Shown here: positions 1 to 64,000 of the stretch, piece after piece
How the letters are laid out: each line of letters opens with the position of its first letter
Position numbering within the stretch: position 1 is the first letter of the stretch
Assembly (NCBI RefSeq): GCF_903064525.1
Contig: NZ_LR797830.1
Coordinates: 2,170,001-2,234,000, forward strand
Source: Methylacidimicrobium sp. AP8
GTDB lineage: Bacteria > Verrucomicrobiota > Verrucomicrobiia > Methylacidiphilales > Methylacidiphilaceae
DNA length: 64,000 nucleotides
Direction of reading: 5' to 3'
Notes under the pieces: generated by a model
What the model saw: only the letters and a program-made list of their open reading frames with translations
The model's database searches: none
Told to the model about the DNA's origin: nothing
Program-made: the position numbers and the translations under genes

Positions 1-281
1 CTCTTGGGACGCCTCCGCAGCCAGGACTGCTCCTGCCAGGGAGCAGGACTCCGCCGCCACCTCCGGTAGATGCCGAACCGAAAGTCGCCAGCGAAAGAGA
101 CCGAGCCCATCAGCCCGCCGGCGCTGGCGGTCGGATCGCTGCCCGCATGTGCCAGATAGGCCGCGCGCAGCCGCTCCCACTCTTCGCGCGTGCCCCGAAC
201 GATTTCGATCGGCTCCTCCGCGAGGAGATATCCGCCTCGTCCCCAAAGGGGAACGAAGCTATACTCGGTCTCCGTGCTCAT
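1..281 (-). CDS. Partial ORF, possibly N-terminus of a chorismate-binding (PabB/TrpE-like) enzyme
   Basis: An open reading frame starts at an ATG at 281 and runs off the window edge (about 93 codons). The N-terminus reads MSTETEYSFVPLWGRGGYLL and later contains GGLMGSVSFAGDFRFGIY. The last block loosely resembles the glycine-rich strand that precedes the catalytic domain in aminodeoxychorismate/anthranilate synthase component I, but the diagnostic C-terminal half is outside the window. No clear ribosome binding site is visible. It lies 31 bp downstream of the MarC-family gene on the same strand. That it is coding is likely from its codon pattern and position; the enzyme family is a guess. Confidence 0.45.
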   Translation of the reverse strand, partial: MSTETEYSFVPLWGRGGYLLAEEPIEIVRGTREEWERLRAAYLAHAGSDPTASAGGLMGSVSFAGDFRFGIYRRWRRSPAPWQEQSWLRRRPK

Positions 282-312
282 GGCTCGCGGCTGCCAGTGC
301 CAGAGGCAAGGC

Positions 313-954
313 TTACCAACGGGTATGGACGGCCGCGGCTCCGTTTGCCGCCTGGAGAGTGGCCAGCCCCTGCGCCACGATCTCCACGGCAAGAGAGGCG
401 AGGATCAGACCTGTTGCTTGGATGAGCAGAGCCATGCCCCCTTTTCCGAGCAGCCGGGCAATCCGGGAACTGCCGACTAGGATAAGATAGGTGAACAACA
501 AGATGCCGAGCAATAGGCCCATATCGATCATCTGGACGTGGATCGGATACACATTGTTGTCGGTCAGCAGGACGGCCGCCAGGATGGCCTCGGGGCTTGC
601 GATCAGCGGCATCGCCAAGGGGAAAATCGCCGGATCCTCCCCTCTAGCCGCCTTCGCCTCTTGCTGGTGCCCGAAGATCATCTGCAGGGCAAACAAAAAA
701 AGGATCGATCCGCCCGCTACCTGAAAGGAGGCGATGCGCACGTGCATCGCCTCGAGCAGTACCTGGCCAAGAAAGACCGAGCTGCCCAAGACCAGCGCGG
801 CATAGAGAACCGCCCGCCGGGCTATCGTCCTCCTTTCGGCATCGGAAAGGCCCGCGGTGAGATGAAAAAAAAAGCCCAAGACTCCCACAGGGTTGATCGT
901 GGCAAAGAAGATCAAGGAATCTTGCCCGATTTTCTGCGCGATCATCCCCGCCAT
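313..954 (-). CDS. MarC/UPF0056 family integral membrane protein
   Basis: About 213 residues with roughly six hydrophobic segments. The N-terminal block IFFATINPVGVLGFFFHLT is typical of the MarC/UPF0056 family, in which an asparagine-proline pair sits in the first helix, and a second half repeats a similar topology around PLAMPLIASPEAILA. Members are inner-membrane proteins whose transport function is unproven; an early link to multiple antibiotic resistance in E. coli was later withdrawn. The ATG at 954 is preceded by AGGAGA at good spacing, so it is preferred over an in-frame start 57 bases further upstream. It is divergent from ridA. Family assignment is firm, function is not. Confidence 0.85.
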   Translation of the reverse strand: MAGMIAQKIGQDSLIFFATINPVGVLGFFFHLTAGLSDAERRTIARRAVLYAALVLGSSVFLGQVLLEAMHVRIASFQVAGGSILFLFALQMIFGHQQEAKAARGEDPAIFPLAMPLIASPEAILAAVLLTDNNVYPIHVQMIDMGLLLGILLFTYLILVGSSRIARLLGKGGMALLIQATGLILASLAVEIVAQGLATLQAANGAAAVHTRW

Positions 955-1056
955 CAATTTCTCCTGCCGGCTCTCACTTTCGCTGTCGCCGCCACGCCGC
1001 GCAAGGCGCAAATCAATGACTTGTCAAAGACGGAGCCCTGGGCATCAATAGGTGGA

Positions 1057-1437
1057 ATGCCGCCTAAGAAAGCCGTCGTCCCCCGCCGGCTCCCCGCTGC
1101 GATCGGCCCCTATTCGCCGGGAATCACCATCGGAGAGCTCTGCTTCGTCTCCGGCCAACTTCCGCTGCCTCCGGACGGCGGGCCGCTGCCCGAAACGATC
1201 GAACGGCAGACCGAGCAGGCGATCCGCAACTTGGAGGCCGTGCTCGCGGAGGAGGGATTGGGCCTGGCGGATGTCGTCAAGGTCTCGGTCTTCTTGACCG
1301 ATCTCGACGACTTCGCCGCCATGAACGGGATCTATGCGCAACGCTTTCCGGCCCCACGGCCCGCCCGCACGGTCGTCGAGGTCAGCCGCCTTCCGCAGGG
1401 CAGCCGGATCGAAATCGAAGCGATCGCGCACCGCTAA
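1057..1437 (+). CDS. ridA: RidA family reactive enamine/imine deaminase
   Basis: 126 residues, the normal size of the YjgF/YER057c/UK114 (RidA) family, which hydrolyses reactive enamines and imines such as 2-aminoacrylate made by PLP enzymes and works as a trimer. Conserved blocks are AIGPYSPGI near residue 15, LCFVSGQLPL near 28, VVKVSVFLTDLDDFAAMN near 73 and the C-terminal RPARTVVEVSRLPQGSRIEI with the family arginine at residue 104. An AGGTGGA sequence precedes the ATG. The stop lies 5 bp before pyrE, so the two genes are probably cotranscribed. Confidence 0.93.
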   Translation: MPPKKAVVPRRLPAAIGPYSPGITIGELCFVSGQLPLPPDGGPLPETIERQTEQAIRNLEAVLAEEGLGLADVVKVSVFLTDLDDFAAMNGIYAQRFPAPRPARTVVEVSRLPQGSRIEIEAIAHR

Positions 1438-1442
1438 CTGCC

Positions 1443-1988
1443 ATGGACCTGCTCGAGCAGCTGCGCGCCACCGGCGCGCTCCTGGAAGGCCACTTCGTCC
1501 TCCGCTCCGGCTTGCACAGCCGGCAATTCCTCCAGTGTGCGCTCCTCCTGCAGCACGCCCGGCTGGCTTCGGAAGTCTGCGGATCGCTTGCCGACCGCGT
1601 CCGGGACCTCCCTTTTCCCACCGTGATCTCCACGGCGCTGGGGGGTATCCCCGTCGGGCAGGAGCTAGCCCGTCAGCTTGACCGCCGCCACATCTATACG
1701 GAAAAGGAAGGGGATCGGCTCTTCCTGAAACGATTTACGGTCGCCCGAGGCGAAGGGCTCCTCATCGCCGAAGATGTGGTGACCACAGGAGGAGCGATCC
1801 GGGAGGTCATGGCCGCCGCCCGGAGCGCGGGCGGGCGGATCGTCGGAATCGCCTGCCTGGTCGACCGGAGCCCGAAACCGATCGATTTCGGCGTCCCCTT
1901 GATTTCGCTCCTCCGGCTGCCGATCGAGGTCTTCCCGCCGGATCGGCTGCCCGAGGATCTCCGAGACATTCCCGCAGTTCGCCCATAG
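1443..1988 (+). CDS. pyrE: Orotate phosphoribosyltransferase
   Basis: 181 residues. Joins orotate to PRPP to make OMP, the fifth step of pyrimidine synthesis, in the cytoplasm. The PRPP-binding loop GLLIAEDVVTTGGAIREV is at about residues 105-122; the loop ALGGIPVGQELA (65-76) and the segment IYTEKEGDRLFLKR (84-97), with the lysine of the flexible catalytic loop, are also typical. Length fits the shorter PyrE form. It follows ridA by a few bases. No other pyrimidine gene is in the window. It could only be confused with another type I phosphoribosyltransferase. Confidence 0.92.
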   Translation: MDLLEQLRATGALLEGHFVLRSGLHSRQFLQCALLLQHARLASEVCGSLADRVRDLPFPTVISTALGGIPVGQELARQLDRRHIYTEKEGDRLFLKRFTVARGEGLLIAEDVVTTGGAIREVMAAARSAGGRIVGIACLVDRSPKPIDFGVPLISLLRLPIEVFPPDRLPEDLRDIPAVRP

Positions 1989-2016
1989 CGGAGATTTTCT
2001 TGTGAAGGAAGTTCTT

Positions 2017-2343
2017 ATGCAGGCACCCGGCTGGTGGCTTTTGGCAGGCGCCATTCTCCTCGAGGTGACGGGGACCATCTGCCTGAAGATCTCGCAGGGA
2101 TTCACCCGCGCCCTTCCCGCCGCTTTGGTGCTTGTCTTCTCCGGCGCTGCCTTTGTCTTGATGGCGCACGCCATGAAGAGCCTCGAAATGGGGGTCGCCT
2201 ACGCGGTGTGGGCGGGAGCGGGGACCGCGCTGACCGCGGTAATCGGCGTTTTCTTGCTGGGAGAGAGCTTCCATTGGCAGAAGCTCTTCGGCATTGCCTG
2301 CATCATCCTCGGCGTCACCGCTCTCCAGGCCGTCCGTAGTTGA
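2017..2343 (+). CDS. SMR-family small multidrug/guanidinium exporter
   Basis: 108 residues with four predicted transmembrane helices, the hallmark of the small multidrug resistance family (EmrE/SugE), which works as a dual-topology dimer exchanging protons for cationic drugs or guanidinium. The essential membrane glutamate is in GAILLEVTGTICLKIS (residue 15). The other family block, GVAYAVWAGAGTALTAVIG, is near residue 56. The ATG at 2017 follows AAGGAAG; an in-frame GTG 15 bases upstream is less likely because EmrE homologues start at this point. It is 28 bp after pyrE and convergent with nuoA. Substrate unknown. Confidence 0.88.
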   Translation: MQAPGWWLLAGAILLEVTGTICLKISQGFTRALPAALVLVFSGAAFVLMAHAMKSLEMGVAYAVWAGAGTALTAVIGVFLLGESFHWQKLFGIACIILGVTALQAVRS

Positions 2344-2373
2344 GCGCCCGCACGAACCGGCCGAAGCGGCAGG

Positions 2374-2751
2374 CTACCCGTGCCTAGTCCAGTCGAGCGC
2401 CTTTTTCCGCAGCTCGTAGACGAGGCCTACCCCGAGCACGGCCAGGAAGAAAAGCATGGCGAAAAGAATCCGGGGCCCGTACGCGAGCTCCTGGCGATAG
2501 ACGACTGCCCAGGCGAAAAAGAAGACGGTCTCGATGTCGAAGAGGATAAAGAGCATCGCCACCATGTAAAACTTGACGGTGAAACGGGGATTCGTCGGGC
2601 CCATCGGATCCTTCCCGCATTCGTAGGGAATGTCCTTGGCCGGGGTCCGGCGTCCCCGCTGGCCGAGCAGGATCGCTCCTCCCAGCATGGAGACGGCGAC
2701 CACGACTGCGATCACCGTCTGGAACAAGATTGGGACATACTCAAGATTCAT
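2374..2751 (-). CDS. nuoA: NADH-quinone oxidoreductase subunit A
   Basis: 125 residues, three transmembrane helices. Subunit A of proton-pumping complex I sits at the junction of the peripheral and membrane arms. Diagnostic blocks are DIPYECGKDPMGP, with the conserved cysteine of the loop after helix 1, and FYMVAMLFILFDIETVFFF in helix 2. The ATG at 2751 has GGAGGG seven bases upstream and beats an in-frame start 12 bases earlier. The gene stands alone: nuoB-H do not follow it, and the nuoI-N block lies 38 kb away, so complex I is encoded in at least two places. Confidence 0.95.
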   Translation of the reverse strand: MNLEYVPILFQTVIAVVVAVSMLGGAILLGQRGRRTPAKDIPYECGKDPMGPTNPRFTVKFYMVAMLFILFDIETVFFFAWAVVYRQELAYGPRILFAMLFFLAVLGVGLVYELRKKALDWTRHG

Positions 2752-2874
2752 GCTACCCTCCAATCGGACACCCTACGAAGAACCCTCTCACGGGGAAAGC
2801 ACGTTTTTCCTCTTTTCCAACGGGTGGCCTCTTGGGAAAAACGGACAAGAACGAAGAGGAAGCGGCGCACGGGC

Positions 2875-3438
2875 ATGCGGCTTTTTTTCGCACTCTGGCC
2901 GTCCCCACGAGAGCAGGTGCGCTTCCGGGAGGCCGCGCAAGGTTTCGAACGGACCGTCTCCTGCCGGTGGACCGCCCAGGAGAACCTCCATCTGACTCTT
3001 CTCTTCCTCCCTTCGGTGGATGAGGAGCGGATCGACTCTCTTATTTCTCTGGTTACCCCTTGCGCGCTCCCCAGGATTTGTCTCCATCTCGACCGGCTGC
3101 TCTTGCAGCCTGCCGGTCGGGAAGGCCTCCTCTGGCTAGCTCCGAGCGAGCGTTCGGCGGCTCTGGAACATCTGGTCGAATCCCTCCGGAAAGGGCTTCC
3201 CGCCGCCGGAGTCCCACGCCGGGAAGGACCGCCGTTCTTTCCGCACATCACCTTGGCGCGCCGCGTGATTCTGCCGACTTCGCGGAGAAGCGGCGGGCGG
3301 CAGCCGGTTCTGTTGCACCGGCTCGCATGCCCGATCGACTGGTCGGTCCGGGAGATGGCGCTTGTCCGCTCGGAGACCCTGCCGGAAGGCAGCCGTTACC
3401 GCCGGCTCGCATCCTGGACTCTGCCTGCGCCGGCCTAG
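2875..3438 (+). CDS. thpR: RNA 2',3'-cyclic phosphodiesterase (2H phosphoesterase, LigT/ThpR)
   Basis: 187 residues. The two HxT motifs that define the 2H phosphoesterase fold are present: NLHLTL at residue 39 and FPHITLAR at residue 124. The N-terminus MRLFFALWPS matches the ThpR start closely. Family members open 2',3'-cyclic phosphates on RNA to 2'-phosphates; the physiological substrate is generally unknown. The start is the first ATG of the conserved domain; no strong ribosome binding site precedes it. It is divergent from nuoA and about 50 bp before purB. Confidence 0.88.
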   Translation: MRLFFALWPSPREQVRFREAAQGFERTVSCRWTAQENLHLTLLFLPSVDEERIDSLISLVTPCALPRICLHLDRLLLQPAGREGLLWLAPSERSAALEHLVESLRKGLPAAGVPRREGPPFFPHITLARRVILPTSRRSGGRQPVLLHRLACPIDWSVREMALVRSETLPEGSRYRRLASWTLPAPA

Positions 3439-3485
3439 CCGAACTCCCCTTGTAATTTGCACAAGAAGCCCGTACGGAAAGAGAC

Positions 3486-4793
3486 ATGCTGGCACGTTAT
3501 AGCCGAGAGCCGATGCGGGCCCTGTGGCGCGAGGAGCGCCGCCTCGAGCTCTGGTTGGAAATCGAGCTTCTGGCCGTCGAGGCGATGGCGCGCCTGGGGC
3601 ACGTCCCCGCCGCGGAGGCGGCACGGATTCGTGAACGGGTCAGCTTTTCCTTGGCCGAAGTCCAGAAACGGGAAGAGCAGACCCAACACGAGATCCTCGC
3701 CTTCCTGGAAGAGATCGCCGCGCACGCCGGACCGGCGGGCCGCTGGCTGCACCATGGCCTCACGTCCTCGGACATTCTCGACACCGCCCTCGCTCTTCAG
3801 CTTCGCGCGGCCTGCGATCTCCTTCACCAGGACCTGCTCGCCCTCCGGATCACGATCGGGGAGCAGGCACGCCGCTATGCTTTCGTGCCCATGATCGGCC
3901 GGACGCACGGCGTCCATGCCGAGCCGATCACCTACGGCCTCAAGCTGGCCTTGATGTACGATGAGTTCGGCCGCGCCGCCGAACGGCTGCTGGCGGCGCG
4001 GGAGCAGATCTCGGTCGGAAAGCTCTCCGGCGCGGTCGGCACCTATGCGCACGTCGACCCCGCCGTGGAAGAGGAGGTCTGCCGGAAGCTCGGCCTGACT
4101 CCCGCGCCCGCATCTAACCAGATCATCCAGAGGGACCGGCACGCCGCCCTGGTCACAACCCTCGCCTTGATCGGCGCCAGCGTCGAGCGATGGGCCATCG
4201 AGTTCCGCCATTTGCAGCGGACGGAGGTCCTCGAGGTCGAGGAGCCGTTCGCGAAGGGGCAAAAAGGAAGCAGCGCGATGCCCCACAAGCGGAATCCGAT
4301 CCTTTCCGAACGGCTTTGCGGCCTTGCGCGCCTCTTGCGCGGCTACGCTCTGGCCGCCATGGAGAACGTGCCGCTCTGGCATGAGCGCGACATCTCCCAC
4401 TCTTCGGCCGAGCGGGTGATCTTCCCCGACGCCACCACCATCCTCGATTATATGCTTGTCGTGCTGGACCGTCTGGTCGCGGATCAATCGGTCTATCCCG
4501 AGCGGATGGCCGAAAACCTGTCACGATCCAAAGGGCTCTTCGCGTCGGAAGCGATTCTGCTCGCCTTGGTCCGGAAGGGGTTGTCGCGCAAAGACGCCTA
4601 CGAGCTTGTCCAGGAAGCCGCGATGCGCTGCTGGCGCGGAAAGGAGTCGTTCGCCGCCTGCCTGCGGGCCACGCCCAAGATCGCGCAGCTTCTCACTTCG
4701 CAGGAGATCGAGCAGGCCTGCGACTGGAAGAGCTATTGCCGCCATATTGCCGATACCTTCAAAAGAGTTGGCTTGGAGGCCCCGGAGCCATAG
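3486..4793 (+). CDS. purB: Adenylosuccinate lyase
   Basis: 435 residues, the size of the Bacillus-type enzyme. It cleaves SAICAR to AICAR and adenylosuccinate to AMP in purine synthesis. The fumarase/aspartase superfamily signature GSSAMPHKRNPILSE, carrying the flexible catalytic serine loop, is at about residues 260-274; GLTSSDILDTA is near 93 and the general-acid block IGRTHGVHAEP near 138. It begins a tightly packed purB-purS-purQ-methyltransferase unit and ends 6 bp before purS. Confidence 0.96.
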   Translation: MLARYSREPMRALWREERRLELWLEIELLAVEAMARLGHVPAAEAARIRERVSFSLAEVQKREEQTQHEILAFLEEIAAHAGPAGRWLHHGLTSSDILDTALALQLRAACDLLHQDLLALRITIGEQARRYAFVPMIGRTHGVHAEPITYGLKLALMYDEFGRAAERLLAAREQISVGKLSGAVGTYAHVDPAVEEEVCRKLGLTPAPASNQIIQRDRHAALVTTLALIGASVERWAIEFRHLQRTEVLEVEEPFAKGQKGSSAMPHKRNPILSERLCGLARLLRGYALAAMENVPLWHERDISHSSAERVIFPDATTILDYMLVVLDRLVADQSVYPERMAENLSRSKGLFASEAILLALVRKGLSRKDAYELVQEAAMRCWRGKESFAACLRATPKIAQLLTSQEIEQACDWKSYCRHIADTFKRVGLEAPEP

Positions 4794-4799
4794 ATTGCG

Positions 4800-5060
4800 A
4801 TGGCGATGATTCGAGCCCGGATATCCATTTTGCCAAAGCGCACCGTCTTCGATCCCCAAGGGGAGACCGTTCGCCATGCGTTAGGCCACTTCGGGCTGGC
4901 TCCCGTGGAGCGCGTCCGCGTGGGGAAGGAAATCGAGTTGGAGTTCCCTGCTGATACGGATCCGTCGGCCATACGGTCCCGACTCGAAGCGGTCGCGCGG
5001 GATTTCCTATCCAACCCCGTCGTCGAAGAGTTCGAGCTCCATTTCGAAGGGCTGCCATGA
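4800..5060 (+). CDS. purS: Phosphoribosylformylglycinamidine synthase subunit PurS
   Basis: 86 residues, the usual size of PurS, the small structural subunit that bridges PurL and PurQ in the three-part FGAM synthase. The sequence shows the family pattern [20 protein letters not shown], then [14 protein letters not shown] and a C-terminal [11 protein letters not shown]. Two in-frame ATGs (4800 and 4806) are possible starts. The last four bases overlap the purQ start (ATGA), which implies translational coupling. No purL follows in this window. Confidence 0.93.
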
Positions 5061-5788
5061 GATGGGGCGTGGTCGTCTTCCCCGGATCGAATTGCGATCG
5101 TGACTGCCTATTCGTGCTCCGGAGCGTCCTCGGCCACGAGGCGGTAACAATCTGGCATGACCAGCGCGTGCTGCCCGCCGTGGACGCCGTCGTGCTTCCC
5201 GGCGGCTTCTCGTATGGTGACTATCTCCGGGCCGGAGCGCTCGCCGCCTTCTCCCCGATCATGGCGGCGGTCGGGCGGGCGGCGCGCAGCGGCCTGCCGG
5301 TCCTCGGCATCTGCAACGGCTTTCAGATCCTCTGCGAAGCGGGGCTCCTTCCCGGTGCTTTGTTGACCAACGCCGACGGTCTCTTCCATTGCCATCCGGT
5401 CCGGTTGCGCGTCGAAACCAGCTGCTGCCTCTTCACCCGGAGCTACACGACCGGGGAGGTCATCCGGATGCCGATCGCGCACGGCCAAGGCCGGTACTAT
5501 GCCGACTCGGCGACGCTCGATCGGCTGGAACGGTCCGGCTCGATCCTTTTCCGCTATTGCGATGCCTGCGGGGAAACCACGCCGGAATCCAATCCCAACG
5601 GATCCTTCGCGAATATCGCCGGAATTTGCAACGAAGAAGGAAATGTGGTCGGGCTCATGCCGCATCCGGAGCGCGCCTGCGACCCCCTGCTCGCTTCGAC
5701 CGACGGGATCCGGCTCTTTCTCTCTCCCGGCTCTCCGCGGCCCCGGAAGGAGCTTCGGGCCGCCCATGCCGCCAGCGCCCTTGGATAA
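5057..5788 (+). CDS. purQ: Phosphoribosylformylglycinamidine synthase glutaminase subunit PurQ
   Basis: 243 residues. A class I glutamine amidotransferase that supplies ammonia for conversion of FGAR to FGAM. The nucleophilic cysteine is C86 in [15 protein letters not shown]; the catalytic His-Glu pair lies in [12 protein letters not shown] near the C-terminus. The N-terminus [12 protein letters not shown] and the block [14 protein letters not shown] are characteristic. The C-terminal tail is slightly long and overlaps the next gene by 23 bp. PurL, the synthase subunit it needs, must be encoded elsewhere. Confidence 0.96.
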
Positions 5789-6374
5789 CCTCGATCAGCC
5801 CGCTTATTGGGACGACCGGTACCGCCGCGGGGATACGCCCTGGGATCGCGGAACGCACTCGCCCGCCCTGGAAGACGCCTTGCGGCGCTTGCCCCCGCCC
5901 GGCCGTGTTCTTGTTCCCGGTTGCGGGGTCGGCCATGATGTCCGCTTTCTGGCGGTCTGCGGCTGGCAGGCGGTCGGCATTGATTTCTCGCCGGCCGCCA
6001 TCGCCGAGGCCCGGAGACGGGGAGGTCCGGAAGGCGCCGTGTATGAAGAAGGCGACTTCTTTGCCCTGCCGCAGCGGCTCGCCGGAAGCTTCGACCTGGT
6101 ATGGGAACACACCTGCTTCTGTGCGATCCCCCCGGAGCGCAGGGAAGATTACGTCCGAGCGGCTTACGGAGCCTTGCGGCCCGGCGGCAAGCTCCTGGGC
6201 GTCTTCTTCCTCCGGACGGGCCCGGATGATCCGCCCCCTTATTCTTTCACGCTCAAGGAGCTCGACTCCTATTTCGGATGCCGCTTTCTTCTCGAGGCCG
6301 AGTGGCTTCCCAGCCACTGCTATCCGGGAAGAGAGGGCGAAGAGATCCTCCGCCTCTTCGCTCGGAAAGATTGA
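5766..6374 (+). CDS. Class I SAM-dependent methyltransferase, thiopurine-methyltransferase-like
   Basis: About 202 residues. The N-terminus [16 protein letters not shown] is typical of the TPMT-like family, followed by the SAM-binding motif [17 protein letters not shown] (about 47-63), the acidic end of strand 2 in [14 protein letters not shown] and the block [13 protein letters not shown]. Members methylate thiols, thiopurines or selenium/tellurium compounds. It overlaps purQ by 23 bp, so it is in the purine operon, although a link to purine metabolism is not shown. Substrate unknown. Confidence 0.85.
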
Positions 6375-6448
6375 TCGGGCCGTCTGGCGGGGCGTCCGCC
6401 ACGGCTTGTCGGGAGCGGAAGGCGCGCAGCGCAGGAACCAACGTGGAC

Positions 6449-8032
6449 ATGCATTCGCGTAGCGTGGAAGACTTGCCTTCTTCTCGACCCCTGTTCCTTC
6501 CCCTGACCCGCCTCGACTGGGCGATGGCCGCCGGCTTCCTGCTCATCGCCATTTTCCGGCTCCTCTATGCCCTTACCCTGGATCTGCTACCCGACGAGGC
6601 CCACTACTGGCTTTGGGCCCAGCATCCCGCGCTTTCCTACGCCACCAAGGGCCCGGTGGTCGCTTGGATGATCGGCCTGGGCACCCTGCTCTTCGGAGAC
6701 TCCGTCCTCGGAGTCCGCATTCCCAGCGTCTTGCTTTCGGTCGGAACCGGCTGGCTCTTTTACCGACTGGGGCAGCGGCTCTTCTCCTCCCGGTGCGGGG
6801 TTGTCGCGGCCGCCCTCGCTGCCCTCCTTCCGATTTTTGCGGTGGGGTCGGTGCTGATGACCATCGATTCGCCGTCGGTTTTCTTCTGGCTTTTGGCCGC
6901 TGCATGGTTTTGGGAAGGCCTCGAGAATCCATCTCCATGGCCATGGGTGGCTTCGGGGCTGGCGGTCGCCGCCGGATTTGCGGCCAAATTCGTCAACTGG
7001 TTCGAACCGCTCTCCTTCGCGCTCTTTCTCCTCCATAGCCGCAAAATGCGATCCTGGCTCTTTTCGACCCGTTTCTTGCTCCTTCTCGGCTCCGCCTCCA
7101 TCGGGCTCCTCCCCTTCCTAGCATGGAACAGGGCGCACGGCGGGATCACGATCGCCCATCTCCTCCACCGAGGCGGGTTGCACGAACCCTTCACCCTCCA
7201 ACCGGCGGAATTCGCCAAATTCTGGATCGAGCAGGCGCTCTCGCTTTCGCCCCTCGCATTCCTCGCCCTCCTTTGGGCGGCCGTTGCCGGGCTTCGCGAC
7301 CGGTCCTCCGCCCGGCCCTCCCTCTTTCTGGCTTCGCTCTTTTTTCCTGTCTTCCTCTTCTACGCAATCTTGAGCCTCCATCAGGCCGCTAAGGCCAACT
7401 GGACCGTCACGGGCGTTTCTGCGGCGCTGATCGCGGCGGCGGCCTATTGGGACGACCGCGCTCGCCGCTCCTCTTGGGCTCGGATCTTCGTGGGAGCCGG
7501 TCTCATCCTGGCCCTGGTCGAGACCGCTTTTCTCCATGGATTGGGCTCCGGCCTCCTGGGACCCAAGGACCCGCTCCTCCGCGCCCGCGGCTGGGCGCAG
7601 ATCGCCGAGGAGGCCGAACGGCAGGCATCGCTCACCCATCCCGATTTCTGGATCGGAAACGATTATGCCGTGGCGAGCGAAATCGCCTTTTACACCCACC
7701 GGAAGGAGGTCTTCGTGCCGAGCTTCCGAAAGCAGGGGACGCAGTTCGCGCTCTGGCCGGGCTATCACGCTTCTCCGAGGAGGCGCGCCCTCTACATCTC
7801 GAGCGAGACCGAGGGGACCGTGCCCGCGGAGCTGCTCCGCGAGTTTCCGGACGCCCGCTACCTCGGCGGAACTTGGCGGCAATGGAAGGGCCGGCGCATC
7901 GAGTACTTCCGCTTCTGGCTCCTGGGCGGCTCGTCGGAGAACCGGACGGACGCCGGTCACAATTCGAGTGTTTCGCCCGGCGGGGGAACGATCACTTCCA
8001 GGCCGGGTCTCTCTTCGCGAAGCCGCTCCTGA
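6449..8032 (+). CDS. GT39/ArnT-like membrane glycosyltransferase
   Basis: About 527 residues with around ten hydrophobic segments. After the first helix comes LLPDEAHYWLWAQHP, the acidic DE pair (D49-E50) of the GT-C fold seen in the ArnT/protein-mannosyltransferase (GT39) family, which transfers sugars from polyprenyl-phosphate donors on the periplasmic side. AFAAKFVNWFEP-like and MTIDSPSVFFWLLA blocks also fit the family (the actual text reads AAGFAAKFVNWFEP). The ATG at 6449 is chosen; an in-frame GTG at 6443 is closer to an AGGAA sequence. The last 76 bases overlap the convergent gene downstream. Donor and acceptor are unknown; lipid A or a membrane lipid are possibilities. Confidence 0.8.
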   Translation: MHSRSVEDLPSSRPLFLPLTRLDWAMAAGFLLIAIFRLLYALTLDLLPDEAHYWLWAQHPALSYATKGPVVAWMIGLGTLLFGDSVLGVRIPSVLLSVGTGWLFYRLGQRLFSSRCGVVAAALAALLPIFAVGSVLMTIDSPSVFFWLLAAAWFWEGLENPSPWPWVASGLAVAAGFAAKFVNWFEPLSFALFLLHSRKMRSWLFSTRFLLLLGSASIGLLPFLAWNRAHGGITIAHLLHRGGLHEPFTLQPAEFAKFWIEQALSLSPLAFLALLWAAVAGLRDRSSARPSLFLASLFFPVFLFYAILSLHQAAKANWTVTGVSAALIAAAAYWDDRARRSSWARIFVGAGLILALVETAFLHGLGSGLLGPKDPLLRARGWAQIAEEAERQASLTHPDFWIGNDYAVASEIAFYTHRKEVFVPSFRKQGTQFALWPGYHASPRRRALYISSETEGTVPAELLREFPDARYLGGTWRQWKGRRIEYFRFWLLGGSSENRTDAGHNSSVSPGGGTITSRPGLSSRSRS

Positions 8033-9363
8033 AACCAGGCAAGGGCGGGCGCGTCCCCATGGACGAGCACGCAGAGCCGGGGGTTCACCCGCAGGATGTA
8101 GGCTAAAAGATCCTCGCGAATGGCGTGGGAAGTCAGGTCGAATTGTTCGACCTCGCAGAGCAGCGGCTGGGGAGGCTGTTCCGAATCGAGAGCCACAAGG
8201 TTGCCTCGGGAAGTCTGCAGCAGCTGCCCCGCCGGCGAATTCGGATCGCAATACCCCACGATAAAGATCGAATGGCGCTCATCGGAAAGGAAGCGCTGTG
8301 CGAGAATATTCGAAAGGGTACGCTCGGTCATCATCCCCGAGGAGATCAGGTAAAGCTCCCCCGGCCTCGGCGAGAGCTGTCGGACGCTGCGGCCGTCGAG
8401 GACGGACGGAGCAACATCCTCCAGGAGGCTGAGTCCCGGGTGCCGGCGAAAGGAGCGCTTGGCCAACCGATCGTAAATCTGGGTAAAGCTCCGGCTCAAG
8501 CCCCCGATCGTAATGGGGCAGCGGCGAAGCCGGCCCGCCTTCTGCTCCAGATGGATCGTCGCCAGCAGCTCCTGTGTTTTCCCGAGAGCGAACACCGGAA
8601 TGAGAACCGCCCCTCCCCGCCGGAAGGTGGCCTCGATCGCAGAGATCAGGCGCTCGACCTCCATCGGCCGCCTTTGATGATCCGGCGTCTCCTTCGCGCC
8701 CCGTGTCGCCTCGATGATGAGCGTGTCGATTCCGTCCAGGGGAAAATCCGCGGCGGGCATGATCGTCTGCTCTTGGAAGCTCACATCCCCGCTATAAAGA
8801 ATCCGCCGATCGCCGTAGCGGAAACGCACGCCGACGGCCCCGAGGATATGGCCTCCGGGGTAGAAACGGAAGGTCAGCGGCCGCCCGTTCGAGTCGGAAT
8901 CCTCCGCAATCGAGCATTCCTGGCCCGCGCGGCAGATCCGGTAGGACTTCGCAGAGCGATCCACCTCCTTGTGGGTGAAGAGCGGATAGCTCGCGATTCC
9001 GAACTGCGCCCTCTGCTTGAGCATGACCTCGACGGAATTGTGGAGCAAGGGTTCGGCGAGAAGGGAAGTCGCCTCGCTCAAGTAGACCGGCATCTTTTCG
9101 TTGCGGCGGAGGAAAAGCGGGAGCGCCCCGATATGGTCGTGATGGGCGTGGCTCACGATCAGAGCGTCGGCGGGACGCTCTCCGAGGAGCCCCAAGTTGG
9201 GCGTGGCCTCCTCCCCTTCCTTCCGCGGATGCATTCCCGCGTCGAGGATGACCCGCGCTTCACCGTCGAACTCGAGAAGATAGCAATTCGCGCCGATCTC
9301 GTTGGCGCGCGTTAAGTTGGTGAATTTCACTAACGGTAGGGTCGAAGAGTCGGAAGCCGGCAT
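7957..9363 (-). CDS. Metallo-beta-lactamase/beta-CASP family hydrolase (RNA nuclease-like)
   Basis: 468 residues. The metal-binding motif SHAHHDHIGALP is at residues 71-82, with further ligands in GGHILGAVG and YSGDVSF. The middle holds a beta-CASP insertion (IETTF/AFALGKTQELL-like block FALGKTQELL), and the C-terminus carries LVHGDAPAL, as in the RMMBL motif. Such proteins are usually endo- or exoribonucleases of the CPSF-73/RNase J superfamily. The 3' end overlaps the GT39-like gene by 76 bp in convergent orientation. Substrate not predictable. Confidence 0.85.
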   Translation of the reverse strand: MPASDSSTLPLVKFTNLTRANEIGANCYLLEFDGEARVILDAGMHPRKEGEEATPNLGLLGERPADALIVSHAHHDHIGALPLFLRRNEKMPVYLSEATSLLAEPLLHNSVEVMLKQRAQFGIASYPLFTHKEVDRSAKSYRICRAGQECSIAEDSDSNGRPLTFRFYPGGHILGAVGVRFRYGDRRILYSGDVSFQEQTIMPAADFPLDGIDTLIIEATRGAKETPDHQRRPMEVERLISAIEATFRRGGAVLIPVFALGKTQELLATIHLEQKAGRLRRCPITIGGLSRSFTQIYDRLAKRSFRRHPGLSLLEDVAPSVLDGRSVRQLSPRPGELYLISSGMMTERTLSNILAQRFLSDERHSIFIVGYCDPNSPAGQLLQTSRGNLVALDSEQPPQPLLCEVEQFDLTSHAIREDLLAYILRVNPRLCVLVHGDAPALAWFQERLREERPGLEVIVPPPGETLEL

Positions 9364-9497
9364 CCGACATGCCCGACCGAGTCAAGAGAGCGCGGATCCG
9401 GAACGGTGTCAAGCGAAAGCCATGGGCGGCGGGCGATCCGCATTTTTTCCCGGGCGGTGCTTGCGTTTTTTTTTCCGCTTGCTATCAACGTCATCCA

Positions 9498-10175
9498 ATG
9501 AAACCTCCTACCCGATTTGTACCCGTAGTAATCGCCGTATTGGGCTTCCTCGCCTTCTCCTCCTCCGGTTGGGCCGCATGGGACCTGCAGGACACGGTCA
9601 ACCGGGCCACTCGGGACGTCTGGCACTTCAAGCGGTTGAAGAAGGGCACGATTCCCCATTCCGTCCTCGAGCGTGCTAAAGGCATCGCCTATCTCCGGAA
9701 GAAGGAAGAGGGCTTCCTCTTCGGCTTCTCCTCCGGAAAAGGCTTGGTCATGGCCAAGACTCCCCACGGCTGGTCCGGGCCGGCAGCCATCAAAAGCGGC
9801 GGGATGAGCTTCGGCCTCGAAGTGGGGGCGGAGACCGAGCAGCTTCTCTTCATCTTGAACACCCCCGAGGCCGTCGAGCACTTTGCCAAGGGGCATAAGT
9901 TCAAGCTGGGAGCGGATGTGGCCGTCACCGCCGGTCCGACTTCGGAAGAGGAGGTGAAGCACTACAAGGGCGCTCCGGTCTATGTCTATACCCGGAAGAA
10001 GGGCTTCTGGACAGGCCTCGCCCTCAAGGAAAGCACCCTCGAGCCCGATCCAGACACCGACAAGGAGTATTACGGGCGGAAGGTGACCACCCGGGAAATC
10101 TTGGAGCGTAAGGTCGCGCCTCCGCCGGGCGCCAAGGAGCTTATCCGCGCGCTCGAGGCTCCTCACCGCAAGTAA
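9498..10175 (+). CDS. Exported SYLF (Ysc84-like) lipid-binding domain protein
   Basis: 225 residues. A signal peptide MKPPTRFVPVVIAVLGFLAF with a cleavage site after GWA leads into a SYLF/Ysc84 domain: LERAKGIAYLRKKEEGFLFG, GMSFGLEVGAETEQLLFIL, the VAVTAGP segment and a C-terminal VYTRKKGFWTGLALKEST block. Eukaryotic SYLF domains bind phosphoinositides; bacterial exported versions are widespread but of unknown role. The ATG at 9498 gives a complete signal peptide. It is followed by a strong terminator, so it forms a single-gene unit. Confidence 0.85.
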   Translation: MKPPTRFVPVVIAVLGFLAFSSSGWAAWDLQDTVNRATRDVWHFKRLKKGTIPHSVLERAKGIAYLRKKEEGFLFGFSSGKGLVMAKTPHGWSGPAAIKSGGMSFGLEVGAETEQLLFILNTPEAVEHFAKGHKFKLGADVAVTAGPTSEEEVKHYKGAPVYVYTRKKGFWTGLALKESTLEPDPDTDKEYYGRKVTTREILERKVAPPPGAKELIRALEAPHRK

Positions 10176-10208
10176 GGCGGCAAAGCCGAAGCAGGAAATT
10201 AGAATTAG

Positions 10209-10247
10209 CGGGCTTCCTCCGGGGCCGGGGGAAGCCCGTTTTCTTTT
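10209..10247 (+). terminator. Rho-independent terminator after the SYLF gene
   Basis: A perfect 9-bp stem, CGGGCTTCC (10209-10217) with GGAAGCCCG (10230-10238), closes a GC-rich 12-base loop and is followed directly by TTTTCTTTT. It sits 33 bp after the SYLF stop and separates that gene from the receptor gene downstream. Confidence 0.9.
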
Positions 10248-10275
10248 CGCTCGATGAACATGGGATTTTCCTTGC

Positions 10276-10305
10276 CACTATGTGATAATGCATTATCACA
10301 TAGTG
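10276..10305. promoter_or_regulatory. Perfect 30-bp palindrome abutting a TonB-dependent receptor start
   Basis: Bases 10276-10290 (CACTATGTGATAATG) are followed without a spacer by their exact reverse complement (CATTATCACATAGTG). Three bases later comes the preferred ATG at 10309. The core TGATAAT-GC-ATTATCA resembles a Fur-family 7-1-7 operator (TGATAAT-N-ATTATCA) but with two central bases. A second palindrome, GCGCATGCGC (10305-10314), overlaps the start codon. A role as operator or as RNA hairpin blocking initiation is inference; the perfect symmetry is directly visible. Confidence 0.7.
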
Positions 10306-10308
10306 CGC

Positions 10309-12717
10309 ATGCGCCGCCGCTTCCCGCTCGGTCTTGCCATCCTCTTCCTTGCTTTTGCGCTTCCTCTTTCGCTCGGGAAGGCCTTCAACGGTTCCGGCGA
10401 TCTTTCCCCTACCACGACCCTTCCCGTAGTTCAGGTCGAAGCTTCGAGCGGCGGCATCCTTCCCGGAAGCTGCTCCTCCGCCTATGCCATCCCGATGGAC
10501 GTTGTCGATACGCCCAGAGCAGTGACTCCCGTCTCGAAGACTCTCATGGAATCGGCCGGGATCGGCCAGTGGGGGAAGTGGGACCCCCTTTCGATCACCT
10601 ACCTCAATCCCGCAGCCATGGTCGATCCGTCGCAAGCCGCCTGCGCTTCCGCGCCCGACATCCGCGGGCGCCAGGGCCTGACCTTCCTCAACGGGATCGA
10701 GGAGAACGTCAACTTCGGCCTACAGGATGTTCCCTGGAACTTCAACATGGTCGAGAGCATGGACCTCGTCGAAGGGCCGCCCGGCGCGGTTTATGGGGCA
10801 ACCCAGCCTTCCAACGGCTACGTCAACTACATCACCAAGCAGCCCTACTTCGACCGGTTCCGAGGCGACGCCTGGGCAACGATGGGGATGTACGACCAGT
10901 ACATGTGGGGAGCCGAGGTCGGCGGGCCGATCGACCACCTGGCCGAGGGCCAGTCCTCCAAGCTCGGTTACCGGTTCAGCTATCTTGGAATGAACAACGG
11001 CAGCTACTACGACTATATCTTCGATCAGCAGGAGAACTTCTACGGAGCGATCGGCTGGCATCCGAACGACCGCTACCGTGCCGACCTCTACGCCGACTTC
11101 GGCACTTACTCCTACATGCTCGAAGATGTGCTGATGAACCGGCCGACGGAGGCGCTGATCCAGGATGGCCTCTACTATCCCGGTTACCCGCCCCTCCCGC
11201 AGGTGAGTAGTCCCGGCACGGTTCCGGCGAACAACTTTCTGGGCACTCCCGTTCCCGTGAGCCGCCGGCAGACGATCAAATATCCCGGCGATCTCGGCCG
11301 GGCGATCACCGGCATGGCCCAGCTCATCCAGTCGGTCGCGGTGAGCGACGACCTCCAGGTCGTCAACAATACGCTCTTCTGGTACCAGGATCACATCGCA
11401 AGCGAGGACGAGATCCTCTTTCAAGAGGCGTGGGATGCGTACGAGATCGACAACCGGACCGAGGTCCGGGCACAGTTCACCACCCCGGGCCCCTTCGGGC
11501 GGATGGCGCAGTTCCTCGACACGGGCATCGAATGGCGCTACCAGCAGGCGCTTGCCTACGACTCGCTTGAGTTCACGGTCCCAAACCAGTGGAGCGTCTT
11601 CGAGAATCCCTACCTTCGCAACGGCGCCTTCACCCCTGCCTTTCAAGCCTGGGTCGGCAACCCCTCGGCTCCCGGCGGCGGGGAGTGGCTCGTGCCCGGC
11701 GGCCCCTACCCCTTCTACTTCGAGCCGCTCAACGGAGCGACGGGAACCAACTTGACTCGCTACGGGAAGGTCTCTCCCTTCTGGCAGCAGACGATTCAGC
11801 TTACGGACACCCTTTCGGTCATCCTGGGCGCGCGTCTGGACCTCTACATGATCTCCGCCCAGACTCCTCCGGGCACACCCGCCATCCTCTTCGAGCAGCT
11901 CGACACGACGCAAGCCCTGCCGCTCTTCAACGTCAGCCCGACGTGGAAGCCCTACCCATGGATGACGACCTACTTCAACTTCAACTGGGCTCAAGCGACC
12001 GACGTGGGAGGGGCAGGCGGCTACTCGCCGACATTCACCGACGAAGCCTTTCATCTCCTCAACGAATTGGAAGAGCTGGGAGTGAAATTCAGCCTCGCCC
12101 GCAGTCGACTTTTCCTTTCCGCGGATGTCTTTCACGAGGACACCTATCTTTTCAACTACCTAGAGCCGGCCAACCCCGTTCAGATCAACGGATTCGAAAC
12201 GACCGCGACCTTCCAGCCCAACCGGAGCTTCTGGATCCGAGCAAACTACCTCCTCATGACCGGAGTCGAGAATTGGAGTTCGTCACCTTACGGCCCGCCT
12301 CTGACCCAGACCTACTCGACGACGCAGGCCGACCGGCTCGGCCTGCCCCTCGACAATCAGGCGAGCTTCCCGCCGGGAAGCTATGCGCTGATCGGCTGGC
12401 CCGAGCAGACCGTCTCCGGAATGGTTACTTACCAGGACGACTCGGGGATCGGCGTGACCTTGGGAGGACTCTTCTTTTCCGATATGTACCTCGGCTACGA
12501 ACACCAAGTACGGATTCCCCCCGAGTTCGTCCTCAACGCCCAGGTTTTCTATGCACAACCCCATTGGGAAGCGCGCCTCTACCTCTTCAACTTCACCGAC
12601 GAGCACTACTGGCTGCCCAACGGGTTTGCCTTCAGCCGGGTACGCACGCTCAACCTCGACACGGTCTATGCCGGCTGGCCTTTCTGGATCGAGGGGACAG
12701 CCACATGGAAATTTTGA
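10309..12717 (+). CDS. TonB-dependent outer-membrane receptor
   Basis: About 802 residues. A signal peptide (MRRRFPLGLAILFLAFALPL) precedes a plug domain with DTPRAVTPVSKTLMES and the block VESMDLVEGPPGAVYGATQP, then a long beta-barrel that ends in an aromatic residue (ATWKF), as outer-membrane barrels do. No TonB box could be picked out. Such receptors import metal chelates, vitamins or other scarce solutes using TonB energy. An in-frame ATG at 10282 lies inside the 30-bp palindrome; 10309 is preferred because it gives a normal signal peptide. The protein is clearly paralogous to the one encoded at 12855-15347. Ligand unknown. Confidence 0.88.
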   Translation: MRRRFPLGLAILFLAFALPLSLGKAFNGSGDLSPTTTLPVVQVEASSGGILPGSCSSAYAIPMDVVDTPRAVTPVSKTLMESAGIGQWGKWDPLSITYLNPAAMVDPSQAACASAPDIRGRQGLTFLNGIEENVNFGLQDVPWNFNMVESMDLVEGPPGAVYGATQPSNGYVNYITKQPYFDRFRGDAWATMGMYDQYMWGAEVGGPIDHLAEGQSSKLGYRFSYLGMNNGSYYDYIFDQQENFYGAIGWHPNDRYRADLYADFGTYSYMLEDVLMNRPTEALIQDGLYYPGYPPLPQVSSPGTVPANNFLGTPVPVSRRQTIKYPGDLGRAITGMAQLIQSVAVSDDLQVVNNTLFWYQDHIASEDEILFQEAWDAYEIDNRTEVRAQFTTPGPFGRMAQFLDTGIEWRYQQALAYDSLEFTVPNQWSVFENPYLRNGAFTPAFQAWVGNPSAPGGGEWLVPGGPYPFYFEPLNGATGTNLTRYGKVSPFWQQTIQLTDTLSVILGARLDLYMISAQTPPGTPAILFEQLDTTQALPLFNVSPTWKPYPWMTTYFNFNWAQATDVGGAGGYSPTFTDEAFHLLNELEELGVKFSLARSRLFLSADVFHEDTYLFNYLEPANPVQINGFETTATFQPNRSFWIRANYLLMTGVENWSSSPYGPPLTQTYSTTQADRLGLPLDNQASFPPGSYALIGWPEQTVSGMVTYQDDSGIGVTLGGLFFSDMYLGYEHQVRIPPEFVLNAQVFYAQPHWEARLYLFNFTDEHYWLPNGFAFSRVRTLNLDTVYAGWPFWIEGTATWKF

Positions 12718-12727
12718 GGAGGAATCT

Positions 12728-12800
12728 GCACCCAGGAGGATTTGAACCCCCAACCCCCGGGTCCGAAGCCCGGTGCTCTATCCGATTGAGCTATGGGTGC
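12728..12800 (-). tRNA. tRNA-Arg (anticodon TCG)
   Basis: A 73-base cloverleaf reads on the minus strand. The acceptor stem is GCACCCA/TGGGTGC, the D arm GCTC...GAGC, the anticodon stem CCGGG/CCCGG around loop CTTCGGA (anticodon TCG), and the T arm contains GGTTCAAAT. It lies between the two convergent receptor genes, 11 bp from the end of the first. No CCA is encoded. Confidence 0.95.
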
Positions 12801-12854
12801 CGGCAACACTCAGGCTGTGCAATTTTTTTTCCCCGGTCAAGCCGGCCCGCTTCT

Positions 12855-15347
12855 TCAAAAGAAGACTCGGACCGTTCCCATCACCCAAAAGGGGAGTCCG
12901 ATCAAAACCTTGTCGTAATTGTAGACCCGGTCTCCCTGGAACCCGGTCCCTGTCGGAAACCAGTAGTGGTTGTCGGTCAGGTTGTAAACCTGCACCCGGG
13001 CTTCCCACCGCTTGGTCGCATAAAAGACGCTCGCATTGAGGGTGTAGTCGACGGGGATCCGGGTGGCATAGTCGTAGGAAAGAAACATGCCGCTCTGGAT
13101 CCAGAGCCAGAGGGAGGTGCCGAAGCCCTGGTCCGATTTATAGGTCGCCATCGCAGTCCCGTGCTCGTGGGGAAAGCCGATGAACGGATAGATTCCGGTC
13201 GGGAGGGTGGTGTAGGGATCGACCGGGAGGTTGTATCGTGCCGCGGTTGCCGCGGAATAATTCTGGATCACCGTAGGGCCGGTCTGTGCCGCGCTCTGCG
13301 TCCAGAACTCCTCGCCCGTAAGATAGTCAAAGCCGAAGCTGTAGGTCCAATTCCGGTTCGGTTGATACGTTCCGGCCAGCTCCGCTCCGAGCACGTCGGC
13401 GGGCGTGATCGGCGTAAAGCCCCCGGGAAGGACCGTCACCGGGAAGAAGGTCGAGTAGTAGAAGCCTTCGGCGCTTAGGAAGAGCTTATCGCGGAGTAGG
13501 TTCAATTTTACGCCCGATTCGTACATGACATTCGTCAGGTGGTAGTAAGGGCTCGTGAATTCCGGACAGAAAGCACCCAGGACGTCCATGGCTGCGGTTT
13601 GGGCGTAGGAATAGGTGAAGTAGGCGTTCATCCAGGGATAGGGCTTGTAGCTTACGCTCGCGTTGGCCTGGGGCTCGAGGATCGAGTAGTTGCTCTGGAG
13701 CATGAGCGCGGGCGGGGTGCCCGGCGGCTCGCTGTTGGCAATCTCGTACCATTGGAGCCGGGCGCCGAGGAGAAGGTTCCACTTTTCCCCGAGCCGGATG
13801 TTGTCCTGGACGAATGGGGAAACCTGGAAGAATTGGGACCGGGCCGTTGCGAAGTTATTCGTGTTGTAAGTCATCCCGGGAACGCCCGGCACGGGGATGT
13901 CGGTCAGGTAGATATCCCCCGCCCGCAAGGCTTCCGCCATCGTGATCGGCGGGAGCAGGCCCGACCGAGTGAGAGGCTGGGTCATGTTCCAGAAGTTGTC
14001 GGCGATCCGGCTCGTCTCGGTGTAATCGGTCTGTTTGTCGAACCAGAGGAAGATGCCGCCGTCCAGCTCGTGAAAGAGCGCGAGCCGGCCGAGGGGGGGT
14101 TCGGTCTTCGCCTGGGCTTCGAGCCGATGCTCGATCAGCCAGTCGCCGGGAGTATAGCTGAAGTTGGAGTTGGCCAGCGGATCCTGCACCATGTTGAAAT
14201 ATTCGAACATCGTGTTGTTGACGATCCGGAGGTCATCGGAGAGCTTGAGGGTCTGGATAACCTGAGCGACTCCGTAGAGGTTCCGGTTCCCCGCGCCGGC
14301 TAGGTCCGCCAGGTTGTTCCGTAGGCTGATCGGCACCTGCGGCCCCCATTGCACGATATACCCCTCGCCGGGAACCGAGGTGCCGATTCCCGGATGGAAG
14401 GTGCCGTTCGGTCCGAGCCAGCCGATCATGCTCCCGCTCTGGTAGAGGTCACTATCGATCAGCGCCTGATCGGGCCGGTTGATGCCGAGGGGCAAGTTGA
14501 AGCCTAGGGTGTCGAACTCGAAGTTCGAGTCGATCGTGTAGTTTTCCGAGGGATGGGCGGAGAGGGCCAGGTAGAAGTCCTGGCTGTGCATGTAGGCCCC
14601 CTCGTAGTAGCTGCCCGAGTATTGCCCCGCATAATCGAAGCGGTAGGCCGCCCTTCCGCCGGCGAACGGCCCCCCGATATCCAGGTTCCACCGGTTCTGA
14701 TCGTACATCCCCATGCTGTACTGGGCATCGCCGCGAAAGCGGTCGAAATAGGGCTGCTTGGTCACGTCGTTGGCATAGCCCGCCGCCATCTCGCGCGCTC
14801 CGAAGACGGCGGGCACCGGACCCTGGACGATATCGATATTGTCATAGGCGTAGAAGTTGGGCATGGGCCCGGAGGTGCCATAGCTCTCCAAGCCGACGAG
14901 CATCCCGTTACGGAAAACGGTGGCGGGAAGCCCCCGAATGAAGGGCTCCACCGAATAGTCCCCGGCGGGCGCCATCGTGGTCAAGGAGGGGACGAGCGGA
15001 GCCAAGTCGTCGTATCCCATCAGGTTCCCCGGCGCCACCGTATCGAGCTGCTCCCGCGAGATCGGCGTCACTTCCCGCGGGGTGTCGAGGATGCTCATCT
15101 CGGTCCCATAGACGTTGATCGGGGTAGCTCCGGGCCCCGGCAGCTCCCCGATCACCTCCACCTCCGGCAGGATGCCGGGAGCCTGCTCCGGAGAGACGGG
15201 AGCGGCTGGCGCGGTCGGCGCGGCGGCCGCGGGAGCGGGCGGCGCTTCCTGGGCGGCGGCGGGAACGGCGTCGAGGCAGCAGAAGCCCATAAGAACCGCA
15301 AAGAGACGGAACGTCTTTCGGGGGCAGACGCCCCGGGCCGCATCCAT
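12855..15347 (-). CDS. TonB-dependent outer-membrane receptor (paralogue)
   Basis: About 830 residues. A signal sequence ending near PAAAQ is followed by an Ala/Pro-rich linker, a plug domain (ILDTPREVTPISREQL, YDNIDIVQGPVPAVFGA) and a barrel ending in VRVFF. It shares with the receptor at 10309 the stretch TKQPYFDRFRGDA followed by SMGMYDQ or TMGMYDQ, similar PYPWM and NPNRTW-like strand segments, and overall order. The first ATG is 15347; a TTG at 15383 would add 12 residues. The upstream sequence contains TTAGTCTAA, a short palindrome, but no copy of the 30-bp palindrome. Ligand unknown; metal chelates are the usual guess. Confidence 0.87.
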   Translation of the reverse strand: MDAARGVCPRKTFRLFAVLMGFCCLDAVPAAAQEAPPAPAAAAPTAPAAPVSPEQAPGILPEVEVIGELPGPGATPINVYGTEMSILDTPREVTPISREQLDTVAPGNLMGYDDLAPLVPSLTTMAPAGDYSVEPFIRGLPATVFRNGMLVGLESYGTSGPMPNFYAYDNIDIVQGPVPAVFGAREMAAGYANDVTKQPYFDRFRGDAQYSMGMYDQNRWNLDIGGPFAGGRAAYRFDYAGQYSGSYYEGAYMHSQDFYLALSAHPSENYTIDSNFEFDTLGFNLPLGINRPDQALIDSDLYQSGSMIGWLGPNGTFHPGIGTSVPGEGYIVQWGPQVPISLRNNLADLAGAGNRNLYGVAQVIQTLKLSDDLRIVNNTMFEYFNMVQDPLANSNFSYTPGDWLIEHRLEAQAKTEPPLGRLALFHELDGGIFLWFDKQTDYTETSRIADNFWNMTQPLTRSGLLPPITMAEALRAGDIYLTDIPVPGVPGMTYNTNNFATARSQFFQVSPFVQDNIRLGEKWNLLLGARLQWYEIANSEPPGTPPALMLQSNYSILEPQANASVSYKPYPWMNAYFTYSYAQTAAMDVLGAFCPEFTSPYYHLTNVMYESGVKLNLLRDKLFLSAEGFYYSTFFPVTVLPGGFTPITPADVLGAELAGTYQPNRNWTYSFGFDYLTGEEFWTQSAAQTGPTVIQNYSAATAARYNLPVDPYTTLPTGIYPFIGFPHEHGTAMATYKSDQGFGTSLWLWIQSGMFLSYDYATRIPVDYTLNASVFYATKRWEARVQVYNLTDNHYWFPTGTGFQGDRVYNYDKVLIGLPFWVMGTVRVFF

Positions 15348-15574
15348 GACCGAGCAGTATAGGCCGGCCCCGAGTAGAGACAAGCCATTTATTAGTCTAA
15401 CCTAACTTTATTTATGGATATAAAGCGCGCCGTTTTTACAACTTCCTCTGCTGTCTTTCGCCTTGCATGTAGAAAAACGGCTTCTTGAGCCGCGCATCAC
15501 CGGGATTCGGCTTTCGCCCGGCGAGGTTCCGGCCGAATCCTTGACCGGGGCTGCCGGCCAATCCTAAATGGCAC
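15348..15574. other. Divergent intergenic region
   Basis: About 225 bases between a minus-strand receptor and a plus-strand membrane protein. It contains an AT-rich patch (about 15385-15430) that stands out against the GC-rich genome and includes TTAGTCTAA and TTTATATCC on one strand or the other, likely promoter or operator sequence for the receptor. No RNA gene or terminator was recognised. Confidence 0.4.
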
Positions 15575-16225
15575 ATGCTTCCACCTTTCCGCTTCGCATG
15601 GGAATGCCTGAAGGCGGCGTTCGCCCGTGTCCGGGCGGCACCCGGTCGATCCCTCTTCGTGGGATTCGCCTACTTCGCCCTCGCGCTGGGTTTCCAATGG
15701 ATCGCCTCGATCCGCCTCTGGCATAACAAGCTTTCGGTCATCCTGGCCGTCCTCCTCTGTCAAGGCCTGCTGGGGATTCTGATCATCGGGCTTGCCCGTT
15801 TCTTCCTCACCCTGGCCGACGGCGGCTCCCCGCGCTGGCTCGAGCTCCTCGACGGTTTCCGCGCTCCCTGGAAAATTATGGCAGGAACCCTCTTCGGCTG
15901 GCTGATCGGGACCTTCGTCCTGTTCCTCCTCGTCTTCTTGGGAAGGGATCCGATCGCCTTCTTGCTCGTGCTCGGCGTCCTCCCTCTGGTCCTCTTTTGG
16001 CCTTTTCTCGTTGCCGACGGGGCGGCCTCCCAGGCGGTCGACACGTTTCTCGTGTCGTTCCGTTTCGGAATCTCCCGCTATCCACAGGCGCTGGCGGTCG
16101 CCGTCGTGATCGTCGGCTTGGTCGAGATCGGAGCCGTGCTGGTCGTCGGCACGCTCGTGAGCATTCCCTTGTGCTACACCATGGCCGCGGTGGCGTACCG
16201 CAGCTTCGCGACGGAATGGCGATGA
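15575..16225 (+). CDS. Polytopic membrane protein of unknown function
   Basis: 216 residues with about five long hydrophobic segments, for example LSVILAVLLCQGLLGILIIG, a segment near residue 110 (GWLIGTFVLFLLVFLG) and a C-terminal VAVVIVGLVEIGAVLVVGTL. The arrangement, with VDTFLVSFRFGISRYPQAL between helices, resembles the general DUF975/DUF4013-like membrane proteins, but I cannot place it in a family. The ATG at 15575 is the only sensible start. No operon partner is obvious; the next gene begins 110 bp later. Confidence 0.65.
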   Translation: MLPPFRFAWECLKAAFARVRAAPGRSLFVGFAYFALALGFQWIASIRLWHNKLSVILAVLLCQGLLGILIIGLARFFLTLADGGSPRWLELLDGFRAPWKIMAGTLFGWLIGTFVLFLLVFLGRDPIAFLLVLGVLPLVLFWPFLVADGAASQAVDTFLVSFRFGISRYPQALAVAVVIVGLVEIGAVLVVGTLVSIPLCYTMAAVAYRSFATEWR

Positions 16226-16335
16226 GACCGATCCCGTTCGCAGGCGCCATGGCGGCGTTTCCTGGATTTGACTTCGCCCTCTCTACCCGCCAGGTTTCCC
16301 TCATTGCAATCTCCAGCCGACGGAGGGAAAGGACC

Positions 16336-16680
16336 ATGGCATTCGACGGCAAAACATCGTTAAAGGAAGAGGAAGGACGCGGCTTGGATTCGGCCATCCT
16401 CGAGAGCCTCGAACGTCATCCCGAACGGCTTCCGCTCGAGGTGTTTTGCGAAGACGGCGGATGGCCCGGACCGTGGCGGGCGCATATCGAAGAGATCCGC
16501 AGGAGCGAAGACCGGGTCGCGGCAATCCTGTCCGTATCCTTCGCGGAGCGTATATCCGCCTGCTGCGATCTGGGCAGCGCCAAGGAGGAGGCCGGCTATT
16601 ATGAAATCCCCCGGTACGGGCGGCTGGAAGTCCGTTGGATGCCCCGATCGGGAGACATGACGATCCGGCCGCTTCTGTAG
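16336..16680 (+). CDS. Hypothetical small soluble protein
   Basis: 114 residues starting MAFDGKTSLKEEEGRGLDSA, preceded by GGAGGGAAAGGACC, a convincing ribosome binding region. Charged, with no membrane segment or signal peptide. It contains two adjacent cysteines (ISACCDLG) and a C-terminal block RYGRLEVRWMPRSGDMTI. No family recognised. It lies 53 bp before mfd and may share its transcript. Confidence 0.6.
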   Translation: MAFDGKTSLKEEEGRGLDSAILESLERHPERLPLEVFCEDGGWPGPWRAHIEEIRRSEDRVAAILSVSFAERISACCDLGSAKEEAGYYEIPRYGRLEVRWMPRSGDMTIRPLL

Positions 16681-16733
16681 GAGCGCGCCGAAACAGGGGC
16701 TTTCCCTCTCCGAGGAGCCGGTTCCGCAGGAAG

Positions 16734-19700
16734 ATGACGCAACGCACGCACCCGAGGGAACGCTGGTTCGGCGCCGGCCCCTTTGATCGATGGCGAAAGC
16801 AGCTGCGGCCCGGAAGAGCCTATAGCCTCGAATCGATTCCGACCTCCGCGCAAGCTTTCGTTCTCTCCGGCCTTTTCCGCTCCTCCCCGCCGTTCCTGCT
16901 GATCCTCGCGGCATCCCCGAAGCGGGCCGCCGCGCTGGCCGCCGGGTTGGAAGCGTGGGGTTGTCCGATCCCGGTCTTCCCGGAAAGCGCACCCGTGCCG
17001 CAAGGAGCCCTGCCCGATCTCGACGTGGCGGCCTCGCAGCTGCAAATCGCCACGCTCCTGCTCCGCCGGGAGCTTCCCGGTTTGATTGCGACCCCGGGCG
17101 CGCTCCGTTATCGAGTGCCGATCCCGCAGGCTCTGGAGAAAAGCATCCTCCGGCTCTCTCCCAATAATCCGCCGGATCGAGCGGAGCTCCTGGATGCGCT
17201 CGCGGCCGCTCAGTTCGAGCGATGCCCGCGTGTCGACGTCCGAGGACAGATGAGCGTGCGCGGAAGCATCCTCGACCTGTTTCCATGGACGGCCGGTCGC
17301 CCGTTGCGAACGGAGTGGGACGGCGACACCCTCGTTTCGCTTCGGGAGTTCGACCCGGTCTCCCAACGCTCACTGCGGACTCTCTCCTCAACCACGATTT
17401 CTCTTCTCCCTCCCGCCGAGATCGCAGAGGGACAGGCCTCCTCTCTCGAGGAATACCTACCTGATGCGTCCTGCCGCTTCCGAATCGATGCAGCCGCCGG
17501 CGAGCCTGCGGGCGACCTCTTGGAGCCGGAGCCCGAATTCCGGGACCACGACTTCCTAGGGATGCCGACGGAGGACCGCCTGATGCGGGAGGGCCGCTGG
17601 ACCCTTTTCACCGCCGAGCTTCGCCGCTGGCTTGCCGAGGAATGGGACATCGGAATCTTCGTCAATAACGAAGGGGAAGAGAAACGGCTCCGGGAACTCT
17701 TGGCGGCGGAGAAGATCGATACGGCCGCCATCGCTTGGCTCTCGGGAGCGCTGACGCGCGGATTTTCCTGGCCGGCCGCGCGCATCGCGATCCTGAGCGA
17801 CTCGGAGATCTTCGGGCGCTATCAGGTCATCCTCCACCGGCCGAAGGAAGCCAACCACCTCACCGAGGTCCGTCCGGTCGAAACGGCTCCGGCGGAATGG
17901 CAACCCGGAGATTTTGTCGTCCACCTACAGCACGGCATCGCGCGTTATCGGGGGGTTGAGGCCCTTCCTGATGAAGGCGGGGAGGCGCTGCTGTTGGAGT
18001 TTGCGGATGCCGCCAAGCTCTACGTGCCGATCGATCAGAGCTATCTGGTTTCCCGGTATATCGGCGGAACGCGTCGAGTCCCGAAGCTCGATACGCTGGG
18101 GGGAACCCGATGGAAAAAGGCTCGGGCGGCCGCCCAAGGCGCCATCCGCGACTACGCCGCCAAGCTGTTGCGTATCCAGGCAGAACGGCAGGTGCTTCCC
18201 GGAAACGCCTCTCCCCCCGACTCCGATTGGCAGCGGGAGTTCGAGAAGTCGTTCGTCTATCGGGAGACGCCCGATCAGCTCCGAGCCATCGCCCAGACAA
18301 AAGCCGACATGGAAGCTCCGCGACCAATGGATCGGCTCATCTGCGGCGACGTGGGGTTCGGCAAGACCGAAGTCGCCATCCGGGCCATCTTCAAGGCCGC
18401 CGTAGCCGGCGGGCAGGCGGCGCTCCTCGCGCCGACGACGGTGCTCGCCTACCAGCACTACCAGACCCTCCGGCAGCGATTCGCGGACTACCCCATTCAG
18501 GTCGTCTTTCTCGGGCGGCTGGCTTCCGCCGCGGAGGAGCGGCGGGCGCTAGCCGCCATCGCTTCCGGAGAGTGCGACGTCGCGGTCGGCACTCACCGGC
18601 TTCTATCCCCGGATGTGCGCTTCGCCCGTCTGAAACTCGTCGTGATCGACGAAGAGCAGCGATTCGGGGTGCACCAGAAGGAAAGATGGAAGGAGCGCTT
18701 TCGCTCAGTGGATATGTTGGCCCTCTCCGCAACCCCGATCCCCCGCACGCTCTACCTCGCCCTGGCGGGCGCACGCGATCTGAGCCTGATCGAGACTCCC
18801 CCCTCGAACCGCCTGCCGATCGAAACGATAGTCTGCCCGTATGACGAGCGGACGATCCGCTCCGCGATCGAAAAAGAGCTGGCACGAGGCGGACAGGTCT
18901 ACTTCCTGCATAATCGGATCGCCTCGATCGAGCGGGTATGCCGACGCCTCCGCGAGCTGGTCCCTACGGCTCGGATCGAGATCGGGCACGGCCGGATGGA
19001 CAAGGAGCACCTGGAGAGTGTGATGCAGCGATTCGTGTCGGGCGAGATCGATGTTTTCTTGGCCACCTCGATCATCGAAAACGGCCTCGACATTCCCAAC
19101 GCGAACACGATTATCATCGATCGGGCCGACCGGTTCGGCTTGGCTGATCTCTACCAGCTTCGAGGGCGTGTCGGCCGCTCCCATCAAAAGGCTTATGCCT
19201 ATCTCCTGTTGCCCCGCGACCGTTTCCTCGCAGCGGACGCAAAGCGTCGCATCCGTGCGATGCAGGAGTACAGCCAGCTCGGCGCAGGCTTCCGCATCGC
19301 TCTCCGCGACCTGGAGATCCGAGGGGCGGGCAACCTGCTGGGAACGGCGCAGAGCGGTCACATCGCCGCGATCGGCTTCGAGCTCTATTGCCGGCTTCTC
19401 CGCGAAGCCGTCGCCGCCGTACAGGGGAAAAAAGTCCGAAGCCCGCTCGCCTGCAAAGTATCGATCGACTTTTGGGAGAACGGTGTCGACAGGCCGGGCA
19501 TTCCCGCCTCCTACATCCCTTCCATCGAGGAACGGATCGCGGCGCACCGCCAGGCAGCGGAAGCGGCATCCCTCGCGGAACGGCAGGAACTCGAGAAATC
19601 CTGGCGCGACCGGTTCGGTCCCCTGCCCGCGTCCGTGCGCCTCCTTCTGGAAGAAGTGGAGCTCCGCATCTTGGGGGGCGAGCGCTCCCTGGAACGCATC

Positions 19701-19838
19701 GAGGTACAAGGAGACAAGCTGCTCTTGCAGCGGAACGGCAGCTACCTGATGATCGGCGGCCGCTTCCCCCGCTTGACCGGGCAGGATGCCGAAAGTAAGC
19801 TCGCGTCCGCCAAGAAGTGGATCCTCACTCTGGCTTAG
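16734..19838 (+). CDS. mfd: Transcription-repair coupling factor Mfd
   Basis: About 1034 residues, somewhat shorter than the roughly 1150 of E. coli Mfd. It removes RNA polymerase stalled at DNA lesions and recruits UvrA. Domains in order: UvrB-like N-terminal module including RGQMSVRGSILDLFPW (near 195), an RNA-polymerase-interacting CarD-like domain with GDFVVHLQHGIARYRGVEAL (near 390), a superfamily 2 ATPase with Walker A in CGDVGFGKTEVA (near 540) and DEEQRFGVHQ (near 640), a helicase C domain with EIGHGRMDKEHLESVM and QLRGRVGRS, and a TRCF C-terminal domain. The start is the ATG that begins the N-terminal module. Confidence 0.96.
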   Translation: MTQRTHPRERWFGAGPFDRWRKQLRPGRAYSLESIPTSAQAFVLSGLFRSSPPFLLILAASPKRAAALAAGLEAWGCPIPVFPESAPVPQGALPDLDVAASQLQIATLLLRRELPGLIATPGALRYRVPIPQALEKSILRLSPNNPPDRAELLDALAAAQFERCPRVDVRGQMSVRGSILDLFPWTAGRPLRTEWDGDTLVSLREFDPVSQRSLRTLSSTTISLLPPAEIAEGQASSLEEYLPDASCRFRIDAAAGEPAGDLLEPEPEFRDHDFLGMPTEDRLMREGRWTLFTAELRRWLAEEWDIGIFVNNEGEEKRLRELLAAEKIDTAAIAWLSGALTRGFSWPAARIAILSDSEIFGRYQVILHRPKEANHLTEVRPVETAPAEWQPGDFVVHLQHGIARYRGVEALPDEGGEALLLEFADAAKLYVPIDQSYLVSRYIGGTRRVPKLDTLGGTRWKKARAAAQGAIRDYAAKLLRIQAERQVLPGNASPPDSDWQREFEKSFVYRETPDQLRAIAQTKADMEAPRPMDRLICGDVGFGKTEVAIRAIFKAAVAGGQAALLAPTTVLAYQHYQTLRQRFADYPIQVVFLGRLASAAEERRALAAIASGECDVAVGTHRLLSPDVRFARLKLVVIDEEQRFGVHQKERWKERFRSVDMLALSATPIPRTLYLALAGARDLSLIETPPSNRLPIETIVCPYDERTIRSAIEKELARGGQVYFLHNRIASIERVCRRLRELVPTARIEIGHGRMDKEHLESVMQRFVSGEIDVFLATSIIENGLDIPNANTIIIDRADRFGLADLYQLRGRVGRSHQKAYAYLLLPRDRFLAADAKRRIRAMQEYSQLGAGFRIALRDLEIRGAGNLLGTAQSGHIAAIGFELYCRLLREAVAAVQGKKVRSPLACKVSIDFWENGVDRPGIPASYIPSIEERIAAHRQAAEAASLAERQELEKSWRDRFGPLPASVRLLLEEVELRILGGERSLERIEVQGDKLLLQRNGSYLMIGGRFPRLTGQDAESKLASAKKWILTLA

Positions 19839-20081
19839 CCGCTATGTTCCCCAAGCTCTTTCCCGCGGCTTGCCGATCGGACTCGTCGGTTCCCGCGAGG
19901 ATCGGGTTTACCGCAGCTTCGATAAGGAGCGAACATCGCCTGATCCGGATAGCCCTGTGAGCCCTTGGGCTCCCTTCCTCCTCTTCCTCTTTCCATGCCG
20001 CGCACGCTCCGAATTCGGTTTTGGGCCAGTCGCCTTGCCGTTCTCCCGGCGAGGCTCCCTAATCGGACGCCCCACCGGGCG

Positions 20082-21077
20082 ATGAGCCGTTTTGTCATCC
20101 CCCTCGGCTGGCTGCTCGCCCTGGCGGCGGCCTCCTGTCGTCTTTTCGGACAGGCCGGCGTCGACGGGGTTGCCGCGATCGTCAACGACAAGGTGATCAC
20201 GTTTTCCGAAGTCAAGAAGCAGGTGGAGCCCAACGAGGCCGTCCTGCGGGAGACCTATCAAGGCCCGGAGCTCGTCGACCGGATCAAGGAAGCGCGGCTC
20301 AACGCCTTGCGCGCGCTGATCGAGCGCGAGCTGATCATCCAGGATTTCAAAAAGAAAGGATACCAGATCCCGGATAGCTTCATCGAAACGCGCGTCCGGG
20401 ATGTGATCCGGAGCCAGTTCGACGGGGATCGCATCGCCTTCATTCGGACGCTCCAAGCCAGCGGGATGACCGAAGAGCGCTACAAGCAGAACCTCCTCGA
20501 ACAGATCATTGTCCAGGCCATGCGGATGAAGAACGTCTCCGATACGATTGTGATCTCCCCCTACCAAGTCGAACAGTACTATCACGATCACCTCGCTCTT
20601 TTCGTCGAGCCCCCCAGCGTTAAGCTCCGGTTGATCTTCCTGCAACGTCCTGCGTTGAAGGAGCATCGGGTCGGACCGGATGGAAAGGACGAAGAATACG
20701 ATCCAGCTCTCGAAACCGCCAAGGATCTGGAAACGAAGCTCCGATTCGGCGCGAATTTCGCCGAACTAGCTCGCAGCTACTCCGAAGGGCCGCGCAAGCA
20801 GGAGGGTGGGGATCTCGGCTGGGTCACCCGAGACACGCTGCGGCCCGAGATCGCGGACGTCGCCTTTGCCATGTTTCCCGGCCAGACCAGCGACGTGATC
20901 GCCACCCCCGACGGCTACTATCTCCTCCATCTGGAGGACAAGCGCCGCGAACGCGTCAAGCCGATCTCGAGCGTGCGCACCCAGATCGAAACCGCGCTCC
21001 TGCAGGAAAAGCGCCAGAAGCGCCAGCAAGAATGGCTCGACAGCCTGCGAGCCAAGGCGTTCATCAAGATGTTTTAA
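20082..21077 (+). CDS. surA: SurA-like periplasmic peptidyl-prolyl isomerase/chaperone
   Basis: 331 residues. A signal peptide (MSRFVIPLGWLLALAAASC region) leads into a SurA N-terminal chaperone domain beginning VDGVAAIVNDKVITFSEV, the usual first block of SurA. A parvulin rotamase domain follows at about 175-285, with FAELARSYSEGPRKQEGGDLGWV and the substrate-loop segment FAMFPGQTSDVIATPDGYYLL. SurA escorts outer-membrane proteins such as TonB-dependent receptors. Two further in-frame starts lie upstream; 20082 gives a normal signal peptide. It precedes pdxA, as in E. coli. Confidence 0.9.
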   Translation: MSRFVIPLGWLLALAAASCRLFGQAGVDGVAAIVNDKVITFSEVKKQVEPNEAVLRETYQGPELVDRIKEARLNALRALIERELIIQDFKKKGYQIPDSFIETRVRDVIRSQFDGDRIAFIRTLQASGMTEERYKQNLLEQIIVQAMRMKNVSDTIVISPYQVEQYYHDHLALFVEPPSVKLRLIFLQRPALKEHRVGPDGKDEEYDPALETAKDLETKLRFGANFAELARSYSEGPRKQEGGDLGWVTRDTLRPEIADVAFAMFPGQTSDVIATPDGYYLLHLEDKRRERVKPISSVRTQIETALLQEKRQKRQQEWLDSLRAKAFIKMF

Positions 21078-21186
21078 TGGTCATGACCGGGACGCTTTCT
21101 CTTGCGCCTTTTTTCCACCGGATCGGTTCTCTCCTCGGCGAAAGCGGCTCCTTCGCGGCGCGATCCCCGGGTCGGGAGTAGACATA

Positions 21187-22077
21187 ATGAAGAAATCGGT
21201 TATCGCCATCCCCGTAGGGGAGCCCACGGGCATCGGCCCGGAAGTTGTGCGCAAGGCGATGGCATCCGGAAGGCTTTCCGGCCGTTACGCCTACCGCGTC
21301 ATCGGATCGGACCGGGGGTTCACCCCGGGCCGGCCGAGCCTCTCCTCTGCCCGCGCCGCGTGGGAGTGGCTGGAAGAAGCGATCCTCCTGTGGAAGGAGG
21401 GCGCGATCCAGGCCATCGCGACAGGTCCGGTGCATAAGGCCGGCTTGCAGGCTGCGGGATTCCCTTTCCCCGGCCAGACGGAGTTCTTCGCCGAGCGGAC
21501 CGGATACCCGGCGCAGAAAGCGGTGATGGCCTTTTGGCATCCGAAGCTCTCGATCTCCCTGCTCTCCACCCATTGCAGCCTCAGCGCAGCGATTGCCATG
21601 ATCCGCCCGGAAAAGATCGTGCTTTCGGCCGAGCTTCTCGCCGACTTCCTGGCGCGGCTCGGCTGCCGTTCTCCGCGGATCGCCGTCGCCGGACTCAACC
21701 CACACGCGGGGGAAGGGGGGCTCTTCGGAACCGAGGAGCGGGATCTCTTCGAGCCGGCGATCCGCCTCTTGCGGAAACAAGGCCGGGAGGTTTCCGGTCC
21801 TCTGCCCCCGGACTCGGTCTTCCGCCAAGCCGCTCGCGGCGAGTTTTCTGGAGTCGTCGCCGCATATCACGATCAGGGCCTCATCCCCTTCAAGCTGCTG
21901 GCCTTTGCGACCGGAGTGAACGTCACGCTGGGTCTTCCTCTCATTCGGACCTCTCCGGACCACGGGACCGCTTTCGATATCGCCGGGAAGAACGCCGCAG
22001 ATCCGCGGAGCATGATCGCCGCGATCCGGCTGGCCGCACGTTTGACGAAATCCGAAGGGCTTGAACAGCTTGCGTGA
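21187..22077 (+). CDS. pdxA: 4-hydroxythreonine-4-phosphate dehydrogenase
   Basis: 296 residues. Oxidises 4-phosphohydroxy-L-threonine in the DXP-dependent pyridoxal phosphate pathway. Signature blocks are IPVGEPTGIGPEVV at the N-terminus, ATGPVHKAGLQAAGFPFPGQTEFF, AGLNPHAGEGGLFGTEE with a metal-ligand histidine, and YHDQGLIPFKLLAF followed by RTSPDHGTAFDIAGK. Slightly shorter than the E. coli protein (329). It is 109 bp after surA. Its stop codon overlaps an in-frame GTG of the transposon gene downstream, which I regard as coincidental. Confidence 0.96.
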   Translation: MKKSVIAIPVGEPTGIGPEVVRKAMASGRLSGRYAYRVIGSDRGFTPGRPSLSSARAAWEWLEEAILLWKEGAIQAIATGPVHKAGLQAAGFPFPGQTEFFAERTGYPAQKAVMAFWHPKLSISLLSTHCSLSAAIAMIRPEKIVLSAELLADFLARLGCRSPRIAVAGLNPHAGEGGLFGTEERDLFEPAIRLLRKQGREVSGPLPPDSVFRQAARGEFSGVVAAYHDQGLIPFKLLAFATGVNVTLGLPLIRTSPDHGTAFDIAGKNAADPRSMIAAIRLAARLTKSEGLEQLA

Positions 22078-22100
22078 AAGGTAAGCGAATATGCTTTATA

Positions 22101-22117
22101 CTCTCCAAAATGGAGAG
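22101..22117. repeat. Small inverted repeat at the IS607 left end
   Basis: CTCTCC and GGAGAG flank AAAAT, forming a 6-bp perfect stem that overlaps the tnpA start codon (ATG at 22110). A TTTATACTC sequence, which could serve as a -10 box, lies just upstream. It may be a subterminal recombinase-binding site or a translational control hairpin; neither is shown. Confidence 0.4.
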
Positions 22118-22736
22118 GTTGGTTAGTATAGGGGAGGCAGCTCATGCGCTCGGCGTATCGATCACGACGCTTCGGCGCTGGGAAGCGGAGGGCCGTTTGC
22201 TGGCGGAACATACCGCTGGCGGACATCGCCGGTATGATCTGGCAAAATTGCTGCCGGAACGCTTCCGCGCCACACAACAGGCAAGCCGCAGGACCATTGC
22301 CTATGCTCGTGTTTCCAGCCATGACCAGAAAGCCGATCTAGAGCGCCAGAAGCAGGTTCTGGAACTGTATTGCGCCCAGCAGGGTTGGACGTTCGAGATC
22401 ATCGCCGACCTTGGCTCGGGCATGAACTACCGCAAGAAGGGCCTCAAGCGGCTGCTGGACGCCATGATGGACGGGCAGATCGGCCGCTTGGTGATCACTC
22501 ACAAGGACCGGCTGCTCCGCTTCGGGGCGGAACTGGTATTTGCGATCTGCGAGGCGAAGGGCGTCGAGGTGGTGATCCTCAATCAGGGCGAGGATACGAC
22601 CTTCGAGGAAGACCTCGCCAAGGACGTGTTAGAGATCATCACGGTATTCTCGGCTCGGCTTTATGGCTCGCGCTCGCGCCGGAACCAGAAGCTGTTGGAC
22701 GGGGTGCGGCAGGCAGTGGAGAATGCGGCATGCTGA
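22110..22736 (+). CDS. tnpA: IS607-type serine recombinase TnpA
   Basis: 208 residues. The N-terminus is a MerR-like helix-turn-helix (VSIGEAAHALGVSITTLRRW, followed by TAGGHRRYDL), joined to a small serine recombinase catalytic domain. Nucleophile S69 is in IAYARVSSHDQKADLERQ; other catalytic-core blocks are GSGMNYRKKGLKRLLDAMM and VITHKDRLLRFG. This domain order is diagnostic of IS607 transposases. ATG 22110 is preferred to a GTG at 22074 because homologues begin at the helix-turn-helix. It overlaps tnpB by 7 bp. Confidence 0.93.
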   Translation: MERLVSIGEAAHALGVSITTLRRWEAEGRLLAEHTAGGHRRYDLAKLLPERFRATQQASRRTIAYARVSSHDQKADLERQKQVLELYCAQQGWTFEIIADLGSGMNYRKKGLKRLLDAMMDGQIGRLVITHKDRLLRFGAELVFAICEAKGVEVVILNQGEDTTFEEDLAKDVLEIITVFSARLYGSRSRRNQKLLDGVRQAVENAAC

Positions 22737-23929
22737 TTGCCCACCGCATCGCGCTGGACCCGAATAACAAGCAGCGGACCTACTTTGCTCGCGCATCGGG
22801 GGTGGCGCGATTCGCGTGGAACTGGGCATTGTCCGAGTGGACGCGTCAGCATGCGGCGCGGAAGGAAGATCCATCATTGCCGCCGCCGTCCGATGTTTCC
22901 CTTCGCCGTCAATTGAACAGAATTAAGCGGGAGCAGTTCCCGTGGATGTTCGATGTAACGAAATGTGCGGCACAAGAGGCCATAATCGATCTTGGCGCGG
23001 CTTTTCGGGCGTTCTTCGATCGCCATGGCCGATATCCCCGGTTTAAGAAGAAAGGCGTGCGAGACAGTTTTTGCGCCGCAAATGAAGCCGGTACCTTCCG
23101 TGTGGACGGCCGGCGTATCCGGCTACCGGTCATAGGCTGGATACGGATGCGTGAGGAGGTGCGCTTCACGGGAAACCTAAAGCGCGTCACGGTGAGCCGC
23201 GAGGCAGACCGCTGGTTCGCCAGCATCATGGTTGAGACAGACGACATCAAGCCAGTTGAGCATCCGCAGGATGCGGTTGGCGTTGATTTGGGCATCACCA
23301 CTCTGGCAACGCTAAGCCGGGGCGAACCGATTCCGGGTCCCAAGGCTCATACGTCGCTTCTAAGGCGGTTGAGACGGACAAGCAGGAGCCTGTCCCGCAA
23401 GAGGAAAGGCTCGTCCAATAGACGCAAGGCCAAGCTGAAGCTGGCTCGGCTGCACAGCCGCATCGCCGCCATCCGCCGCGACGCGACTCATAAGGCGACG
23501 ACCATGCTCACAAGGACCTATCGGCGTATCGGCATCGAGGACCTAAACGTACGCGGCATGGCCCGTAATCGCCATCTAGCCCGGTCGATCATGGACGGCG
23601 CATTCTTCGAGTTCCGCCGTCAGCTTGGTTATAAGGCACGGTTTTACGGAGCTACGATTGTCGTAGCGGATCGCTGGTTCCCCTCGAGCAAGACCTGTTC
23701 TTGCTGCGGTTCGGTGAAGGCCGAACTGGCGCTGTCGCAGCGGACTTATCGTTGCGACGCGTGCGGGTATGAGATCAGTCGCGATCTCAACGCCGCCCGC
23801 AATCTCGAAATTCTGGCCGCAAGCTCTGCGGTGGCAGCCTGTGGAGAGGAACGCTCTGGCGCGAGGCGCAAGCCCCGCGTGAAACGGGCCTCTAGGAAGC
23901 AGGAACCGAACAGCGGGCTCGCTGCATAG
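22730..23929 (+). CDS. tnpB: TnpB RNA-guided nuclease (IS607/IS605 OrfB)
   Basis: 399 residues, the typical TnpB size. It has an N-terminal wedge/HTH region (RASGVARFAWNWALSEW) and a RuvC-like domain with catalytic D186 (GVDLGITTLA), E270 (IGIEDLNVRGM) and D352 (SRDLNAARNLE). The last two flank a zinc finger with C323/C326 and C342/C345. All catalytic and zinc residues are present, so it should be active. TnpB proteins use a transposon-end RNA (omega RNA) to cut DNA and favour retention of the element. Ends about 50 bp before the next gene, leaving little room for the right end. Confidence 0.94.
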   Translation: MLIAHRIALDPNNKQRTYFARASGVARFAWNWALSEWTRQHAARKEDPSLPPPSDVSLRRQLNRIKREQFPWMFDVTKCAAQEAIIDLGAAFRAFFDRHGRYPRFKKKGVRDSFCAANEAGTFRVDGRRIRLPVIGWIRMREEVRFTGNLKRVTVSREADRWFASIMVETDDIKPVEHPQDAVGVDLGITTLATLSRGEPIPGPKAHTSLLRRLRRTSRSLSRKRKGSSNRRKAKLKLARLHSRIAAIRRDATHKATTMLTRTYRRIGIEDLNVRGMARNRHLARSIMDGAFFEFRRQLGYKARFYGATIVVADRWFPSSKTCSCCGSVKAELALSQRTYRCDACGYEISRDLNAARNLEILAASSAVAACGEERSGARRKPRVKRASRKQEPNSGLAA

Positions 23930-23978
23930 CTTTGAGCGGCTATGTGGCGGTTTGCGTAGGTTTCGGAGAGCGGAGACA

Positions 23979-25259
23979 ATGAACTTCACGAACCTGCGGG
24001 GAATTCTCACCTACGTTCCCGAGTTTCGGGAGAAGATCTTTGTGATCGCGATCGACGGCGCGGTCGTCGCGCACGAGAACTTCGCGAATCTCGCGCTCGA
24101 CCTCGCCGTTCTCCGCAGCCTGAACGTCCGGGTGATCGTGGTCCATGGCATCGGCCTCCAGGTGCGGGAACTCGCCCAGGAGCGCTCCATCCCTCTCTCT
24201 TCCTCGGATGGAACCGGCCCTACCGACACCGCGACCTTAAAGGTGTGCCAGGCCGCATCCTGCCAAGTCGCACAGCAGATTCTCGCGACATTCAGCTCCG
24301 CGGACCTACGGGCCGCTCTGCCGAACGCGCTGGTGGTGCACCCTTTCGGGATCGTCGGCGGAGTCAACCACCTCCTGACGGGACGGATCGAGCGGGTCGA
24401 CACCGCCTTCCTGCACGATCTTCTCGACCGCGGCATCCTACCGGTGATCAGCCCCATCGGATCCGACCGGGAGGGTAATCTCTTCCGCGTTAACTCCGAT
24501 GCGGTGGCGGTGGCGGTCGCGGAGGCCGTCGGCGCCGTGAAGCTCATCTATCTTTCGGCGGAAATCGATTATGCCAAGGAGGCCGACTTGGCGCGACAGC
24601 TCTCCGTCAGCGAGGCCGAGGCCTTCCTCCAGCGGCATGCGGCCACTTCCTCCGCGCTCCTGCTCTCTAAGCTTTCCCATTCGATCGCCGCCTGCCGCGG
24701 CGGGGTGCCGCGCATCCACCTCCTCGATATTCGCATCGATGACGCCCTTCTCTCGGAGCTCTTTTCTCAGGTAGGGGTGGGCACGATGGTCTACTCCGAA
24801 GGATACGAGTCGATCCGAAAAGCGCAGAAAAAGGACGTCCGTTCGATCCTCCAGCTCATTGCACAGTCTGTGGACGCTGCCGAACTGCTCCCCCGCACCC
24901 GGCAGAGCATCCTCGCGCGGCTCAACGATTACTATGTGCTGGAGATCGACCGCGCGGTTGTCGGTTGCGTGGCGCTCCACCGCTTTCCCGAATCCTCGCA
25001 GGCGGAGGTCGCCTGCCTTTCGGTCGCCCGAGTGTACGAAAACCAAGGGCTCGGACGAAAGCTGGTGCAGTTCGCCCAATCGGTCGCCCGCGAGGAGGGC
25101 ATCCGGCAGCTCTTCGCTCTCTCGGCCCGAACTTACAATTTCTTCACCCAAAAGGCGGGCTTCCGCGAAGGGACTCCGGACGACCTACCGGCGGCGCGCC
25201 GGCTCCTCTACGAGCAGAGCGGCCGCCGCTCGAAGGTCTTGCTCAAGCAGCTTTTTTGA
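23979..25259 (+). CDS. argA: N-acetylglutamate synthase (amino-acid N-acetyltransferase)
   Basis: 426 residues. First step of arginine synthesis: acetyl-CoA plus glutamate to N-acetylglutamate. An amino-acid-kinase-like domain (VIAIDGAVVAHENFANLALD, LNVRVIVVHGIGLQ, FGIVGGVNHLLTGRIERVD) is followed by a C-terminal GNAT acetyltransferase domain with YVLEIDRAVVGCVALHRF and VYENQGLGRKLVQFA, the acetyl-CoA loop. This order and length fit the classical ArgA. The ATG at 23979 has GGAG eight bases upstream. The IS607 element inserted immediately before it, probably cutting it off from any pdxA-side promoter. Confidence 0.92.
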   Translation: MNFTNLRGILTYVPEFREKIFVIAIDGAVVAHENFANLALDLAVLRSLNVRVIVVHGIGLQVRELAQERSIPLSSSDGTGPTDTATLKVCQAASCQVAQQILATFSSADLRAALPNALVVHPFGIVGGVNHLLTGRIERVDTAFLHDLLDRGILPVISPIGSDREGNLFRVNSDAVAVAVAEAVGAVKLIYLSAEIDYAKEADLARQLSVSEAEAFLQRHAATSSALLLSKLSHSIAACRGGVPRIHLLDIRIDDALLSELFSQVGVGTMVYSEGYESIRKAQKKDVRSILQLIAQSVDAAELLPRTRQSILARLNDYYVLEIDRAVVGCVALHRFPESSQAEVACLSVARVYENQGLGRKLVQFAQSVAREEGIRQLFALSARTYNFFTQKAGFREGTPDDLPAARRLLYEQSGRRSKVLLKQLF

Positions 25260-25291
25260 ACCGAATCCTTTGCGAACCGATTTAGCCTCCG

Positions 25292-25882
25292 CTATGCAGC
25301 GGGCACGGAGCATCGCCCGGACCGACCGCGAACCTGGTGGAGGAAAAAGGCGCACGCCTCGGGACAAAGAAGGGGGAGACCCGCTTCCTTCTCCGCCGGT
25401 TCGCGCTCCGCGGCATGCCAGAGGGGTCGGCGCAAGCAGCCCCGGATGCAGATCTCTTCCACGAGCAGAGGAAGTTCTTCGGAAGAAAGTCGTTGCGTCA
25501 CCCGATAGATTCCGGTCTGGCGGCCGGCGGTCTCCGCAAAGGGTGTCGGCGCAAGCCGATCCGCCTCCCAGGCCGCCAGCAGTCCGACGGCGCCCGGGTA
25601 GAGCAGCTGTAGGTCGGCGATGAGCTCTCCCGCCGAATACGGTCCCCGGCGCCATCCCTTTCGCAATCCCGGTGCCCCGCGCAGCGGACGAAACCGCCCG
25701 GCCGAATCGAAGCGAACCAGCTCCAGGAAAGAATCCATGCCCGTTAGGAGCTGCAGCCGGCTATCTTCCGGAACGTCCTCCCGATGGACGAGGACATAGC
25801 CGGGAGAAATGCGAACTTCGCCCAGGATCCATGGCGGGGGGGTTCGCGCAAGACGGGCTTCAAACCAGTCCGTGAGCTTCAT
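25292..25882 (-). CDS. DR2241-type 4Fe-4S protein (partner of CbiX-like chelatase)
   Basis: 196 residues. The C-terminal half has cysteines in EEICIRGCLRRPLWHA and LPLLCPEACAFFLHQVRG, the arrangement of the 4Fe-4S domain seen at the end of the Deinococcus DR2241 protein, where it is fused to CbiX-type chelatase domains. Here it is a separate gene that overlaps the 3' end of the CbiX-like gene by 23 bp, supporting joint function. The role is unknown; electron transfer or structural support of a tetrapyrrole-processing enzyme is possible. Family assignment is from memory of the cysteine pattern. Confidence 0.65.
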   Translation of the reverse strand: MKLTDWFEARLARTPPPWILGEVRISPGYVLVHREDVPEDSRLQLLTGMDSFLELVRFDSAGRFRPLRGAPGLRKGWRRGPYSAGELIADLQLLYPGAVGLLAAWEADRLAPTPFAETAGRQTGIYRVTQRLSSEELPLLVEEICIRGCLRRPLWHAAEREPAEKEAGLPLLCPEACAFFLHQVRGRSGRCSVPAA

Positions 25883-26663
25883 CGAAAGCCTCCACCTGGC
25901 CGAGAATGACTCGATCCAGAATCGAAGCCATTCCGGCGGCCCGCGCGTAGTAGATCCGCCGTCCGTCCTTGGTCACCTGCGGGTTGAGAAACTCCGGATC
26001 CCGCGGATGCCCGCTCAAGCCCATCAGATGCGGAATGTCGGTGTACGAGTGCTTCCCTTCGGAAAGGAAAAACGGGACAACGGCGATATCCCTGCTGCGG
26101 ATCAAGTCGCGCCATCGGCGCACCGACGGGTCCTGCTCCAAGAACGCCACGCCGCATTCGGCGAATCGCCCGGAGTCGCGGATGCGGGCGGCTTGCTCCC
26201 ATGCGGTTTGCGCGGAGCAGTCGTTTCGCTCGGTTCCGTGGCCGACCAGGAGCAGAGCGACATCGCGGGAGTCGGTGTTCCGGATCACCGCCAGGGCCTG
26301 CTCCACGATCGCATCCGCCATGCGCGGATGGCAGCCGGGCGGCTCGCAATAGCGGATCTCGAAGGAGCCCCGGCGCGTGACGGGCCCCCGCAACCCGAAC
26401 TCGCGCGGCAGAACCTCTCGGGTAAAATAGCCATGGCTCAGAAAGTCGGGCACAAGGTAAATGCACTCCTCTTCCACTCCGTAAAGAACCGTCCGATAGG
26501 ATGGCTCCTCTTTCCAGAAGCACTCGTAGACAGCCGCGAACGTGCCGGACAACCGCAGTGAAGCGGCATGCCGGTAGATCGGCAGGGCGGATTCAGGGCT
26601 GAACATCGATCCGTGGCCTGCCAGGATGAGCGCCCGATCGCGGAATTTGCTTACCTTCCGCAT
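25860..26663 (-). CDS. CbiX-like (sirohydrochlorin chelatase family) protein
   Basis: About 267 residues carrying two CbiX-type half-domains: RALILAGHGSMFSPESAL at the N-terminus, with histidine after AG, and VALLLVGHGTERNDCSAQTA near residue 140. CbiX proteins insert cobalt, nickel or iron into sirohydrochlorin. ATG 26663 follows GAGGA; a start 36 bases upstream is possible. It is the upstream gene of a two-gene unit with the Fe-S protein and is divergent from the aldolase. No cobalamin, siroheme or F430 gene is nearby, so the metal and tetrapyrrole are not known. Confidence 0.8.
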   Translation of the reverse strand: MRKVSKFRDRALILAGHGSMFSPESALPIYRHAASLRLSGTFAAVYECFWKEEPSYRTVLYGVEEECIYLVPDFLSHGYFTREVLPREFGLRGPVTRRGSFEIRYCEPPGCHPRMADAIVEQALAVIRNTDSRDVALLLVGHGTERNDCSAQTAWEQAARIRDSGRFAECGVAFLEQDPSVRRWRDLIRSRDIAVVPFFLSEGKHSYTDIPHLMGLSGHPRDPEFLNPQVTKDGRRIYYARAAGMASILDRVILGQVEAFDEAHGLV

Positions 26664-26798
26664 GCGGTTGTCCTCAGCGTCGAGTCCGCCATTTCGCACT
26701 TGCCCAGCAACCGAGGGGAACGTAGTCTGCCTATTGCTCGACAGGGGCTAAGACAGCGGTATGGCTCCCGACCGGCCAAGAAGAAGGAGGTAGAAATC

Positions 26799-27770
26799 AT
26801 GATCGTCACGACGGCGGAACTCTTTCGTTGCGCTTACGGAAAGTACGCGATCGGCGCGTACAATATCAACAACATGGAGCAATCCCTCGGCCTCTTCCGA
26901 GGGGCTGTGCAGGCGCAGGCTCCGTTCATCATCCAAATCTCGAGAGGGGCCAGGAAGTATGCCGACAAACGGATGCTCGAGGCCATCATCCGAGCCTCCG
27001 AAAGCATCTACCCGGAGTGCATCTTCGCGGTCCACCTCGATCATGGCGACGAAGAGACTTGCTATGACTGCATCGACTCGGGCTTCTACAGCTCCGTCAT
27101 GATCGATGCCTCGCACCACCCGTTCGAGGAGAACGTAGCCATCACGCGCCGTGTGGTCGAGCGCGCCCACGCCAAGGGTGTCAGTGTGGAGGCCGAGCTC
27201 GGGATGCTCGGCGGAGTGGAAGAGGACGTCAAGGTCGAGGAAGGGCACGCCTGCCTTACCGACCCGGACCAGGCAAAAATCTTCGTCGAGCAAACGGGTT
27301 GCGATTCTCTCGCCTGCGCCGTGGGCACCAGTCACGGTGCGTACAAGTTCAAGGGGAAGCAGTCGATCCATTTCGAGGTGTTGGAAGCGATCTCCAAGCG
27401 CCTTCCCGGTTTTCCGCTCGTAATGCATGGAAGCTCCAGCGTTCCCCAGGACGAAGTGCGGCGGATCAACGCAGCCGGCGGCAAGCTGGATCCGAGCGCA
27501 TCCGGCGTCGATGAGAATGAATACCTTCCGGCGGCAAAGCGCGGAGTCACCAAAATCAACATCGATACCGACGGCCGCTTGGTCTGGATGCGCGTGCACC
27601 GCGAGTACTTGCGCGACCATCCGGAGGACTTCGACTTTCGCGGGCCGGGCCGCATCTTTATGGCGGAGTACGCGAACATGATCGCGCACAAGAGCGAAAA
27701 GCTCGGCTGCGCCCGCCAGCTCGAGCCGGTCCGTAAGGAGATTCTCGCCCAACGGGGTGCCAACGGGTAG
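26799..27770 (+). CDS. fba: Class II fructose-bisphosphate aldolase
   Basis: 323 residues. Zinc-dependent aldolase interconverting fructose-1,6-bisphosphate (or sedoheptulose-bisphosphate) with trioses. The zinc/catalytic block FAVHLDHGDEE has catalytic D81 and ligand H82; further blocks are VEAELGMLGGVEED, AVGTSHGAYKF with another zinc histidine and VMHGSSSVPQDEVRRIN. GVTKINIDTDGRLVWM is the phosphate-binding end. The start follows a perfect AAGGAGG eight bases upstream, implying strong expression. In autotrophs this enzyme serves the Calvin cycle; no other cycle gene is adjacent. Confidence 0.94.
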   Translation: MIVTTAELFRCAYGKYAIGAYNINNMEQSLGLFRGAVQAQAPFIIQISRGARKYADKRMLEAIIRASESIYPECIFAVHLDHGDEETCYDCIDSGFYSSVMIDASHHPFEENVAITRRVVERAHAKGVSVEAELGMLGGVEEDVKVEEGHACLTDPDQAKIFVEQTGCDSLACAVGTSHGAYKFKGKQSIHFEVLEAISKRLPGFPLVMHGSSSVPQDEVRRINAAGGKLDPSASGVDENEYLPAAKRGVTKINIDTDGRLVWMRVHREYLRDHPEDFDFRGPGRIFMAEYANMIAHKSEKLGCARQLEPVRKEILAQRGANG

Positions 27771-27782
27771 ACTTGTCGCCGG

Positions 27783-27804
27783 ATCGGCGGTCTCCGATTT
27801 CTTT
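27783..27804 (+). terminator. Possible weak terminator after the aldolase gene
   Basis: ATCGG (27783-27787) and CCGAT (27794-27798) form a 5-bp stem with a 6-base loop, followed by TTCTTT. The stem is short, so this is only a candidate, but the position 13 bp after the stop codon is suitable. Confidence 0.3.
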
Positions 27805-27867
27805 GCCCGGTGGTGCCCAGCCGCACAACCGATGAACGGGTATGGCAGCATCCGCGGGGTGCGCAGC

Positions 27868-28055
27868 CCTAGCGGCCATTTCTCACAAATTTCGTAGCCG
27901 AGGCGCCGCAAATGGGCTTGGGTGCGAGGCGGGCGCAGGTTTTCCACCGGAGCTGTATGAAGACATACTGCGAGGATGGAAAACCAAGCGGGAGCGAAGC
28001 AGACGAGCCCGTTTTGCAAGCCGTAGGAGAAAGCTTGTGAGAAATGGCCGCTAGG
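27868..28055. repeat. 188-bp long-hairpin (MITE-like) element
   Basis: The first 21 bases (27868-27888, starting CCTAGCGGCC) are the exact reverse complement of the last 21 (28035-28055). On the same axis of symmetry (27961.5) lie two more perfect pairs: GGTTTTCCA/TGGAAAACC (27938-27946 and 27977-27985) and GTATG/CATAC (27955-27959 and 27964-27968). Much of the arm between them also matches with small shifts, for example GCAAATGGGCT against GCAAAACGGGCT. It has no open reading frame of note. It is either a miniature inverted-repeat transposon or the gene for a long hairpin RNA. An IS481 copy sits at its right edge. Confidence 0.75.
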
Positions 28056-28076
28056 TGTTGGGGTTCGCATGATTAC
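28056..28076 (+). repeat. IS481 left terminal inverted repeat
   Basis: Starts TGTTGGGGTTCGCATGATT. Matches the right repeat at 15 of 21 positions, with an uninterrupted nine-base identity CGCATGATT. Confidence 0.85.
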
Positions 28077-28159
28077 CTTCTAGAAAATCGCCGTCCGTTG
28101 CTGATCGGGCGTGCGGTGCTTCGGGAGGTTGTGGCAAGCTGGAAAGCCGAGGTAAAGAT

Positions 28160-29125
28160 ATGAGAATCACCCTGCACAAAAATGCGACGACTACGCCGGC
28201 GATCCGCACGGCGATTCAACGGGCGAAGGGCAGCGATTACGAGTTGGCGAGGCAGTTTCGCGTGACTCGGGAGACGATTCGTCGGTGGCGGAAGCGGGAT
28301 TTTGTCGAGGATGCCAGCCACACCCCGCATCATCTTCCGACGACACTCAATCCGGGACAGGAAGAGCTGGTGATCTACTTGCGCACGCAGCTCCGGCTGC
28401 CGCTGGACGATCTGCTGGCCGTCATCCGCGAATTTATCGAACCCTCCATGACCCGCTCGGCCTTGGGCCGGCTCCTGCGGCGCCGAGGCCACTCCCGGCT
28501 GCCTCAACCGGAAAAACCGGCCAATCCCACTCAACCCTTTAAAGTTTACCTGCCGGGCTACTTTCATGTGGACCTCAAATACCTGCCCCAGATGGCCGAC
28601 GAGACGTCTCGCCGTTATGTCTTCGTCGCCATCGATCGAGCCACCCGTTGGGTCTTCTTGGCGGTCAAGCGTGCAAAGACCCCAGCGGCCGCCCGCAGCT
28701 TTCTCCAGGCGCTGGCCAAGGCGGCACCCGTGAAAATCCGAACCATCCTCACCGATAACGGCAAGGAGTTCACCGATCGCGTCTTCGGCCAAGCAGCCAA
28801 GGATGCTACCGGAGCCCATGAGTTCGACGCGCTCTGCCAAGCATTGGGAATCGAGCACCGCCTGACCAAGCCAAAGTCGCCTCGCACCAATGGCATGGTG
28901 GAGCGCTTCAACGGAAGACTGGCGCAGATCCTCCGTACTCATCACTTCCAAAGCTCCCTCGACCTGAAAACCACGCTCCACCGCTACGCCTGGCTCTACA
29001 ACGAACACCACCCTCAAAAATCGCTCAATCACCAAACCCCACTTCAGGCCCTAAAAACATGGCAACAATCCCATCCGCATCTCTTCCAAAAAGCAGTACG
29101 CAATCATGCGGGACCTGACAGCTAG
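28160..29125 (+). CDS. IS481-family DDE transposase
   Basis: 321 residues. An N-terminal helix-turn-helix (DYELARQFRVTRETIRRWRK) is followed by an integrase-core domain with the DDE triad: D138 in YFHVDLKYLP, D199 in ILTDNGKEF and E248 in TNGMVERFNGR, then the typical ending YNEHHPQKSLNHQTPLQAL. The reading frame is intact. It has no stop codon inside the element: it reads through the right terminal repeat and ends at TAG (29123-29125) inside the right copy of the target duplication. ATG 28160 has an AGGT ribosome binding sequence. Confidence 0.93.
   Translation: MRITLHKNATTTPAIRTAIQRAKGSDYELARQFRVTRETIRRWRKRDFVEDASHTPHHLPTTLNPGQEELVIYLRTQLRLPLDDLLAVIREFIEPSMTRSALGRLLRRRGHSRLPQPEKPANPTQPFKVYLPGYFHVDLKYLPQMADETSRRYVFVAIDRATRWVFLAVKRAKTPAAARSFLQALAKAAPVKIRTILTDNGKEFTDRVFGQAAKDATGAHEFDALCQALGIEHRLTKPKSPRTNGMVERFNGRLAQILRTHHFQSSLDLKTTLHRYAWLYNEHHPQKSLNHQTPLQALKTWQQSHPHLFQKAVRNHAGPDS
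29100..29120 (-). repeat. IS481 right terminal inverted repeat
   Basis: Reverse complement begins TGTCAGGTCCCGCATGATT. The transposase reading frame runs through it, so it is also coding sequence. Confidence 0.85.
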
Positions 29126-29126
29126 G

Positions 29127-29539
29127 CATCGGGAACGTGCGCGCGGTCGATTCGAATATATCGGCGGTACCCGCGCCTCCGAGGCCGAAGTACGCCGCTC
29201 TCTCCGGAAGCTTTCGGGCTTCTGCCAATACCGTCGGTCCCCTGCTTACAGGCCAAGGATCTCTTCGTTTCGGATCGCCGTGCCGGGAGCGATCCCCGGA
29301 GCCGCTATCCCCCTTGCGAATCCTCACCGAGGGGGCAAACTGCATCCGCCTCGGATCCGTACTTCCTGCAGCTCTCCGGAACGGAGACCCCGGCAGTTGA
29401 CCATTCTCACAGGGCCGGCGGTCGCCGCATACCGTTGCCATCTTCCTTCTTCGCTCAGGGGTAGCCCACGGCGCGGCTAGGAGTTGGCTACGTTTTGCCG
29501 GAGGGAGCCGGAGCGAGTAGTTTCGTTCGGGGGGCCTTC
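29127..29539. other. Intergenic region between IS481 and glcF
   Basis: About 410 bases without a convincing gene. Several GC-rich inverted repeats are visible, such as CCGGG/CCCGG near 29280 and CCCCC/GGGGG around 29305-29335. I compared it mentally with glycine and cobalamin riboswitch consensus blocks and found no match. It presumably holds the glc operon promoter, displaced sequence from before the transposon insertions, or an unrecognised structured leader. Confidence 0.35.
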
Positions 29540-30826
29540 ATGGAAGCACGTCTTTCCCAGTCTCTTCTCCGGGAGCCGGCCGCCCGGGAAGCGGAACGGC
29601 TGCTGCGCACCTGCGTTCATTGCGGTTTCTGCCTGCCGGCCTGCCCGACCTACGAGCTCTCCGGGGATGAGCTCGACAGCCCGCGAGGCCGCATCTATCT
29701 GATCAAGGAGGTGCTCGAGGGGCGCGGCGGAAAAATCGCCCGGCAGCACCTCGATCGTTGTCTTCTCTGCCGGGCCTGCGAACGTGCCTGCCCGTCCGGC
29801 GTCGAGTACAGCCGTCTGGCGGCCGTGACGCGGCGCCTTGTTGCGGCCGCAAGCCCCCGGAACCTAAAAGACTGGCTTCTCCGCCGGTTGATCGGCGCCG
29901 TTGTCCCGTATCCCTCGCGACTCTCCCGCGCGGTCGCGGTCGCGCGACTGCTTCGCCCGCTTCTTCCGGCGCCTTTCGCGGCTACGCTTCCGGCTCGCCC
30001 GGCGGCAACCGGCTTTCCTCGCCGTAGCCTACCGCACCCCAGGCGCATCCTACTCGTTCCCGGCTGCGCTCAATCGGTCTTCTCGCCCGCGACGCATCTC
30101 GCTTTAGCTCGTGTCTGCCACCGGCTCGGGATCGAGCCGGTTTTCTCCCCCGGTTCCGGCTGCTGCGGGGCCCTCTCCCACCACCTCGGCTTCGAGAAAC
30201 GGGCTCTCGGCCAAATCCGGCGGAATCTCGACCTCTGGTGGCCGGAGCTGCAGGCGGGTGCTGAGGGGCTGATGATTCCCGCAAGCGCCTGCGCGCTCAT
30301 GGTACGCGAGTATCCGGCCATTCTTGCAAGCGATGGACAGTACGCGGAGCGCGCGCGCCGGATTGCGGACGTGGTGAAAGATCCCGCCGAGCTGCTCCTT
30401 TCCGAAGGAGGGAGGCATCCGTTCCTCCCCCCAAAAAAGGCGGTCGCCTTCCACTGCCCGTGCACACAGCGGCCGGGAACGGTCGAAGCCCTGCTGCAGA
30501 AACTAGGCGTTCCCTTGATTCCGCAACAGCGATCGCCGGCTTGCTGCGGCGCCGCCGGAGCCTATGCGCTCTTGCAACCGAAGATCTCGAGCCGGTTGTT
30601 GGATTGGAAGGTATCCGCCTTGGAAGAGGGCGGGCCGACGGAGATTCTCACGGCCAACATCGGCTGCCAGCTCCATCTGGCCGGAAGGAGCCGGGTCCCG
30701 GTCCGCCACTGGGTCGAGCTGATCGACGAATGTCAGGCTGCGGGCCTCCGGCTAGAAACTCCTGCCGGCAATCGGACACAGCACAGCGGAGACTCGTCGG
30801 CGGAGCGCTTCCCGCCCTTTCCATGA
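29540..30826 (+). CDS. glcF: Glycolate oxidase iron-sulfur subunit GlcF
   Basis: 428 residues. Passes electrons from the flavin subunits to the membrane quinone pool during glycolate oxidation to glyoxylate. Two ferredoxin-type clusters: CVHCGFCLPACPTY (C25, C28, C31, C35) and CLLCRACERACPSGVEY. Two CCG-domain motifs follow: PGSGCCGALSHHLG and SPACCGAAGAYALL. The ATG at 29540 matches the GlcF N-terminus; there is an upstream in-frame start at 29495. The last bases overlap the glcD start (ATGA). Confidence 0.93.
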   Translation: MEARLSQSLLREPAAREAERLLRTCVHCGFCLPACPTYELSGDELDSPRGRIYLIKEVLEGRGGKIARQHLDRCLLCRACERACPSGVEYSRLAAVTRRLVAAASPRNLKDWLLRRLIGAVVPYPSRLSRAVAVARLLRPLLPAPFAATLPARPAATGFPRRSLPHPRRILLVPGCAQSVFSPATHLALARVCHRLGIEPVFSPGSGCCGALSHHLGFEKRALGQIRRNLDLWWPELQAGAEGLMIPASACALMVREYPAILASDGQYAERARRIADVVKDPAELLLSEGGRHPFLPPKKAVAFHCPCTQRPGTVEALLQKLGVPLIPQQRSPACCGAAGAYALLQPKISSRLLDWKVSALEEGGPTEILTANIGCQLHLAGRSRVPVRHWVELIDECQAAGLRLETPAGNRTQHSGDSSAERFPPFP

Positions 30827-32376
30827 TCCCCCCTTTCCTTCGCTCGCTTCTCCGTCGGCGAGCCGCGCAGTCGAAGGCGGCGGGCGCTCCATGCGGCTTG
30901 ACCGGTTCGCCGGAGCCTTCACTCCGACCGGAAGCCCTCTTGCGTCGATTGCGGACGAGTCTCTCCGGCTGTACGCTACTGACCGAGCCGGAGTCCTTGC
31001 GGCCGTACGAATGCGACGGCTTGACCGCCTATCGGCGGCTTCCTTTAGCGGTAGCGATTCCCGAATCGGTCGACCAAGTCCGAGAGATCCTCCGGGTTTG
31101 CCACGCTCTCCGGGTACCTGTGGTTCCCCGCGGGGCGGGCACCGGCTTGTCGGGCGGTGCCCTTCCGGATCGTTCCGGGCTGGTACTGAGCATGACACGC
31201 CTTCGCAGGATCCTTGCGATCGACCCCCTCAATCGGACGGCCCGAGTCGAGCCGGGTGTAACGAACCGGGCGATCTCGGAAGCCGCCTCGCCCTTCGGGC
31301 TCTTCTACGCTCCGGACCCCTCGTCGGATATCGCCTGCACCATCGGGGGCAACATCGCCGAAAATGCGGGCGGACTCCACTGCCTCAAGTACGGGCTGAC
31401 CGTGCACAATGTCATCTCCGTCAAGATGCTGACCGCCGAGGGGGATCCGCTCGTGCTGGGAACGGAAGCTCTGGATTCCGCCGGCTTCGACCTTCTCGCT
31501 TTGTTTATCGGATCCGAGGGATTGCTCGGGGTCGTTGTGGAGGCGACGGTCCGGCTTCTGCCACGCCCTCCCTCGGCCCGTCTGGTCGTCGCCGGCTTTG
31601 CTTCCGTGGAAGCCGCCGCTGCGGCCGTGGGAAAGGTGATCGGAGAGGGATTCGTGCCGGCGGGCTTGGAGATGATGGACAATCTGGCGATCCGCGCGGC
31701 GGAAGCCTTCGTTCCTGCGGGCTATCCGGTCGAGGCGGCCGCCCTCCTGCTCTGCGAGTTCGACGGCCTGCCCCAGGAGGTGGACGAGCAGATCGCCCTC
31801 GCGGAAAGTCGGTTGCGGGAGAGCGGGGCTTTCTTCCTTCGTGTCTCCTCATCGGAGGAGGAGAGAATCTTGCTCTGGAAGGGAAGAAAGTCGGCGTTTC
31901 CGGCCGCAGGTCGGCTCGCTCCCGACTACTATTGCATGGACGGAACCATCCCGCGTCAAAGCCTTCCGGAAGCTCTCCGCCGCATTGGCCGACTTTCGAA
32001 AGAATTCGGGCTGCCGGTCGCCAACGTCTTTCACGCCGGAGACGGCAACCTCCACCCCCTGATCCTTTTTGATGCGAGCCGACCCATGGAGCTTCAGCAT
32101 GCCGAGCGCCTAGGGCGCCAAATTCTAGAGATCTGCGTGGAGCTGGGAGGAACGATTACCGGGGAGCACGGCGTCGGCGTGGAAAAGCTCGACTCGATGT
32201 GCATCCAGTTCGGCCCGGCCGAACTGGCGCAGTTTCATCGCGTCAAAGAGGCGTTCGACCCCGAGGGAATCCTCAATCCGAGGAAAGCGATTCCGCTGCT
32301 TCATCGCTGTGCCGAGCTCGGCGCAATGCGTGTCCATCGCGGAAAGCCGCCCTTTCCGGAGATCCAACGGTATTGA
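30823..32376 (+). CDS. glcD: Glycolate oxidase FAD subunit GlcD
   Basis: 517 residues. FAD-linked catalytic subunit. The FAD_binding_4 domain has VPVVPRGAGTGLSGGALPD and IGGNIAENAGGLHCLKYG; the FAD-oxidase C-terminal domain has FHAGDGNLHPLILFD and the closing motif GTITGEHGVGVEKLDSM before EAFDPEGILNPRK. About 20 residues longer at the N-terminus than E. coli GlcD (499). ATG 30823 overlaps the glcF stop. A D-lactate dehydrogenase of the same family is the alternative, but the GlcE and GlcF neighbours argue for glycolate. Confidence 0.93.
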   Translation: MIPPFLRSLLRRRAAQSKAAGAPCGLTGSPEPSLRPEALLRRLRTSLSGCTLLTEPESLRPYECDGLTAYRRLPLAVAIPESVDQVREILRVCHALRVPVVPRGAGTGLSGGALPDRSGLVLSMTRLRRILAIDPLNRTARVEPGVTNRAISEAASPFGLFYAPDPSSDIACTIGGNIAENAGGLHCLKYGLTVHNVISVKMLTAEGDPLVLGTEALDSAGFDLLALFIGSEGLLGVVVEATVRLLPRPPSARLVVAGFASVEAAAAAVGKVIGEGFVPAGLEMMDNLAIRAAEAFVPAGYPVEAAALLLCEFDGLPQEVDEQIALAESRLRESGAFFLRVSSSEEERILLWKGRKSAFPAAGRLAPDYYCMDGTIPRQSLPEALRRIGRLSKEFGLPVANVFHAGDGNLHPLILFDASRPMELQHAERLGRQILEICVELGGTITGEHGVGVEKLDSMCIQFGPAELAQFHRVKEAFDPEGILNPRKAIPLLHRCAELGAMRVHRGKPPFPEIQRY

Positions 32377-32515
32377 TGTCTGACCGCTCCCCTCTTTGCT
32401 TGCTGGTTTTCTCTTCCGGAGAAAAGAGGAGCCTCCTTCCTCTCCGGACGGATGCCGGCACACGCCAAGGCCGCTTGCGCGGAGCGGACGGCCGATCCCC
32501 GGGAGGGAAACGGTC

Positions 32516-33580
32516 ATGATCGACCAAGATCGGGACCTTACGGATGTCTTGGTGGAGGAGGTGAGGAGCGCCCACGACTCCCGCACTCCGCTCTTTATCG
32601 TCGGCGGCGGGACCAAGGCTTTTCTGGGGCTCCCCGTTTCGGGTCGGCGCCTTGCTCTCGGAGAACACCGGGGCATTCTTCGCTACGAGCCCACCGAACT
32701 CGTCCTGACCGCCCGTGCCGGCACACCGATGAGTCGGATCCACCGCCTGCTGGCCGCCCAGGGCCAGTGGCTTCCCTTCGAACCCCCATCCTTGGGAGAT
32801 TCGGCCACGCTCGGCGGAACCATCGCCTGCGGTCTATCCGGACCCGCGCGCCCCTTCAGCGGCGCGGCTCGGGACTTTGTCCTCGGCGTGCGGCTGCTCG
32901 ACGGAAGGGGCCAAGCGCTCCGCTTCGGCGGCGAGGTCATCAAAAACGTGGCGGGATATGATGTTCCACGCCTGGTCACCGGAGCGCAGGGAACCCTGGG
33001 CATCTTGCTGGAAATCAGCCTTAAGGTGAGCCCCAGACCGCCCTTCTCCGAAACGCTCTCGCTGGAAGCAAAGCCGGAAGCGGCCATCCACTGGCTCTGC
33101 CGGCTCGCCGCGGAGCCCTTGCCCCTCAGCGCAGCCTGCTACGACGGAGAGCGGCTCTTCCTGCGCTTAAGCGGCTCAAAAGGGGGGGTACGCGCTGCCG
33201 CAAGCCGCATCGGAGGAGAGCGCCTGGCCGATCCGGATGCCTTTTGGCAGTCGGTTCGCGAGCGTACGCATCCATTTTTCCTCCGGCCCGGTCCGCTTTG
33301 GCGACTCTCCGTGCCTCCCGCAACCCTGCCGCCGGCGCCCGGAGAAGGTGTCCTCTTTCTCGACTGGGGCGGCGCCCAGCGCTGGTGGAAGGGATACCTC
33401 GAGCCCGCCGCCGTTTGGGAATGGACTCGTTCGCGCGGCGGACACGCGACTCTCCTCGAGGCGGGCGGATCCCGGCAGCAACCCCTTGAGCCGGCCCTAC
33501 TCTCGCTTCACCGGAGGCTCAAGGCGGCCTTCGATCCTAACGGCATCCTCAACGCGGGACGCCTTTACCCGGAACTGTGA
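32516..33580 (+). CDS. glcE: Glycolate oxidase FAD-binding subunit GlcE
   Basis: 354 residues. Shows the GlcE pattern: TPLFIVGGGTKAFLGLP near residue 23, LTARAGTPMSRIHRLLA, DSATLGGTIACGLSGPARP, VIKNVAGYDVPRLVTGAQGTLG and a C-terminal AAFDPNGILNAGRLYPEL. Together with GlcD and GlcF it forms the three-subunit glycolate dehydrogenase. The ATG at 32516 follows GGGAGGG. A gap of about 140 bp separates it from glcD. In CO2-fixing bacteria this complex clears 2-phosphoglycolate made by RuBisCO; that role is inferred. Confidence 0.92.
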   Translation: MIDQDRDLTDVLVEEVRSAHDSRTPLFIVGGGTKAFLGLPVSGRRLALGEHRGILRYEPTELVLTARAGTPMSRIHRLLAAQGQWLPFEPPSLGDSATLGGTIACGLSGPARPFSGAARDFVLGVRLLDGRGQALRFGGEVIKNVAGYDVPRLVTGAQGTLGILLEISLKVSPRPPFSETLSLEAKPEAAIHWLCRLAAEPLPLSAACYDGERLFLRLSGSKGGVRAAASRIGGERLADPDAFWQSVRERTHPFFLRPGPLWRLSVPPATLPPAPGEGVLFLDWGGAQRWWKGYLEPAAVWEWTRSRGGHATLLEAGGSRQQPLEPALLSLHRRLKAAFDPNGILNAGRLYPEL

Positions 33581-33889
33581 TTAGCCCATGGTTCGCTTCG
33601 CGCCCGAATGGTGCGGATCGCCCGCAACTTGTCGAACGACACCGCTTGCGCCGAAGGGAGAACTCATGCCCCGGCACATCTTCTCTCTGGCTCGCTCCGG
33701 GCATGCGCCGGAGCCGCCTCCGACTTTCCGGCTTTCTACTTGACTCTTTTCCGGGTTCTGGGATCCTACTGAGGATCTGCGAGAGCGAGCCGGACAGCGA
33801 GGGTTGAACGTGCTCCTTTCAATCGCCATGGAAACGGCGATCGGGAGAGACCCGGCAGAAGTGATGTGTTTGCATTGAGGGAAGATTGC
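33581..33889. other. Intergenic region before the RRM protein
   Basis: Roughly 310 bases without a credible gene. It contains TTGACT at 33740-33745, which could be a -35 box, with only a poor -10 match (ATCCTA region) downstream, leaving a 5' leader of about 115 bases. Long leaders are common for cold-inducible RRM genes. No terminator with a T-run was seen after glcE. Confidence 0.35.
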
Positions 33890-34198
33890 ATGAACAGAAG
33901 ACTGTATGTCGGGAACCTCCCTTTCTCTCATCGAGAGGAAGACGTTCGCGAGCTCTTTGGCCAGCACGGCAAGGTCACCGAGGTCAATTTGATCATTGAC
34001 CGCATGACCGGCCAATCCCGCGGCTTCGCCTTCGTCACGATGGAAACGGCGGAAGAGGCGAAGGCGGCGATTGACAAGTTGCACGGAACGAAAGTAGAAG
34101 GCAGAAGCCTTGTTGTTAACGAAGCGAAGCCGAAGGAGGAACGGTTCGCTCCCTCCGGGTCCAGCTCGGGAGGTTTCCGCAAGCGGGATCGGCGCTAG
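33890..34198 (+). CDS. RRM-domain RNA-binding protein
   Basis: 102 residues, one RNA recognition motif. RNP2 is LYVGNL (residues 5-10) and RNP1 is RGFAFVTM (44-51), each with the aromatic residues that stack on RNA; a Gly/Ser/Arg tail (SGSSSGGFRKRDRR) follows. Such single-RRM proteins occur in cyanobacteria, Verrucomicrobia and others, often cold-induced. The ATG at 33890 follows GAGGGA and starts just before the domain; an in-frame alternative start at 33866 would add 8 residues. A monocistronic gene by spacing. Confidence 0.92.
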   Translation: MNRRLYVGNLPFSHREEDVRELFGQHGKVTEVNLIIDRMTGQSRGFAFVTMETAEEAKAAIDKLHGTKVEGRSLVVNEAKPKEERFAPSGSSSGGFRKRDRR

Positions 34199-34286
34199 CG
34201 GAATTTCCCATTCCAGTGTATAGAGAGTAGTCGCTCTTCTCGTGCTTCCCTTGTCGGCGGAGTCTGCGAGAGACGACGCCGCATCG

Positions 34287-35066
34287 GTGAAGGTATTATT
34301 TCTGGGTGACGTCGTCGGCGAAGCGGGACGGGAGGTTGTCCGCATCGCCGTTGCTCGCTTGCGCCAGGAACGGACGATCGACTTCGTCGTCGCCAACGGA
34401 GAGAACGCCGCCGGCGGCAGCGGCATCACCCCGAAGATTACCTATGAGCTTCTCCGTTACGGCGTGGACGTGATCACCTTGGGCGATCACGCCTGGGATC
34501 AGCGCGAAATCATTCCGTTTATGGCGGATGAGCCCCGTCTGCTCCGTCCTCTCAACTACCCGCCCAATACGCCGGGGAGCGGATCGATCGTCGTCCAGGG
34601 CAATGGAAAAAAGCTGGGCGTGATCTGCGTGCTCGGGCGAACATTTATGACGCCGCAAACGGACAACCCGTTTCTTGCGATCCGCCCTGCCTTGGAAGCG
34701 ATGCGACGCGAAACCCCTTGCATCCTCGTGGACTTCCATTCGGAGGCGACCTCGGAAAAAATCGCCTTCGGCCGCTATCTCGACGGACAGGTTTCGGCCG
34801 TATTGGGAACACATACACATGTACAGACGGCGGACGGCACCATTCTTCCGGGTGGGACTGCCTACTTGACCGATGTCGGCTTCTGCGGCGCGCATGATTC
34901 GGTGATCGGGCGCGATGCGCATTCGGTCATCCAGCGGTACGTCACCCTCCTCCCCCAACGGTTCGGGCTGGCCACAAAGGGGCTTCAAGCGGACGGGGTC
35001 CTGCTCACATTGGAGGATTCCTCCGGCCGGGCGACCGCCCTCGAACCGATCCAGCTTCCGATTTAG
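34287..35066 (+). CDS. YmdB-type metallophosphoesterase
   Basis: 259 residues. The dinuclear-metal motifs are VLFLGDVVGEAGR at the N-terminus, VANGENAAGGSGI, TLGDHAWDQ, VDFHSEATSEK and GTHTHVQTADG. This is the YmdB/TIGR00282 family; Bacillus YmdB has 2',3'-cyclic-nucleotide phosphodiesterase activity and affects biofilm and motility choice. The GTG at 34287 starts exactly where homologues do; an upstream in-frame GTG at 34242 is the other option. It is followed closely by the exported protein at 35075. Confidence 0.88.
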   Translation: MKVLFLGDVVGEAGREVVRIAVARLRQERTIDFVVANGENAAGGSGITPKITYELLRYGVDVITLGDHAWDQREIIPFMADEPRLLRPLNYPPNTPGSGSIVVQGNGKKLGVICVLGRTFMTPQTDNPFLAIRPALEAMRRETPCILVDFHSEATSEKIAFGRYLDGQVSAVLGTHTHVQTADGTILPGGTAYLTDVGFCGAHDSVIGRDAHSVIQRYVTLLPQRFGLATKGLQADGVLLTLEDSSGRATALEPIQLPI

Positions 35067-35074
35067 CCAAGCCT

Positions 35075-35878
35075 ATGCGGCTCGCCGCGTGGAGGCCGCC
35101 TCGGGGTTGCGCAATCCTCCTTTCTTGGTGGTGGTTCACCGCACCAGGATTGGATCCGGCCAGGGCTCAGCCTATCCGCCCACCCCCGGAGATTCCTCCG
35201 GTCGCCTCGATCGTCGATCGGATGGTGGAGAAGCAAGAGGCGCTGGCCCATGAGCTGAATGCCTACGAGTTCTTGGAAAAGATCGAGATCGACTCCCTCG
35301 GTCCCGACGACCGTCCGCGACGCCGATCGCACGTCGTGGTCCGGATCGGCCCCAACGCCCACGCCTTAATCCTCACCGATGCCCCCGGTGATGAGCAAGC
35401 CAAGCGCGCGACCGCGGAAGCGGAGGTCAAGCAGGCTCGGCGCGGGATTGAAACGGTATACTCGTTCCGCAAGGCGGTACCCCGGTTCCACGTGGAGCTC
35501 CTCGGCCATGGAGATTGGCAGGGAGAGCCTGCGTACCACCTCGCTTTTCGCGGCAAGCCCGACGAACCCTACCGGACTTCCCTGGAAAAGCTCCTCAATC
35601 ATGTGCATGGAGAGATGCATATCAGCGCTCGTGACTACTCCATCCTGGCCGCGCAGGCCCATTTGGTCCGGCCCGTCAGCGTTGCCTGGTTCCTGGTCCG
35701 CTTCGAGCGTCTGGCTTTTTCGTATATTGCCCAGCGCATCCCTCTCGGCTACGTTCCCAAGACTGTCGTGTTCCATTATCGAGTTCGGATTCCGTTCGCC
35801 TCCCGCCACGAACGACAACGCATCGATCTTGTCGATTATCATCTCGCCCATCCCAACCGAACGTCATCGACCCCGTGA
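35075..35878 (+). CDS. Exported protein of unknown function
   Basis: 267 residues. A hydrophobic, tryptophan-rich N-terminus (AILLSWWWFTAPG) ending near ARAQP looks like a signal peptide. The mature part has VDRMVEKQEALAHELNAYEFLEKIE, then alternating strands, for example RSHVVVRIGPNAHALIL and EPAYHLAFRGKPDEPYRT, with a general likeness to outer-membrane lipoprotein carrier (LolA-like) folds, but no family motif is recognisable. It begins 8 bp after the phosphoesterase gene and its stop overlaps the next gene by GTGA, so it is part of a transcript with both. Confidence 0.6.
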   Translation: MRLAAWRPPRGCAILLSWWWFTAPGLDPARAQPIRPPPEIPPVASIVDRMVEKQEALAHELNAYEFLEKIEIDSLGPDDRPRRRSHVVVRIGPNAHALILTDAPGDEQAKRATAEAEVKQARRGIETVYSFRKAVPRFHVELLGHGDWQGEPAYHLAFRGKPDEPYRTSLEKLLNHVHGEMHISARDYSILAAQAHLVRPVSVAWFLVRFERLAFSYIAQRIPLGYVPKTVVFHYRVRIPFASRHERQRIDLVDYHLAHPNRTSSTP

Positions 35879-36489
35879 TCCCAAGCACCCAACGATGCCA
35901 GACCGGAGGACGCCGCTGCCGCGTTTCCCCCGCGCCAGTCTACGGGCGGAAGCCTTCCCCGCCCAGGCATCGCATCAAGAACGGCCCCGGCTTGGCTGCG
36001 GCAACCTTGACGGTTCTCCTACTCCTTCACCCGCCCGCCGTGGAGAGCCGCCGCGCGGCGATGACACCTTTCGTAACGGAACGGCTGGCCCATTTTCTCA
36101 ACACTTTGCCGGAGGGCAAGCAGCTCTTTGTCCGGAGCTACCTGGCCTTCGACTGCACGCATGACCTCGTCGGACCATCCGCGTGTGGAAACTGCAATTA
36201 TTTCTTCGTCGTCGAACGCGGCAACGAGCGGCGAGGCAACCTTCTGTTCCGCATCAGCGGAAATGACGTCCGCTTTCTCCGCTACTTCTCCTTCTCCGCT
36301 CCTTACGCCGAGCTTCCCTGTATCGGCCTTTCCGAAGAAGAAGCTCTCTGCGTGGCTCTCCTCTGGGCGGAGCATGAGATAAGCAGCCAGGGGCGTGAGA
36401 CTCTTCAGGCCACGATCGCGAACCGGCAATTTCCTTTGGCACCTCTGCAGAAAACCGCCTACCGCCTGCTGGGATTATCCTGTCCCTAG
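35875..36489 (+). CDS. Small membrane-anchored protein of unknown function
   Basis: 204 residues if the GTG at 35875, which overlaps the previous stop as GTGA, is used; a shorter form from the ATG at 36061 would lose the N-terminal hydrophobic stretch LAAATLTVLLLLHPPA. The mature part has several cysteines (FDCTHDLVGPSACGNCNYFF, ELPCIGLS, GLSCP). No family recognised. Coupled to the exported protein before it, so the two may act together in the envelope. Confidence 0.5.
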   Translation: MIPSTQRCQTGGRRCRVSPAPVYGRKPSPPRHRIKNGPGLAAATLTVLLLLHPPAVESRRAAMTPFVTERLAHFLNTLPEGKQLFVRSYLAFDCTHDLVGPSACGNCNYFFVVERGNERRGNLLFRISGNDVRFLRYFSFSAPYAELPCIGLSEEEALCVALLWAEHEISSQGRETLQATIANRQFPLAPLQKTAYRLLGLSCP

Positions 36490-36622
36490 ACCGCCACTTC
36501 TTGCTACGGTTCTCTTGATCCTCTTTCCCTATCGCCCTAACGTGAGGCGGCTGGTCGGTTGGTGAAGTGATGACGCCAAAACACGGAGCAGAGACGCCGC
36601 GCGTCGGCGCTTTCCGCTATCT

Positions 36623-37408
36623 ATGAATCCTGACAGTGATCTTTGCGCACTCTCGGCGCGCTGCGCCCGTACGGCGATCGATGCCGCTCTGGTTGCCGGA
36701 GATCTGCTCCGGCGCAGCTTTGGACAACCGTTCGTCGTTTCCGAGGAGATGGCCTACGACATCAAGATCGAAACCGATCGACAGGCTCAGGAGTTGATCT
36801 GCCGCACGATCTTGCGCGATTTCCCCGACCATCGCATCGTGGGCGAAGAGGGGAATGCGGGAGCCGCTACTGGACCTGTCGAATGGATCGTCGATCCACT
36901 CGACGGAACGGTGAATTTTGCTCACGGAATTCCCCACTTTTGCACCTCGATCGCCGTGCGTCGGGAAGGAGAACTGCTCGCGGCCGTGATCTACGATCCG
37001 ATTCGTCAGGAGCTTTTCACCGCCGAACGCGATCGCTCGCCCCGCCTCAACGGCAGGCCGATCCGCGCAAGCCGGCGAACCCGTCTTTCCGAGGCGATCT
37101 GCGTAGTCGGCTTTTCCCGAAGCCGCGCAGGCATCGAGCAGGGGCTGCGCCTTGTCCAATACCTCGTGCCGCGCGTCCGCAAGGTCCGGCTCACCGGTTC
37201 GGCAGCCCTCGATCTCGCCTACGTATCCGCCGGGAGGATCGACGCCTACTTGGAGCAGGAAATCCGCCTATGGGATATCGCTGCGGGGATACTGCTCCTG
37301 CAGGGAGCCGGAGGCCGCATTGACCAGTTCCCGAATCCCGGATCCGACACCTTCCGCGTCACGGCAACCAACGGTCTGATCGACCTCGGCGGCCCGGACA
37401 ACGGTTGA
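36623..37408 (+). CDS. Inositol monophosphatase family protein
   Basis: 261 residues, the family's normal size. Metal-binding motifs are all present: IVGEEGNAG (E75/E76), WIVDPLDGTVNFAHGIPHFC (D91, D94) and EIRLWDIAAGILLLQGAGG. Members dephosphorylate myo-inositol-1-phosphate, fructose-1,6-bisphosphate, histidinol phosphate or PAPS; which applies is not decidable here, though a fructose-bisphosphatase role would suit the neighbouring sugar-phosphate genes. The stop lies 2 bp from that of the convergent transaldolase gene. Confidence 0.88.
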   Translation: MNPDSDLCALSARCARTAIDAALVAGDLLRRSFGQPFVVSEEMAYDIKIETDRQAQELICRTILRDFPDHRIVGEEGNAGAATGPVEWIVDPLDGTVNFAHGIPHFCTSIAVRREGELLAAVIYDPIRQELFTAERDRSPRLNGRPIRASRRTRLSEAICVVGFSRSRAGIEQGLRLVQYLVPRVRKVRLTGSAALDLAYVSAGRIDAYLEQEIRLWDIAAGILLLQGAGGRIDQFPNPGSDTFRVTATNGLIDLGGPDNG

Positions 37409-37410
37409 TC

Positions 37411-38496
37411 CTACGCGCTTTGGAGAAGGGCGCTCCGCTCGGCAAGCGAGCGCAGGAGATCCTTCCAAGAAGCGACGAAGGCGTCCGCCCCATCCCGCTG
37501 AAGCCGCTCGGCCAAAGCCGGCACATCGATTCCCGCTTCGCGGAATTCGGCAAGGACCGCGCTCGCATCCCCGCCGTCGGCCGGCAGGAGCTCACCGATC
37601 TCACCATGTTCCGCAAATGCCAAGAGGGTCTCCTCCGGCATCGTGTTGATGGTCTTCGGGGCAGCAAGCGCCCGGACATAGAGGATGTCGGACGCCTGCG
37701 GATCTTTGGTTCCTGTGCTGGCCCAGAGAAGCCGCTGCGGGCGCGCGCCCGCCGACTCGAGCGAGCGCCAGCGATCCGAAGCCAGAATTTCGCAATAGGC
37801 CTTATAGGTCTGCTTGGCGACAGCGATCCCAAGGCGGTTTCGCAGCCGCTCCGGCACCTTACCCATGATCGCCTTGTCCCAACGGCTGATGAAAACGGAG
37901 GCCACCGAAGAGACCGAACCCAGGTCGAGCCCAGCCGCCTTTCGCCGCTCCAAGCCCCTCATATAGGCGTCGGCCGCGGCCGTATAATGATCGGTGGAGA
38001 AAAGGAGCGTCACGTTAACCGGGACCCCTTCGGCTATCGCTCCTGCGATGGCGGGCAGCCCTTCCCGGGTGCCGGGAATCTTCACATAGAGGTTGGCACG
38101 CTCCGTGGCTTTGTAAATTCTCTTCGCCTCCTGCAGGGTGCGGTCCGCGTCGTAAGCCAAGAGCGGCGATACCTCTAGGGAAACCCAGCCGTCGATCCCT
38201 TGGGTCTCTCGGTAGATCGGCTCGAACAAGTCGGCCGCCCGGCGGAGATCCTCCATGGCCAGCGCAAAGAAAAGCGACTCTCCTTCGAGGCCGTGCGCAG
38301 CGTGCTCCTGAATCGCCTCGTCGTATCCATGCCCCTTCGCGATCGCGTGGTCGAAGATTGTCGGATTCGAGGTCAACCCAGTGACGGCATACTCCCGGAT
38401 ATACCGCTCGAGCCGCCCGTCATCGAGCATCTGTCGCGAGATATTATCGATCCAGAGACTTTGACCGAGATCGTGAAGTTTTTGCGTCGCCTTCAT
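37411..38496 (-). CDS. tal: Transaldolase
   Basis: 361 residues, the size of the longer bacterial transaldolases. It swaps three-carbon units between sedoheptulose-7-phosphate and glyceraldehyde-3-phosphate in the pentose phosphate pathway. The Schiff-base lysine is K139 in ANLYVKIPGTREGLPAI. Other blocks are LWIDNISRQML, VTGLTSNPTIFDHAI, DGWVSLEVSPLLAYD, RLLWASTGTKDP and APKTINTMPEETLLAF. The ATG at 38496 is the natural start. It lies downstream of hppA on the same strand with a 179-bp gap. Confidence 0.95.
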   Translation of the reverse strand: MKATQKLHDLGQSLWIDNISRQMLDDGRLERYIREYAVTGLTSNPTIFDHAIAKGHGYDEAIQEHAAHGLEGESLFFALAMEDLRRAADLFEPIYRETQGIDGWVSLEVSPLLAYDADRTLQEAKRIYKATERANLYVKIPGTREGLPAIAGAIAEGVPVNVTLLFSTDHYTAAADAYMRGLERRKAAGLDLGSVSSVASVFISRWDKAIMGKVPERLRNRLGIAVAKQTYKAYCEILASDRWRSLESAGARPQRLLWASTGTKDPQASDILYVRALAAPKTINTMPEETLLAFAEHGEIGELLPADGGDASAVLAEFREAGIDVPALAERLQRDGADAFVASWKDLLRSLAERSALLQSA

Positions 38497-38599
38497 GGGT
38501 TTCTGGGGGGGGTTGCGGTTAGCCGCCTTCGGGCTCTAGCACAATACCCTAGGAGGTAGGCCACCTTTTTCGTACAAGCGGTAAAGCCGACCTAGGATG

Positions 38600-38629
38600 A
38601 AGCTACTCCCTCTCCCGGCAAACAGTCAA
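38600..38629 (-). promoter_or_regulatory. Possible sigma-70-type promoter of the transaldolase gene
   Basis: On the minus strand TTGACT (38624-38629) and TAGCTT (38600-38605) are separated by 18 bases, a fair match to -35 and -10 consensus, about 100 bases before the tal start. Confidence 0.35.
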
Positions 38630-38675
38630 GTTCTTCATGGATCCCCCCGGCAAGGCCAACGACCAAGCTGGCCAG

Positions 38676-40727
38676 CTAAAGCTTCCAATAATGGGCGAAA
38701 ATGCCGATGACCAAAATCGCCAGGACGTTGACGACTTTGATCATCGGATTGATGGCAGGCCCGGCCGTGTCCTTGTAGGGGTCGCCCACGGTGTCGCCTG
38801 TCACGGCCGCCGCATGCGCGTCCGACCCCTTGCCCCCGTAGTGGCCTTCCTCAATATATTTCTTGGCGTTGTCCCAGGCGCCGCCGCCCGAGGTCATGGA
38901 GAGCGCCACGAAGAGCCCGGTCACGATCGTGCCGATAAGAGCCCCGCCCAGGACGATCGGACCGAGCCCGGGGATCGCCGCGATGGCGATCACCAGGATC
39001 AGCGGAAGCAGCGCCGGAACGATCATTTCGCGCAGCGCGGCCTTGGTTACGATATCGACGCACCGCCCGTAGAGAGGCCGAGCCGTTCCCTGGAGCAGGC
39101 CGGGAATTTCCGCTATTTGCCTGCGAACTTCCTCCACCACCGCTCCGGCCGCGTTTCCGACCGCCGCCATGCTCCGCGCGGCAAACAGATAAGGGAGCAG
39201 AGCACCCAGGAATAGACCCACGATCACCTTGGGGTCCTGGAGCCGGAACTCCAAGCCTTCGGCAGCCGGCTGCGTGCTGTAATGACGGAGCTCTTCGACA
39301 TAGGAGCCGAAAAGGACCAGGGCGGCCAATCCCGCCGAGCCGATCGCATAGCCTTTCGTGACGGCTTTCATGGTGTTGCCCACCGCGTCGAGCTCATCGG
39401 TGACCTGCCGCGCTTGCTTCGGCAGCCCGCTCATGACGGCGACGCCACCCGCATTGTCGGTGATCGGCCCGAAGCTATCCAACGAGATGATAATCCCCGC
39501 CATGCTCAACATGCAGCGGACCGCGATAGCCACGCCGTAGAGTTGGTCCAGCCAGAACGTCACGAGGACAGCAATGGCGATGAAGAGGACCGGAACGGCT
39601 GTCGCCTCCATCCCCAAGGCCAGCCCCGCGATGATGTTGGTTGCATGGCCGGTCTGGGAGGCTCGAGCGATCTTCTGCACCGGAGAACCGGTCATCTTCG
39701 TGTAGTAGTCGGTGATCATCACCATGGCGGCCGTCATCAGAACCCCGATCACCGAACAGCTATACTCTTGCGGCCACCGGTCGGGAAAAAGCAACCAGCA
39801 GAGCGGCAGGAAAAGAACGGCCGCCACGATTCCGTTGACAATGACCCCTTGAACCAGGGCCTTGCCGGCCGGCGCTTTGGAGAAGCTCACATAGGCGATC
39901 CCGCAAAGGGCCCCCAGGATCGTGATGCAGCCGACCAGAAAGGGATACATCATCGCGGCGGGCTTGCCGTCCAAGCTGATCGCCGCCACCAGAACCGCTC
40001 CGATCAGGCTCACCACGTAGGTCTCGAAAACGTCCGCCGCCATCCCCGCGCAGTCGCCCACGTTGTCGCCGACGTTATCCGCGATGGTGGCCGGATTGCG
40101 AGGGTCGTCCTCCTCCAGCCGCTGCTCGATCTTGCCCGTGAGATCGGCGCCCACGTCGGCCGCCTTGGTGTAGATCCCGCCTCCCAGGCGCGCGAAGACA
40201 CTGATCAAGCTGGCGCCCAGAGCCAATCCCACGAGGGCGGAGACCGTCTCCCGTAGTCCTTGGTAGGAAACCGAAAGGAAATAGAACGCCCCGACCGAAA
40301 AGAGAGCGAGCCCGACGACGAGCAAGCCGGTGACCGCGCCGCCTCGGAACGCGGCATGCATAGCCGGCTCCGGCCCTACCGTGGCGGCCTGGGCGGTGCG
40401 CACATTGGCAAGGACGGCCACCCGCATCCCGATAAAGCCCGCCAAAAAGGAGCAACCTGCTCCCAGGAGAAATCCTCCTCCGGCCCACCAGCTCTTGAAG
40501 AAACCGATGAGAAGAAAAAGAACGATGGCGATTCCCGCCACCGTCCTCATCTGCCGGCTTAAGTAAGCCGCAGCTCCCTCTTGAATAGCGCCGGCGATCG
40601 CGCGCATCCGCTCGTTGCCGGGGTCCATGCCGTACACTTGCCAGGCTAACGCGAAGGCCGCGATCACCCCCAGCAAGGCGAAGCCGATGGAGAGCCCAAG
40701 GGCATGATCAATCAAGTACTGCTGCAT
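38676..40727 (-). CDS. hppA: Membrane-bound proton-translocating pyrophosphatase
   Basis: 683 residues, about 16 transmembrane helices. Couples hydrolysis of pyrophosphate to proton pumping. The acidic substrate motif lies in [20 protein letters not shown], followed by [20 protein letters not shown]. The block [18 protein letters not shown] has lysine where potassium-dependent enzymes have alanine, which indicates the K+-independent subclass. The start is the ATG at 40727; reading further upstream would run into tRNA-Val. It lies downstream of nuoN and tRNA-Val on the same strand. Confidence 0.95.
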
Positions 40728-40803
40728 GGGCCGCGATGGTAATGCTCCGCCCCCGAGAGAAAGCAATCCCGTTTTTTTTTCTCCGCCGCTTTTTCCTGGC
40801 CGT

Positions 40804-40874
40804 GGGCAGTGAGGGATTCGAACCCCCGACCCTCTCGGTGTAAGCGAGACGCTCTGCCTCTGAGCTAACTGCCC
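40804..40874 (-). tRNA. tRNA-Val (anticodon TAC)
   Basis: A 71-base cloverleaf on the minus strand: acceptor GGGCAGT/ACTGCCC, D arm GCTC...GAGC, anticodon stem TCTCG/CGAGA around CTTACAC (anticodon TAC), T arm GGGGGTTCGAATCCCTC. It lies 19 bp after the nuoN stop and 76 bp before the hppA start, all codirectional. Confidence 0.96.
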
Positions 40875-40893
40875 GCTCCGTCGCCGGAATCCA

Positions 40894-42330
40894 TTACCCG
40901 CCAATGCCGGACACCGCCCCGGCCGCCAAGGTTAGAATCGGTTTCGCATAAAACCCGAAGAGAACGCTCGCCAGGTTCAACGCCAGAAGCAACGTCCGTG
41001 TCGCCGGATGGAGGACCACGGGTCCATGCTGGAGGGGATCGCACCAAAACATCGCCCGGATGACCGCTACGTAGTAGTAGATTCCCGTCGCTGCCGCAAC
41101 CACTCCGATGATGACCAAGAGGTGAAGTCCGCTCTGCCAGGCGGCAAAAAAGACCAGCAGCTTGCCGAAGAACCCCATCAGCGGCGGAATCCCAGCGAGC
41201 GACACCATCGCCAACGCCATCGACCAAGCGAGAAGCGGGCTCCTTTGGGCGAGGCCGGAAAGATTGCTGATGGAATCGCCCGGTTTCTCCTGCTCCAGCA
41301 GCACCAGCACCAGGAACGCGGTAAAGGTCGCCACCAGATAGGCTGACAGATAGTAGAGCATCGAGACAAGCCCGAGGAAACTGTGCGATGCCATCCCCAG
41401 GAGGAGGAAGCCCGCGTGGCTGATGCTCGAATACCCGAGAAGACGCTTTATGTTCCGTTGCGGCAGCGCAGCCAAGTTCCCCAGAATAACGGAAAGAGCG
41501 GCCAGCAGGCTGACCAAGGGCACCCAATGGCTTCGGAGGCCGGCGTTCCAAAAGGGCAGGAGAAGGACCCGGATCAGCACCACGAAGCCCGCCGCCTTGG
41601 AGCCGACGGAGAGATAGGCGGTGATCGGGGTAGGTGCGCCTTGATAGACATCGGGGGCCCAGATATGGAAAGGGACCGCCGCCGCCTTGAAGCCCAATCC
41701 GACCAAGAGGAATGCCAGGCCGAGGAGAGCGGCCGGCCCTACGCCCTCGCTTTCCACAGCCCGAAGGATTCCATCGAACTGGGTCGAGCCGGTGGCGCCG
41801 AAGAGGTAGGCGATCCCCATGACAAGGAAAGCCGTCGCCAAGCCTCCGACGATGAGGAACTTCACGCCGGCTTCCAAGGAAGCGGCATCGGTTCGCCGAT
41901 AGGCGACCAGGATGACGAGGGTCACAGTCACTAGCTCGAGCCCGACGAAGAGCAGGACCAAGTCGCGCACCGAGCAGAGTAGAGCCATGCCGGCCGTGCA
42001 AAAGAGCGGCAGCACGTAGAATTCCGCTCGCGCCGCCGGGATGTTCTCCTCCCCTTCCAGGCTAAGATAGGTGACGAGCATGCCGACCAGAAGGAAGAAG
42101 GCCTTTCCGGAAACCGCGAACCGATCCCAAGTGTAGAGCCCGTCCCAAATCACCCCCTCGGTCGCCGCAAAGGGCAGGAGGCAGAGCCCGGCAATCAAAT
42201 AGACGGCGAGGACCAGGACCCCGATCGACTTGGATGGGAGCTTCAGCAGCGCCTCGGCGAGCAAGAGGCAAACCCCACCCGCCGCCAGAATTACTTCCGG
42301 CGCTGCGATGATCCATAATGCCTCGTGCAT
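40894..42330 (-). CDS. nuoN: NADH-quinone oxidoreductase subunit N
   Basis: 478 residues, about 14 helices. One of the three antiporter-like proton-pumping subunits of complex I. Family blocks: [19 protein letters not shown], the [20 protein letters not shown] segment with the key lysine and histidine, [20 protein letters not shown] and [18 protein letters not shown]. The ATG at 42330 has GGAGACGGG directly upstream. Last gene of the nuoI-N block. Confidence 0.95.
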
Positions 42331-42379
42331 CCCGTCTCCTTCCGCTTTTTTCCCTTTCCCGCTGCCGCGCGTGGCTTTA

Positions 42380-43840
42380 TCAGGGGGCGAGAACCCCGCG
42401 CACGCTGGACCCGACAACGTCAAGGAGCGTCCCGGGCCAGATTCCCAAAATCAATAGCGCGGCCATCAGCAGGGCGTAGGGAATCCGTTGCGCTCCTTCC
42501 ACGTCAGCAGTCTCGCTCAGATGCGACGGCAGATCGCCGTAAAACACCGTCCGCACGGCCCGTAGCTGGTAGACGGCCGAGATGACGATCCCCCAGATCA
42601 CCACCGCGGTGAGGAGCGGCTGGCTCCTCCACGAGCCGAAAAAGATCAAAAGCTCTCCCGGAAAATTCGCGAGTCCCGGAACACCGATCGAGGCGAAGGA
42701 GCCGACCAGAAAGGCGACGGCGACAAACGGCATTCGGCGGGCCAAGCCGCCCAACTCCGCAAAGCGGATCTCTCCTGCCCGCTCCCTCACTTCCCCGGCC
42801 ACGGCGAAGAGGAGGGCGGCGCTTAGGCCGTGAGCGACCATCAGAAAGACCACCCCGCTCACCCCCAGGGTGTTCCAGCAAGCCAGCCCGAGAAAGAGGT
42901 ACCCCATGTGCATCACGCTCGAAAATCCCAGCATCGCGGGAAGCTCCTTCTGTGCGATCGTCGTGAGCCCGATGAAGAGGATGTTGCCCAGAAGCAGGGC
43001 CAAGATCCAAGGCTTCCATGCCTCCGCCCCGCCGGGAAGCAGCGGCATCGCCACGCGCAGAAGACCGTAGAGCCCGAACTTTTTCAGGACCCCGGCGTGA
43101 AGCATGGCCGCCGACGCGGGAGCCGACGCATAACCGTAGGGCGCCCAGGAATGGAAGGGGAAGAGCGAGACCAGCGTGCCGAAGCCGACCGCCAGAAGGA
43201 GGAAGGGGACCAGCTGCTGGCTCGTTGCCAGCGGATTTTCCCGCAGGTAGCCGGTCAAGCGGGGAATGTCGAAGGTCCGCGCCTCCGCAGGCAGAGCCCC
43301 CAAAAGGGCAATGATCCCGGCCAGAAGGATCAGGCTTCCGAGCCCAAGATAGAGCGTCAACTGCAAGCTCACGAACTGCCGATTTTCCGCGCCCCAAATC
43401 CCGATGAGCAGAAACGTCGGGATCAAAGCGAACTCGTGAAAGGCGTAAAAGAAAAAGAGATCGAGGGAGGCGAAGGCGCCCAGCGCGCCAAGAGAGATGA
43501 GAAGGAGATAGCTATAGAACTCGCCGGCACGCTTGATCTTGGCGGGCGCTACCCATACCGCCGCCAGCGTCACCAGGGTCGTGAGCAGCACCAGAGGGAG
43601 GCTGATCCCATCAACGCCGACATGATACCGGATTTCCGGCAGCCCCCTCACCGCGATCCAGCTGTGATCCTCCACAAATTGGTACCCGCCGAGCCCCGCC
43701 GGAAATTGGGCATAGATCCAGAGGCTCAGGAGAAAGTTCACACCCCCGGCGAGCAGGGAGACCTTTTTGGGGGGAGCGCCGAGGAGAATCAACCCGATGG
43801 CCCCGGCTTCCACAAGGAGCAAGATCGTTAACGGTGACAT
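42380..43840 (-). CDS. nuoM: NADH-quinone oxidoreductase subunit M
   Basis: 486 residues, about 14 helices, an antiporter-like proton pump subunit. Diagnostic blocks are YHVGVDGISLPLVLLTTLVT, FFFYAFHEFALIPTFLLIG with the conserved glutamate, FPFHSWAPYGYASAPASAAM and GFSSVMHMGYLFLGLA. NuoM usually has Leu-Pro-His-Ala (LPDA-like) after FHTW; here the proline is replaced (SWAPYGYA), a small deviation. The ATG is at 43840, 54 bp after nuoL. Confidence 0.94.
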   Translation of the reverse strand: MSPLTILLLVEAGAIGLILLGAPPKKVSLLAGGVNFLLSLWIYAQFPAGLGGYQFVEDHSWIAVRGLPEIRYHVGVDGISLPLVLLTTLVTLAAVWVAPAKIKRAGEFYSYLLLISLGALGAFASLDLFFFYAFHEFALIPTFLLIGIWGAENRQFVSLQLTLYLGLGSLILLAGIIALLGALPAEARTFDIPRLTGYLRENPLATSQQLVPFLLLAVGFGTLVSLFPFHSWAPYGYASAPASAAMLHAGVLKKFGLYGLLRVAMPLLPGGAEAWKPWILALLLGNILFIGLTTIAQKELPAMLGFSSVMHMGYLFLGLACWNTLGVSGVVFLMVAHGLSAALLFAVAGEVRERAGEIRFAELGGLARRMPFVAVAFLVGSFASIGVPGLANFPGELLIFFGSWRSQPLLTAVVIWGIVISAVYQLRAVRTVFYGDLPSHLSETADVEGAQRIPYALLMAALLILGIWPGTLLDVVGSSVRGVLAP

Positions 43841-43894
43841 GAGCGAGTGAGTCTCTGATGCTTCGATGATATCCGATCCGCAGGCCGACCTCCG

Positions 43895-45670
43895 TTAGCG
43901 ACCGAAGAGCAATAGGAGAATCCCTCCCGCGCCGAGGGCGAAGAAAAAGGCATATTCCCGCAAGTTGCCCGCCTGGAGCAGGCGCAGCATCTCTCCTCCC
44001 AGACTGACCATAAAAGCCCCTCCGCGGACCAGGACAAACCCCACAATCCATTGATCCACCCAGGACAGGACCCTGGCGGATTCGTCCTGGAGCTTGAGTA
44101 CGGTCCAGTCGTAGATCTCGTCGAAATAGAACTTCCTTTGAAAGACAGGAATCGCGATCCGCTCGCCGGTGGCTCGCCCATACGTGACGGCCCCGGCGGC
44201 GAAACCTAGGAGGACCGCGATCAAGGAGGCTGTCGGAACCAGAGAGTTTTCGGCCTGCGCCTGATGGCCCCCGAGGTACTCTTCGATCCCGAAAAAGGGA
44301 TACCCGGCGATGACCGCCGGCACGGCCAGGATGACCAGAGGGAGGCCCATGACAAGGGGCGACTCCTTCGCATGCTCGGCCACCTCCGTCCGCGGCTTCC
44401 CCAGGAAAGACACCAGGGTGATCCGGGTCATGTAGAAGGCCGTCAGGCCCGCAGTGAAAGCCGCCATCCAGAATAAGATGGGTTGGCTGCGCGCCGCCGC
44501 CTGGAGAATGGCCTCCTTGCTGAAGAATCCCGACAAGCCCGGGATCCCCGCCAACGCGGCCGCCCCGATAATGAAGGTAAGGAACGTCAGCGGCATCTTT
44601 CGGCCGATCCCCCCCATTTTCCAGATGTCCTGCTCGTGATGGAGAGCGTGGAGCACCGAGCCTGCGCCCATGAACAGGAGGGCTTTGAAAAAGCCGTGCG
44701 TCGTCAAATGGAACATCGCCGCCGTGGTATCGGCGCATCCCACGGCGAGCACCATGTATCCAAGCTGCGACATCGTCGAATAGGCGAGCACCCGCTTGAT
44801 GTCGTTCTGCTGCGTAGCGATCAAAGCCGCCACCAGCGCCGTCACTCCGCCGGTCCAGGCGATGACCGAAAGAGCCTCGGGGGAGAGCTCGAGGACAAAG
44901 AAGATGCGGCAGAGCATGTAAACGCCGGCTGCCACCATCGTGGCCGCATGGATAAGCGCAGAGACGGGAGTCGGGCCTTCCATCGCATCGGGAAGCCAGA
45001 CATGCAGGGGTATTTGCGCCGATTTCCCGATGCAGCCGCAAAAGAGAAGGAGGGCCGCCGCCGTCGCCAGCGGATTCCCGGCCAGTCCGTGCGCTGCTCC
45101 GGGGTCGAAGGCGACGGTCCCGCAGGTCGCCCAGAAGGTCAAAATTCCCAGGAGGAATCCGAAGTCACCCACTCGGTTCGCCAGGAACGCCTTTCGGGCG
45201 GCATCCGCCGCCGAGTTCTTCTCGAACCAGAAGCCGATAAGCAGATAGGAGCTTACGCCCACGAGCTCCCAAAAGATGTACATCATGATGAAATTCGTCG
45301 AAACGACGATCCCGATCATGGAAGCCAAAAAAAGGGAGAGCTCGCCGAAGAACCGGGCCCTGCCCGGATCTTCCGCCATGTAGCCGATCGAATAGACGTG
45401 GATCAGAAAGGCGACCCCGGTCACCATAAGCAGCATCAGGCGCGCCAGCGGGTCGAGGGTCATTCCGATCTCGATTCGGAGCCCGGGCAGATCGATCCAG
45501 GAAAGCGCGGCGGGCGGCTCGACCTTCCCGAGGGCGATGCCCAAGGCGGTCAAGAAGGTGACCAAGCTCGCCGCAAGGGAAACGCCTTGGCTGAGCCGGG
45601 GATAGGGCCGGAGTGCAACCCAGACGAGCAACGCCGAAGCCAGGGGGGCCAGTAGAAGCAGCCACGCCAT
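43895..45670 (-). CDS. nuoL: NADH-quinone oxidoreductase subunit L
   Basis: 591 residues, about 16 helices, including the lateral amphipathic helix of the distal proton pump. Blocks: IFWELVGVSSYLLIGFW with conserved glutamate, LPDAMEGPTPVSALIHAATMV, DIKRVLAYSTMSQLGYM and the GIPGLSGFFSKEAIL segment. The ATG at 45670 has no good ribosome binding site, but the upstream sequence lacks conserved residues. It follows nuoK by about 20 bp. Confidence 0.95.
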   Translation of the reverse strand: MAWLLLLAPLASALLVWVALRPYPRLSQGVSLAASLVTFLTALGIALGKVEPPAALSWIDLPGLRIEIGMTLDPLARLMLLMVTGVAFLIHVYSIGYMAEDPGRARFFGELSLFLASMIGIVVSTNFIMMYIFWELVGVSSYLLIGFWFEKNSAADAARKAFLANRVGDFGFLLGILTFWATCGTVAFDPGAAHGLAGNPLATAAALLLFCGCIGKSAQIPLHVWLPDAMEGPTPVSALIHAATMVAAGVYMLCRIFFVLELSPEALSVIAWTGGVTALVAALIATQQNDIKRVLAYSTMSQLGYMVLAVGCADTTAAMFHLTTHGFFKALLFMGAGSVLHALHHEQDIWKMGGIGRKMPLTFLTFIIGAAALAGIPGLSGFFSKEAILQAAARSQPILFWMAAFTAGLTAFYMTRITLVSFLGKPRTEVAEHAKESPLVMGLPLVILAVPAVIAGYPFFGIEEYLGGHQAQAENSLVPTASLIAVLLGFAAGAVTYGRATGERIAIPVFQRKFYFDEIYDWTVLKLQDESARVLSWVDQWIVGFVLVRGGAFMVSLGGEMLRLLQAGNLREYAFFFALGAGGILLLLFGR

Positions 45671-45690
45671 AAGCGATGGGAATCGGAGGA

Positions 45691-45999
45691 TTAAAATTTC
45701 AGAGCGGTGATCTCTTCGGCCTTTGTCGTCCGCTTCATCCGGTAGAGGGATACGAGAAGCGCCAGACCGACGGCGACCTCGACGGCGGCCACGGTTATGA
45801 CAAAAAAGACGAGCGCTTGCCCTTCGGAGTGCTGGGAAAACCGGCTGAAGGCCACCAGCGAGAGGTTTGCGGCGTTGAGCATGATCTCCAAGCACATGTA
45901 CATAATGAGCAGATCCCTCCGTATGATGACCCCCGCCAAGCCGACGGCGAAGAGCAACCCGCTTAAGACCAGATAGTGACCAAGAGTAGGCGCGCCCAT
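45691..45999 (-). CDS. nuoK: NADH-quinone oxidoreductase subunit K
   Basis: 102 residues, three helices. The membrane glutamates essential for proton translocation are in IMYMCLEIMLNAANLSLVAF and VITVAAVEVAVGLALLV. Ends about 20 bp before nuoL. Belongs to the operon beginning at nuoI. Confidence 0.95.
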   Translation of the reverse strand: MGAPTLGHYLVLSGLLFAVGLAGVIIRRDLLIMYMCLEIMLNAANLSLVAFSRFSQHSEGQALVFFVITVAAVEVAVGLALLVSLYRMKRTTKAEEITALKF

Positions 46000-46020
46000 C
46001 TCCGCTTAACTCTCCTTTTT

Positions 46021-46512
46021 CTACACGTCCTTCTTGCTCAGCACGATCACCCCCACCATGGCGATCAGGAGAAGCAGGCCAACCGCCTCGAAGGGAAGCA
46101 CATAGGCTCCGAAGAGCAGATGCCCGATGCTCGCCGCATCATTCCCTTCCGCGGCGCGCGCCCCGGTCGTCTCCCAAGCGGACGAGGGGATGGCCCTCCA
46201 GAAGCCCACCCCGAGGAGGACGAGAGTGAGCAGACCGGCCCCGACACCGAGCGGTCGGAGCGGAGCCTGCTCCTCGGACTTTAGATCGAGGAGCATGATG
46301 ATGAAAAGGAAGAGCACCATGACGGCTCCCGCATAGACCCACACTTGGACCGCCGCGAGGAAGTAGGCCCCCAGGAGGCCGAAGAGTCCGGCCAGAGCGA
46401 GAATCATGGTGACCAAGCTCAACGCCGAAGCCACCGGGCTCCGGTTGAGGACAACCGCCGCCGCGCTCCCCAGGAGCACGATGGCCGCAAACCAAAACAA
46501 AAATCCTTCCAT
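46021..46512 (-). CDS. nuoJ: NADH-quinone oxidoreductase subunit J
   Basis: 163 residues, five helices. The conserved segment QVWVYAGAVMVLFLFIIMLL (third helix, with the pi-bulge tyrosine region) identifies NuoJ. The C-terminus FEAVGLLLLIAMVGVIVLSK also fits. It lies 22 bp before nuoK and about 107 bp after nuoI. Confidence 0.94.
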   Translation of the reverse strand: MEGFLFWFAAIVLLGSAAAVVLNRSPVASALSLVTMILALAGLFGLLGAYFLAAVQVWVYAGAVMVLFLFIIMLLDLKSEEQAPLRPLGVGAGLLTLVLLGVGFWRAIPSSAWETTGARAAEGNDAASIGHLLFGAYVLPFEAVGLLLLIAMVGVIVLSKKDV

Positions 46513-46619
46513 CGTTTCTTTCCGACTGTTCCGTGGTTAGCGACTCTCCACAGAAAAGCAAGAGTGATTCCGAAAAACCCTCCGCTTTCCAGGGATGCGC
46601 ATTCGCCGCCGCATTCGGC

Positions 46620-47141
46620 CTATTTATCGGCCCACTTCCGGATCGGCAACGGCAGGATCCCCCCCATTTCATAAAGCTTGGCTTTATCATGGAGGAGCTC
46701 ACTGCGGCTGCGGCCGTTGAGCGAGTAGTACTGCGGCAGGAGAAAAATCGCCTCCTCGGGGCAGACCTCCTCGCAGTAGCCGCAAAAGATACACCGCGTC
46801 ATGTCGATCCAGAACTCCTCGGGAGCCTTCTCCACTTTGGCGTAAGGGGAATCTTCCGGGATCTCCCCCGGCACGATCCGAATGGCCCGAGGAGGACAGA
46901 TGAACTCGCAGAGCTGGCAGCTCACGCATTTTTCCCGCCCCTCCTCGTCCTTCACCAATACCGGCGCCCCCCGGTATCCGGGCGGGATCGGAGGCCGCTC
47001 CTCGGGGTATTGCAGGGTGACGCGCGTTTTCCCCGTAAGCCGATCCACGAAGTGGCGCCATGTGACCTTCAATCCTTCCCAGAATCCGGGAAGAAAGAGC
47101 CGCTCCGCCCAAGACAGTTCCGGCCTCCGAACGACGATCAT
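46620..47141 (-). CDS. nuoI: NADH-quinone oxidoreductase iron-sulfur subunit I
   Basis: 173 residues. Two 4Fe-4S clusters (N6a/N6b): CVSCQLCEFICPP (C72, C75, C78, C82) and CIFCGYCEEVCPEEAI (C117, C120, C123, C127), with the N-terminal FWEGLKVTWRHF amphipathic helix. It carries electrons to cluster N2 in the peripheral arm. It is the first gene of the minus-strand nuoI-N block; the usual nuoH before it is missing, and the neighbour is instead a divergent aldo/keto reductase 79 bp away, so the promoter should lie in that gap. Confidence 0.95.
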   Translation of the reverse strand: MIVVRRPELSWAERLFLPGFWEGLKVTWRHFVDRLTGKTRVTLQYPEERPPIPPGYRGAPVLVKDEEGREKCVSCQLCEFICPPRAIRIVPGEIPEDSPYAKVEKAPEEFWIDMTRCIFCGYCEEVCPEEAIFLLPQYYSLNGRSRSELLHDKAKLYEMGGILPLPIRKWADK

Positions 47142-47220
47142 AGCCCTACTCTACCGGCAAACGCCCTTCTGTCAGACTTTTTTCTTTTCCTGCCGGACTA
47201 GACAGATCCATGATAAGGAT

Positions 47221-48240
47221 ATGAAGTATCGTCGTCTAGCGCAGACAGGACAAAACGTTTCCGAGGTCGGCTTCGGCGTCTGGACGCTTTCGACTGGCTG
47301 GTGGGGGAAATACACCGAAGAGGAAGCGCTCGCGTTTTTGCATCGGGCGCTCGACCTTGGAATTAACTTTTTCGATACGGCGGACGTCTACGGATACGGA
47401 TACGGAGAAGAGCTGCTCGGGAAGGCTTTCGCCAAGGACCAACGGGAGGTGGTGATCGCGACCAAGGTCGGGTACGACTTCACGGGCAGCAACCGGGGTC
47501 ACAGCCAGCGTGAGCTTCCCCACAATTTTTCCGAGCGCTTCCTCCGCCAGGCCGTAGAAAACTCCTTGCGTCGCCTCCGCCGGGAGACGATCGACAACCT
47601 TCAGCTTCACAACATCCGGATGGAGCACGTTGTAGACGACGATATCTGGGAGCTTCTCGAAGCGCTCCGCCGGGAAGGGAAAATCCGCTCCTATGGAATC
47701 GCGCTCGGGCCCGCGATCGGCTGGCTCTATGAAGGGATCGAGGCGCTTCGACGCCGTCGCCCGCACGTGGTCCAGCACATCTACAACCTCCTCGAGCCCT
47801 TCCCCGGCCGGCCGCTCATGGATGCGGCACCAGACGCGAGCCCCCGTTTTCTGGTGCGTGTTCCCCACTCGAGCGGACTGTTGGAAGGAAAATATACGGC
47901 TGCCACGACCTTCCCGAAGGGAGACCATCGGAATCATCGGCCGGCGCACTGGCTTCCGAACGGGCTGAAAAAGGTCGAGCAGCTTCGCTTTTTGGAACGA
48001 CCCGGCAGGACATTGGGGCAAGCGGCTCTGCAATGGATTCTCCAAGAGCCGCGTGTCCTCTCTTGCTTGCCCAATATCTATACCATGGACCAGCTTGAGG
48101 AATTCGCCGGAGCTTCCGACGCTCCTCCCCTATCCCGGGCCGAGCTCGAACGCATCGACGCGCTTATCGCCGCCAACTTCGGGATGGAAGAGCCTCCGGA
48201 AGCCTACAAAGGCACGATGACCCCGGCGATGTCCGCATAG
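47221..48240 (+). CDS. Aldo/keto reductase
   Basis: 339 residues. NAD(P)H-dependent reductase of the AKR superfamily. The catalytic tetrad elements are visible: FFDTADVYGYGYGEELLGKAF (Asp and Tyr), VIATKVGYDF (Lys) and LQLHNIR (His). RLAQTGQNVSEVGFGVWTLS is the typical N-terminus. The ATG at 47221 follows AAGGAT. Divergent from nuoI. Substrate not predictable. Confidence 0.9.
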   Translation: MKYRRLAQTGQNVSEVGFGVWTLSTGWWGKYTEEEALAFLHRALDLGINFFDTADVYGYGYGEELLGKAFAKDQREVVIATKVGYDFTGSNRGHSQRELPHNFSERFLRQAVENSLRRLRRETIDNLQLHNIRMEHVVDDDIWELLEALRREGKIRSYGIALGPAIGWLYEGIEALRRRRPHVVQHIYNLLEPFPGRPLMDAAPDASPRFLVRVPHSSGLLEGKYTAATTFPKGDHRNHRPAHWLPNGLKKVEQLRFLERPGRTLGQAALQWILQEPRVLSCLPNIYTMDQLEEFAGASDAPPLSRAELERIDALIAANFGMEEPPEAYKGTMTPAMSA

Positions 48241-48267
48241 GCGTCCTATCCGACGGCTCCGGCTCGA

Positions 48268-48630
48268 TTATCCCCTCGTCGGCGGCGTCGCCGCCGCCCT
48301 CTCTTCCGAGACCGCAGCCGGAGGCGCGTTCAAGCGTCGCTCCCGATGAGCGAAGTAGAGGTTCCGGATATAGGGGATCCAGGTGAAGAGGTAGGCGAAG
48401 ACGAAGACCGAGTCTCTTCGGGAAAGCGCATAGATCAAGAGCAGCAATGACCCGCCCAGGCTGCAGTACCAAAAAGCCAACGGGACGACGACCGTTCGCT
48501 TCCGCTCCGTAGCCAGCCACTGAATGACGAAGCGTATAAAGAAGAGGAGGTTGCCTGTCCAGCCGACGACCTTCATCACACTCCAGTGCACTCCCAGCCA
48601 GGAGTTGTCCGCCAAGAAGAGCCCGCTCAT
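48268..48630 (-). CDS. LAB_N-domain (lipid A biosynthesis N-terminal) membrane protein
   Basis: 120 residues. Three hydrophobic segments with VVGWTGNLLFFIRFVIQWLATER, PLAFWYCSLGGSLLLLIYAL and FTWIPYIRNLYFAHRER, the pattern of the LAB_N domain (small membrane proteins related to PQ-loop/SWEET-like folds, sometimes fused to LpxB). The ATG at 48630 is preceded by GGAAAAGGG. Function unknown; link to lipid A or undecaprenyl lipid handling is inferred from domain name only. Convergent with the aldo/keto reductase. Confidence 0.82.
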   Translation of the reverse strand: MSGLFLADNSWLGVHWSVMKVVGWTGNLLFFIRFVIQWLATERKRTVVVPLAFWYCSLGGSLLLLIYALSRRDSVFVFAYLFTWIPYIRNLYFAHRERRLNAPPAAVSEERAAATPPTRG

Positions 48631-48647
48631 TTCCCTTTTCCTTCCTT

Positions 48648-49271
48648 CTACCCGGCCTCTCGCCCTGGTTCGGGGCATCCCGCATCCAACGCCGCAGCCC
48701 GAAGCACTTCCTTTTCCCGCAAGGCGAATGCCTCATCAGGCACTACCGGGTCTAATCGTTCACTCCACGGATGCCTCACCGTTATCCAAGAGCGGCATCC
48801 GCCGAACCTGCGATCCCATGGACACGCCACTTTACTGCTCCGGAAGATCCGCAGCATCAACAGATGCAGCCCCTCTTTCTTCCCGAAGGCGAACCTCTCT
48901 CGAAGCAGCCCTTCCTCCCAGAGCTGAAAACCCGCAAGCCGGCGGACGGTCTCCCAATCGACCAAAAATCGGGACCAGAGCAGCTTGGCTACGAATTGCA
49001 GCTCCACCACCTCCTCCCTCTCCCCTCGTTCGTCCGGTGCCGCCAGGAAGCGAAATTCCGGACGGATCTTTTCGCGCTGCGCATGAAACCGAGTCGGGAA
49101 AAGCCAGAAATCGGGATAATCGGCTGCGAACCCGCGGCGTCCTTCGGCTATGCCGCCCTTCCGAAGGACGAAGATTTGCCATCCCTGCCCCAAAGCCTGA
49201 ACGACCGGCGCCGCCTCTTTAAGAGCGGGCCATCCGCTTTTCCGAGCCGGGGGAATATCGTCGGCGGCCAA
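48648..49271 (-). CDS. DUF1802 family protein
   Basis: 207 residues. The N-terminal block WPALKEAAPVVQALGQGWQI followed by FVLRKGGIAEGRRGFAADYPDFWLFPT and FHAQREKIRP matches my memory of DUF1802, a family of unknown function seen in cyanobacteria and others. It overlaps the end of pgsA by 53 bp in a different frame and is followed by the LAB_N gene 17 bp later, so all three probably share a transcript. Confidence 0.7.
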   Translation of the reverse strand: MAADDIPPARKSGWPALKEAAPVVQALGQGWQIFVLRKGGIAEGRRGFAADYPDFWLFPTRFHAQREKIRPEFRFLAAPDERGEREEVVELQFVAKLLWSRFLVDWETVRRLAGFQLWEEGLLRERFAFGKKEGLHLLMLRIFRSSKVACPWDRRFGGCRSWITVRHPWSERLDPVVPDEAFALREKEVLRAAALDAGCPEPGREAG

Positions 49272-49884
49272 GGTCTCCTTCTCCTCCCTCCCTCAAGTTT
49301 TCTCCGGGAAAAGCCAGCGTGCGGCAACGATAAAAATAGAGCACGCCGGAGGCGAAGGTGGTCGCTACCGCCAGCCAGAGGAACACAGTCACAGGGACCT
49401 GCAACATCGCCCCGGCTGCTTGCCTCCCCCCCGCCAGTTCGGTCACGGTCATCTGCCCGAGCGCCAACAGAACGCAGAGCATTTGCGCCAGGGTCTTCCA
49501 TTTCCCGGACGGTGAGGCCGCAAGAATCGCGCCTCGGGACGCCATCAATGCGCGCAGACCGGTAACCAAAAACTCCCGAGCGATGATGACGACAACGGCC
49601 CAGAGCGGAACCGCTCCCCGCTCTAGCAGAACCAAAAAGGCTGCGGAGATGAAAATCTTATCGGCGAGAGGATCGAGGAGCTTCCCCAAATCGCTGACGA
49701 GATTGTGCTTCCGCGCAATCCAACCGTCGACCCAGTCCGTGAGGCTGCCGATAGCGAAAAGACCCAGCGCCGTCGTGGCGGAGTAGGCCCAAGGCACGCT
49801 GACATCCGCGACGAAGAGGCCGCAAATGCAGAGCCGGGCCAGGCTGATCCGGTTCGGGAGATTCCAGTGTTTGGCCGTTGCCAC
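49219..49884 (-). CDS. pgsA: CDP-diacylglycerol-glycerol-3-phosphate 3-phosphatidyltransferase
   Basis: 221 residues, about six helices. Makes phosphatidylglycerol phosphate at the inner membrane. The CDP-alcohol phosphotransferase motif is complete: D50, D53-G54, A57-R58, G67, D71 and D75 in SLTDWVDGWIARKHNLVSDL and GKLLDPLADKI. N-terminus NLPNRISLARL is typical of PgsA. The hydrophilic C-terminal tail after residue 190 is unusual in length and covers the overlap with the DUF1802 gene. Confidence 0.92.
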   Translation of the reverse strand: MATAKHWNLPNRISLARLCICGLFVADVSVPWAYSATTALGLFAIGSLTDWVDGWIARKHNLVSDLGKLLDPLADKIFISAAFLVLLERGAVPLWAVVVIIAREFLVTGLRALMASRGAILAASPSGKWKTLAQMLCVLLALGQMTVTELAGGRQAAGAMLQVPVTVFLWLAVATTFASGVLYFYRCRTLAFPGENLREGGEGDLGRRRYSPGSEKRMARS

Positions 49885-49993
49885 CGCGTTACGCAGTAAG
49901 CCCCCGATGCACCTCCACGGGCAAGAGAAACCTGCCGCCGGGCGGACAAGAAAGAATTAGACGTCGCTCCCCGCCGACGTAAACTTCGATTTG

Positions 49994-50572
49994 GTGAAAC
50001 GCGCGATCGTCTGGCTCGCCTGGTTGCTCGCCGCCGTTCCGGCATGGAGCATCGACGTGAACCCCAGCAAGAACACCCATCCGAACATCATCGACCAGAC
50101 GCCGAGGCGGCATTGGAGTCTTTTTTCCTTTCGCTTCGGAGACCCGAAAAGGATCGAGAAGGCGAACCAGGTGAATGTGCGCAACTTGGAGGCACGTTTG
50201 CAGGTCGACCGGAATCCGTTTTCGCTCGCCATGCTGCATGATCGGCTCGACTCTGCTACCATACGGCTCACCTTCCAGGTGTTCAACAAGGGGAAGCGGA
50301 CCTATTCATTGACCTTTCCCAACGCCCAACGCTACGATTTCGTCTTGCGGGACGCAGCCAACCAGCCGCTCTATGTCTGGTCGGCGGATAAAGAGTTTCT
50401 TCCTGTGGAAGGGATGTCGATGCTCGACCCGGGTGACTATCTGACGTTCACCGACGTCCTGCCGATCCAGGATCTCGACCGCCCGCTTTCTCCGGGAATC
50501 TATCGCATCGAGATGACGCTGGCCGGCTATCCGGGCGTCACGGCAGCCACCAACCTCACTGTGGTGCCTTAG
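49994..50572 (+). CDS. Exported BsuPI-like protein
   Basis: 193 residues. A short signal peptide (VKRAIVWLAWLLAAVPAWS) precedes a beta-rich domain with TIRLTFQVFNKGKRTYSLTF, the segment RYDFVLRDAANQPLYVWSAD and a final IYRIEMTLAGYPG, matching the BsuPI (intracellular proteinase inhibitor) family in pattern. The domain is also found in exported proteins of unknown role. GTG 49994 is preferred to TTG 49991. Divergent from pgsA. Confidence 0.72.
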   Translation: MKRAIVWLAWLLAAVPAWSIDVNPSKNTHPNIIDQTPRRHWSLFSFRFGDPKRIEKANQVNVRNLEARLQVDRNPFSLAMLHDRLDSATIRLTFQVFNKGKRTYSLTFPNAQRYDFVLRDAANQPLYVWSADKEFLPVEGMSMLDPGDYLTFTDVLPIQDLDRPLSPGIYRIEMTLAGYPGVTAATNLTVVP

Positions 50573-50609
50573 CCGCCGACCCCGCCCCTTCCGTACATCC
50601 CCTCCCAGT

Positions 50610-50681
50610 GGGTCCGGCGGGAGTCGAACCCGCATCCAAGGGATTATGAGTCCCCTGCTCTACCTATTGAGCTACAGACCC
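50610..50681 (-). tRNA. tRNA-Met (anticodon CAT, elongator type)
   Basis: A 72-base cloverleaf on the minus strand: acceptor GGGTCTG/CGGACCC, D arm GCTC...GAGC, anticodon stem GGGGA/TCCCT around loop CTCATAA (anticodon CAT), T arm GCGGGTTCGACTCCCGC. The acceptor's first pair is G-C, so it is not the initiator. An Ile tRNA with modified CAT anticodon cannot be excluded from sequence alone. Confidence 0.93.
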
Positions 50682-50710
50682 TCTTGCGGGATCCCGCAAG
50701 GCCGGGCCGT

Positions 50711-51946
50711 TTAGTTCCTCTTCTCGGGCTCGGACCGCCGGCCTTCCCGCGTCTTAACGACCGTAATGGCGGCTCCCTCTTCTTTCGCCCGGTCGGGAGG
50801 GCTTAAGACCACCCGCTCCCCCGCCTGGATGCCGGACAGAATCTCTACTTTGTATCCGTCGTTGTTCCCAAGATCAACCTTCCGGAGATGACATCGATCG
50901 GACGCATCGACGACGACGACATAACGACCGTCGGCGCGCTCGAAGACCGTATTGACCGGCAGCGTGAAAGCTGCTCGACTGGGCACCTGGAAGCTGACCA
51001 CTACGTAGAGCCCCGGCAAGAGCTTCTGATCGGGATTAGGCAAATCGACCTCGGTGAGCAGGGTGCGGGAGGCCGACTCGAGCCCCATCGCGGTGCGGAC
51101 GACCAGACCATTCCGAATCTCGTTCGGCATTTCCGGGATCATCACCTTCGCCGCCATCCCCTCCTTGACCGCCAAGGCATAGGCCTGCGGGACAGCGACG
51201 TAGATGCGCAAAAGGGAAATTTCCGCTATCCGGAAGAGCTGCCGCAACGCCCCGAAGGGAAATTCGCCTTGGCCGGCGACCAGGGTTCCGACGTCGATGT
51301 TTCGAGCCGTGATCACTCCCGAAAAGGGGGCGGTGACCTTCTCGAACTTTTGCCATTCGAGCCACCGGTTGAGCTCCGCTATGGCGGCTTCATAGCCGGT
51401 ACGCTGGACATCATATTCTTCCTGCGAGACGGCCCTGGTGCGCACGAGCGCCTTCCAGCGCTCGTAGTTGATTCGGGCGATATCGGCCTTCGCTCTCAGG
51501 TTGGATACCGTCTGGTCGACTTCCGGCGCGTCGATCTCGCAGAGCAGCTCGCCTTCCTGCACCCGCTCCCCGATATCATGGTACCATCTCTTGATATACC
51601 CGCTCACCCGTGCCCAGATCGGCGTTTCGTAAAAACCCTGCGTCGTGCCCGGCAACACCAAGGGGAAGGAAGCCGGCGTCGGTTCCGGGGTGACCAGTTC
51701 CACATAGATCTTTCTTCCCTCCGCGACGACTCGTTGGAGAGCCATCCATTGGATTCCCCGCTTCGCCATCCCGACTGCCAAGAGGAGAATCAAGAACGCG
51801 GCTGCGAGCCACCCGGGATGCCGCTTTCCTGCCAAGCGGACCACGAACTTGGCAACGCGGCCCCACACGGCCGGAAGCGCGCCCCGCCGCCAGGGGGGCA
51901 TAAAGCGGAGGAGGATCCGCCGGGGGGAGGATGGGTCTTTTCGCAA
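50711..51946 (-). CDS. RND efflux periplasmic adaptor (HlyD/MFP family)
   Basis: 411 residues. One N-terminal membrane anchor (WLAAAFLILLLAVGMAKRG), then the lipoyl halves and coiled-coil hairpin of adaptors: ARVSGYIKRWYHDIGERVQEG, ADIARINYERWKALVRTRAV, KVTAPFSGVITARNIDVGT, and the barrel and membrane-proximal domains. The start is TTG at 51946, supported by AAGGAG at optimal spacing. It follows the permease gene by 15 bp. No outer-membrane factor gene is present after it; tRNA-Met comes next. Confidence 0.9.
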   Translation of the reverse strand: MRKDPSSPRRILLRFMPPWRRGALPAVWGRVAKFVVRLAGKRHPGWLAAAFLILLLAVGMAKRGIQWMALQRVVAEGRKIYVELVTPEPTPASFPLVLPGTTQGFYETPIWARVSGYIKRWYHDIGERVQEGELLCEIDAPEVDQTVSNLRAKADIARINYERWKALVRTRAVSQEEYDVQRTGYEAAIAELNRWLEWQKFEKVTAPFSGVITARNIDVGTLVAGQGEFPFGALRQLFRIAEISLLRIYVAVPQAYALAVKEGMAAKVMIPEMPNEIRNGLVVRTAMGLESASRTLLTEVDLPNPDQKLLPGLYVVVSFQVPSRAAFTLPVNTVFERADGRYVVVVDASDRCHLRKVDLGNNDGYKVEILSGIQAGERVVLSPPDRAKEEGAAITVVKTREGRRSEPEKRN

Positions 51947-51961
51947 CGTGTCTCCTTTTTC

Positions 51962-54900
51962 CTATCGACCGCTTCTCGGCTTACGGCTTCTAATCGAAAC
52001 GAACACGGCCGGCACGAAGATCAAGGTGCCGACGGTCGCCAGGGCTAGTCCTCCGATGACCGCACGCCCCAGGGGAGCGTACTGCTCTCCGCCCTCCGCC
52101 GCTCCCAGCGCCATCGGAAGCATCCCCACGATCATCGCACCGGCCGTCATCAGGACCGGCCGCAGCCGGATCCTCCCTGCTTCCACAGCCGCCTCGACCG
52201 CTGTCGATCCCTCGGCCATCCGCTGATTGGCAAAGGTGATCAACAGGATGCTGTTGGAGCTCGCCACCCCTACCGTCATCAGCGCGCCCATCAAGGCGGG
52301 AACGCTGAAGGTGGTGCCGGTCAAAAAGAGCATCCAGACAATGCCGCATGCTCCGATCGGCAACACCGAGAGGATGATGAAGGGCTCCCGCCAAGACTGG
52401 AAATTCGTGACCAGCAGCAAATAGACGAGCACGATGGCGAAAAGAACGCCGGATCCGAGCCGGGCGAACGCGTCCTGCATGCTGACTACCTGCCCCATGA
52501 CCTCCGCGCGATAGAGAGGAGGGAGCTTCTGCCGCACGTCCCGCAGAAGCTTTTCGATATCCACCGCCACGCCTGCCAGGTCCCGGCCTTGGACGTTGGC
52601 CAAAACGTCGAAGACCGGCTTCATGGTCGAGCGGCTCATCATGGCCGGTTGGAGCGTTTCGGTCAGCCGGGCTACGTTGGCCAGCAGCTCGGCATTCTGC
52701 ACGTTGCCGAGGAGCGTCTGCACCGAAGCGGCCGGGGGGACGGTCTCCGTCGTCGTGGGGGCCAGCGTCATGTTGAGAAGATCGTTGATCGAGGAGATCT
52801 TTCGCTGCTGGGTGAAGACCAGGAACGGATAGTTGATGGTCGTGCGCGGGTCGACCCAGTAGGTCGGGCTCACCATGAAGCTGCTGGAAAGATTGTTGAG
52901 CACGTTGTTGGTGATGTCCACCTGCTTGAGGCCCATTTCGACCGCGCGGACCCGATCAACTTCCAGATGCAGGGTGGGGTAATCGATCCGCTGGTGGATA
53001 TGGACGTCGACCGCCCCGGGCACCGATCGAACCCGGTCCCGGATCTCGGCCGCAAGCTTGTAGGCGAGATCGAGATCCAAGCCGCTGACGTGGATATCGA
53101 TTGGCGCGGCGATCCCGAAATTGAGCACTTCGTTGACCATGTCCGCGGGCTGGAAAAAGAAGTCGCAGCTGGGAAACCGCTTCGGAAGGAGATCCCGCAG
53201 GCGCTTGGCGTATCGGGCGGTCGGATGGTGGTGTTCCCGGAGCTGAATGAAGATCTCGCCGTCGAAGACCCCCTCGTTCATCGAATCCGAAAGGGCCAGC
53301 GTCGCCATGAAATAGATGGGAATTCCCATATTGTCGACTATCGTCTCTAGTTCTTCGGGAGGAATGACTTCTCGAATCACCTTCTCCACGTCGGCAAAAA
53401 TGCTTTCGGTGACCTCGATCCGGGTTCCGGTCGGAGCATAGACATGAAGCCGCAAAATGCCCGCGTCGGCGACGGGGAAGAAGTCCCGGCCGATCCAGAG
53501 CGACGCGAAGAGGCTGAAGAGGAGCAGAACAGCCGTGGTTTCGAAAACGCGCCTACGATGAGCGAGAAGGAAACCGAGCAGTCGTGCATACCGTTCGCGG
53601 AACGCATCGAAGGCGCGATCGAAGGCCGCAATCCACCCCGCTCGGGCCGAATCCGGTCTTTTTTCCACGCTCGCCGACTCCTCGCGGAGCAGGAGCACCG
53701 CCATGGCGGGAACGAGGGTCCGCGAGAGAAAATAGGAAAAGAGCATCGCGAAGACGACGGCCAGCGCCATCGGGATGAACAGGAAACGGGGCGGGCCGTC
53801 GAGGAAGAGAACCGACGTGAAGACCACGCAAATCGACAGAGTGGCCATGAAGGCGGGCGCGGCGATCTCTTGGCTCCCATCGAGGATCGCCTGCCGGAAC
53901 GGCTTGCCCAGCCGGAGATTGCGGTGAATGTTCTCGATCGCCACTGTCGCATCGTCCACCAAGATGCCGACGGCGAGGGCCAGTCCCCCGAGAGTCATCA
54001 GGTTGAGGGTATGCCCGAGGCTGCTGAGCACGAAGAGCGAGAGCAGAATGCACAAAGGTATGGAGGTCACGACGATCAAGGTGGTCCGGACGCTTCCCAA
54101 GAAGAGAAAGATCATGATTCCGGTGAGCAGAGCCGCGCTTGCGGCTTCGCTTACGACCCCTTGGATCGCCGCCGCCACGTAAACGGACTGGTCGAAAAGC
54201 TCTCGGATTTCGACTTCGGGGTTCGCCCGCCGGATCTCGGGCAAGAGCGACTTGATCTGATCGACGATCTGGATGGTGGACCCTCCTGCGATCTTGAGGG
54301 CCGTCATAAGGACTCCTCGGCGTCCGTTGAGACGCACCAGGCTCCACTGGGGCACGCCGCCGTCATGGACATTGGCCACGTCGCGTACGTAGACGACGCG
54401 GTCGTTGATGTTCTTCCGGACGATCGAGGTGTTGGGATCGGGAACGAGCTTTACGGGGAAGTTATTGACCTCGAAGATGTCCTTTGGAACGTTGTTGAGC
54501 GTGACGAAGTAGTCGCGATCCCCGATCTTAACATCGCCTGACGGGTAATCGATGATCTGCCCGTTGACGACGTTGAGCAGATCCTGGGCCGTCAAGCCCC
54601 GGGCCAAGAGCTGGTTGGGATCGCAATCGACGGTCATCCACCGGACGATCCCTCCCCATGGGGGAATGAGAAGGGTTCCCCGAACCGCGAGCAGATCGCG
54701 GCGGAGCTGCCAGACGGTGTAGTCGTAGAGTTTCGCTTCCGAAAGGACCGGGCTCGAAACGGCGATCTGCACAACCGGCACCGAGGAGGCATTGAAGCGA
54801 AAGATCAACGGAGGGGTCGTCCCTGGGGGCATCCGCTTGATGATCGGTTGGAGGACCGCCGTAATCTCGGCGACCGCCATGGAAATGTTGACGTTCGGCT

Positions 54901-55189
54901 GGAAATAGACCTTGGTGACCGAGAATCCGAAGAAGACGTTGGACTCGACCCGCTTGACGCCGTCGACAAAGTTCGCAATCTGGTAGTCGCTGAACGTCGT
55001 GATGTAGTTGGTCATATCCGTAGGCACCAAGCCCAGGTATTGCCAAGCGACGATCACGACCGGGATATCGATCTCCGGAAAGACGTCGGTGGGTGTTTTT
55101 TGGATCGCGAAAAACCCGAGAAAGACGATGAGGACCGCCAAGACAGCAACGGAATAGGGTTTCTTGAGGGCCGTGCGGACAAGCCACAT
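51962..55189 (-). CDS. RND family efflux permease
   Basis: 1075 residues with the RND plan: one helix, a large periplasmic loop, a bundle, and a second such half. The helix 4 proton-relay motif ALAVGILVDDATVAIENIHR and the starting block NPYSVAVLAVLIVFLGFFAI-like (KKPYSVAVLAVLIVFLGFF) are present. It is closer to the HAE1/multidrug type than to heavy-metal pumps, since the usual metal-site methionine triad is not obvious. The ATG at 55189 begins MWLVRTALKKPYS. Substrate unknown. Confidence 0.92.
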   Translation of the reverse strand: MWLVRTALKKPYSVAVLAVLIVFLGFFAIQKTPTDVFPEIDIPVVIVAWQYLGLVPTDMTNYITTFSDYQIANFVDGVKRVESNVFFGFSVTKVYFQPNVNISMAVAEITAVLQPIIKRMPPGTTPPLIFRFNASSVPVVQIAVSSPVLSEAKLYDYTVWQLRRDLLAVRGTLLIPPWGGIVRWMTVDCDPNQLLARGLTAQDLLNVVNGQIIDYPSGDVKIGDRDYFVTLNNVPKDIFEVNNFPVKLVPDPNTSIVRKNINDRVVYVRDVANVHDGGVPQWSLVRLNGRRGVLMTALKIAGGSTIQIVDQIKSLLPEIRRANPEVEIRELFDQSVYVAAAIQGVVSEAASAALLTGIMIFLFLGSVRTTLIVVTSIPLCILLSLFVLSSLGHTLNLMTLGGLALAVGILVDDATVAIENIHRNLRLGKPFRQAILDGSQEIAAPAFMATLSICVVFTSVLFLDGPPRFLFIPMALAVVFAMLFSYFLSRTLVPAMAVLLLREESASVEKRPDSARAGWIAAFDRAFDAFRERYARLLGFLLAHRRRVFETTAVLLLFSLFASLWIGRDFFPVADAGILRLHVYAPTGTRIEVTESIFADVEKVIREVIPPEELETIVDNMGIPIYFMATLALSDSMNEGVFDGEIFIQLREHHHPTARYAKRLRDLLPKRFPSCDFFFQPADMVNEVLNFGIAAPIDIHVSGLDLDLAYKLAAEIRDRVRSVPGAVDVHIHQRIDYPTLHLEVDRVRAVEMGLKQVDITNNVLNNLSSSFMVSPTYWVDPRTTINYPFLVFTQQRKISSINDLLNMTLAPTTTETVPPAASVQTLLGNVQNAELLANVARLTETLQPAMMSRSTMKPVFDVLANVQGRDLAGVAVDIEKLLRDVRQKLPPLYRAEVMGQVVSMQDAFARLGSGVLFAIVLVYLLLVTNFQSWREPFIILSVLPIGACGIVWMLFLTGTTFSVPALMGALMTVGVASSNSILLITFANQRMAEGSTAVEAAVEAGRIRLRPVLMTAGAMIVGMLPMALGAAEGGEQYAPLGRAVIGGLALATVGTLIFVPAVFVSIRSRKPRSGR

Positions 55190-55356
55190 ATCCGACTCTA
55201 TTGCGATCTTGCGATGGCACTCGCCTGATCCGAACGATGGTAGGCCAAGGCGGCGTCGGCAGCAACCGCCGATCTCACGCCGGTAAGCGTCCCTGTCGTC
55301 CTCCAGCTCCATGCGCCGCTCGACAGCCGGCCGGGAATCGGATAGAAGTTGGCTTC

Positions 55357-56496
55357 ATGGCCGACCCCGAACCCGCTCCTACAGAGGACAAGCGGGCGAA
55401 ATCGGAGCCCTTGGCTTGGCTGGACAAGTGGATCTCCCCGGAAGTCCTGCGGCTTGCGGCCGATTCGGCTCTGGATTGGCTTCACCGGCTCTACCCCTTC
55501 ACCGGACATCTCGGAGTGGAGGTGGAATGGAAAAAGGAGCGATGCTGGTGGGTCGGGCTCGTCCCCGGCAAGAGCGAGATTTCCTATCTATGCGCCGGCG
55601 GGACCCTGCTCAACCACACGCGAAAGCCCATTCGGCTGCTCGACGTCCGGCTCGTCTCGTCCCGCGTCGGCGCGGATCTCTGCTATCGATCGATCCTCTC
55701 CTCGCCTACACCGGCTAATCGGGAGATCGAGGTTCCGCCGCAGGGAGCCGTCGATCTCTCCTTGGAAATGAGCTTGCGCGGGACGCCGCCGGCCGGAACT
55801 ACCGATTTCTGGGTTGCCTTCTCCCTGCGAAGCGAAGGCAAGCTCCACGTGCCCGTCCACCTGGTTCTCCGTCCCCTTTCCGCGATTCTCAACGATGTGG
55901 AGCTGCCTCAGGAGCCCGGATTCCAAATTTCCGACCCGATTGAAAAGAATGCGACCTCGGTGCTCCAATTCGAGCTCGTCGAGCTCCGGTCCTGCGGCCC
56001 GGCACGGCTCGGCACCGTTTCCGCACCATCGGAAGAATCGGCCGACGGTTCGCTCGCGGAGCAGGACCGCCCTCGGGATTCCGCCCAGCACCGGGTTTCC
56101 TCTCCGAACGCGGACGCCCTCCTCCGTCTTTTTTCGCGACTCCCTTCCGATGAGGAGCGCGAGCGCCTCCGCGCCACTCTCTGCCAACGTCTCCAGGGGC
56201 CGCGAGGTTATGGGCCCGTCGCCTACCTGATTCTGCTGGTTTTGTTCCGGATGGGCTTTCTCTCCGAGGGGCTGAACGCCGCCCAATCCGGACTCGCAGC
56301 GGATTCACTGGCCCTTTTCGGCATCCGCCGTCTCCTGATGCTTTTGTTGAAGTGGGAGTGGCGCTCGTTCTCCGAGAGCCTGCTGGACGACGTGGAGCGC
56401 TTCGTCTGCCAGCTCGGGGATCCCTTTCGAACGACCGAGCGGATCGCTGCGATCCGCACCTTCCGCCTCTCGGCGCCGGAGTCCGCTCAACGGTAG
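55357..56496 (+). CDS. Hypothetical protein, 379 residues
   Basis: Starts MADPEPAPTEDKRAKSEP and continues with LDKWISPEVLRLAADSALDWLHRLYPFTG. A central beta-rich part (ISYLCAGGTLLNHTRKPIRLLDVR, GTTDFWVAFSLRSEGKLHVPV) is followed by a helical C-terminal half with one hydrophobic segment, YGPVAYLILLVLFRMGFL. No signal peptide and no family recognised. The ChaN-like gene begins 23 bp after its stop, so they may be cotranscribed. It is divergent from the RND permease. Confidence 0.6.
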   Translation: MADPEPAPTEDKRAKSEPLAWLDKWISPEVLRLAADSALDWLHRLYPFTGHLGVEVEWKKERCWWVGLVPGKSEISYLCAGGTLLNHTRKPIRLLDVRLVSSRVGADLCYRSILSSPTPANREIEVPPQGAVDLSLEMSLRGTPPAGTTDFWVAFSLRSEGKLHVPVHLVLRPLSAILNDVELPQEPGFQISDPIEKNATSVLQFELVELRSCGPARLGTVSAPSEESADGSLAEQDRPRDSAQHRVSSPNADALLRLFSRLPSDEERERLRATLCQRLQGPRGYGPVAYLILLVLFRMGFLSEGLNAAQSGLAADSLALFGIRRLLMLLLKWEWRSFSESLLDDVERFVCQLGDPFRTTERIAAIRTFRLSAPESAQR

Positions 56497-56519
56497 CGCT
56501 CTACGGGAGGATCGGCCGA

Positions 56520-57641
56520 TTGATTCCGCTTCGAGAGGCGGTGGGGGCGATAGCGCTGATCCTGTCGGTCTCTGCGGCGCGCGCGTCCGGCCCAGGCTGG
56601 ATCGACCTCCTGACCGGCGATCCCGTTTCGGACGCCGGCCTGCTCTCCGAGCTGCGGAACGCCCGCATCCTCTACCTGGGCGAGGCCCACACGGTTCCCT
56701 CTCACCACCGGGTCGAGGAGCGTCTCCTCCGTTCGCTCGCCTCCGAGACACCCCCGCTCACGCTCTTTCTTGAAGCGCTCGAATCGAGGGATGCGCCCGC
56801 CCTCTCCCGCTTTGCAGCCGGAGAACTCTCCTTCGAGGAGCTGGCGCGAACGATCGACTGGCCGAGAAGGTGGAGCAACTTCCGGGATTACCGCGGCCTC
56901 TGCCTCTTGGCCCGGGAAAGGCACGTTCGAATTCTCGGCATGGACGGACCCTCCCTGCTTTTCCACCGGATCGCTCGACAGGGTTGGGCTTCCGTTTCTC
57001 CCGACGAGCGGAAGCAAATGAGTCTCACCGGAGTTCGTTTCGATCCGCTCTATCAGCGCCTGCTCCAGCTTTTCCTGCCTATCCATCCCGGCAAGGGCCG
57101 ATCCTGGCAAGTCCGGGCCGCGGAGGCGCAGGAAGTGCGCGACGACTGGATGGCCGAGCACATCGTCCGATCCCTTCGAAAAACCGGCGTGAACCAGGCT
57201 CGCGCGCTGGTGATCTGCGGCGCGGGCCATCTCCGATTCGGCTTGGGGTTGCCGGAACACGTGGCCTCCCGCCTGCCGCTACCTCGGCGGATCCTTCTGC
57301 TGGCAGCCCCTGCAGAGCGACGGACGGCTTCCGGGGCCGACTCCGCCGGGAAGACCACCGGCGCGCCGTCCATTCCTCATGCTTCCTTTGAATTCGTCGC
57401 CCGGCCTCTTGCCGACTATCTCTGGCTTCCTCCCGACTCGTTCCCCGTCAAGGACGAGCCGGATCACGCCGGCGAATGCCCACTGGGCCGCCGGCAAAAT
57501 TATTCCCAGAGGATGCCTCTCAGGGAAATCTCCCCGGAACCGAGCAGGCAGAAACCGCGCATCTACGGACGGCTTACACCGGACGCGTCTTCGGCAACCC
57601 GAATACGCGCATCCCGTCTTTCCATCGGCCCCGCTTCTTAA
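56520..57641 (+). CDS. ChaN-like (haem-binding uptake, Tiki superfamily) exported protein
   Basis: 373 residues from TTG 56520, which has GGGAGG nine bases upstream and yields a signal peptide (LIPLREAVGAIALILSVSAA). The block ARILYLGEAHTVPSHHRVEERLL with its Glu-Ala-His is the signature of the ChaN/Tiki fold, and VICGAGHLRFGLGLPEHV is the second conserved histidine block. ChaN of Campylobacter-type bacteria binds haem; related proteins are metal-dependent proteases or erythromycin-esterase-like enzymes. The C-terminal 60 residues are low complexity and may not be conserved. Confidence 0.78.
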   Translation: MIPLREAVGAIALILSVSAARASGPGWIDLLTGDPVSDAGLLSELRNARILYLGEAHTVPSHHRVEERLLRSLASETPPLTLFLEALESRDAPALSRFAAGELSFEELARTIDWPRRWSNFRDYRGLCLLARERHVRILGMDGPSLLFHRIARQGWASVSPDERKQMSLTGVRFDPLYQRLLQLFLPIHPGKGRSWQVRAAEAQEVRDDWMAEHIVRSLRKTGVNQARALVICGAGHLRFGLGLPEHVASRLPLPRRILLLAAPAERRTASGADSAGKTTGAPSIPHASFEFVARPLADYLWLPPDSFPVKDEPDHAGECPLGRRQNYSQRMPLREISPEPSRQKPRIYGRLTPDASSATRIRASRLSIGPAS

Positions 57642-57847
57642 GAAGGCTGATCCGCTCAAAGCGTTTCAGAACGTTCCGCTTCGTGGCAAGCTGTGAACTC
57701 CTGCGAAGACTGCGATGTTGCGACATGTCCTTTGCCCTCAAAAAAGCCAGAGTGCCTACTTGTTGCAGGACCAAGCGCGCTTGTCACGAAAAACCTGCCT
57801 CCGCGCAAAGCCGGTGGCGACGGGCGCGGCGGAAGGATCGCGAACCC
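57642..57847. other. Intergenic region between ChaN-like and L,D-transpeptidase genes
   Basis: About 200 bases between convergent genes. It has two AT-richer patches (CTCAAAAAAG near 57737 and CACGAAAAAC near 57787) but no hairpin with a T-run on either strand that I would call a terminator, and no gene. Confidence 0.4.
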
Positions 57848-58702
57848 TCAAGGGCCCTTGCGGACGGAAGCTTTGGCCAAATGCTTCTGTCGGTGCGCGC
57901 GGCTCTGGTGAGGATGCTGCCGGTCCGGAACGTGGTGGCTGAGGGCATGGTGTCTGCGCACCGCAGAGGCGGCGGGCCTCCGTCGCGGGGCCGGTGAGGC
58001 CGGTTGCGGACGAGGACGGGCTTCGATTGGTAGCGCTTTAGGCGGAGGAAGCGGGGAAGGAGTTGCGACGGCCGGGAGGGTCGTCGCCGCAATAGCCGGG
58101 CGCGCCGCAGCCGTTGCCCCGGCGGTTCGAGAAGGGGGATACAGAGGTTCGCGCTGGATCAGGACAAGGCTTCCCACCGGCACGCAGTCGTAAAGCACGA
58201 GGACATCCCGGTTGCGCATGCGGATGCAGCCGTAGCTGGCGGGCCGGCCGATCAAGCTCTCCTGGTTTGTTCCGTGAATATAGATCCCACGGCTGTAAGC
58301 GTTGCGATTCTGCTCTTCCAGACCGCGAAGCCAGAGAATCCGGGTGAGCAGGCTATCGTGGTCGGATGCGCTTGCGCGCTTTAAATCGACCCGCTCCCCG
58401 GTATACTTGCGGTGGTAAAACTTACCTCCCAATGGGACCCCGTCGCCGATCTTGTTCTGGACGACGAACCGGCCGAGCGGCGTGCGGAAGCTGTTCGGCT
58501 GATCCCCCAATCCGAACCGGGAGGTAGATACCGGGAAGCGGTGCGTCGGAATCCCGTTTTTGACCACTTCGAGGGCCTGATCGTGCACGCTCACCCTCAC
58601 GACCGTATCCGGCCTGTAGCTTGTGGTTCTTGTCGCGCAACCGGCAAGCAGAACCGCAAGGGTGCCGATGCAAAGCTTACCGCCCAGGCCGACACGTCGC
58701 AT
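57848..58702 (-). CDS. L,D-transpeptidase lipoprotein (YkuD domain)
   Basis: 284 residues. A lipoprotein signal with lipobox LAVLLAGC (C22) precedes a YkuD domain: VRVSVHDQALEVVKNGIPTH, TPLGRFVVQNKIG, then the catalytic IYIHGTNQESLIGRPASYGCIRMRN with H143 and nucleophile C159. Such enzymes form 3-3 peptidoglycan cross-links or anchor proteins to peptidoglycan. The last 90 residues are Pro/Ala/Arg/His-rich and of no known domain; they may be a cell-wall-binding tail. Divergent from the glycosyltransferase-like gene. Confidence 0.88.
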   Translation of the reverse strand: MRRVGLGGKLCIGTLAVLLAGCATRTTSYRPDTVVRVSVHDQALEVVKNGIPTHRFPVSTSRFGLGDQPNSFRTPLGRFVVQNKIGDGVPLGGKFYHRKYTGERVDLKRASASDHDSLLTRILWLRGLEEQNRNAYSRGIYIHGTNQESLIGRPASYGCIRMRNRDVLVLYDCVPVGSLVLIQREPLYPPSRTAGATAAARPAIAATTLPAVATPSPLPPPKALPIEARPRPQPASPAPRRRPAASAVRRHHALSHHVPDRQHPHQSRAHRQKHLAKASVRKGP

Positions 58703-58738
58703 GAATTGCGGGAATTCTATACAGGGAGGACAGCCTCT

Positions 58739-58758
58739 CCGGAAAGCCTTTTTTCCGG
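58739..58758. repeat. Short palindrome in the divergent Ldt / glycosyltransferase region
   Basis: CCGGAAA (58739-58745) and TTTCCGG (58752-58758) form a perfect 7-bp stem around a six-base T-rich loop, in the 92-bp gap between divergent genes. It could be an operator for both genes; nothing more can be said. Confidence 0.35.
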
Positions 58759-58794
58759 GTCGTGCAGCGATCCGCCTGCAGGGGGGGAAGCCGC

Positions 58795-59931
58795 TTGAGC
58801 CTCAACAAGGCTATCGTCACGACAGCTTTCGCCCGGTACCCACGAAACGCCGTGGGCGTTACATGGGCGTTTCTCCAATGGGCTCTCGGCTTCCGGTCGC
58901 TCGGATGGGATACCTGGCTTGTCGAGGAGCTTCCGGCCTCGGCTTACGTCGACGCCGACGGGAACCGCGTTTCCTCCGACCGTGCCGTCAACGTGGTCCG
59001 GTGGCGGGAAGCGGTGGAAGAATTCGGCTGGAGCGGCAAAGCCACGCTTTTTCAAGAAGGAAAAGACGAAGAGTGGGAAGAGCTGCGCGATTTCGCACGA
59101 GAGGCCGATCTGATATTGAACATATCCGGGGTCTGCCGACGAAGAGACCTCCTGGCGCTGCCCAAACGGCGCATCTACCTCGATCTCGACCCGGGATTCA
59201 CGTCGATCTGGACAAGAAAATACCGCTGCGATCTCGGCCTCGGCGGCCACGATCTTTTTTTTACCGTAGGGCTCCGGATGGACGCCCCTGGAGTCCGCGC
59301 CCCGAGGTTGGGCGTGCGCTGGCTGCCCACCTTGCCGCCTGTATCTCTCGACTATTGGAGTGGAGTTCCGGGCGGCGGAACGCATTGGACCACCGTCACT
59401 CATTGGCGTGCCTACCCGGAGATCCGTTGGGGCCGCTGGAATTTCACCAACAAGGCGCCGGAATGGGAAAAGTTCCTCGATCTGCCCCGGCTGGCCGGCG
59501 TTCCCTTCCGAATCGCTTCCGACTTGGCGGAGGACGATATCGCACAAAGGTTCCGTGCGGCGGGATGGGATCTGGTGCCCAGTCACGCGGTCGCGAGCGA
59601 TTGGAGGCGGTACCGTGATTTCTTGGCCGGGAGCCGCGGAGAATTTTCCGTCGCCAAAGGAGGATATCGGATCTCCCGATGCGGCTGGTTCAGCGATCGG
59701 AGCGCCTGCTATCTTTCTCTTGCCAAGCCGGTGGTGCTCCAGGATACCGGCTGGAGCTTGCAGATCCCGTCCGGCCGCGGACTTCACTCCTTTTCCTCGA
59801 TCGACGATGCGGTCCGGGCCATCGAAGCGGTCGAGGCCCATTACTTCGAGGAAGCGAAAGCGGCGCGCGCCTTTGCGGAAGAGAGGCTTGACGCTCGAAA
59901 AGTCGTCGGCGGCCTGCTGGAGCGGTTGTGA
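58795..59931 (+). CDS. Glycosyltransferase-like protein of unknown family
   Basis: 378 residues from TTG 58795, which is preceded by GGGGGGGAAG; a GTG at 58762 is the alternative. The N-terminus LNKAIVTTAFARYPRNAVGVTWAFLQW, the GLHSFSSIDDAVRAIEAVEAHY end, and FSDRSACYLSLAKPVVLQDTGW suggest a GT-B-type fold with a C-terminal donor domain that closes on ARAFAEERLDARKVVGGLLERL. No catalytic motif recognised. Adjacent to a divergent L,D-transpeptidase and convergent with the BatD-like gene, whose end overlaps it by 91 bp. Confidence 0.6.
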   Translation: MSLNKAIVTTAFARYPRNAVGVTWAFLQWALGFRSLGWDTWLVEELPASAYVDADGNRVSSDRAVNVVRWREAVEEFGWSGKATLFQEGKDEEWEELRDFAREADLILNISGVCRRRDLLALPKRRIYLDLDPGFTSIWTRKYRCDLGLGGHDLFFTVGLRMDAPGVRAPRLGVRWLPTLPPVSLDYWSGVPGGGTHWTTVTHWRAYPEIRWGRWNFTNKAPEWEKFLDLPRLAGVPFRIASDLAEDDIAQRFRAAGWDLVPSHAVASDWRRYRDFLAGSRGEFSVAKGGYRISRCGWFSDRSACYLSLAKPVVLQDTGWSLQIPSGRGLHSFSSIDDAVRAIEAVEAHYFEEAKAARAFAEERLDARKVVGGLLERL

Positions 59932-62507
59932 TTTGCGGTTTCCTCGTTCCCGCTCTCGCGAGGGAACGGACAGCGCACGGACTCCCGATTGTCGGCGGCG
60001 GGAGAGATCGGGGCCCGGAGAGGAGGATCAAAGAACGGAACGACGGACTCCACGCGGACCCATCCCGAGCGGCCACCCGTAAGGTGCACTCGGACCCATC
60101 CGAGAAACGGTTTTCCGATCCGACCGAGTGCGGGCACGGTTACCGCCCTGCCGTGCGGTTGGGCATCCGTCGGCAATGCCTGGAGAAAAGCTCCTTCAGT
60201 CACGAGGCCCGCCCGAGGATCGCACAGCGGTCCGTACAGAGCTACCGCGCTCGCCGCTAATCCCGATAGCCCCAGGCCGCATGCCAGCAAGATCCGCCGA
60301 AGAGAACGCACCGGCGGAATCAAGCGATAGAGCGCGAGCAGGTGGAGCGCTCCACCGAGGCAGGCTGTCAAAAGAGCCGTTGCAAGAAGGATCTGCCATT
60401 CCGCGGGCGATCCGATGCCGATCCAGCGAATCCAGAGCGGTCCGCCCGCCAACGCCGAAAGCCTCTCGTCAACCTCCGGACAGCGGGAGAGGCCCAAGGC
60501 GAAGTTCCATCGGACGGCGGAATCGCGCGGCATGAGCAGAAAGGCGCCCGACCATTGGGCGAGGGCTTCGCTCCAGCGTCCTTCCTGGGCAAGCAGCGCC
60601 CCGAGATTGTTGCGAGCGATCCAGTCCGTCGGACAGCTTTGCAACCTGCGCTCCAGAAGCGCCCCGGATAGCGCCGATTTCCCCGCGCGCTCCGTCGGTG
60701 GATCGCCGATCCCCCAAGCCGAGAAAAGAAAGAGGCCCGAGAGCAGCAACAGAGGGAAGAAATGACGCAGGGCGAATGTTTTTTTCCACGGCGGTCGAGG
60801 AATGCGGAGGGCGCGGGCCAGCGCCTCGGAACGATCGACCCAATCGGGCGCAAGCTTCGCATCTTTTGCATAGAGATGGATCTCGGCCTCCCGCCAGAGC
60901 GCCGTCCAAGCCCTCTGCACCGTCGGGTCGGCCCGGGCGCGCTCCAGGGCGGCCTGCAGTTCCGCCGTTTCCGGGACAGCGGGAAGGACAAGCCAGGCAT
61001 CCCGGGTCGCCGATTGCCACCGAAACAGTTGCTTCTGCCGCTCCTCCGGAGAGACGGATCGACGAATTTCCTGATGAATCCGCCGGAGACGCCGCAACCC
61101 GGCGCGTCGGCGTTCCAGCGGGTCGCCGAGCCGAGCGTGTCGGCGCGCCAGGAAGAGCCATAGACCGAAAAGCAGGACGCCCAGGCCGCCCGCCTCGACC
61201 AACAACCAGCTGTTCGTTATCGGAACCATGCCGCGGGCGGCGCCGGAAAGGGGTGCCTTCGGCATCCTGCTCCTTCCGGGCGCTTCGGCGGCCGGGAGGT
61301 TCCCCCGGGTCGAAGAGGAGCGTTCCGGCGGGGCGCCGGTTGCGCCCGCGGGCCCGGGCGTTACGTTTAAGACGGCGGGGGGGGTCAGAGCCGTCCGATA
61401 CACTCCGGCCAGAGGGTCGAAGTAGGTGAACCGGTAAGGAGGAATCGTATATCGGCCGGGCCGATCGGCAACGAGGATCCGCTCCAGAATGAGGGCGGCG
61501 CAGAAGAGGGAGTCGGGATCGTTTTCCCGCCGGGGGGCCGGCTCGATCAGGCGCAGCCCGGAGGGGATCGCCGGGGGAGAGAGCTTCCAAGGAGACGTCC
61601 AGTTGCCCATTCCTTCGATGCGAAGAATCCAGGTGGCCGGTTCCCCGACCTGAACTTCGGAGGGCGAGATCCGGCTGGAGAGCCGGAAGGTGCCGACAGC
61701 CTGGCTGAACTCGCCGTCCGTCGGGGGGGGCAACGGCTTGACCCGGAAGGAGAAAGAGGAGGAATGGAGAATGAGCGGACGAATGATCGCTTGCGAGAAA
61801 AGTCCCTGGCCGAACTTTCCCGTTTCCATGGTCACGTGCTGGCTGACCGGGGGAAGGGAGATCGTACCGGGATTGAGGGCGATCGCGAGGGCCGAATAGC
61901 GGAGGCCGCTGAAAAAGCCTCCGCGCGATTCGCCGCTCACCCTATCCGGCCGACTCCAGCGGTCGACGAGCAGATCGGCCGGGGTCCACTCCGGTTGGCC
62001 CGTGATCTCGAGAAAAACGCCCGCATGCGCCAGAAGCCGATATTCGACGGGGAAGGGCTCCCCCTGCCACACCTCGTTTCGAAAGACGGTGAGCGACGCT
62101 TCCGCCGAAGAGCTGAAGGAGGGAGCCGAAGGCCGCCCTCCGGCCCAGAACGTCAGCGACGGCACGGAAGCCACCCCGCGATCGGTCTCCAGGGAAAACG
62201 AGGGCACCGTATACGCCCCGGCGCGCAGCGGCTGCACGGTGTAGATATAGGCGACACCGGCCTCGCCTCCATGCCCCCGCCCGACGCGAACCTCCCTCTT
62301 CGGGCCGCTGACCTCCAAATACGGGACGGCCGGAAGCTCGGGATCGGAAACGGGAACCCCGCCCTCGACAAACAGCTCCAGCCGACAGGGCGAATCGAGG
62401 CTCGCCTTGCCCTCGGGAGGGATCCAGTAAGCGCTTTGGCCGCAGAGCAGGGCGCCGGGAAAAAGGGCGGCGAGCACAAAAAAAACAAAAAGCCGCTTCA
62501 CCGTCAC
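59841..62507 (-). CDS. BatD-like oxygen-tolerance protein with TPR and SH3-like region
   Basis: About 888 residues. A signal peptide (VKRLFVFFVLAALFPGALL) precedes repeated beta domains of the BatD type: VSGPKREVRVGRG, RAGAYTVPSFSLETDRG and EVQVGEPATWILRIEGMGN. A membrane segment near 430 follows, then a helical region, a second membrane segment, TPR-like repeats at roughly 620-690 (NNLGALLAQEGRWSEALAQW) and an SH3-like end near 780-830 (GGRSGWVRVESVVPFF). The GTG at 62507 shares GTGA with the upstream stop. It looks like BatD and BatE/BatC-like parts joined in one protein. Its 3' end overlaps the convergent gene. Confidence 0.75.
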   Translation of the reverse strand: MTVKRLFVFFVLAALFPGALLCGQSAYWIPPEGKASLDSPCRLELFVEGGVPVSDPELPAVPYLEVSGPKREVRVGRGHGGEAGVAYIYTVQPLRAGAYTVPSFSLETDRGVASVPSLTFWAGGRPSAPSFSSSAEASLTVFRNEVWQGEPFPVEYRLLAHAGVFLEITGQPEWTPADLLVDRWSRPDRVSGESRGGFFSGLRYSALAIALNPGTISLPPVSQHVTMETGKFGQGLFSQAIIRPLILHSSSFSFRVKPLPPPTDGEFSQAVGTFRLSSRISPSEVQVGEPATWILRIEGMGNWTSPWKLSPPAIPSGLRLIEPAPRRENDPDSLFCAALILERILVADRPGRYTIPPYRFTYFDPLAGVYRTALTPPAVLNVTPGPAGATGAPPERSSSTRGNLPAAEAPGRSRMPKAPLSGAARGMVPITNSWLLVEAGGLGVLLFGLWLFLARRHARLGDPLERRRAGLRRLRRIHQEIRRSVSPEERQKQLFRWQSATRDAWLVLPAVPETAELQAALERARADPTVQRAWTALWREAEIHLYAKDAKLAPDWVDRSEALARALRIPRPPWKKTFALRHFFPLLLLSGLFLFSAWGIGDPPTERAGKSALSGALLERRLQSCPTDWIARNNLGALLAQEGRWSEALAQWSGAFLLMPRDSAVRWNFALGLSRCPEVDERLSALAGGPLWIRWIGIGSPAEWQILLATALLTACLGGALHLLALYRLIPPVRSLRRILLACGLGLSGLAASAVALYGPLCDPRAGLVTEGAFLQALPTDAQPHGRAVTVPALGRIGKPFLGWVRVHLTGGRSGWVRVESVVPFFDPPLRAPISPAADNRESVRCPFPRESGNEETANHNRSSRPPTTFRASSLSSAKARAAFASSK

Positions 62508-64000
62508 CAATCCACCGGATCCGGCGGGGCATCCACCTGCTCCGCCTCTTTTTGCCGCATTCGTTCAAAGAGGAGCGCCGGGCGGTCGAGACGCTCCACC
62601 TGGCCTAGCCGCGCCCCGGCTCCGTTCCTGGTCTCCGAAGGCGACGGGCGGGCTAGCGGCTCCTCCCCTTCCTTGGAGGCCGGGGACGCCGGTGTGGATT
62701 TCCACTCCCTTTCCAAGGTGCCGCCGGCCGAGGGGCTGCGGCGCCCGCTCTCTTCGGGCCGGACCGGCCGACCGGCGGGCTGCGGGCGGAACCGGGATCG
62801 TTGAGCCGAAGGGGCACCTTGGCTGCGCGATAGAGAGGATACTTCCGGTGGGGCGTCCGGGGGCCGGGCGGCTTTCAGCAAAGCCAGTAAGTCGGTCCGG
62901 AGCTTCTCCCAAGGCAAAAGGCCGGGATCGAGCCGTTCCCCTCGATCGACCGCAGCCAAGCCATCCAGAATCACACCGGCAGAGAATCCTTCGCCCTCCC
63001 GGCTCCGGCACCAGGAGATCGTTTCCCGGGCGAGAGCTCCGTAGTCGGAGGCGGAAAGCCGATCCTTGCGCGCAAGGGACCGGACGCAGTCGACGAGAGA
63101 ATTCCTTGTTTCCGCGTCGGGTGCGCGGGCTTGTCGGGAATGGGCAGGAGTGAAGCCGAGAAGCCCGAGAAGTCCCGCCAGCCCGAGAAGCGGGGCAACG
63201 GGAACTTTCGCTGCGGGAGAGCCGGGACGGACCGGCGAACGGACCCGAGGAACCGAACGAAAGGCCGGGAGTTCCCAAAGGATGGCCGCCGACCATAAAA
63301 GGACCGCGGGCAGCAGGAAATAGGCAAAACGCTCCGCGCGGCCGAGGGTCTTCTCCAAGCGCGATGGGTCCGCGGCCGCGTCGAAGCGGAAGACTTCGGA
63401 CAAGGTAACCCACCTGTCCCCGCGAAAATAGTGCCCTCCGGTGGCCGAAGCCAAGGTGCGCAGCGATTCCGGCTCCAGGCGGGAAAGAACCGGATGCCCA
63501 CTGTCGTCCTTGAGGAATCCTCCCTTGGGATCGGGAACCAACCCGCCCCGGTCCGTGCCCAGGCCGACGGCATAGACGCGCACTCCCTCGCCGAGCAGCC
63601 GCGGCAGCCGCTCCTTCCAGCCTCCTCCGTGATCTTCGCCGTCACTGAGGATGAGGAGAATCCGGTGCGTCGCGTCGCTCAGGGAAAAGGCATCGCCGGC
63701 CTCGTCGAGAAGCGCGGAGAAGTTGGTCCCCGCTTCCGGAAGACTGCCGGGGCCGAGCTCGCCCAGCAGGTCTTCGATTGCGGCATAGTCGCTGGTCAGA
63801 GGCACAGCAAGCTGAGCGGAGCTCGAAAAGACCAGCAGACCGATTCGTTGGCCCACGGCTTCCTGCAGAAACGTCCGAATCAAGAGCTTGGCCCGATCGA
63901 GCCTGGACGGAACCAGATCGGATGCGGTCATGCTCCGGGAGAGGTCCAAGGCGATGATCACGTCGGTCGACGGCCGAAGGAGTCGCCGATGGCTTTGCCC
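62504..64000 (-). CDS. BatA/BatB-like VWA-domain protein (N-terminus outside the window)
   Basis: Open to the window edge; about 499 residues are seen. Reading back from 63961 gives RPSTDVIIALDLSRSMTASD, the MIDAS metal motif DLSRSM of a von Willebrand A domain, then LLVFSSSAQLAVPLTSDYAA and RILLILSDGEDHGGG. After the VWA domain come membrane segments near AYFLLPAVLLWSAAILWELP and VAPLLGLAGLLGLLGF, and a long Pro/Ser/Arg-rich tail. It precedes and is translationally coupled to the BatD-like gene (GTGA). BatA/B proteins form an inner-membrane complex required for aerobic fitness. Confidence 0.82.
   Translation of the reverse strand, partial: GQSHRRLLRPSTDVIIALDLSRSMTASDLVPSRLDRAKLLIRTFLQEAVGQRIGLLVFSSSAQLAVPLTSDYAAIEDLLGELGPGSLPEAGTNFSALLDEAGDAFSLSDATHRILLILSDGEDHGGGWKERLPRLLGEGVRVYAVGLGTDRGGLVPDPKGGFLKDDSGHPVLSRLEPESLRTLASATGGHYFRGDRWVTLSEVFRFDAAADPSRLEKTLGRAERFAYFLLPAVLLWSAAILWELPAFRSVPRVRSPVRPGSPAAKVPVAPLLGLAGLLGLLGFTPAHSRQARAPDAETRNSLVDCVRSLARKDRLSASDYGALARETISWCRSREGEGFSAGVILDGLAAVDRGERLDPGLLPWEKLRTDLLALLKAARPPDAPPEVSSLSRSQGAPSAQRSRFRPQPAGRPVRPEESGRRSPSAGGTLEREWKSTPASPASKEGEEPLARPSPSETRNGAGARLGQVERLDRPALLFERMRQKEAEQVDAPPDPVDW

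Follow-up and report, generated by a model that had tools for sequence, protein, structure and literature searches.

We herein show that a 16-bp palindromic core, TGATAAT-NN-ATTATCA, lies before the gene of a TonB-dependent receptor in all 11 genomes where the region upstream of the orthologue could be read, which belong to two genera of one family of verrucomicrobial methanotrophs, and that in one of these genera it recurs upstream of a second receptor gene and of a ZnuA-type metal ABC operon. Given this conservation in two genera, along with the small set of transport genes that carry the site, the idea of an operator put forward in the initial annotation gains support. Judging from sequence comparison, the core very likely acts as an operator overlapping the receptor promoter, and the protein that recognizes it is probably a Zur-like repressor responding to zinc; we file the site as a probable new example of a Zur operator. 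The window's genus is represented by G000-G006 (the window genome included) and the sister genus, probably Methylacidiphilum, by G007 and G009-G012. They contribute six (window included) and five readable upstream regions, respectively, as G006, in which the receptor gene runs off the contig end, was left out of the upstream scoring.

Table 1. Coordinates of the features around the receptor start codon in the window.
Feature	Position	Strand	Remark
Intrinsic terminator of the upstream gene	10207..10240	+	Hairpin conserved in upstream alignment
Perfect 30-bp palindrome	10276..10305	.	Outer arms (10276-10282 and 10299-10305) confined to own species
Putative operator core TGATAAT-GC-ATTATCA (16 bp, 7-2-7)	10283..10298	.	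Conserved
GCGCATGCGC over the start codon	10305..10314	.	Unconserved, probably chance
TonB-dependent receptor gene (ATG at 10309), proposed Zur-controlled metal receptor	10309..12717	+	

The window, i.e., the whole 64-kb stretch of DNA that was analysed, belongs to a genome of 2.3 Mb in a single contig, on which the genome-wide work was done by pattern searches. The initial annotation had described a spacerless palindrome of 15 plus 15 bases and judged it very unlikely to arise by chance, and both statements hold: at exactly 10276-10305, CACTATGTGATAATG is followed directly by CATTATCACATAGTG, the last base lying three bases 5' of the receptor ATG, and at the composition of the window 1.5e-4 perfect palindromes of at least 30 bp are expected per 64 kb (0.005 per genome). 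It ranks first among the perfect palindromes of the window, the runner-up (18 bp) being 12 bp shorter, and occurs once in the genome. Since the 15-base half-site has no other near match genome-wide, merely ones with three mismatches, we rejected the 30-mer or its half-site as a repeated element. The second palindrome noted at the start codon, GCGCATGCGC, is indeed present, but a role for it is unsupported: 10-bp palindromes of this kind are commonplace in the window, and it is absent from the aligned upstream regions of the relatives.

Alignment of the orthologous upstream regions revealed that the 16-bp core is kept in the 11 genomes, but the full 30-bp palindrome is missing from the relatives. 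The best match to TGATAANNNNTTATCA in these regions comprises 10-12 of the 12 key bases and lies 25-62 bp from the approximate receptor start; shuffled controls gave P values of 0 to 0.022 for each orthologue, mostly below 0.005, and a single one of 64 control upstream regions of other receptor genes scored 10. In four aligned relatives from the window's genus the core alone is kept, reading TGATAGTGCGTTATCA, TGAGATTGCATTATCA, TGATAGTGACTTATCA and TGATATGTGATAATCA, with TGATAATGCATTATCA in the window. Its centre, correctly described as one base wider than that of the 7-1-7 Fur box, is retained as 7-2-7 in the orthologues, and in 8 of 11 of them a third GATAAT-like hexamer abuts the core on one side, as in the array GATAAT GATAAT CC ATTATC of G007 and G011. 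A search of 98 genomes with the 20-mer TGTGATAATGCATTATCACA (up to three mismatches) gave no match in congeners; the matches in other families of the order or class were linked neither to receptor genes nor to zinc genes. The core might in principle be a product of chance or a mobile-element remnant, as the perfect 30 bp occurs in its own species alone and a related 16-mer lies near a transposase-containing region; for the core, this is refuted by its conserved position across both genera (11 genomes), and we give it hardly any credence. The 16-mer, TGATAATGCGTTATCA at G000:C1:842189-842204 (L007 6190-6205), is the sole other close match in the genome (one mismatch over 16 bases); a transposase-like gene some 2.5-3 kb off and a tRNA-Arg gene are found in its surroundings, and its target gene is not obvious. 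A near-match at G000:613896 was rejected as a target, since it lies inside a TolC-like coding sequence and its congener counterparts are also in coding sequence.

The seven outermost bases of either arm are unconserved and, among the congeners compared, restricted to a single species, which leaves the 30 bp unsupported as a functional unit. The third hexamer is missing in the window: G002 and G004 carry CACTATCG where the window has CACATAGTG, which is its left flank in reverse complement. Possibly, a template-switch (quasi-palindrome) mutation copied the left flank onto the right one; a single event of this kind, perfecting an imperfect palindrome, would account for the 30-bp symmetry as well as for the absence of the hexamer, and this perfection need not be functional in itself. 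The seemingly exceptional palindrome resolves to a conserved core and a lineage-specific extension.

Since the terminator closes the upstream gene, a receptor-specific promoter must sit within the 68 bases that are left (10241-10308), about half of which the palindrome occupies; no match to a sigma-70 consensus promoter was found before the receptor. The upstream gene (9369-10175, + strand) encodes a Ysc84-domain (SYLF-type) protein and is followed by the terminator, and the same order precedes the receptor in congeners. We postulate that a dimer binds the core as its operator, within the short stretch available for a promoter from the terminator to the start codon; loaded with metal, the dimer would block the promoter, and loss of the metal would release it. 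The zinc-loaded form of a Fur-family repressor, most likely Zur (G000:C1:1807246), would thus bind the core and keep RNA polymerase away; when zinc is scarce, the repressor would leave and the receptor would be made. A hairpin that hides the start from ribosomes had also been considered in the initial annotation. The window sequence folds at -22.8 kcal/mol (z -4.4), which is exceptional for the window alone, but in four of five other upstream regions the fold differs little from that of shuffled controls (z -1.1 to +1.0), and in the remaining one z is -2.4. Moreover, the core is kept as a DNA sequence and compensating stem changes were not found in the orthologues, which favours a protein site over an RNA hairpin limiting translation; we regard such a hairpin as very improbable.

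The receptor protein (802 residues) has no match in Pfam and weak TonB-receptor matches in NCBIfam and PDB; in its paralogue, Pfam recognizes Plug and barrel domains. The paralogous gene (12855-15383, - strand) is convergent to the first, a pairing found in both genera, and it was rightly said to lack the palindrome, as no box was found upstream of it (best score 7 of 12). In G005, an insert of roughly 2.6 kb that carries a transposase-like gene interrupts the receptor orthologue (L220, G005:C1:1586400-1589700). In G009, in-frame stops break the orthologue up into several frames (L221, G009:C10:92900-96200), and the receptor thus looks dispensable in some species. Another receptor, of a group about 46% identical, is preceded in five genomes of the window's genus by a weaker look-alike, CGATAGCGGATTCTCA, which sits in an otherwise conserved upstream block (L116, L117, L120, L122, L112).

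Sites with up to two mismatches number 1-3 per genome of the window's genus, where the reversed control pattern usually gives none, and 11-15 per AT-rich genome of the sister genus versus 3-12 for the control; given this high background, exact or position-conserved sites alone were used in the latter. At least seven exact copies of TGATAATNNATTATCA occur among the matches listed over 13 genomes, and six of the seven listed precede receptor genes. In the sister genus, the second receptor has the box upstream in four of five genomes, each time with 12 of 12 key bases, and the ZnuA-type operon (binding protein, then ABC ATPase) has it just upstream in all five, as TAATAATTCATTATCA in G010, G007 and G011 and, in contig orientation with the gene on the opposite strand, as TGATAATGAATTATTG in G012 and TGATAATGAATTATTA in G009. 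The binding protein matches Pfam ZnuA at 3.5e-52, and the NCBIfam models AztC (zinc) and MntC (manganese) with 107 and 106 bits, respectively, both under the cut-off. No box was found upstream of the ZnuA-type operon in the window's genus; the gene preceding this operon is the same in both genera. Hence, the zinc link derives from the sister genus, and the metal-dependent control suggested initially is supported indirectly by these operons but not by that of the window's own genus. A further site, TGATAA..TTATCA, is kept about 130-140 bp past the HU gene (hup) in four genomes of the sister genus (L061 1501-1517, L063, L059, L055); no target gene was found downstream of it, and it possibly represents a small RNA or a terminator.

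As to the regulator, every genome encodes one Fur-family protein (G008 two), which in the window genome is that at G000:C1:1807246, and one DtxR-family protein (G008 has an additional sub-threshold match). In NCBIfam, the DtxR-type protein scores as MntR-like (269 bits, under the model's cut-off of 350), and its gene adjoins an NRAMP (mntH-like) transporter gene, which led us to reject it as the binder and leaves zinc open for the Fur-family protein; no strong core match was found near the DtxR-family gene. The Fur-family protein has the metal motif HHHH ahead of the first CxxC, likewise found in the zinc regulators 2o03 and 3mwm, whereas Fur 4ets has HHDH. Zur is thus the best candidate on this motif, with Fur or PerR left possible by the similarity scores, since overall similarity and family models did not separate Fur, PerR and Zur. 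No box was found at the regulator's own gene.

Were this single protein Fur or PerR/Mur, the site would be an operator for iron or manganese, and the receptor would import a complex of one of these metals. The hexamer content in G007 and G011, that of a classic Fur box plus one base, would fit, as would the presence of Fur among the regulator's best full-length similarities and the resemblance of the ABC binding protein to MntC. We nevertheless consider iron or manganese rather unlikely, because the metal site is HHHH and not HHDH, manganese is already covered by the MntR-like protein beside the NRAMP gene, and the box is common to the ZnuA-type operon; in addition, iron is soluble in acid habitats. 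A repressor of an unrelated family, e.g., ArsR, TetR or Rrf2, acting over the receptor and the ABC transporter would agree with the Fur-family gene itself having no box and with the even 7-2-7 centre, which is unusual among single-dimer Fur-family boxes (PMC6103462), but the half-site and the hexamer array closely match Fur-family sites, making this improbable. There is a similarly small chance that a two-base-centre Fur-family operator (TGATAAT-NN-ATTATCA, often with a third hexamer) controls a metal regulon in verrucomicrobial methanotrophs through a regulator that deviates from known Zur/Fur proteins in dimer geometry or in metal, e.g., one special to these methanotrophs such as a lanthanide or copper.

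A Zur operator, the reading we prefer, has parallels in known systems, in which TonB-dependent receptors and znuABC are commonly Zur-repressed (PMC6103462), including the three Caulobacter receptor genes znuK, znuL and znuM with GTTA-N5-TAAC sites upstream (PMC4176598). As there, an AT-rich palindrome is found in the promoter regions of TonB-dependent receptor genes and of ABC operons of the ZnuA type (PMC6103462; PMC4176598), here at 11 of 11 receptors and 5 of 5 sister-genus ZnuA-type operons of presumed zinc uptake, in genomes that encode a Fur-family regulator. Published Zur boxes are, however, 7-1-7, 9-1-9 or 23-bp palindromes (PMC6103462), while the half-sites here are TGATAAT with a two-base centre; also unlike known regulons, the znu-like operon of the window's genus has no box in the same genome, and the regulator is a candidate. 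The E. coli two-dimer Zur motif, TRWNAYRWTATAWYRTNWCA, is likewise an even-centred palindrome (PMC6103462) but differs in sequence; by eye, some sites agree partially with the E. coli RNNNY register. The Fur box GATAATGATAATCATTATC (7-1-7) shares the TGATAAT half-site with the core, and its third GATAAT hexamer recurs in most orthologues. In contrast to it, the window and the orthologues have one extra central base, strict 7-1-7 boxes are absent from most congeners (none with up to two mismatches in six of the seven genomes of the window's genus), and a ZnuA-type operon is linked.

The searched literature yielded neither a Zur study or Zur box for Verrucomicrobia nor a Zur regulon for Methylacidiphilaceae. 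For this family of acid-loving methanotrophs, our findings offer a specific box and a handful of candidate targets of metal control, and a receptor without an annotated substrate gains a likely role in zinc uptake.
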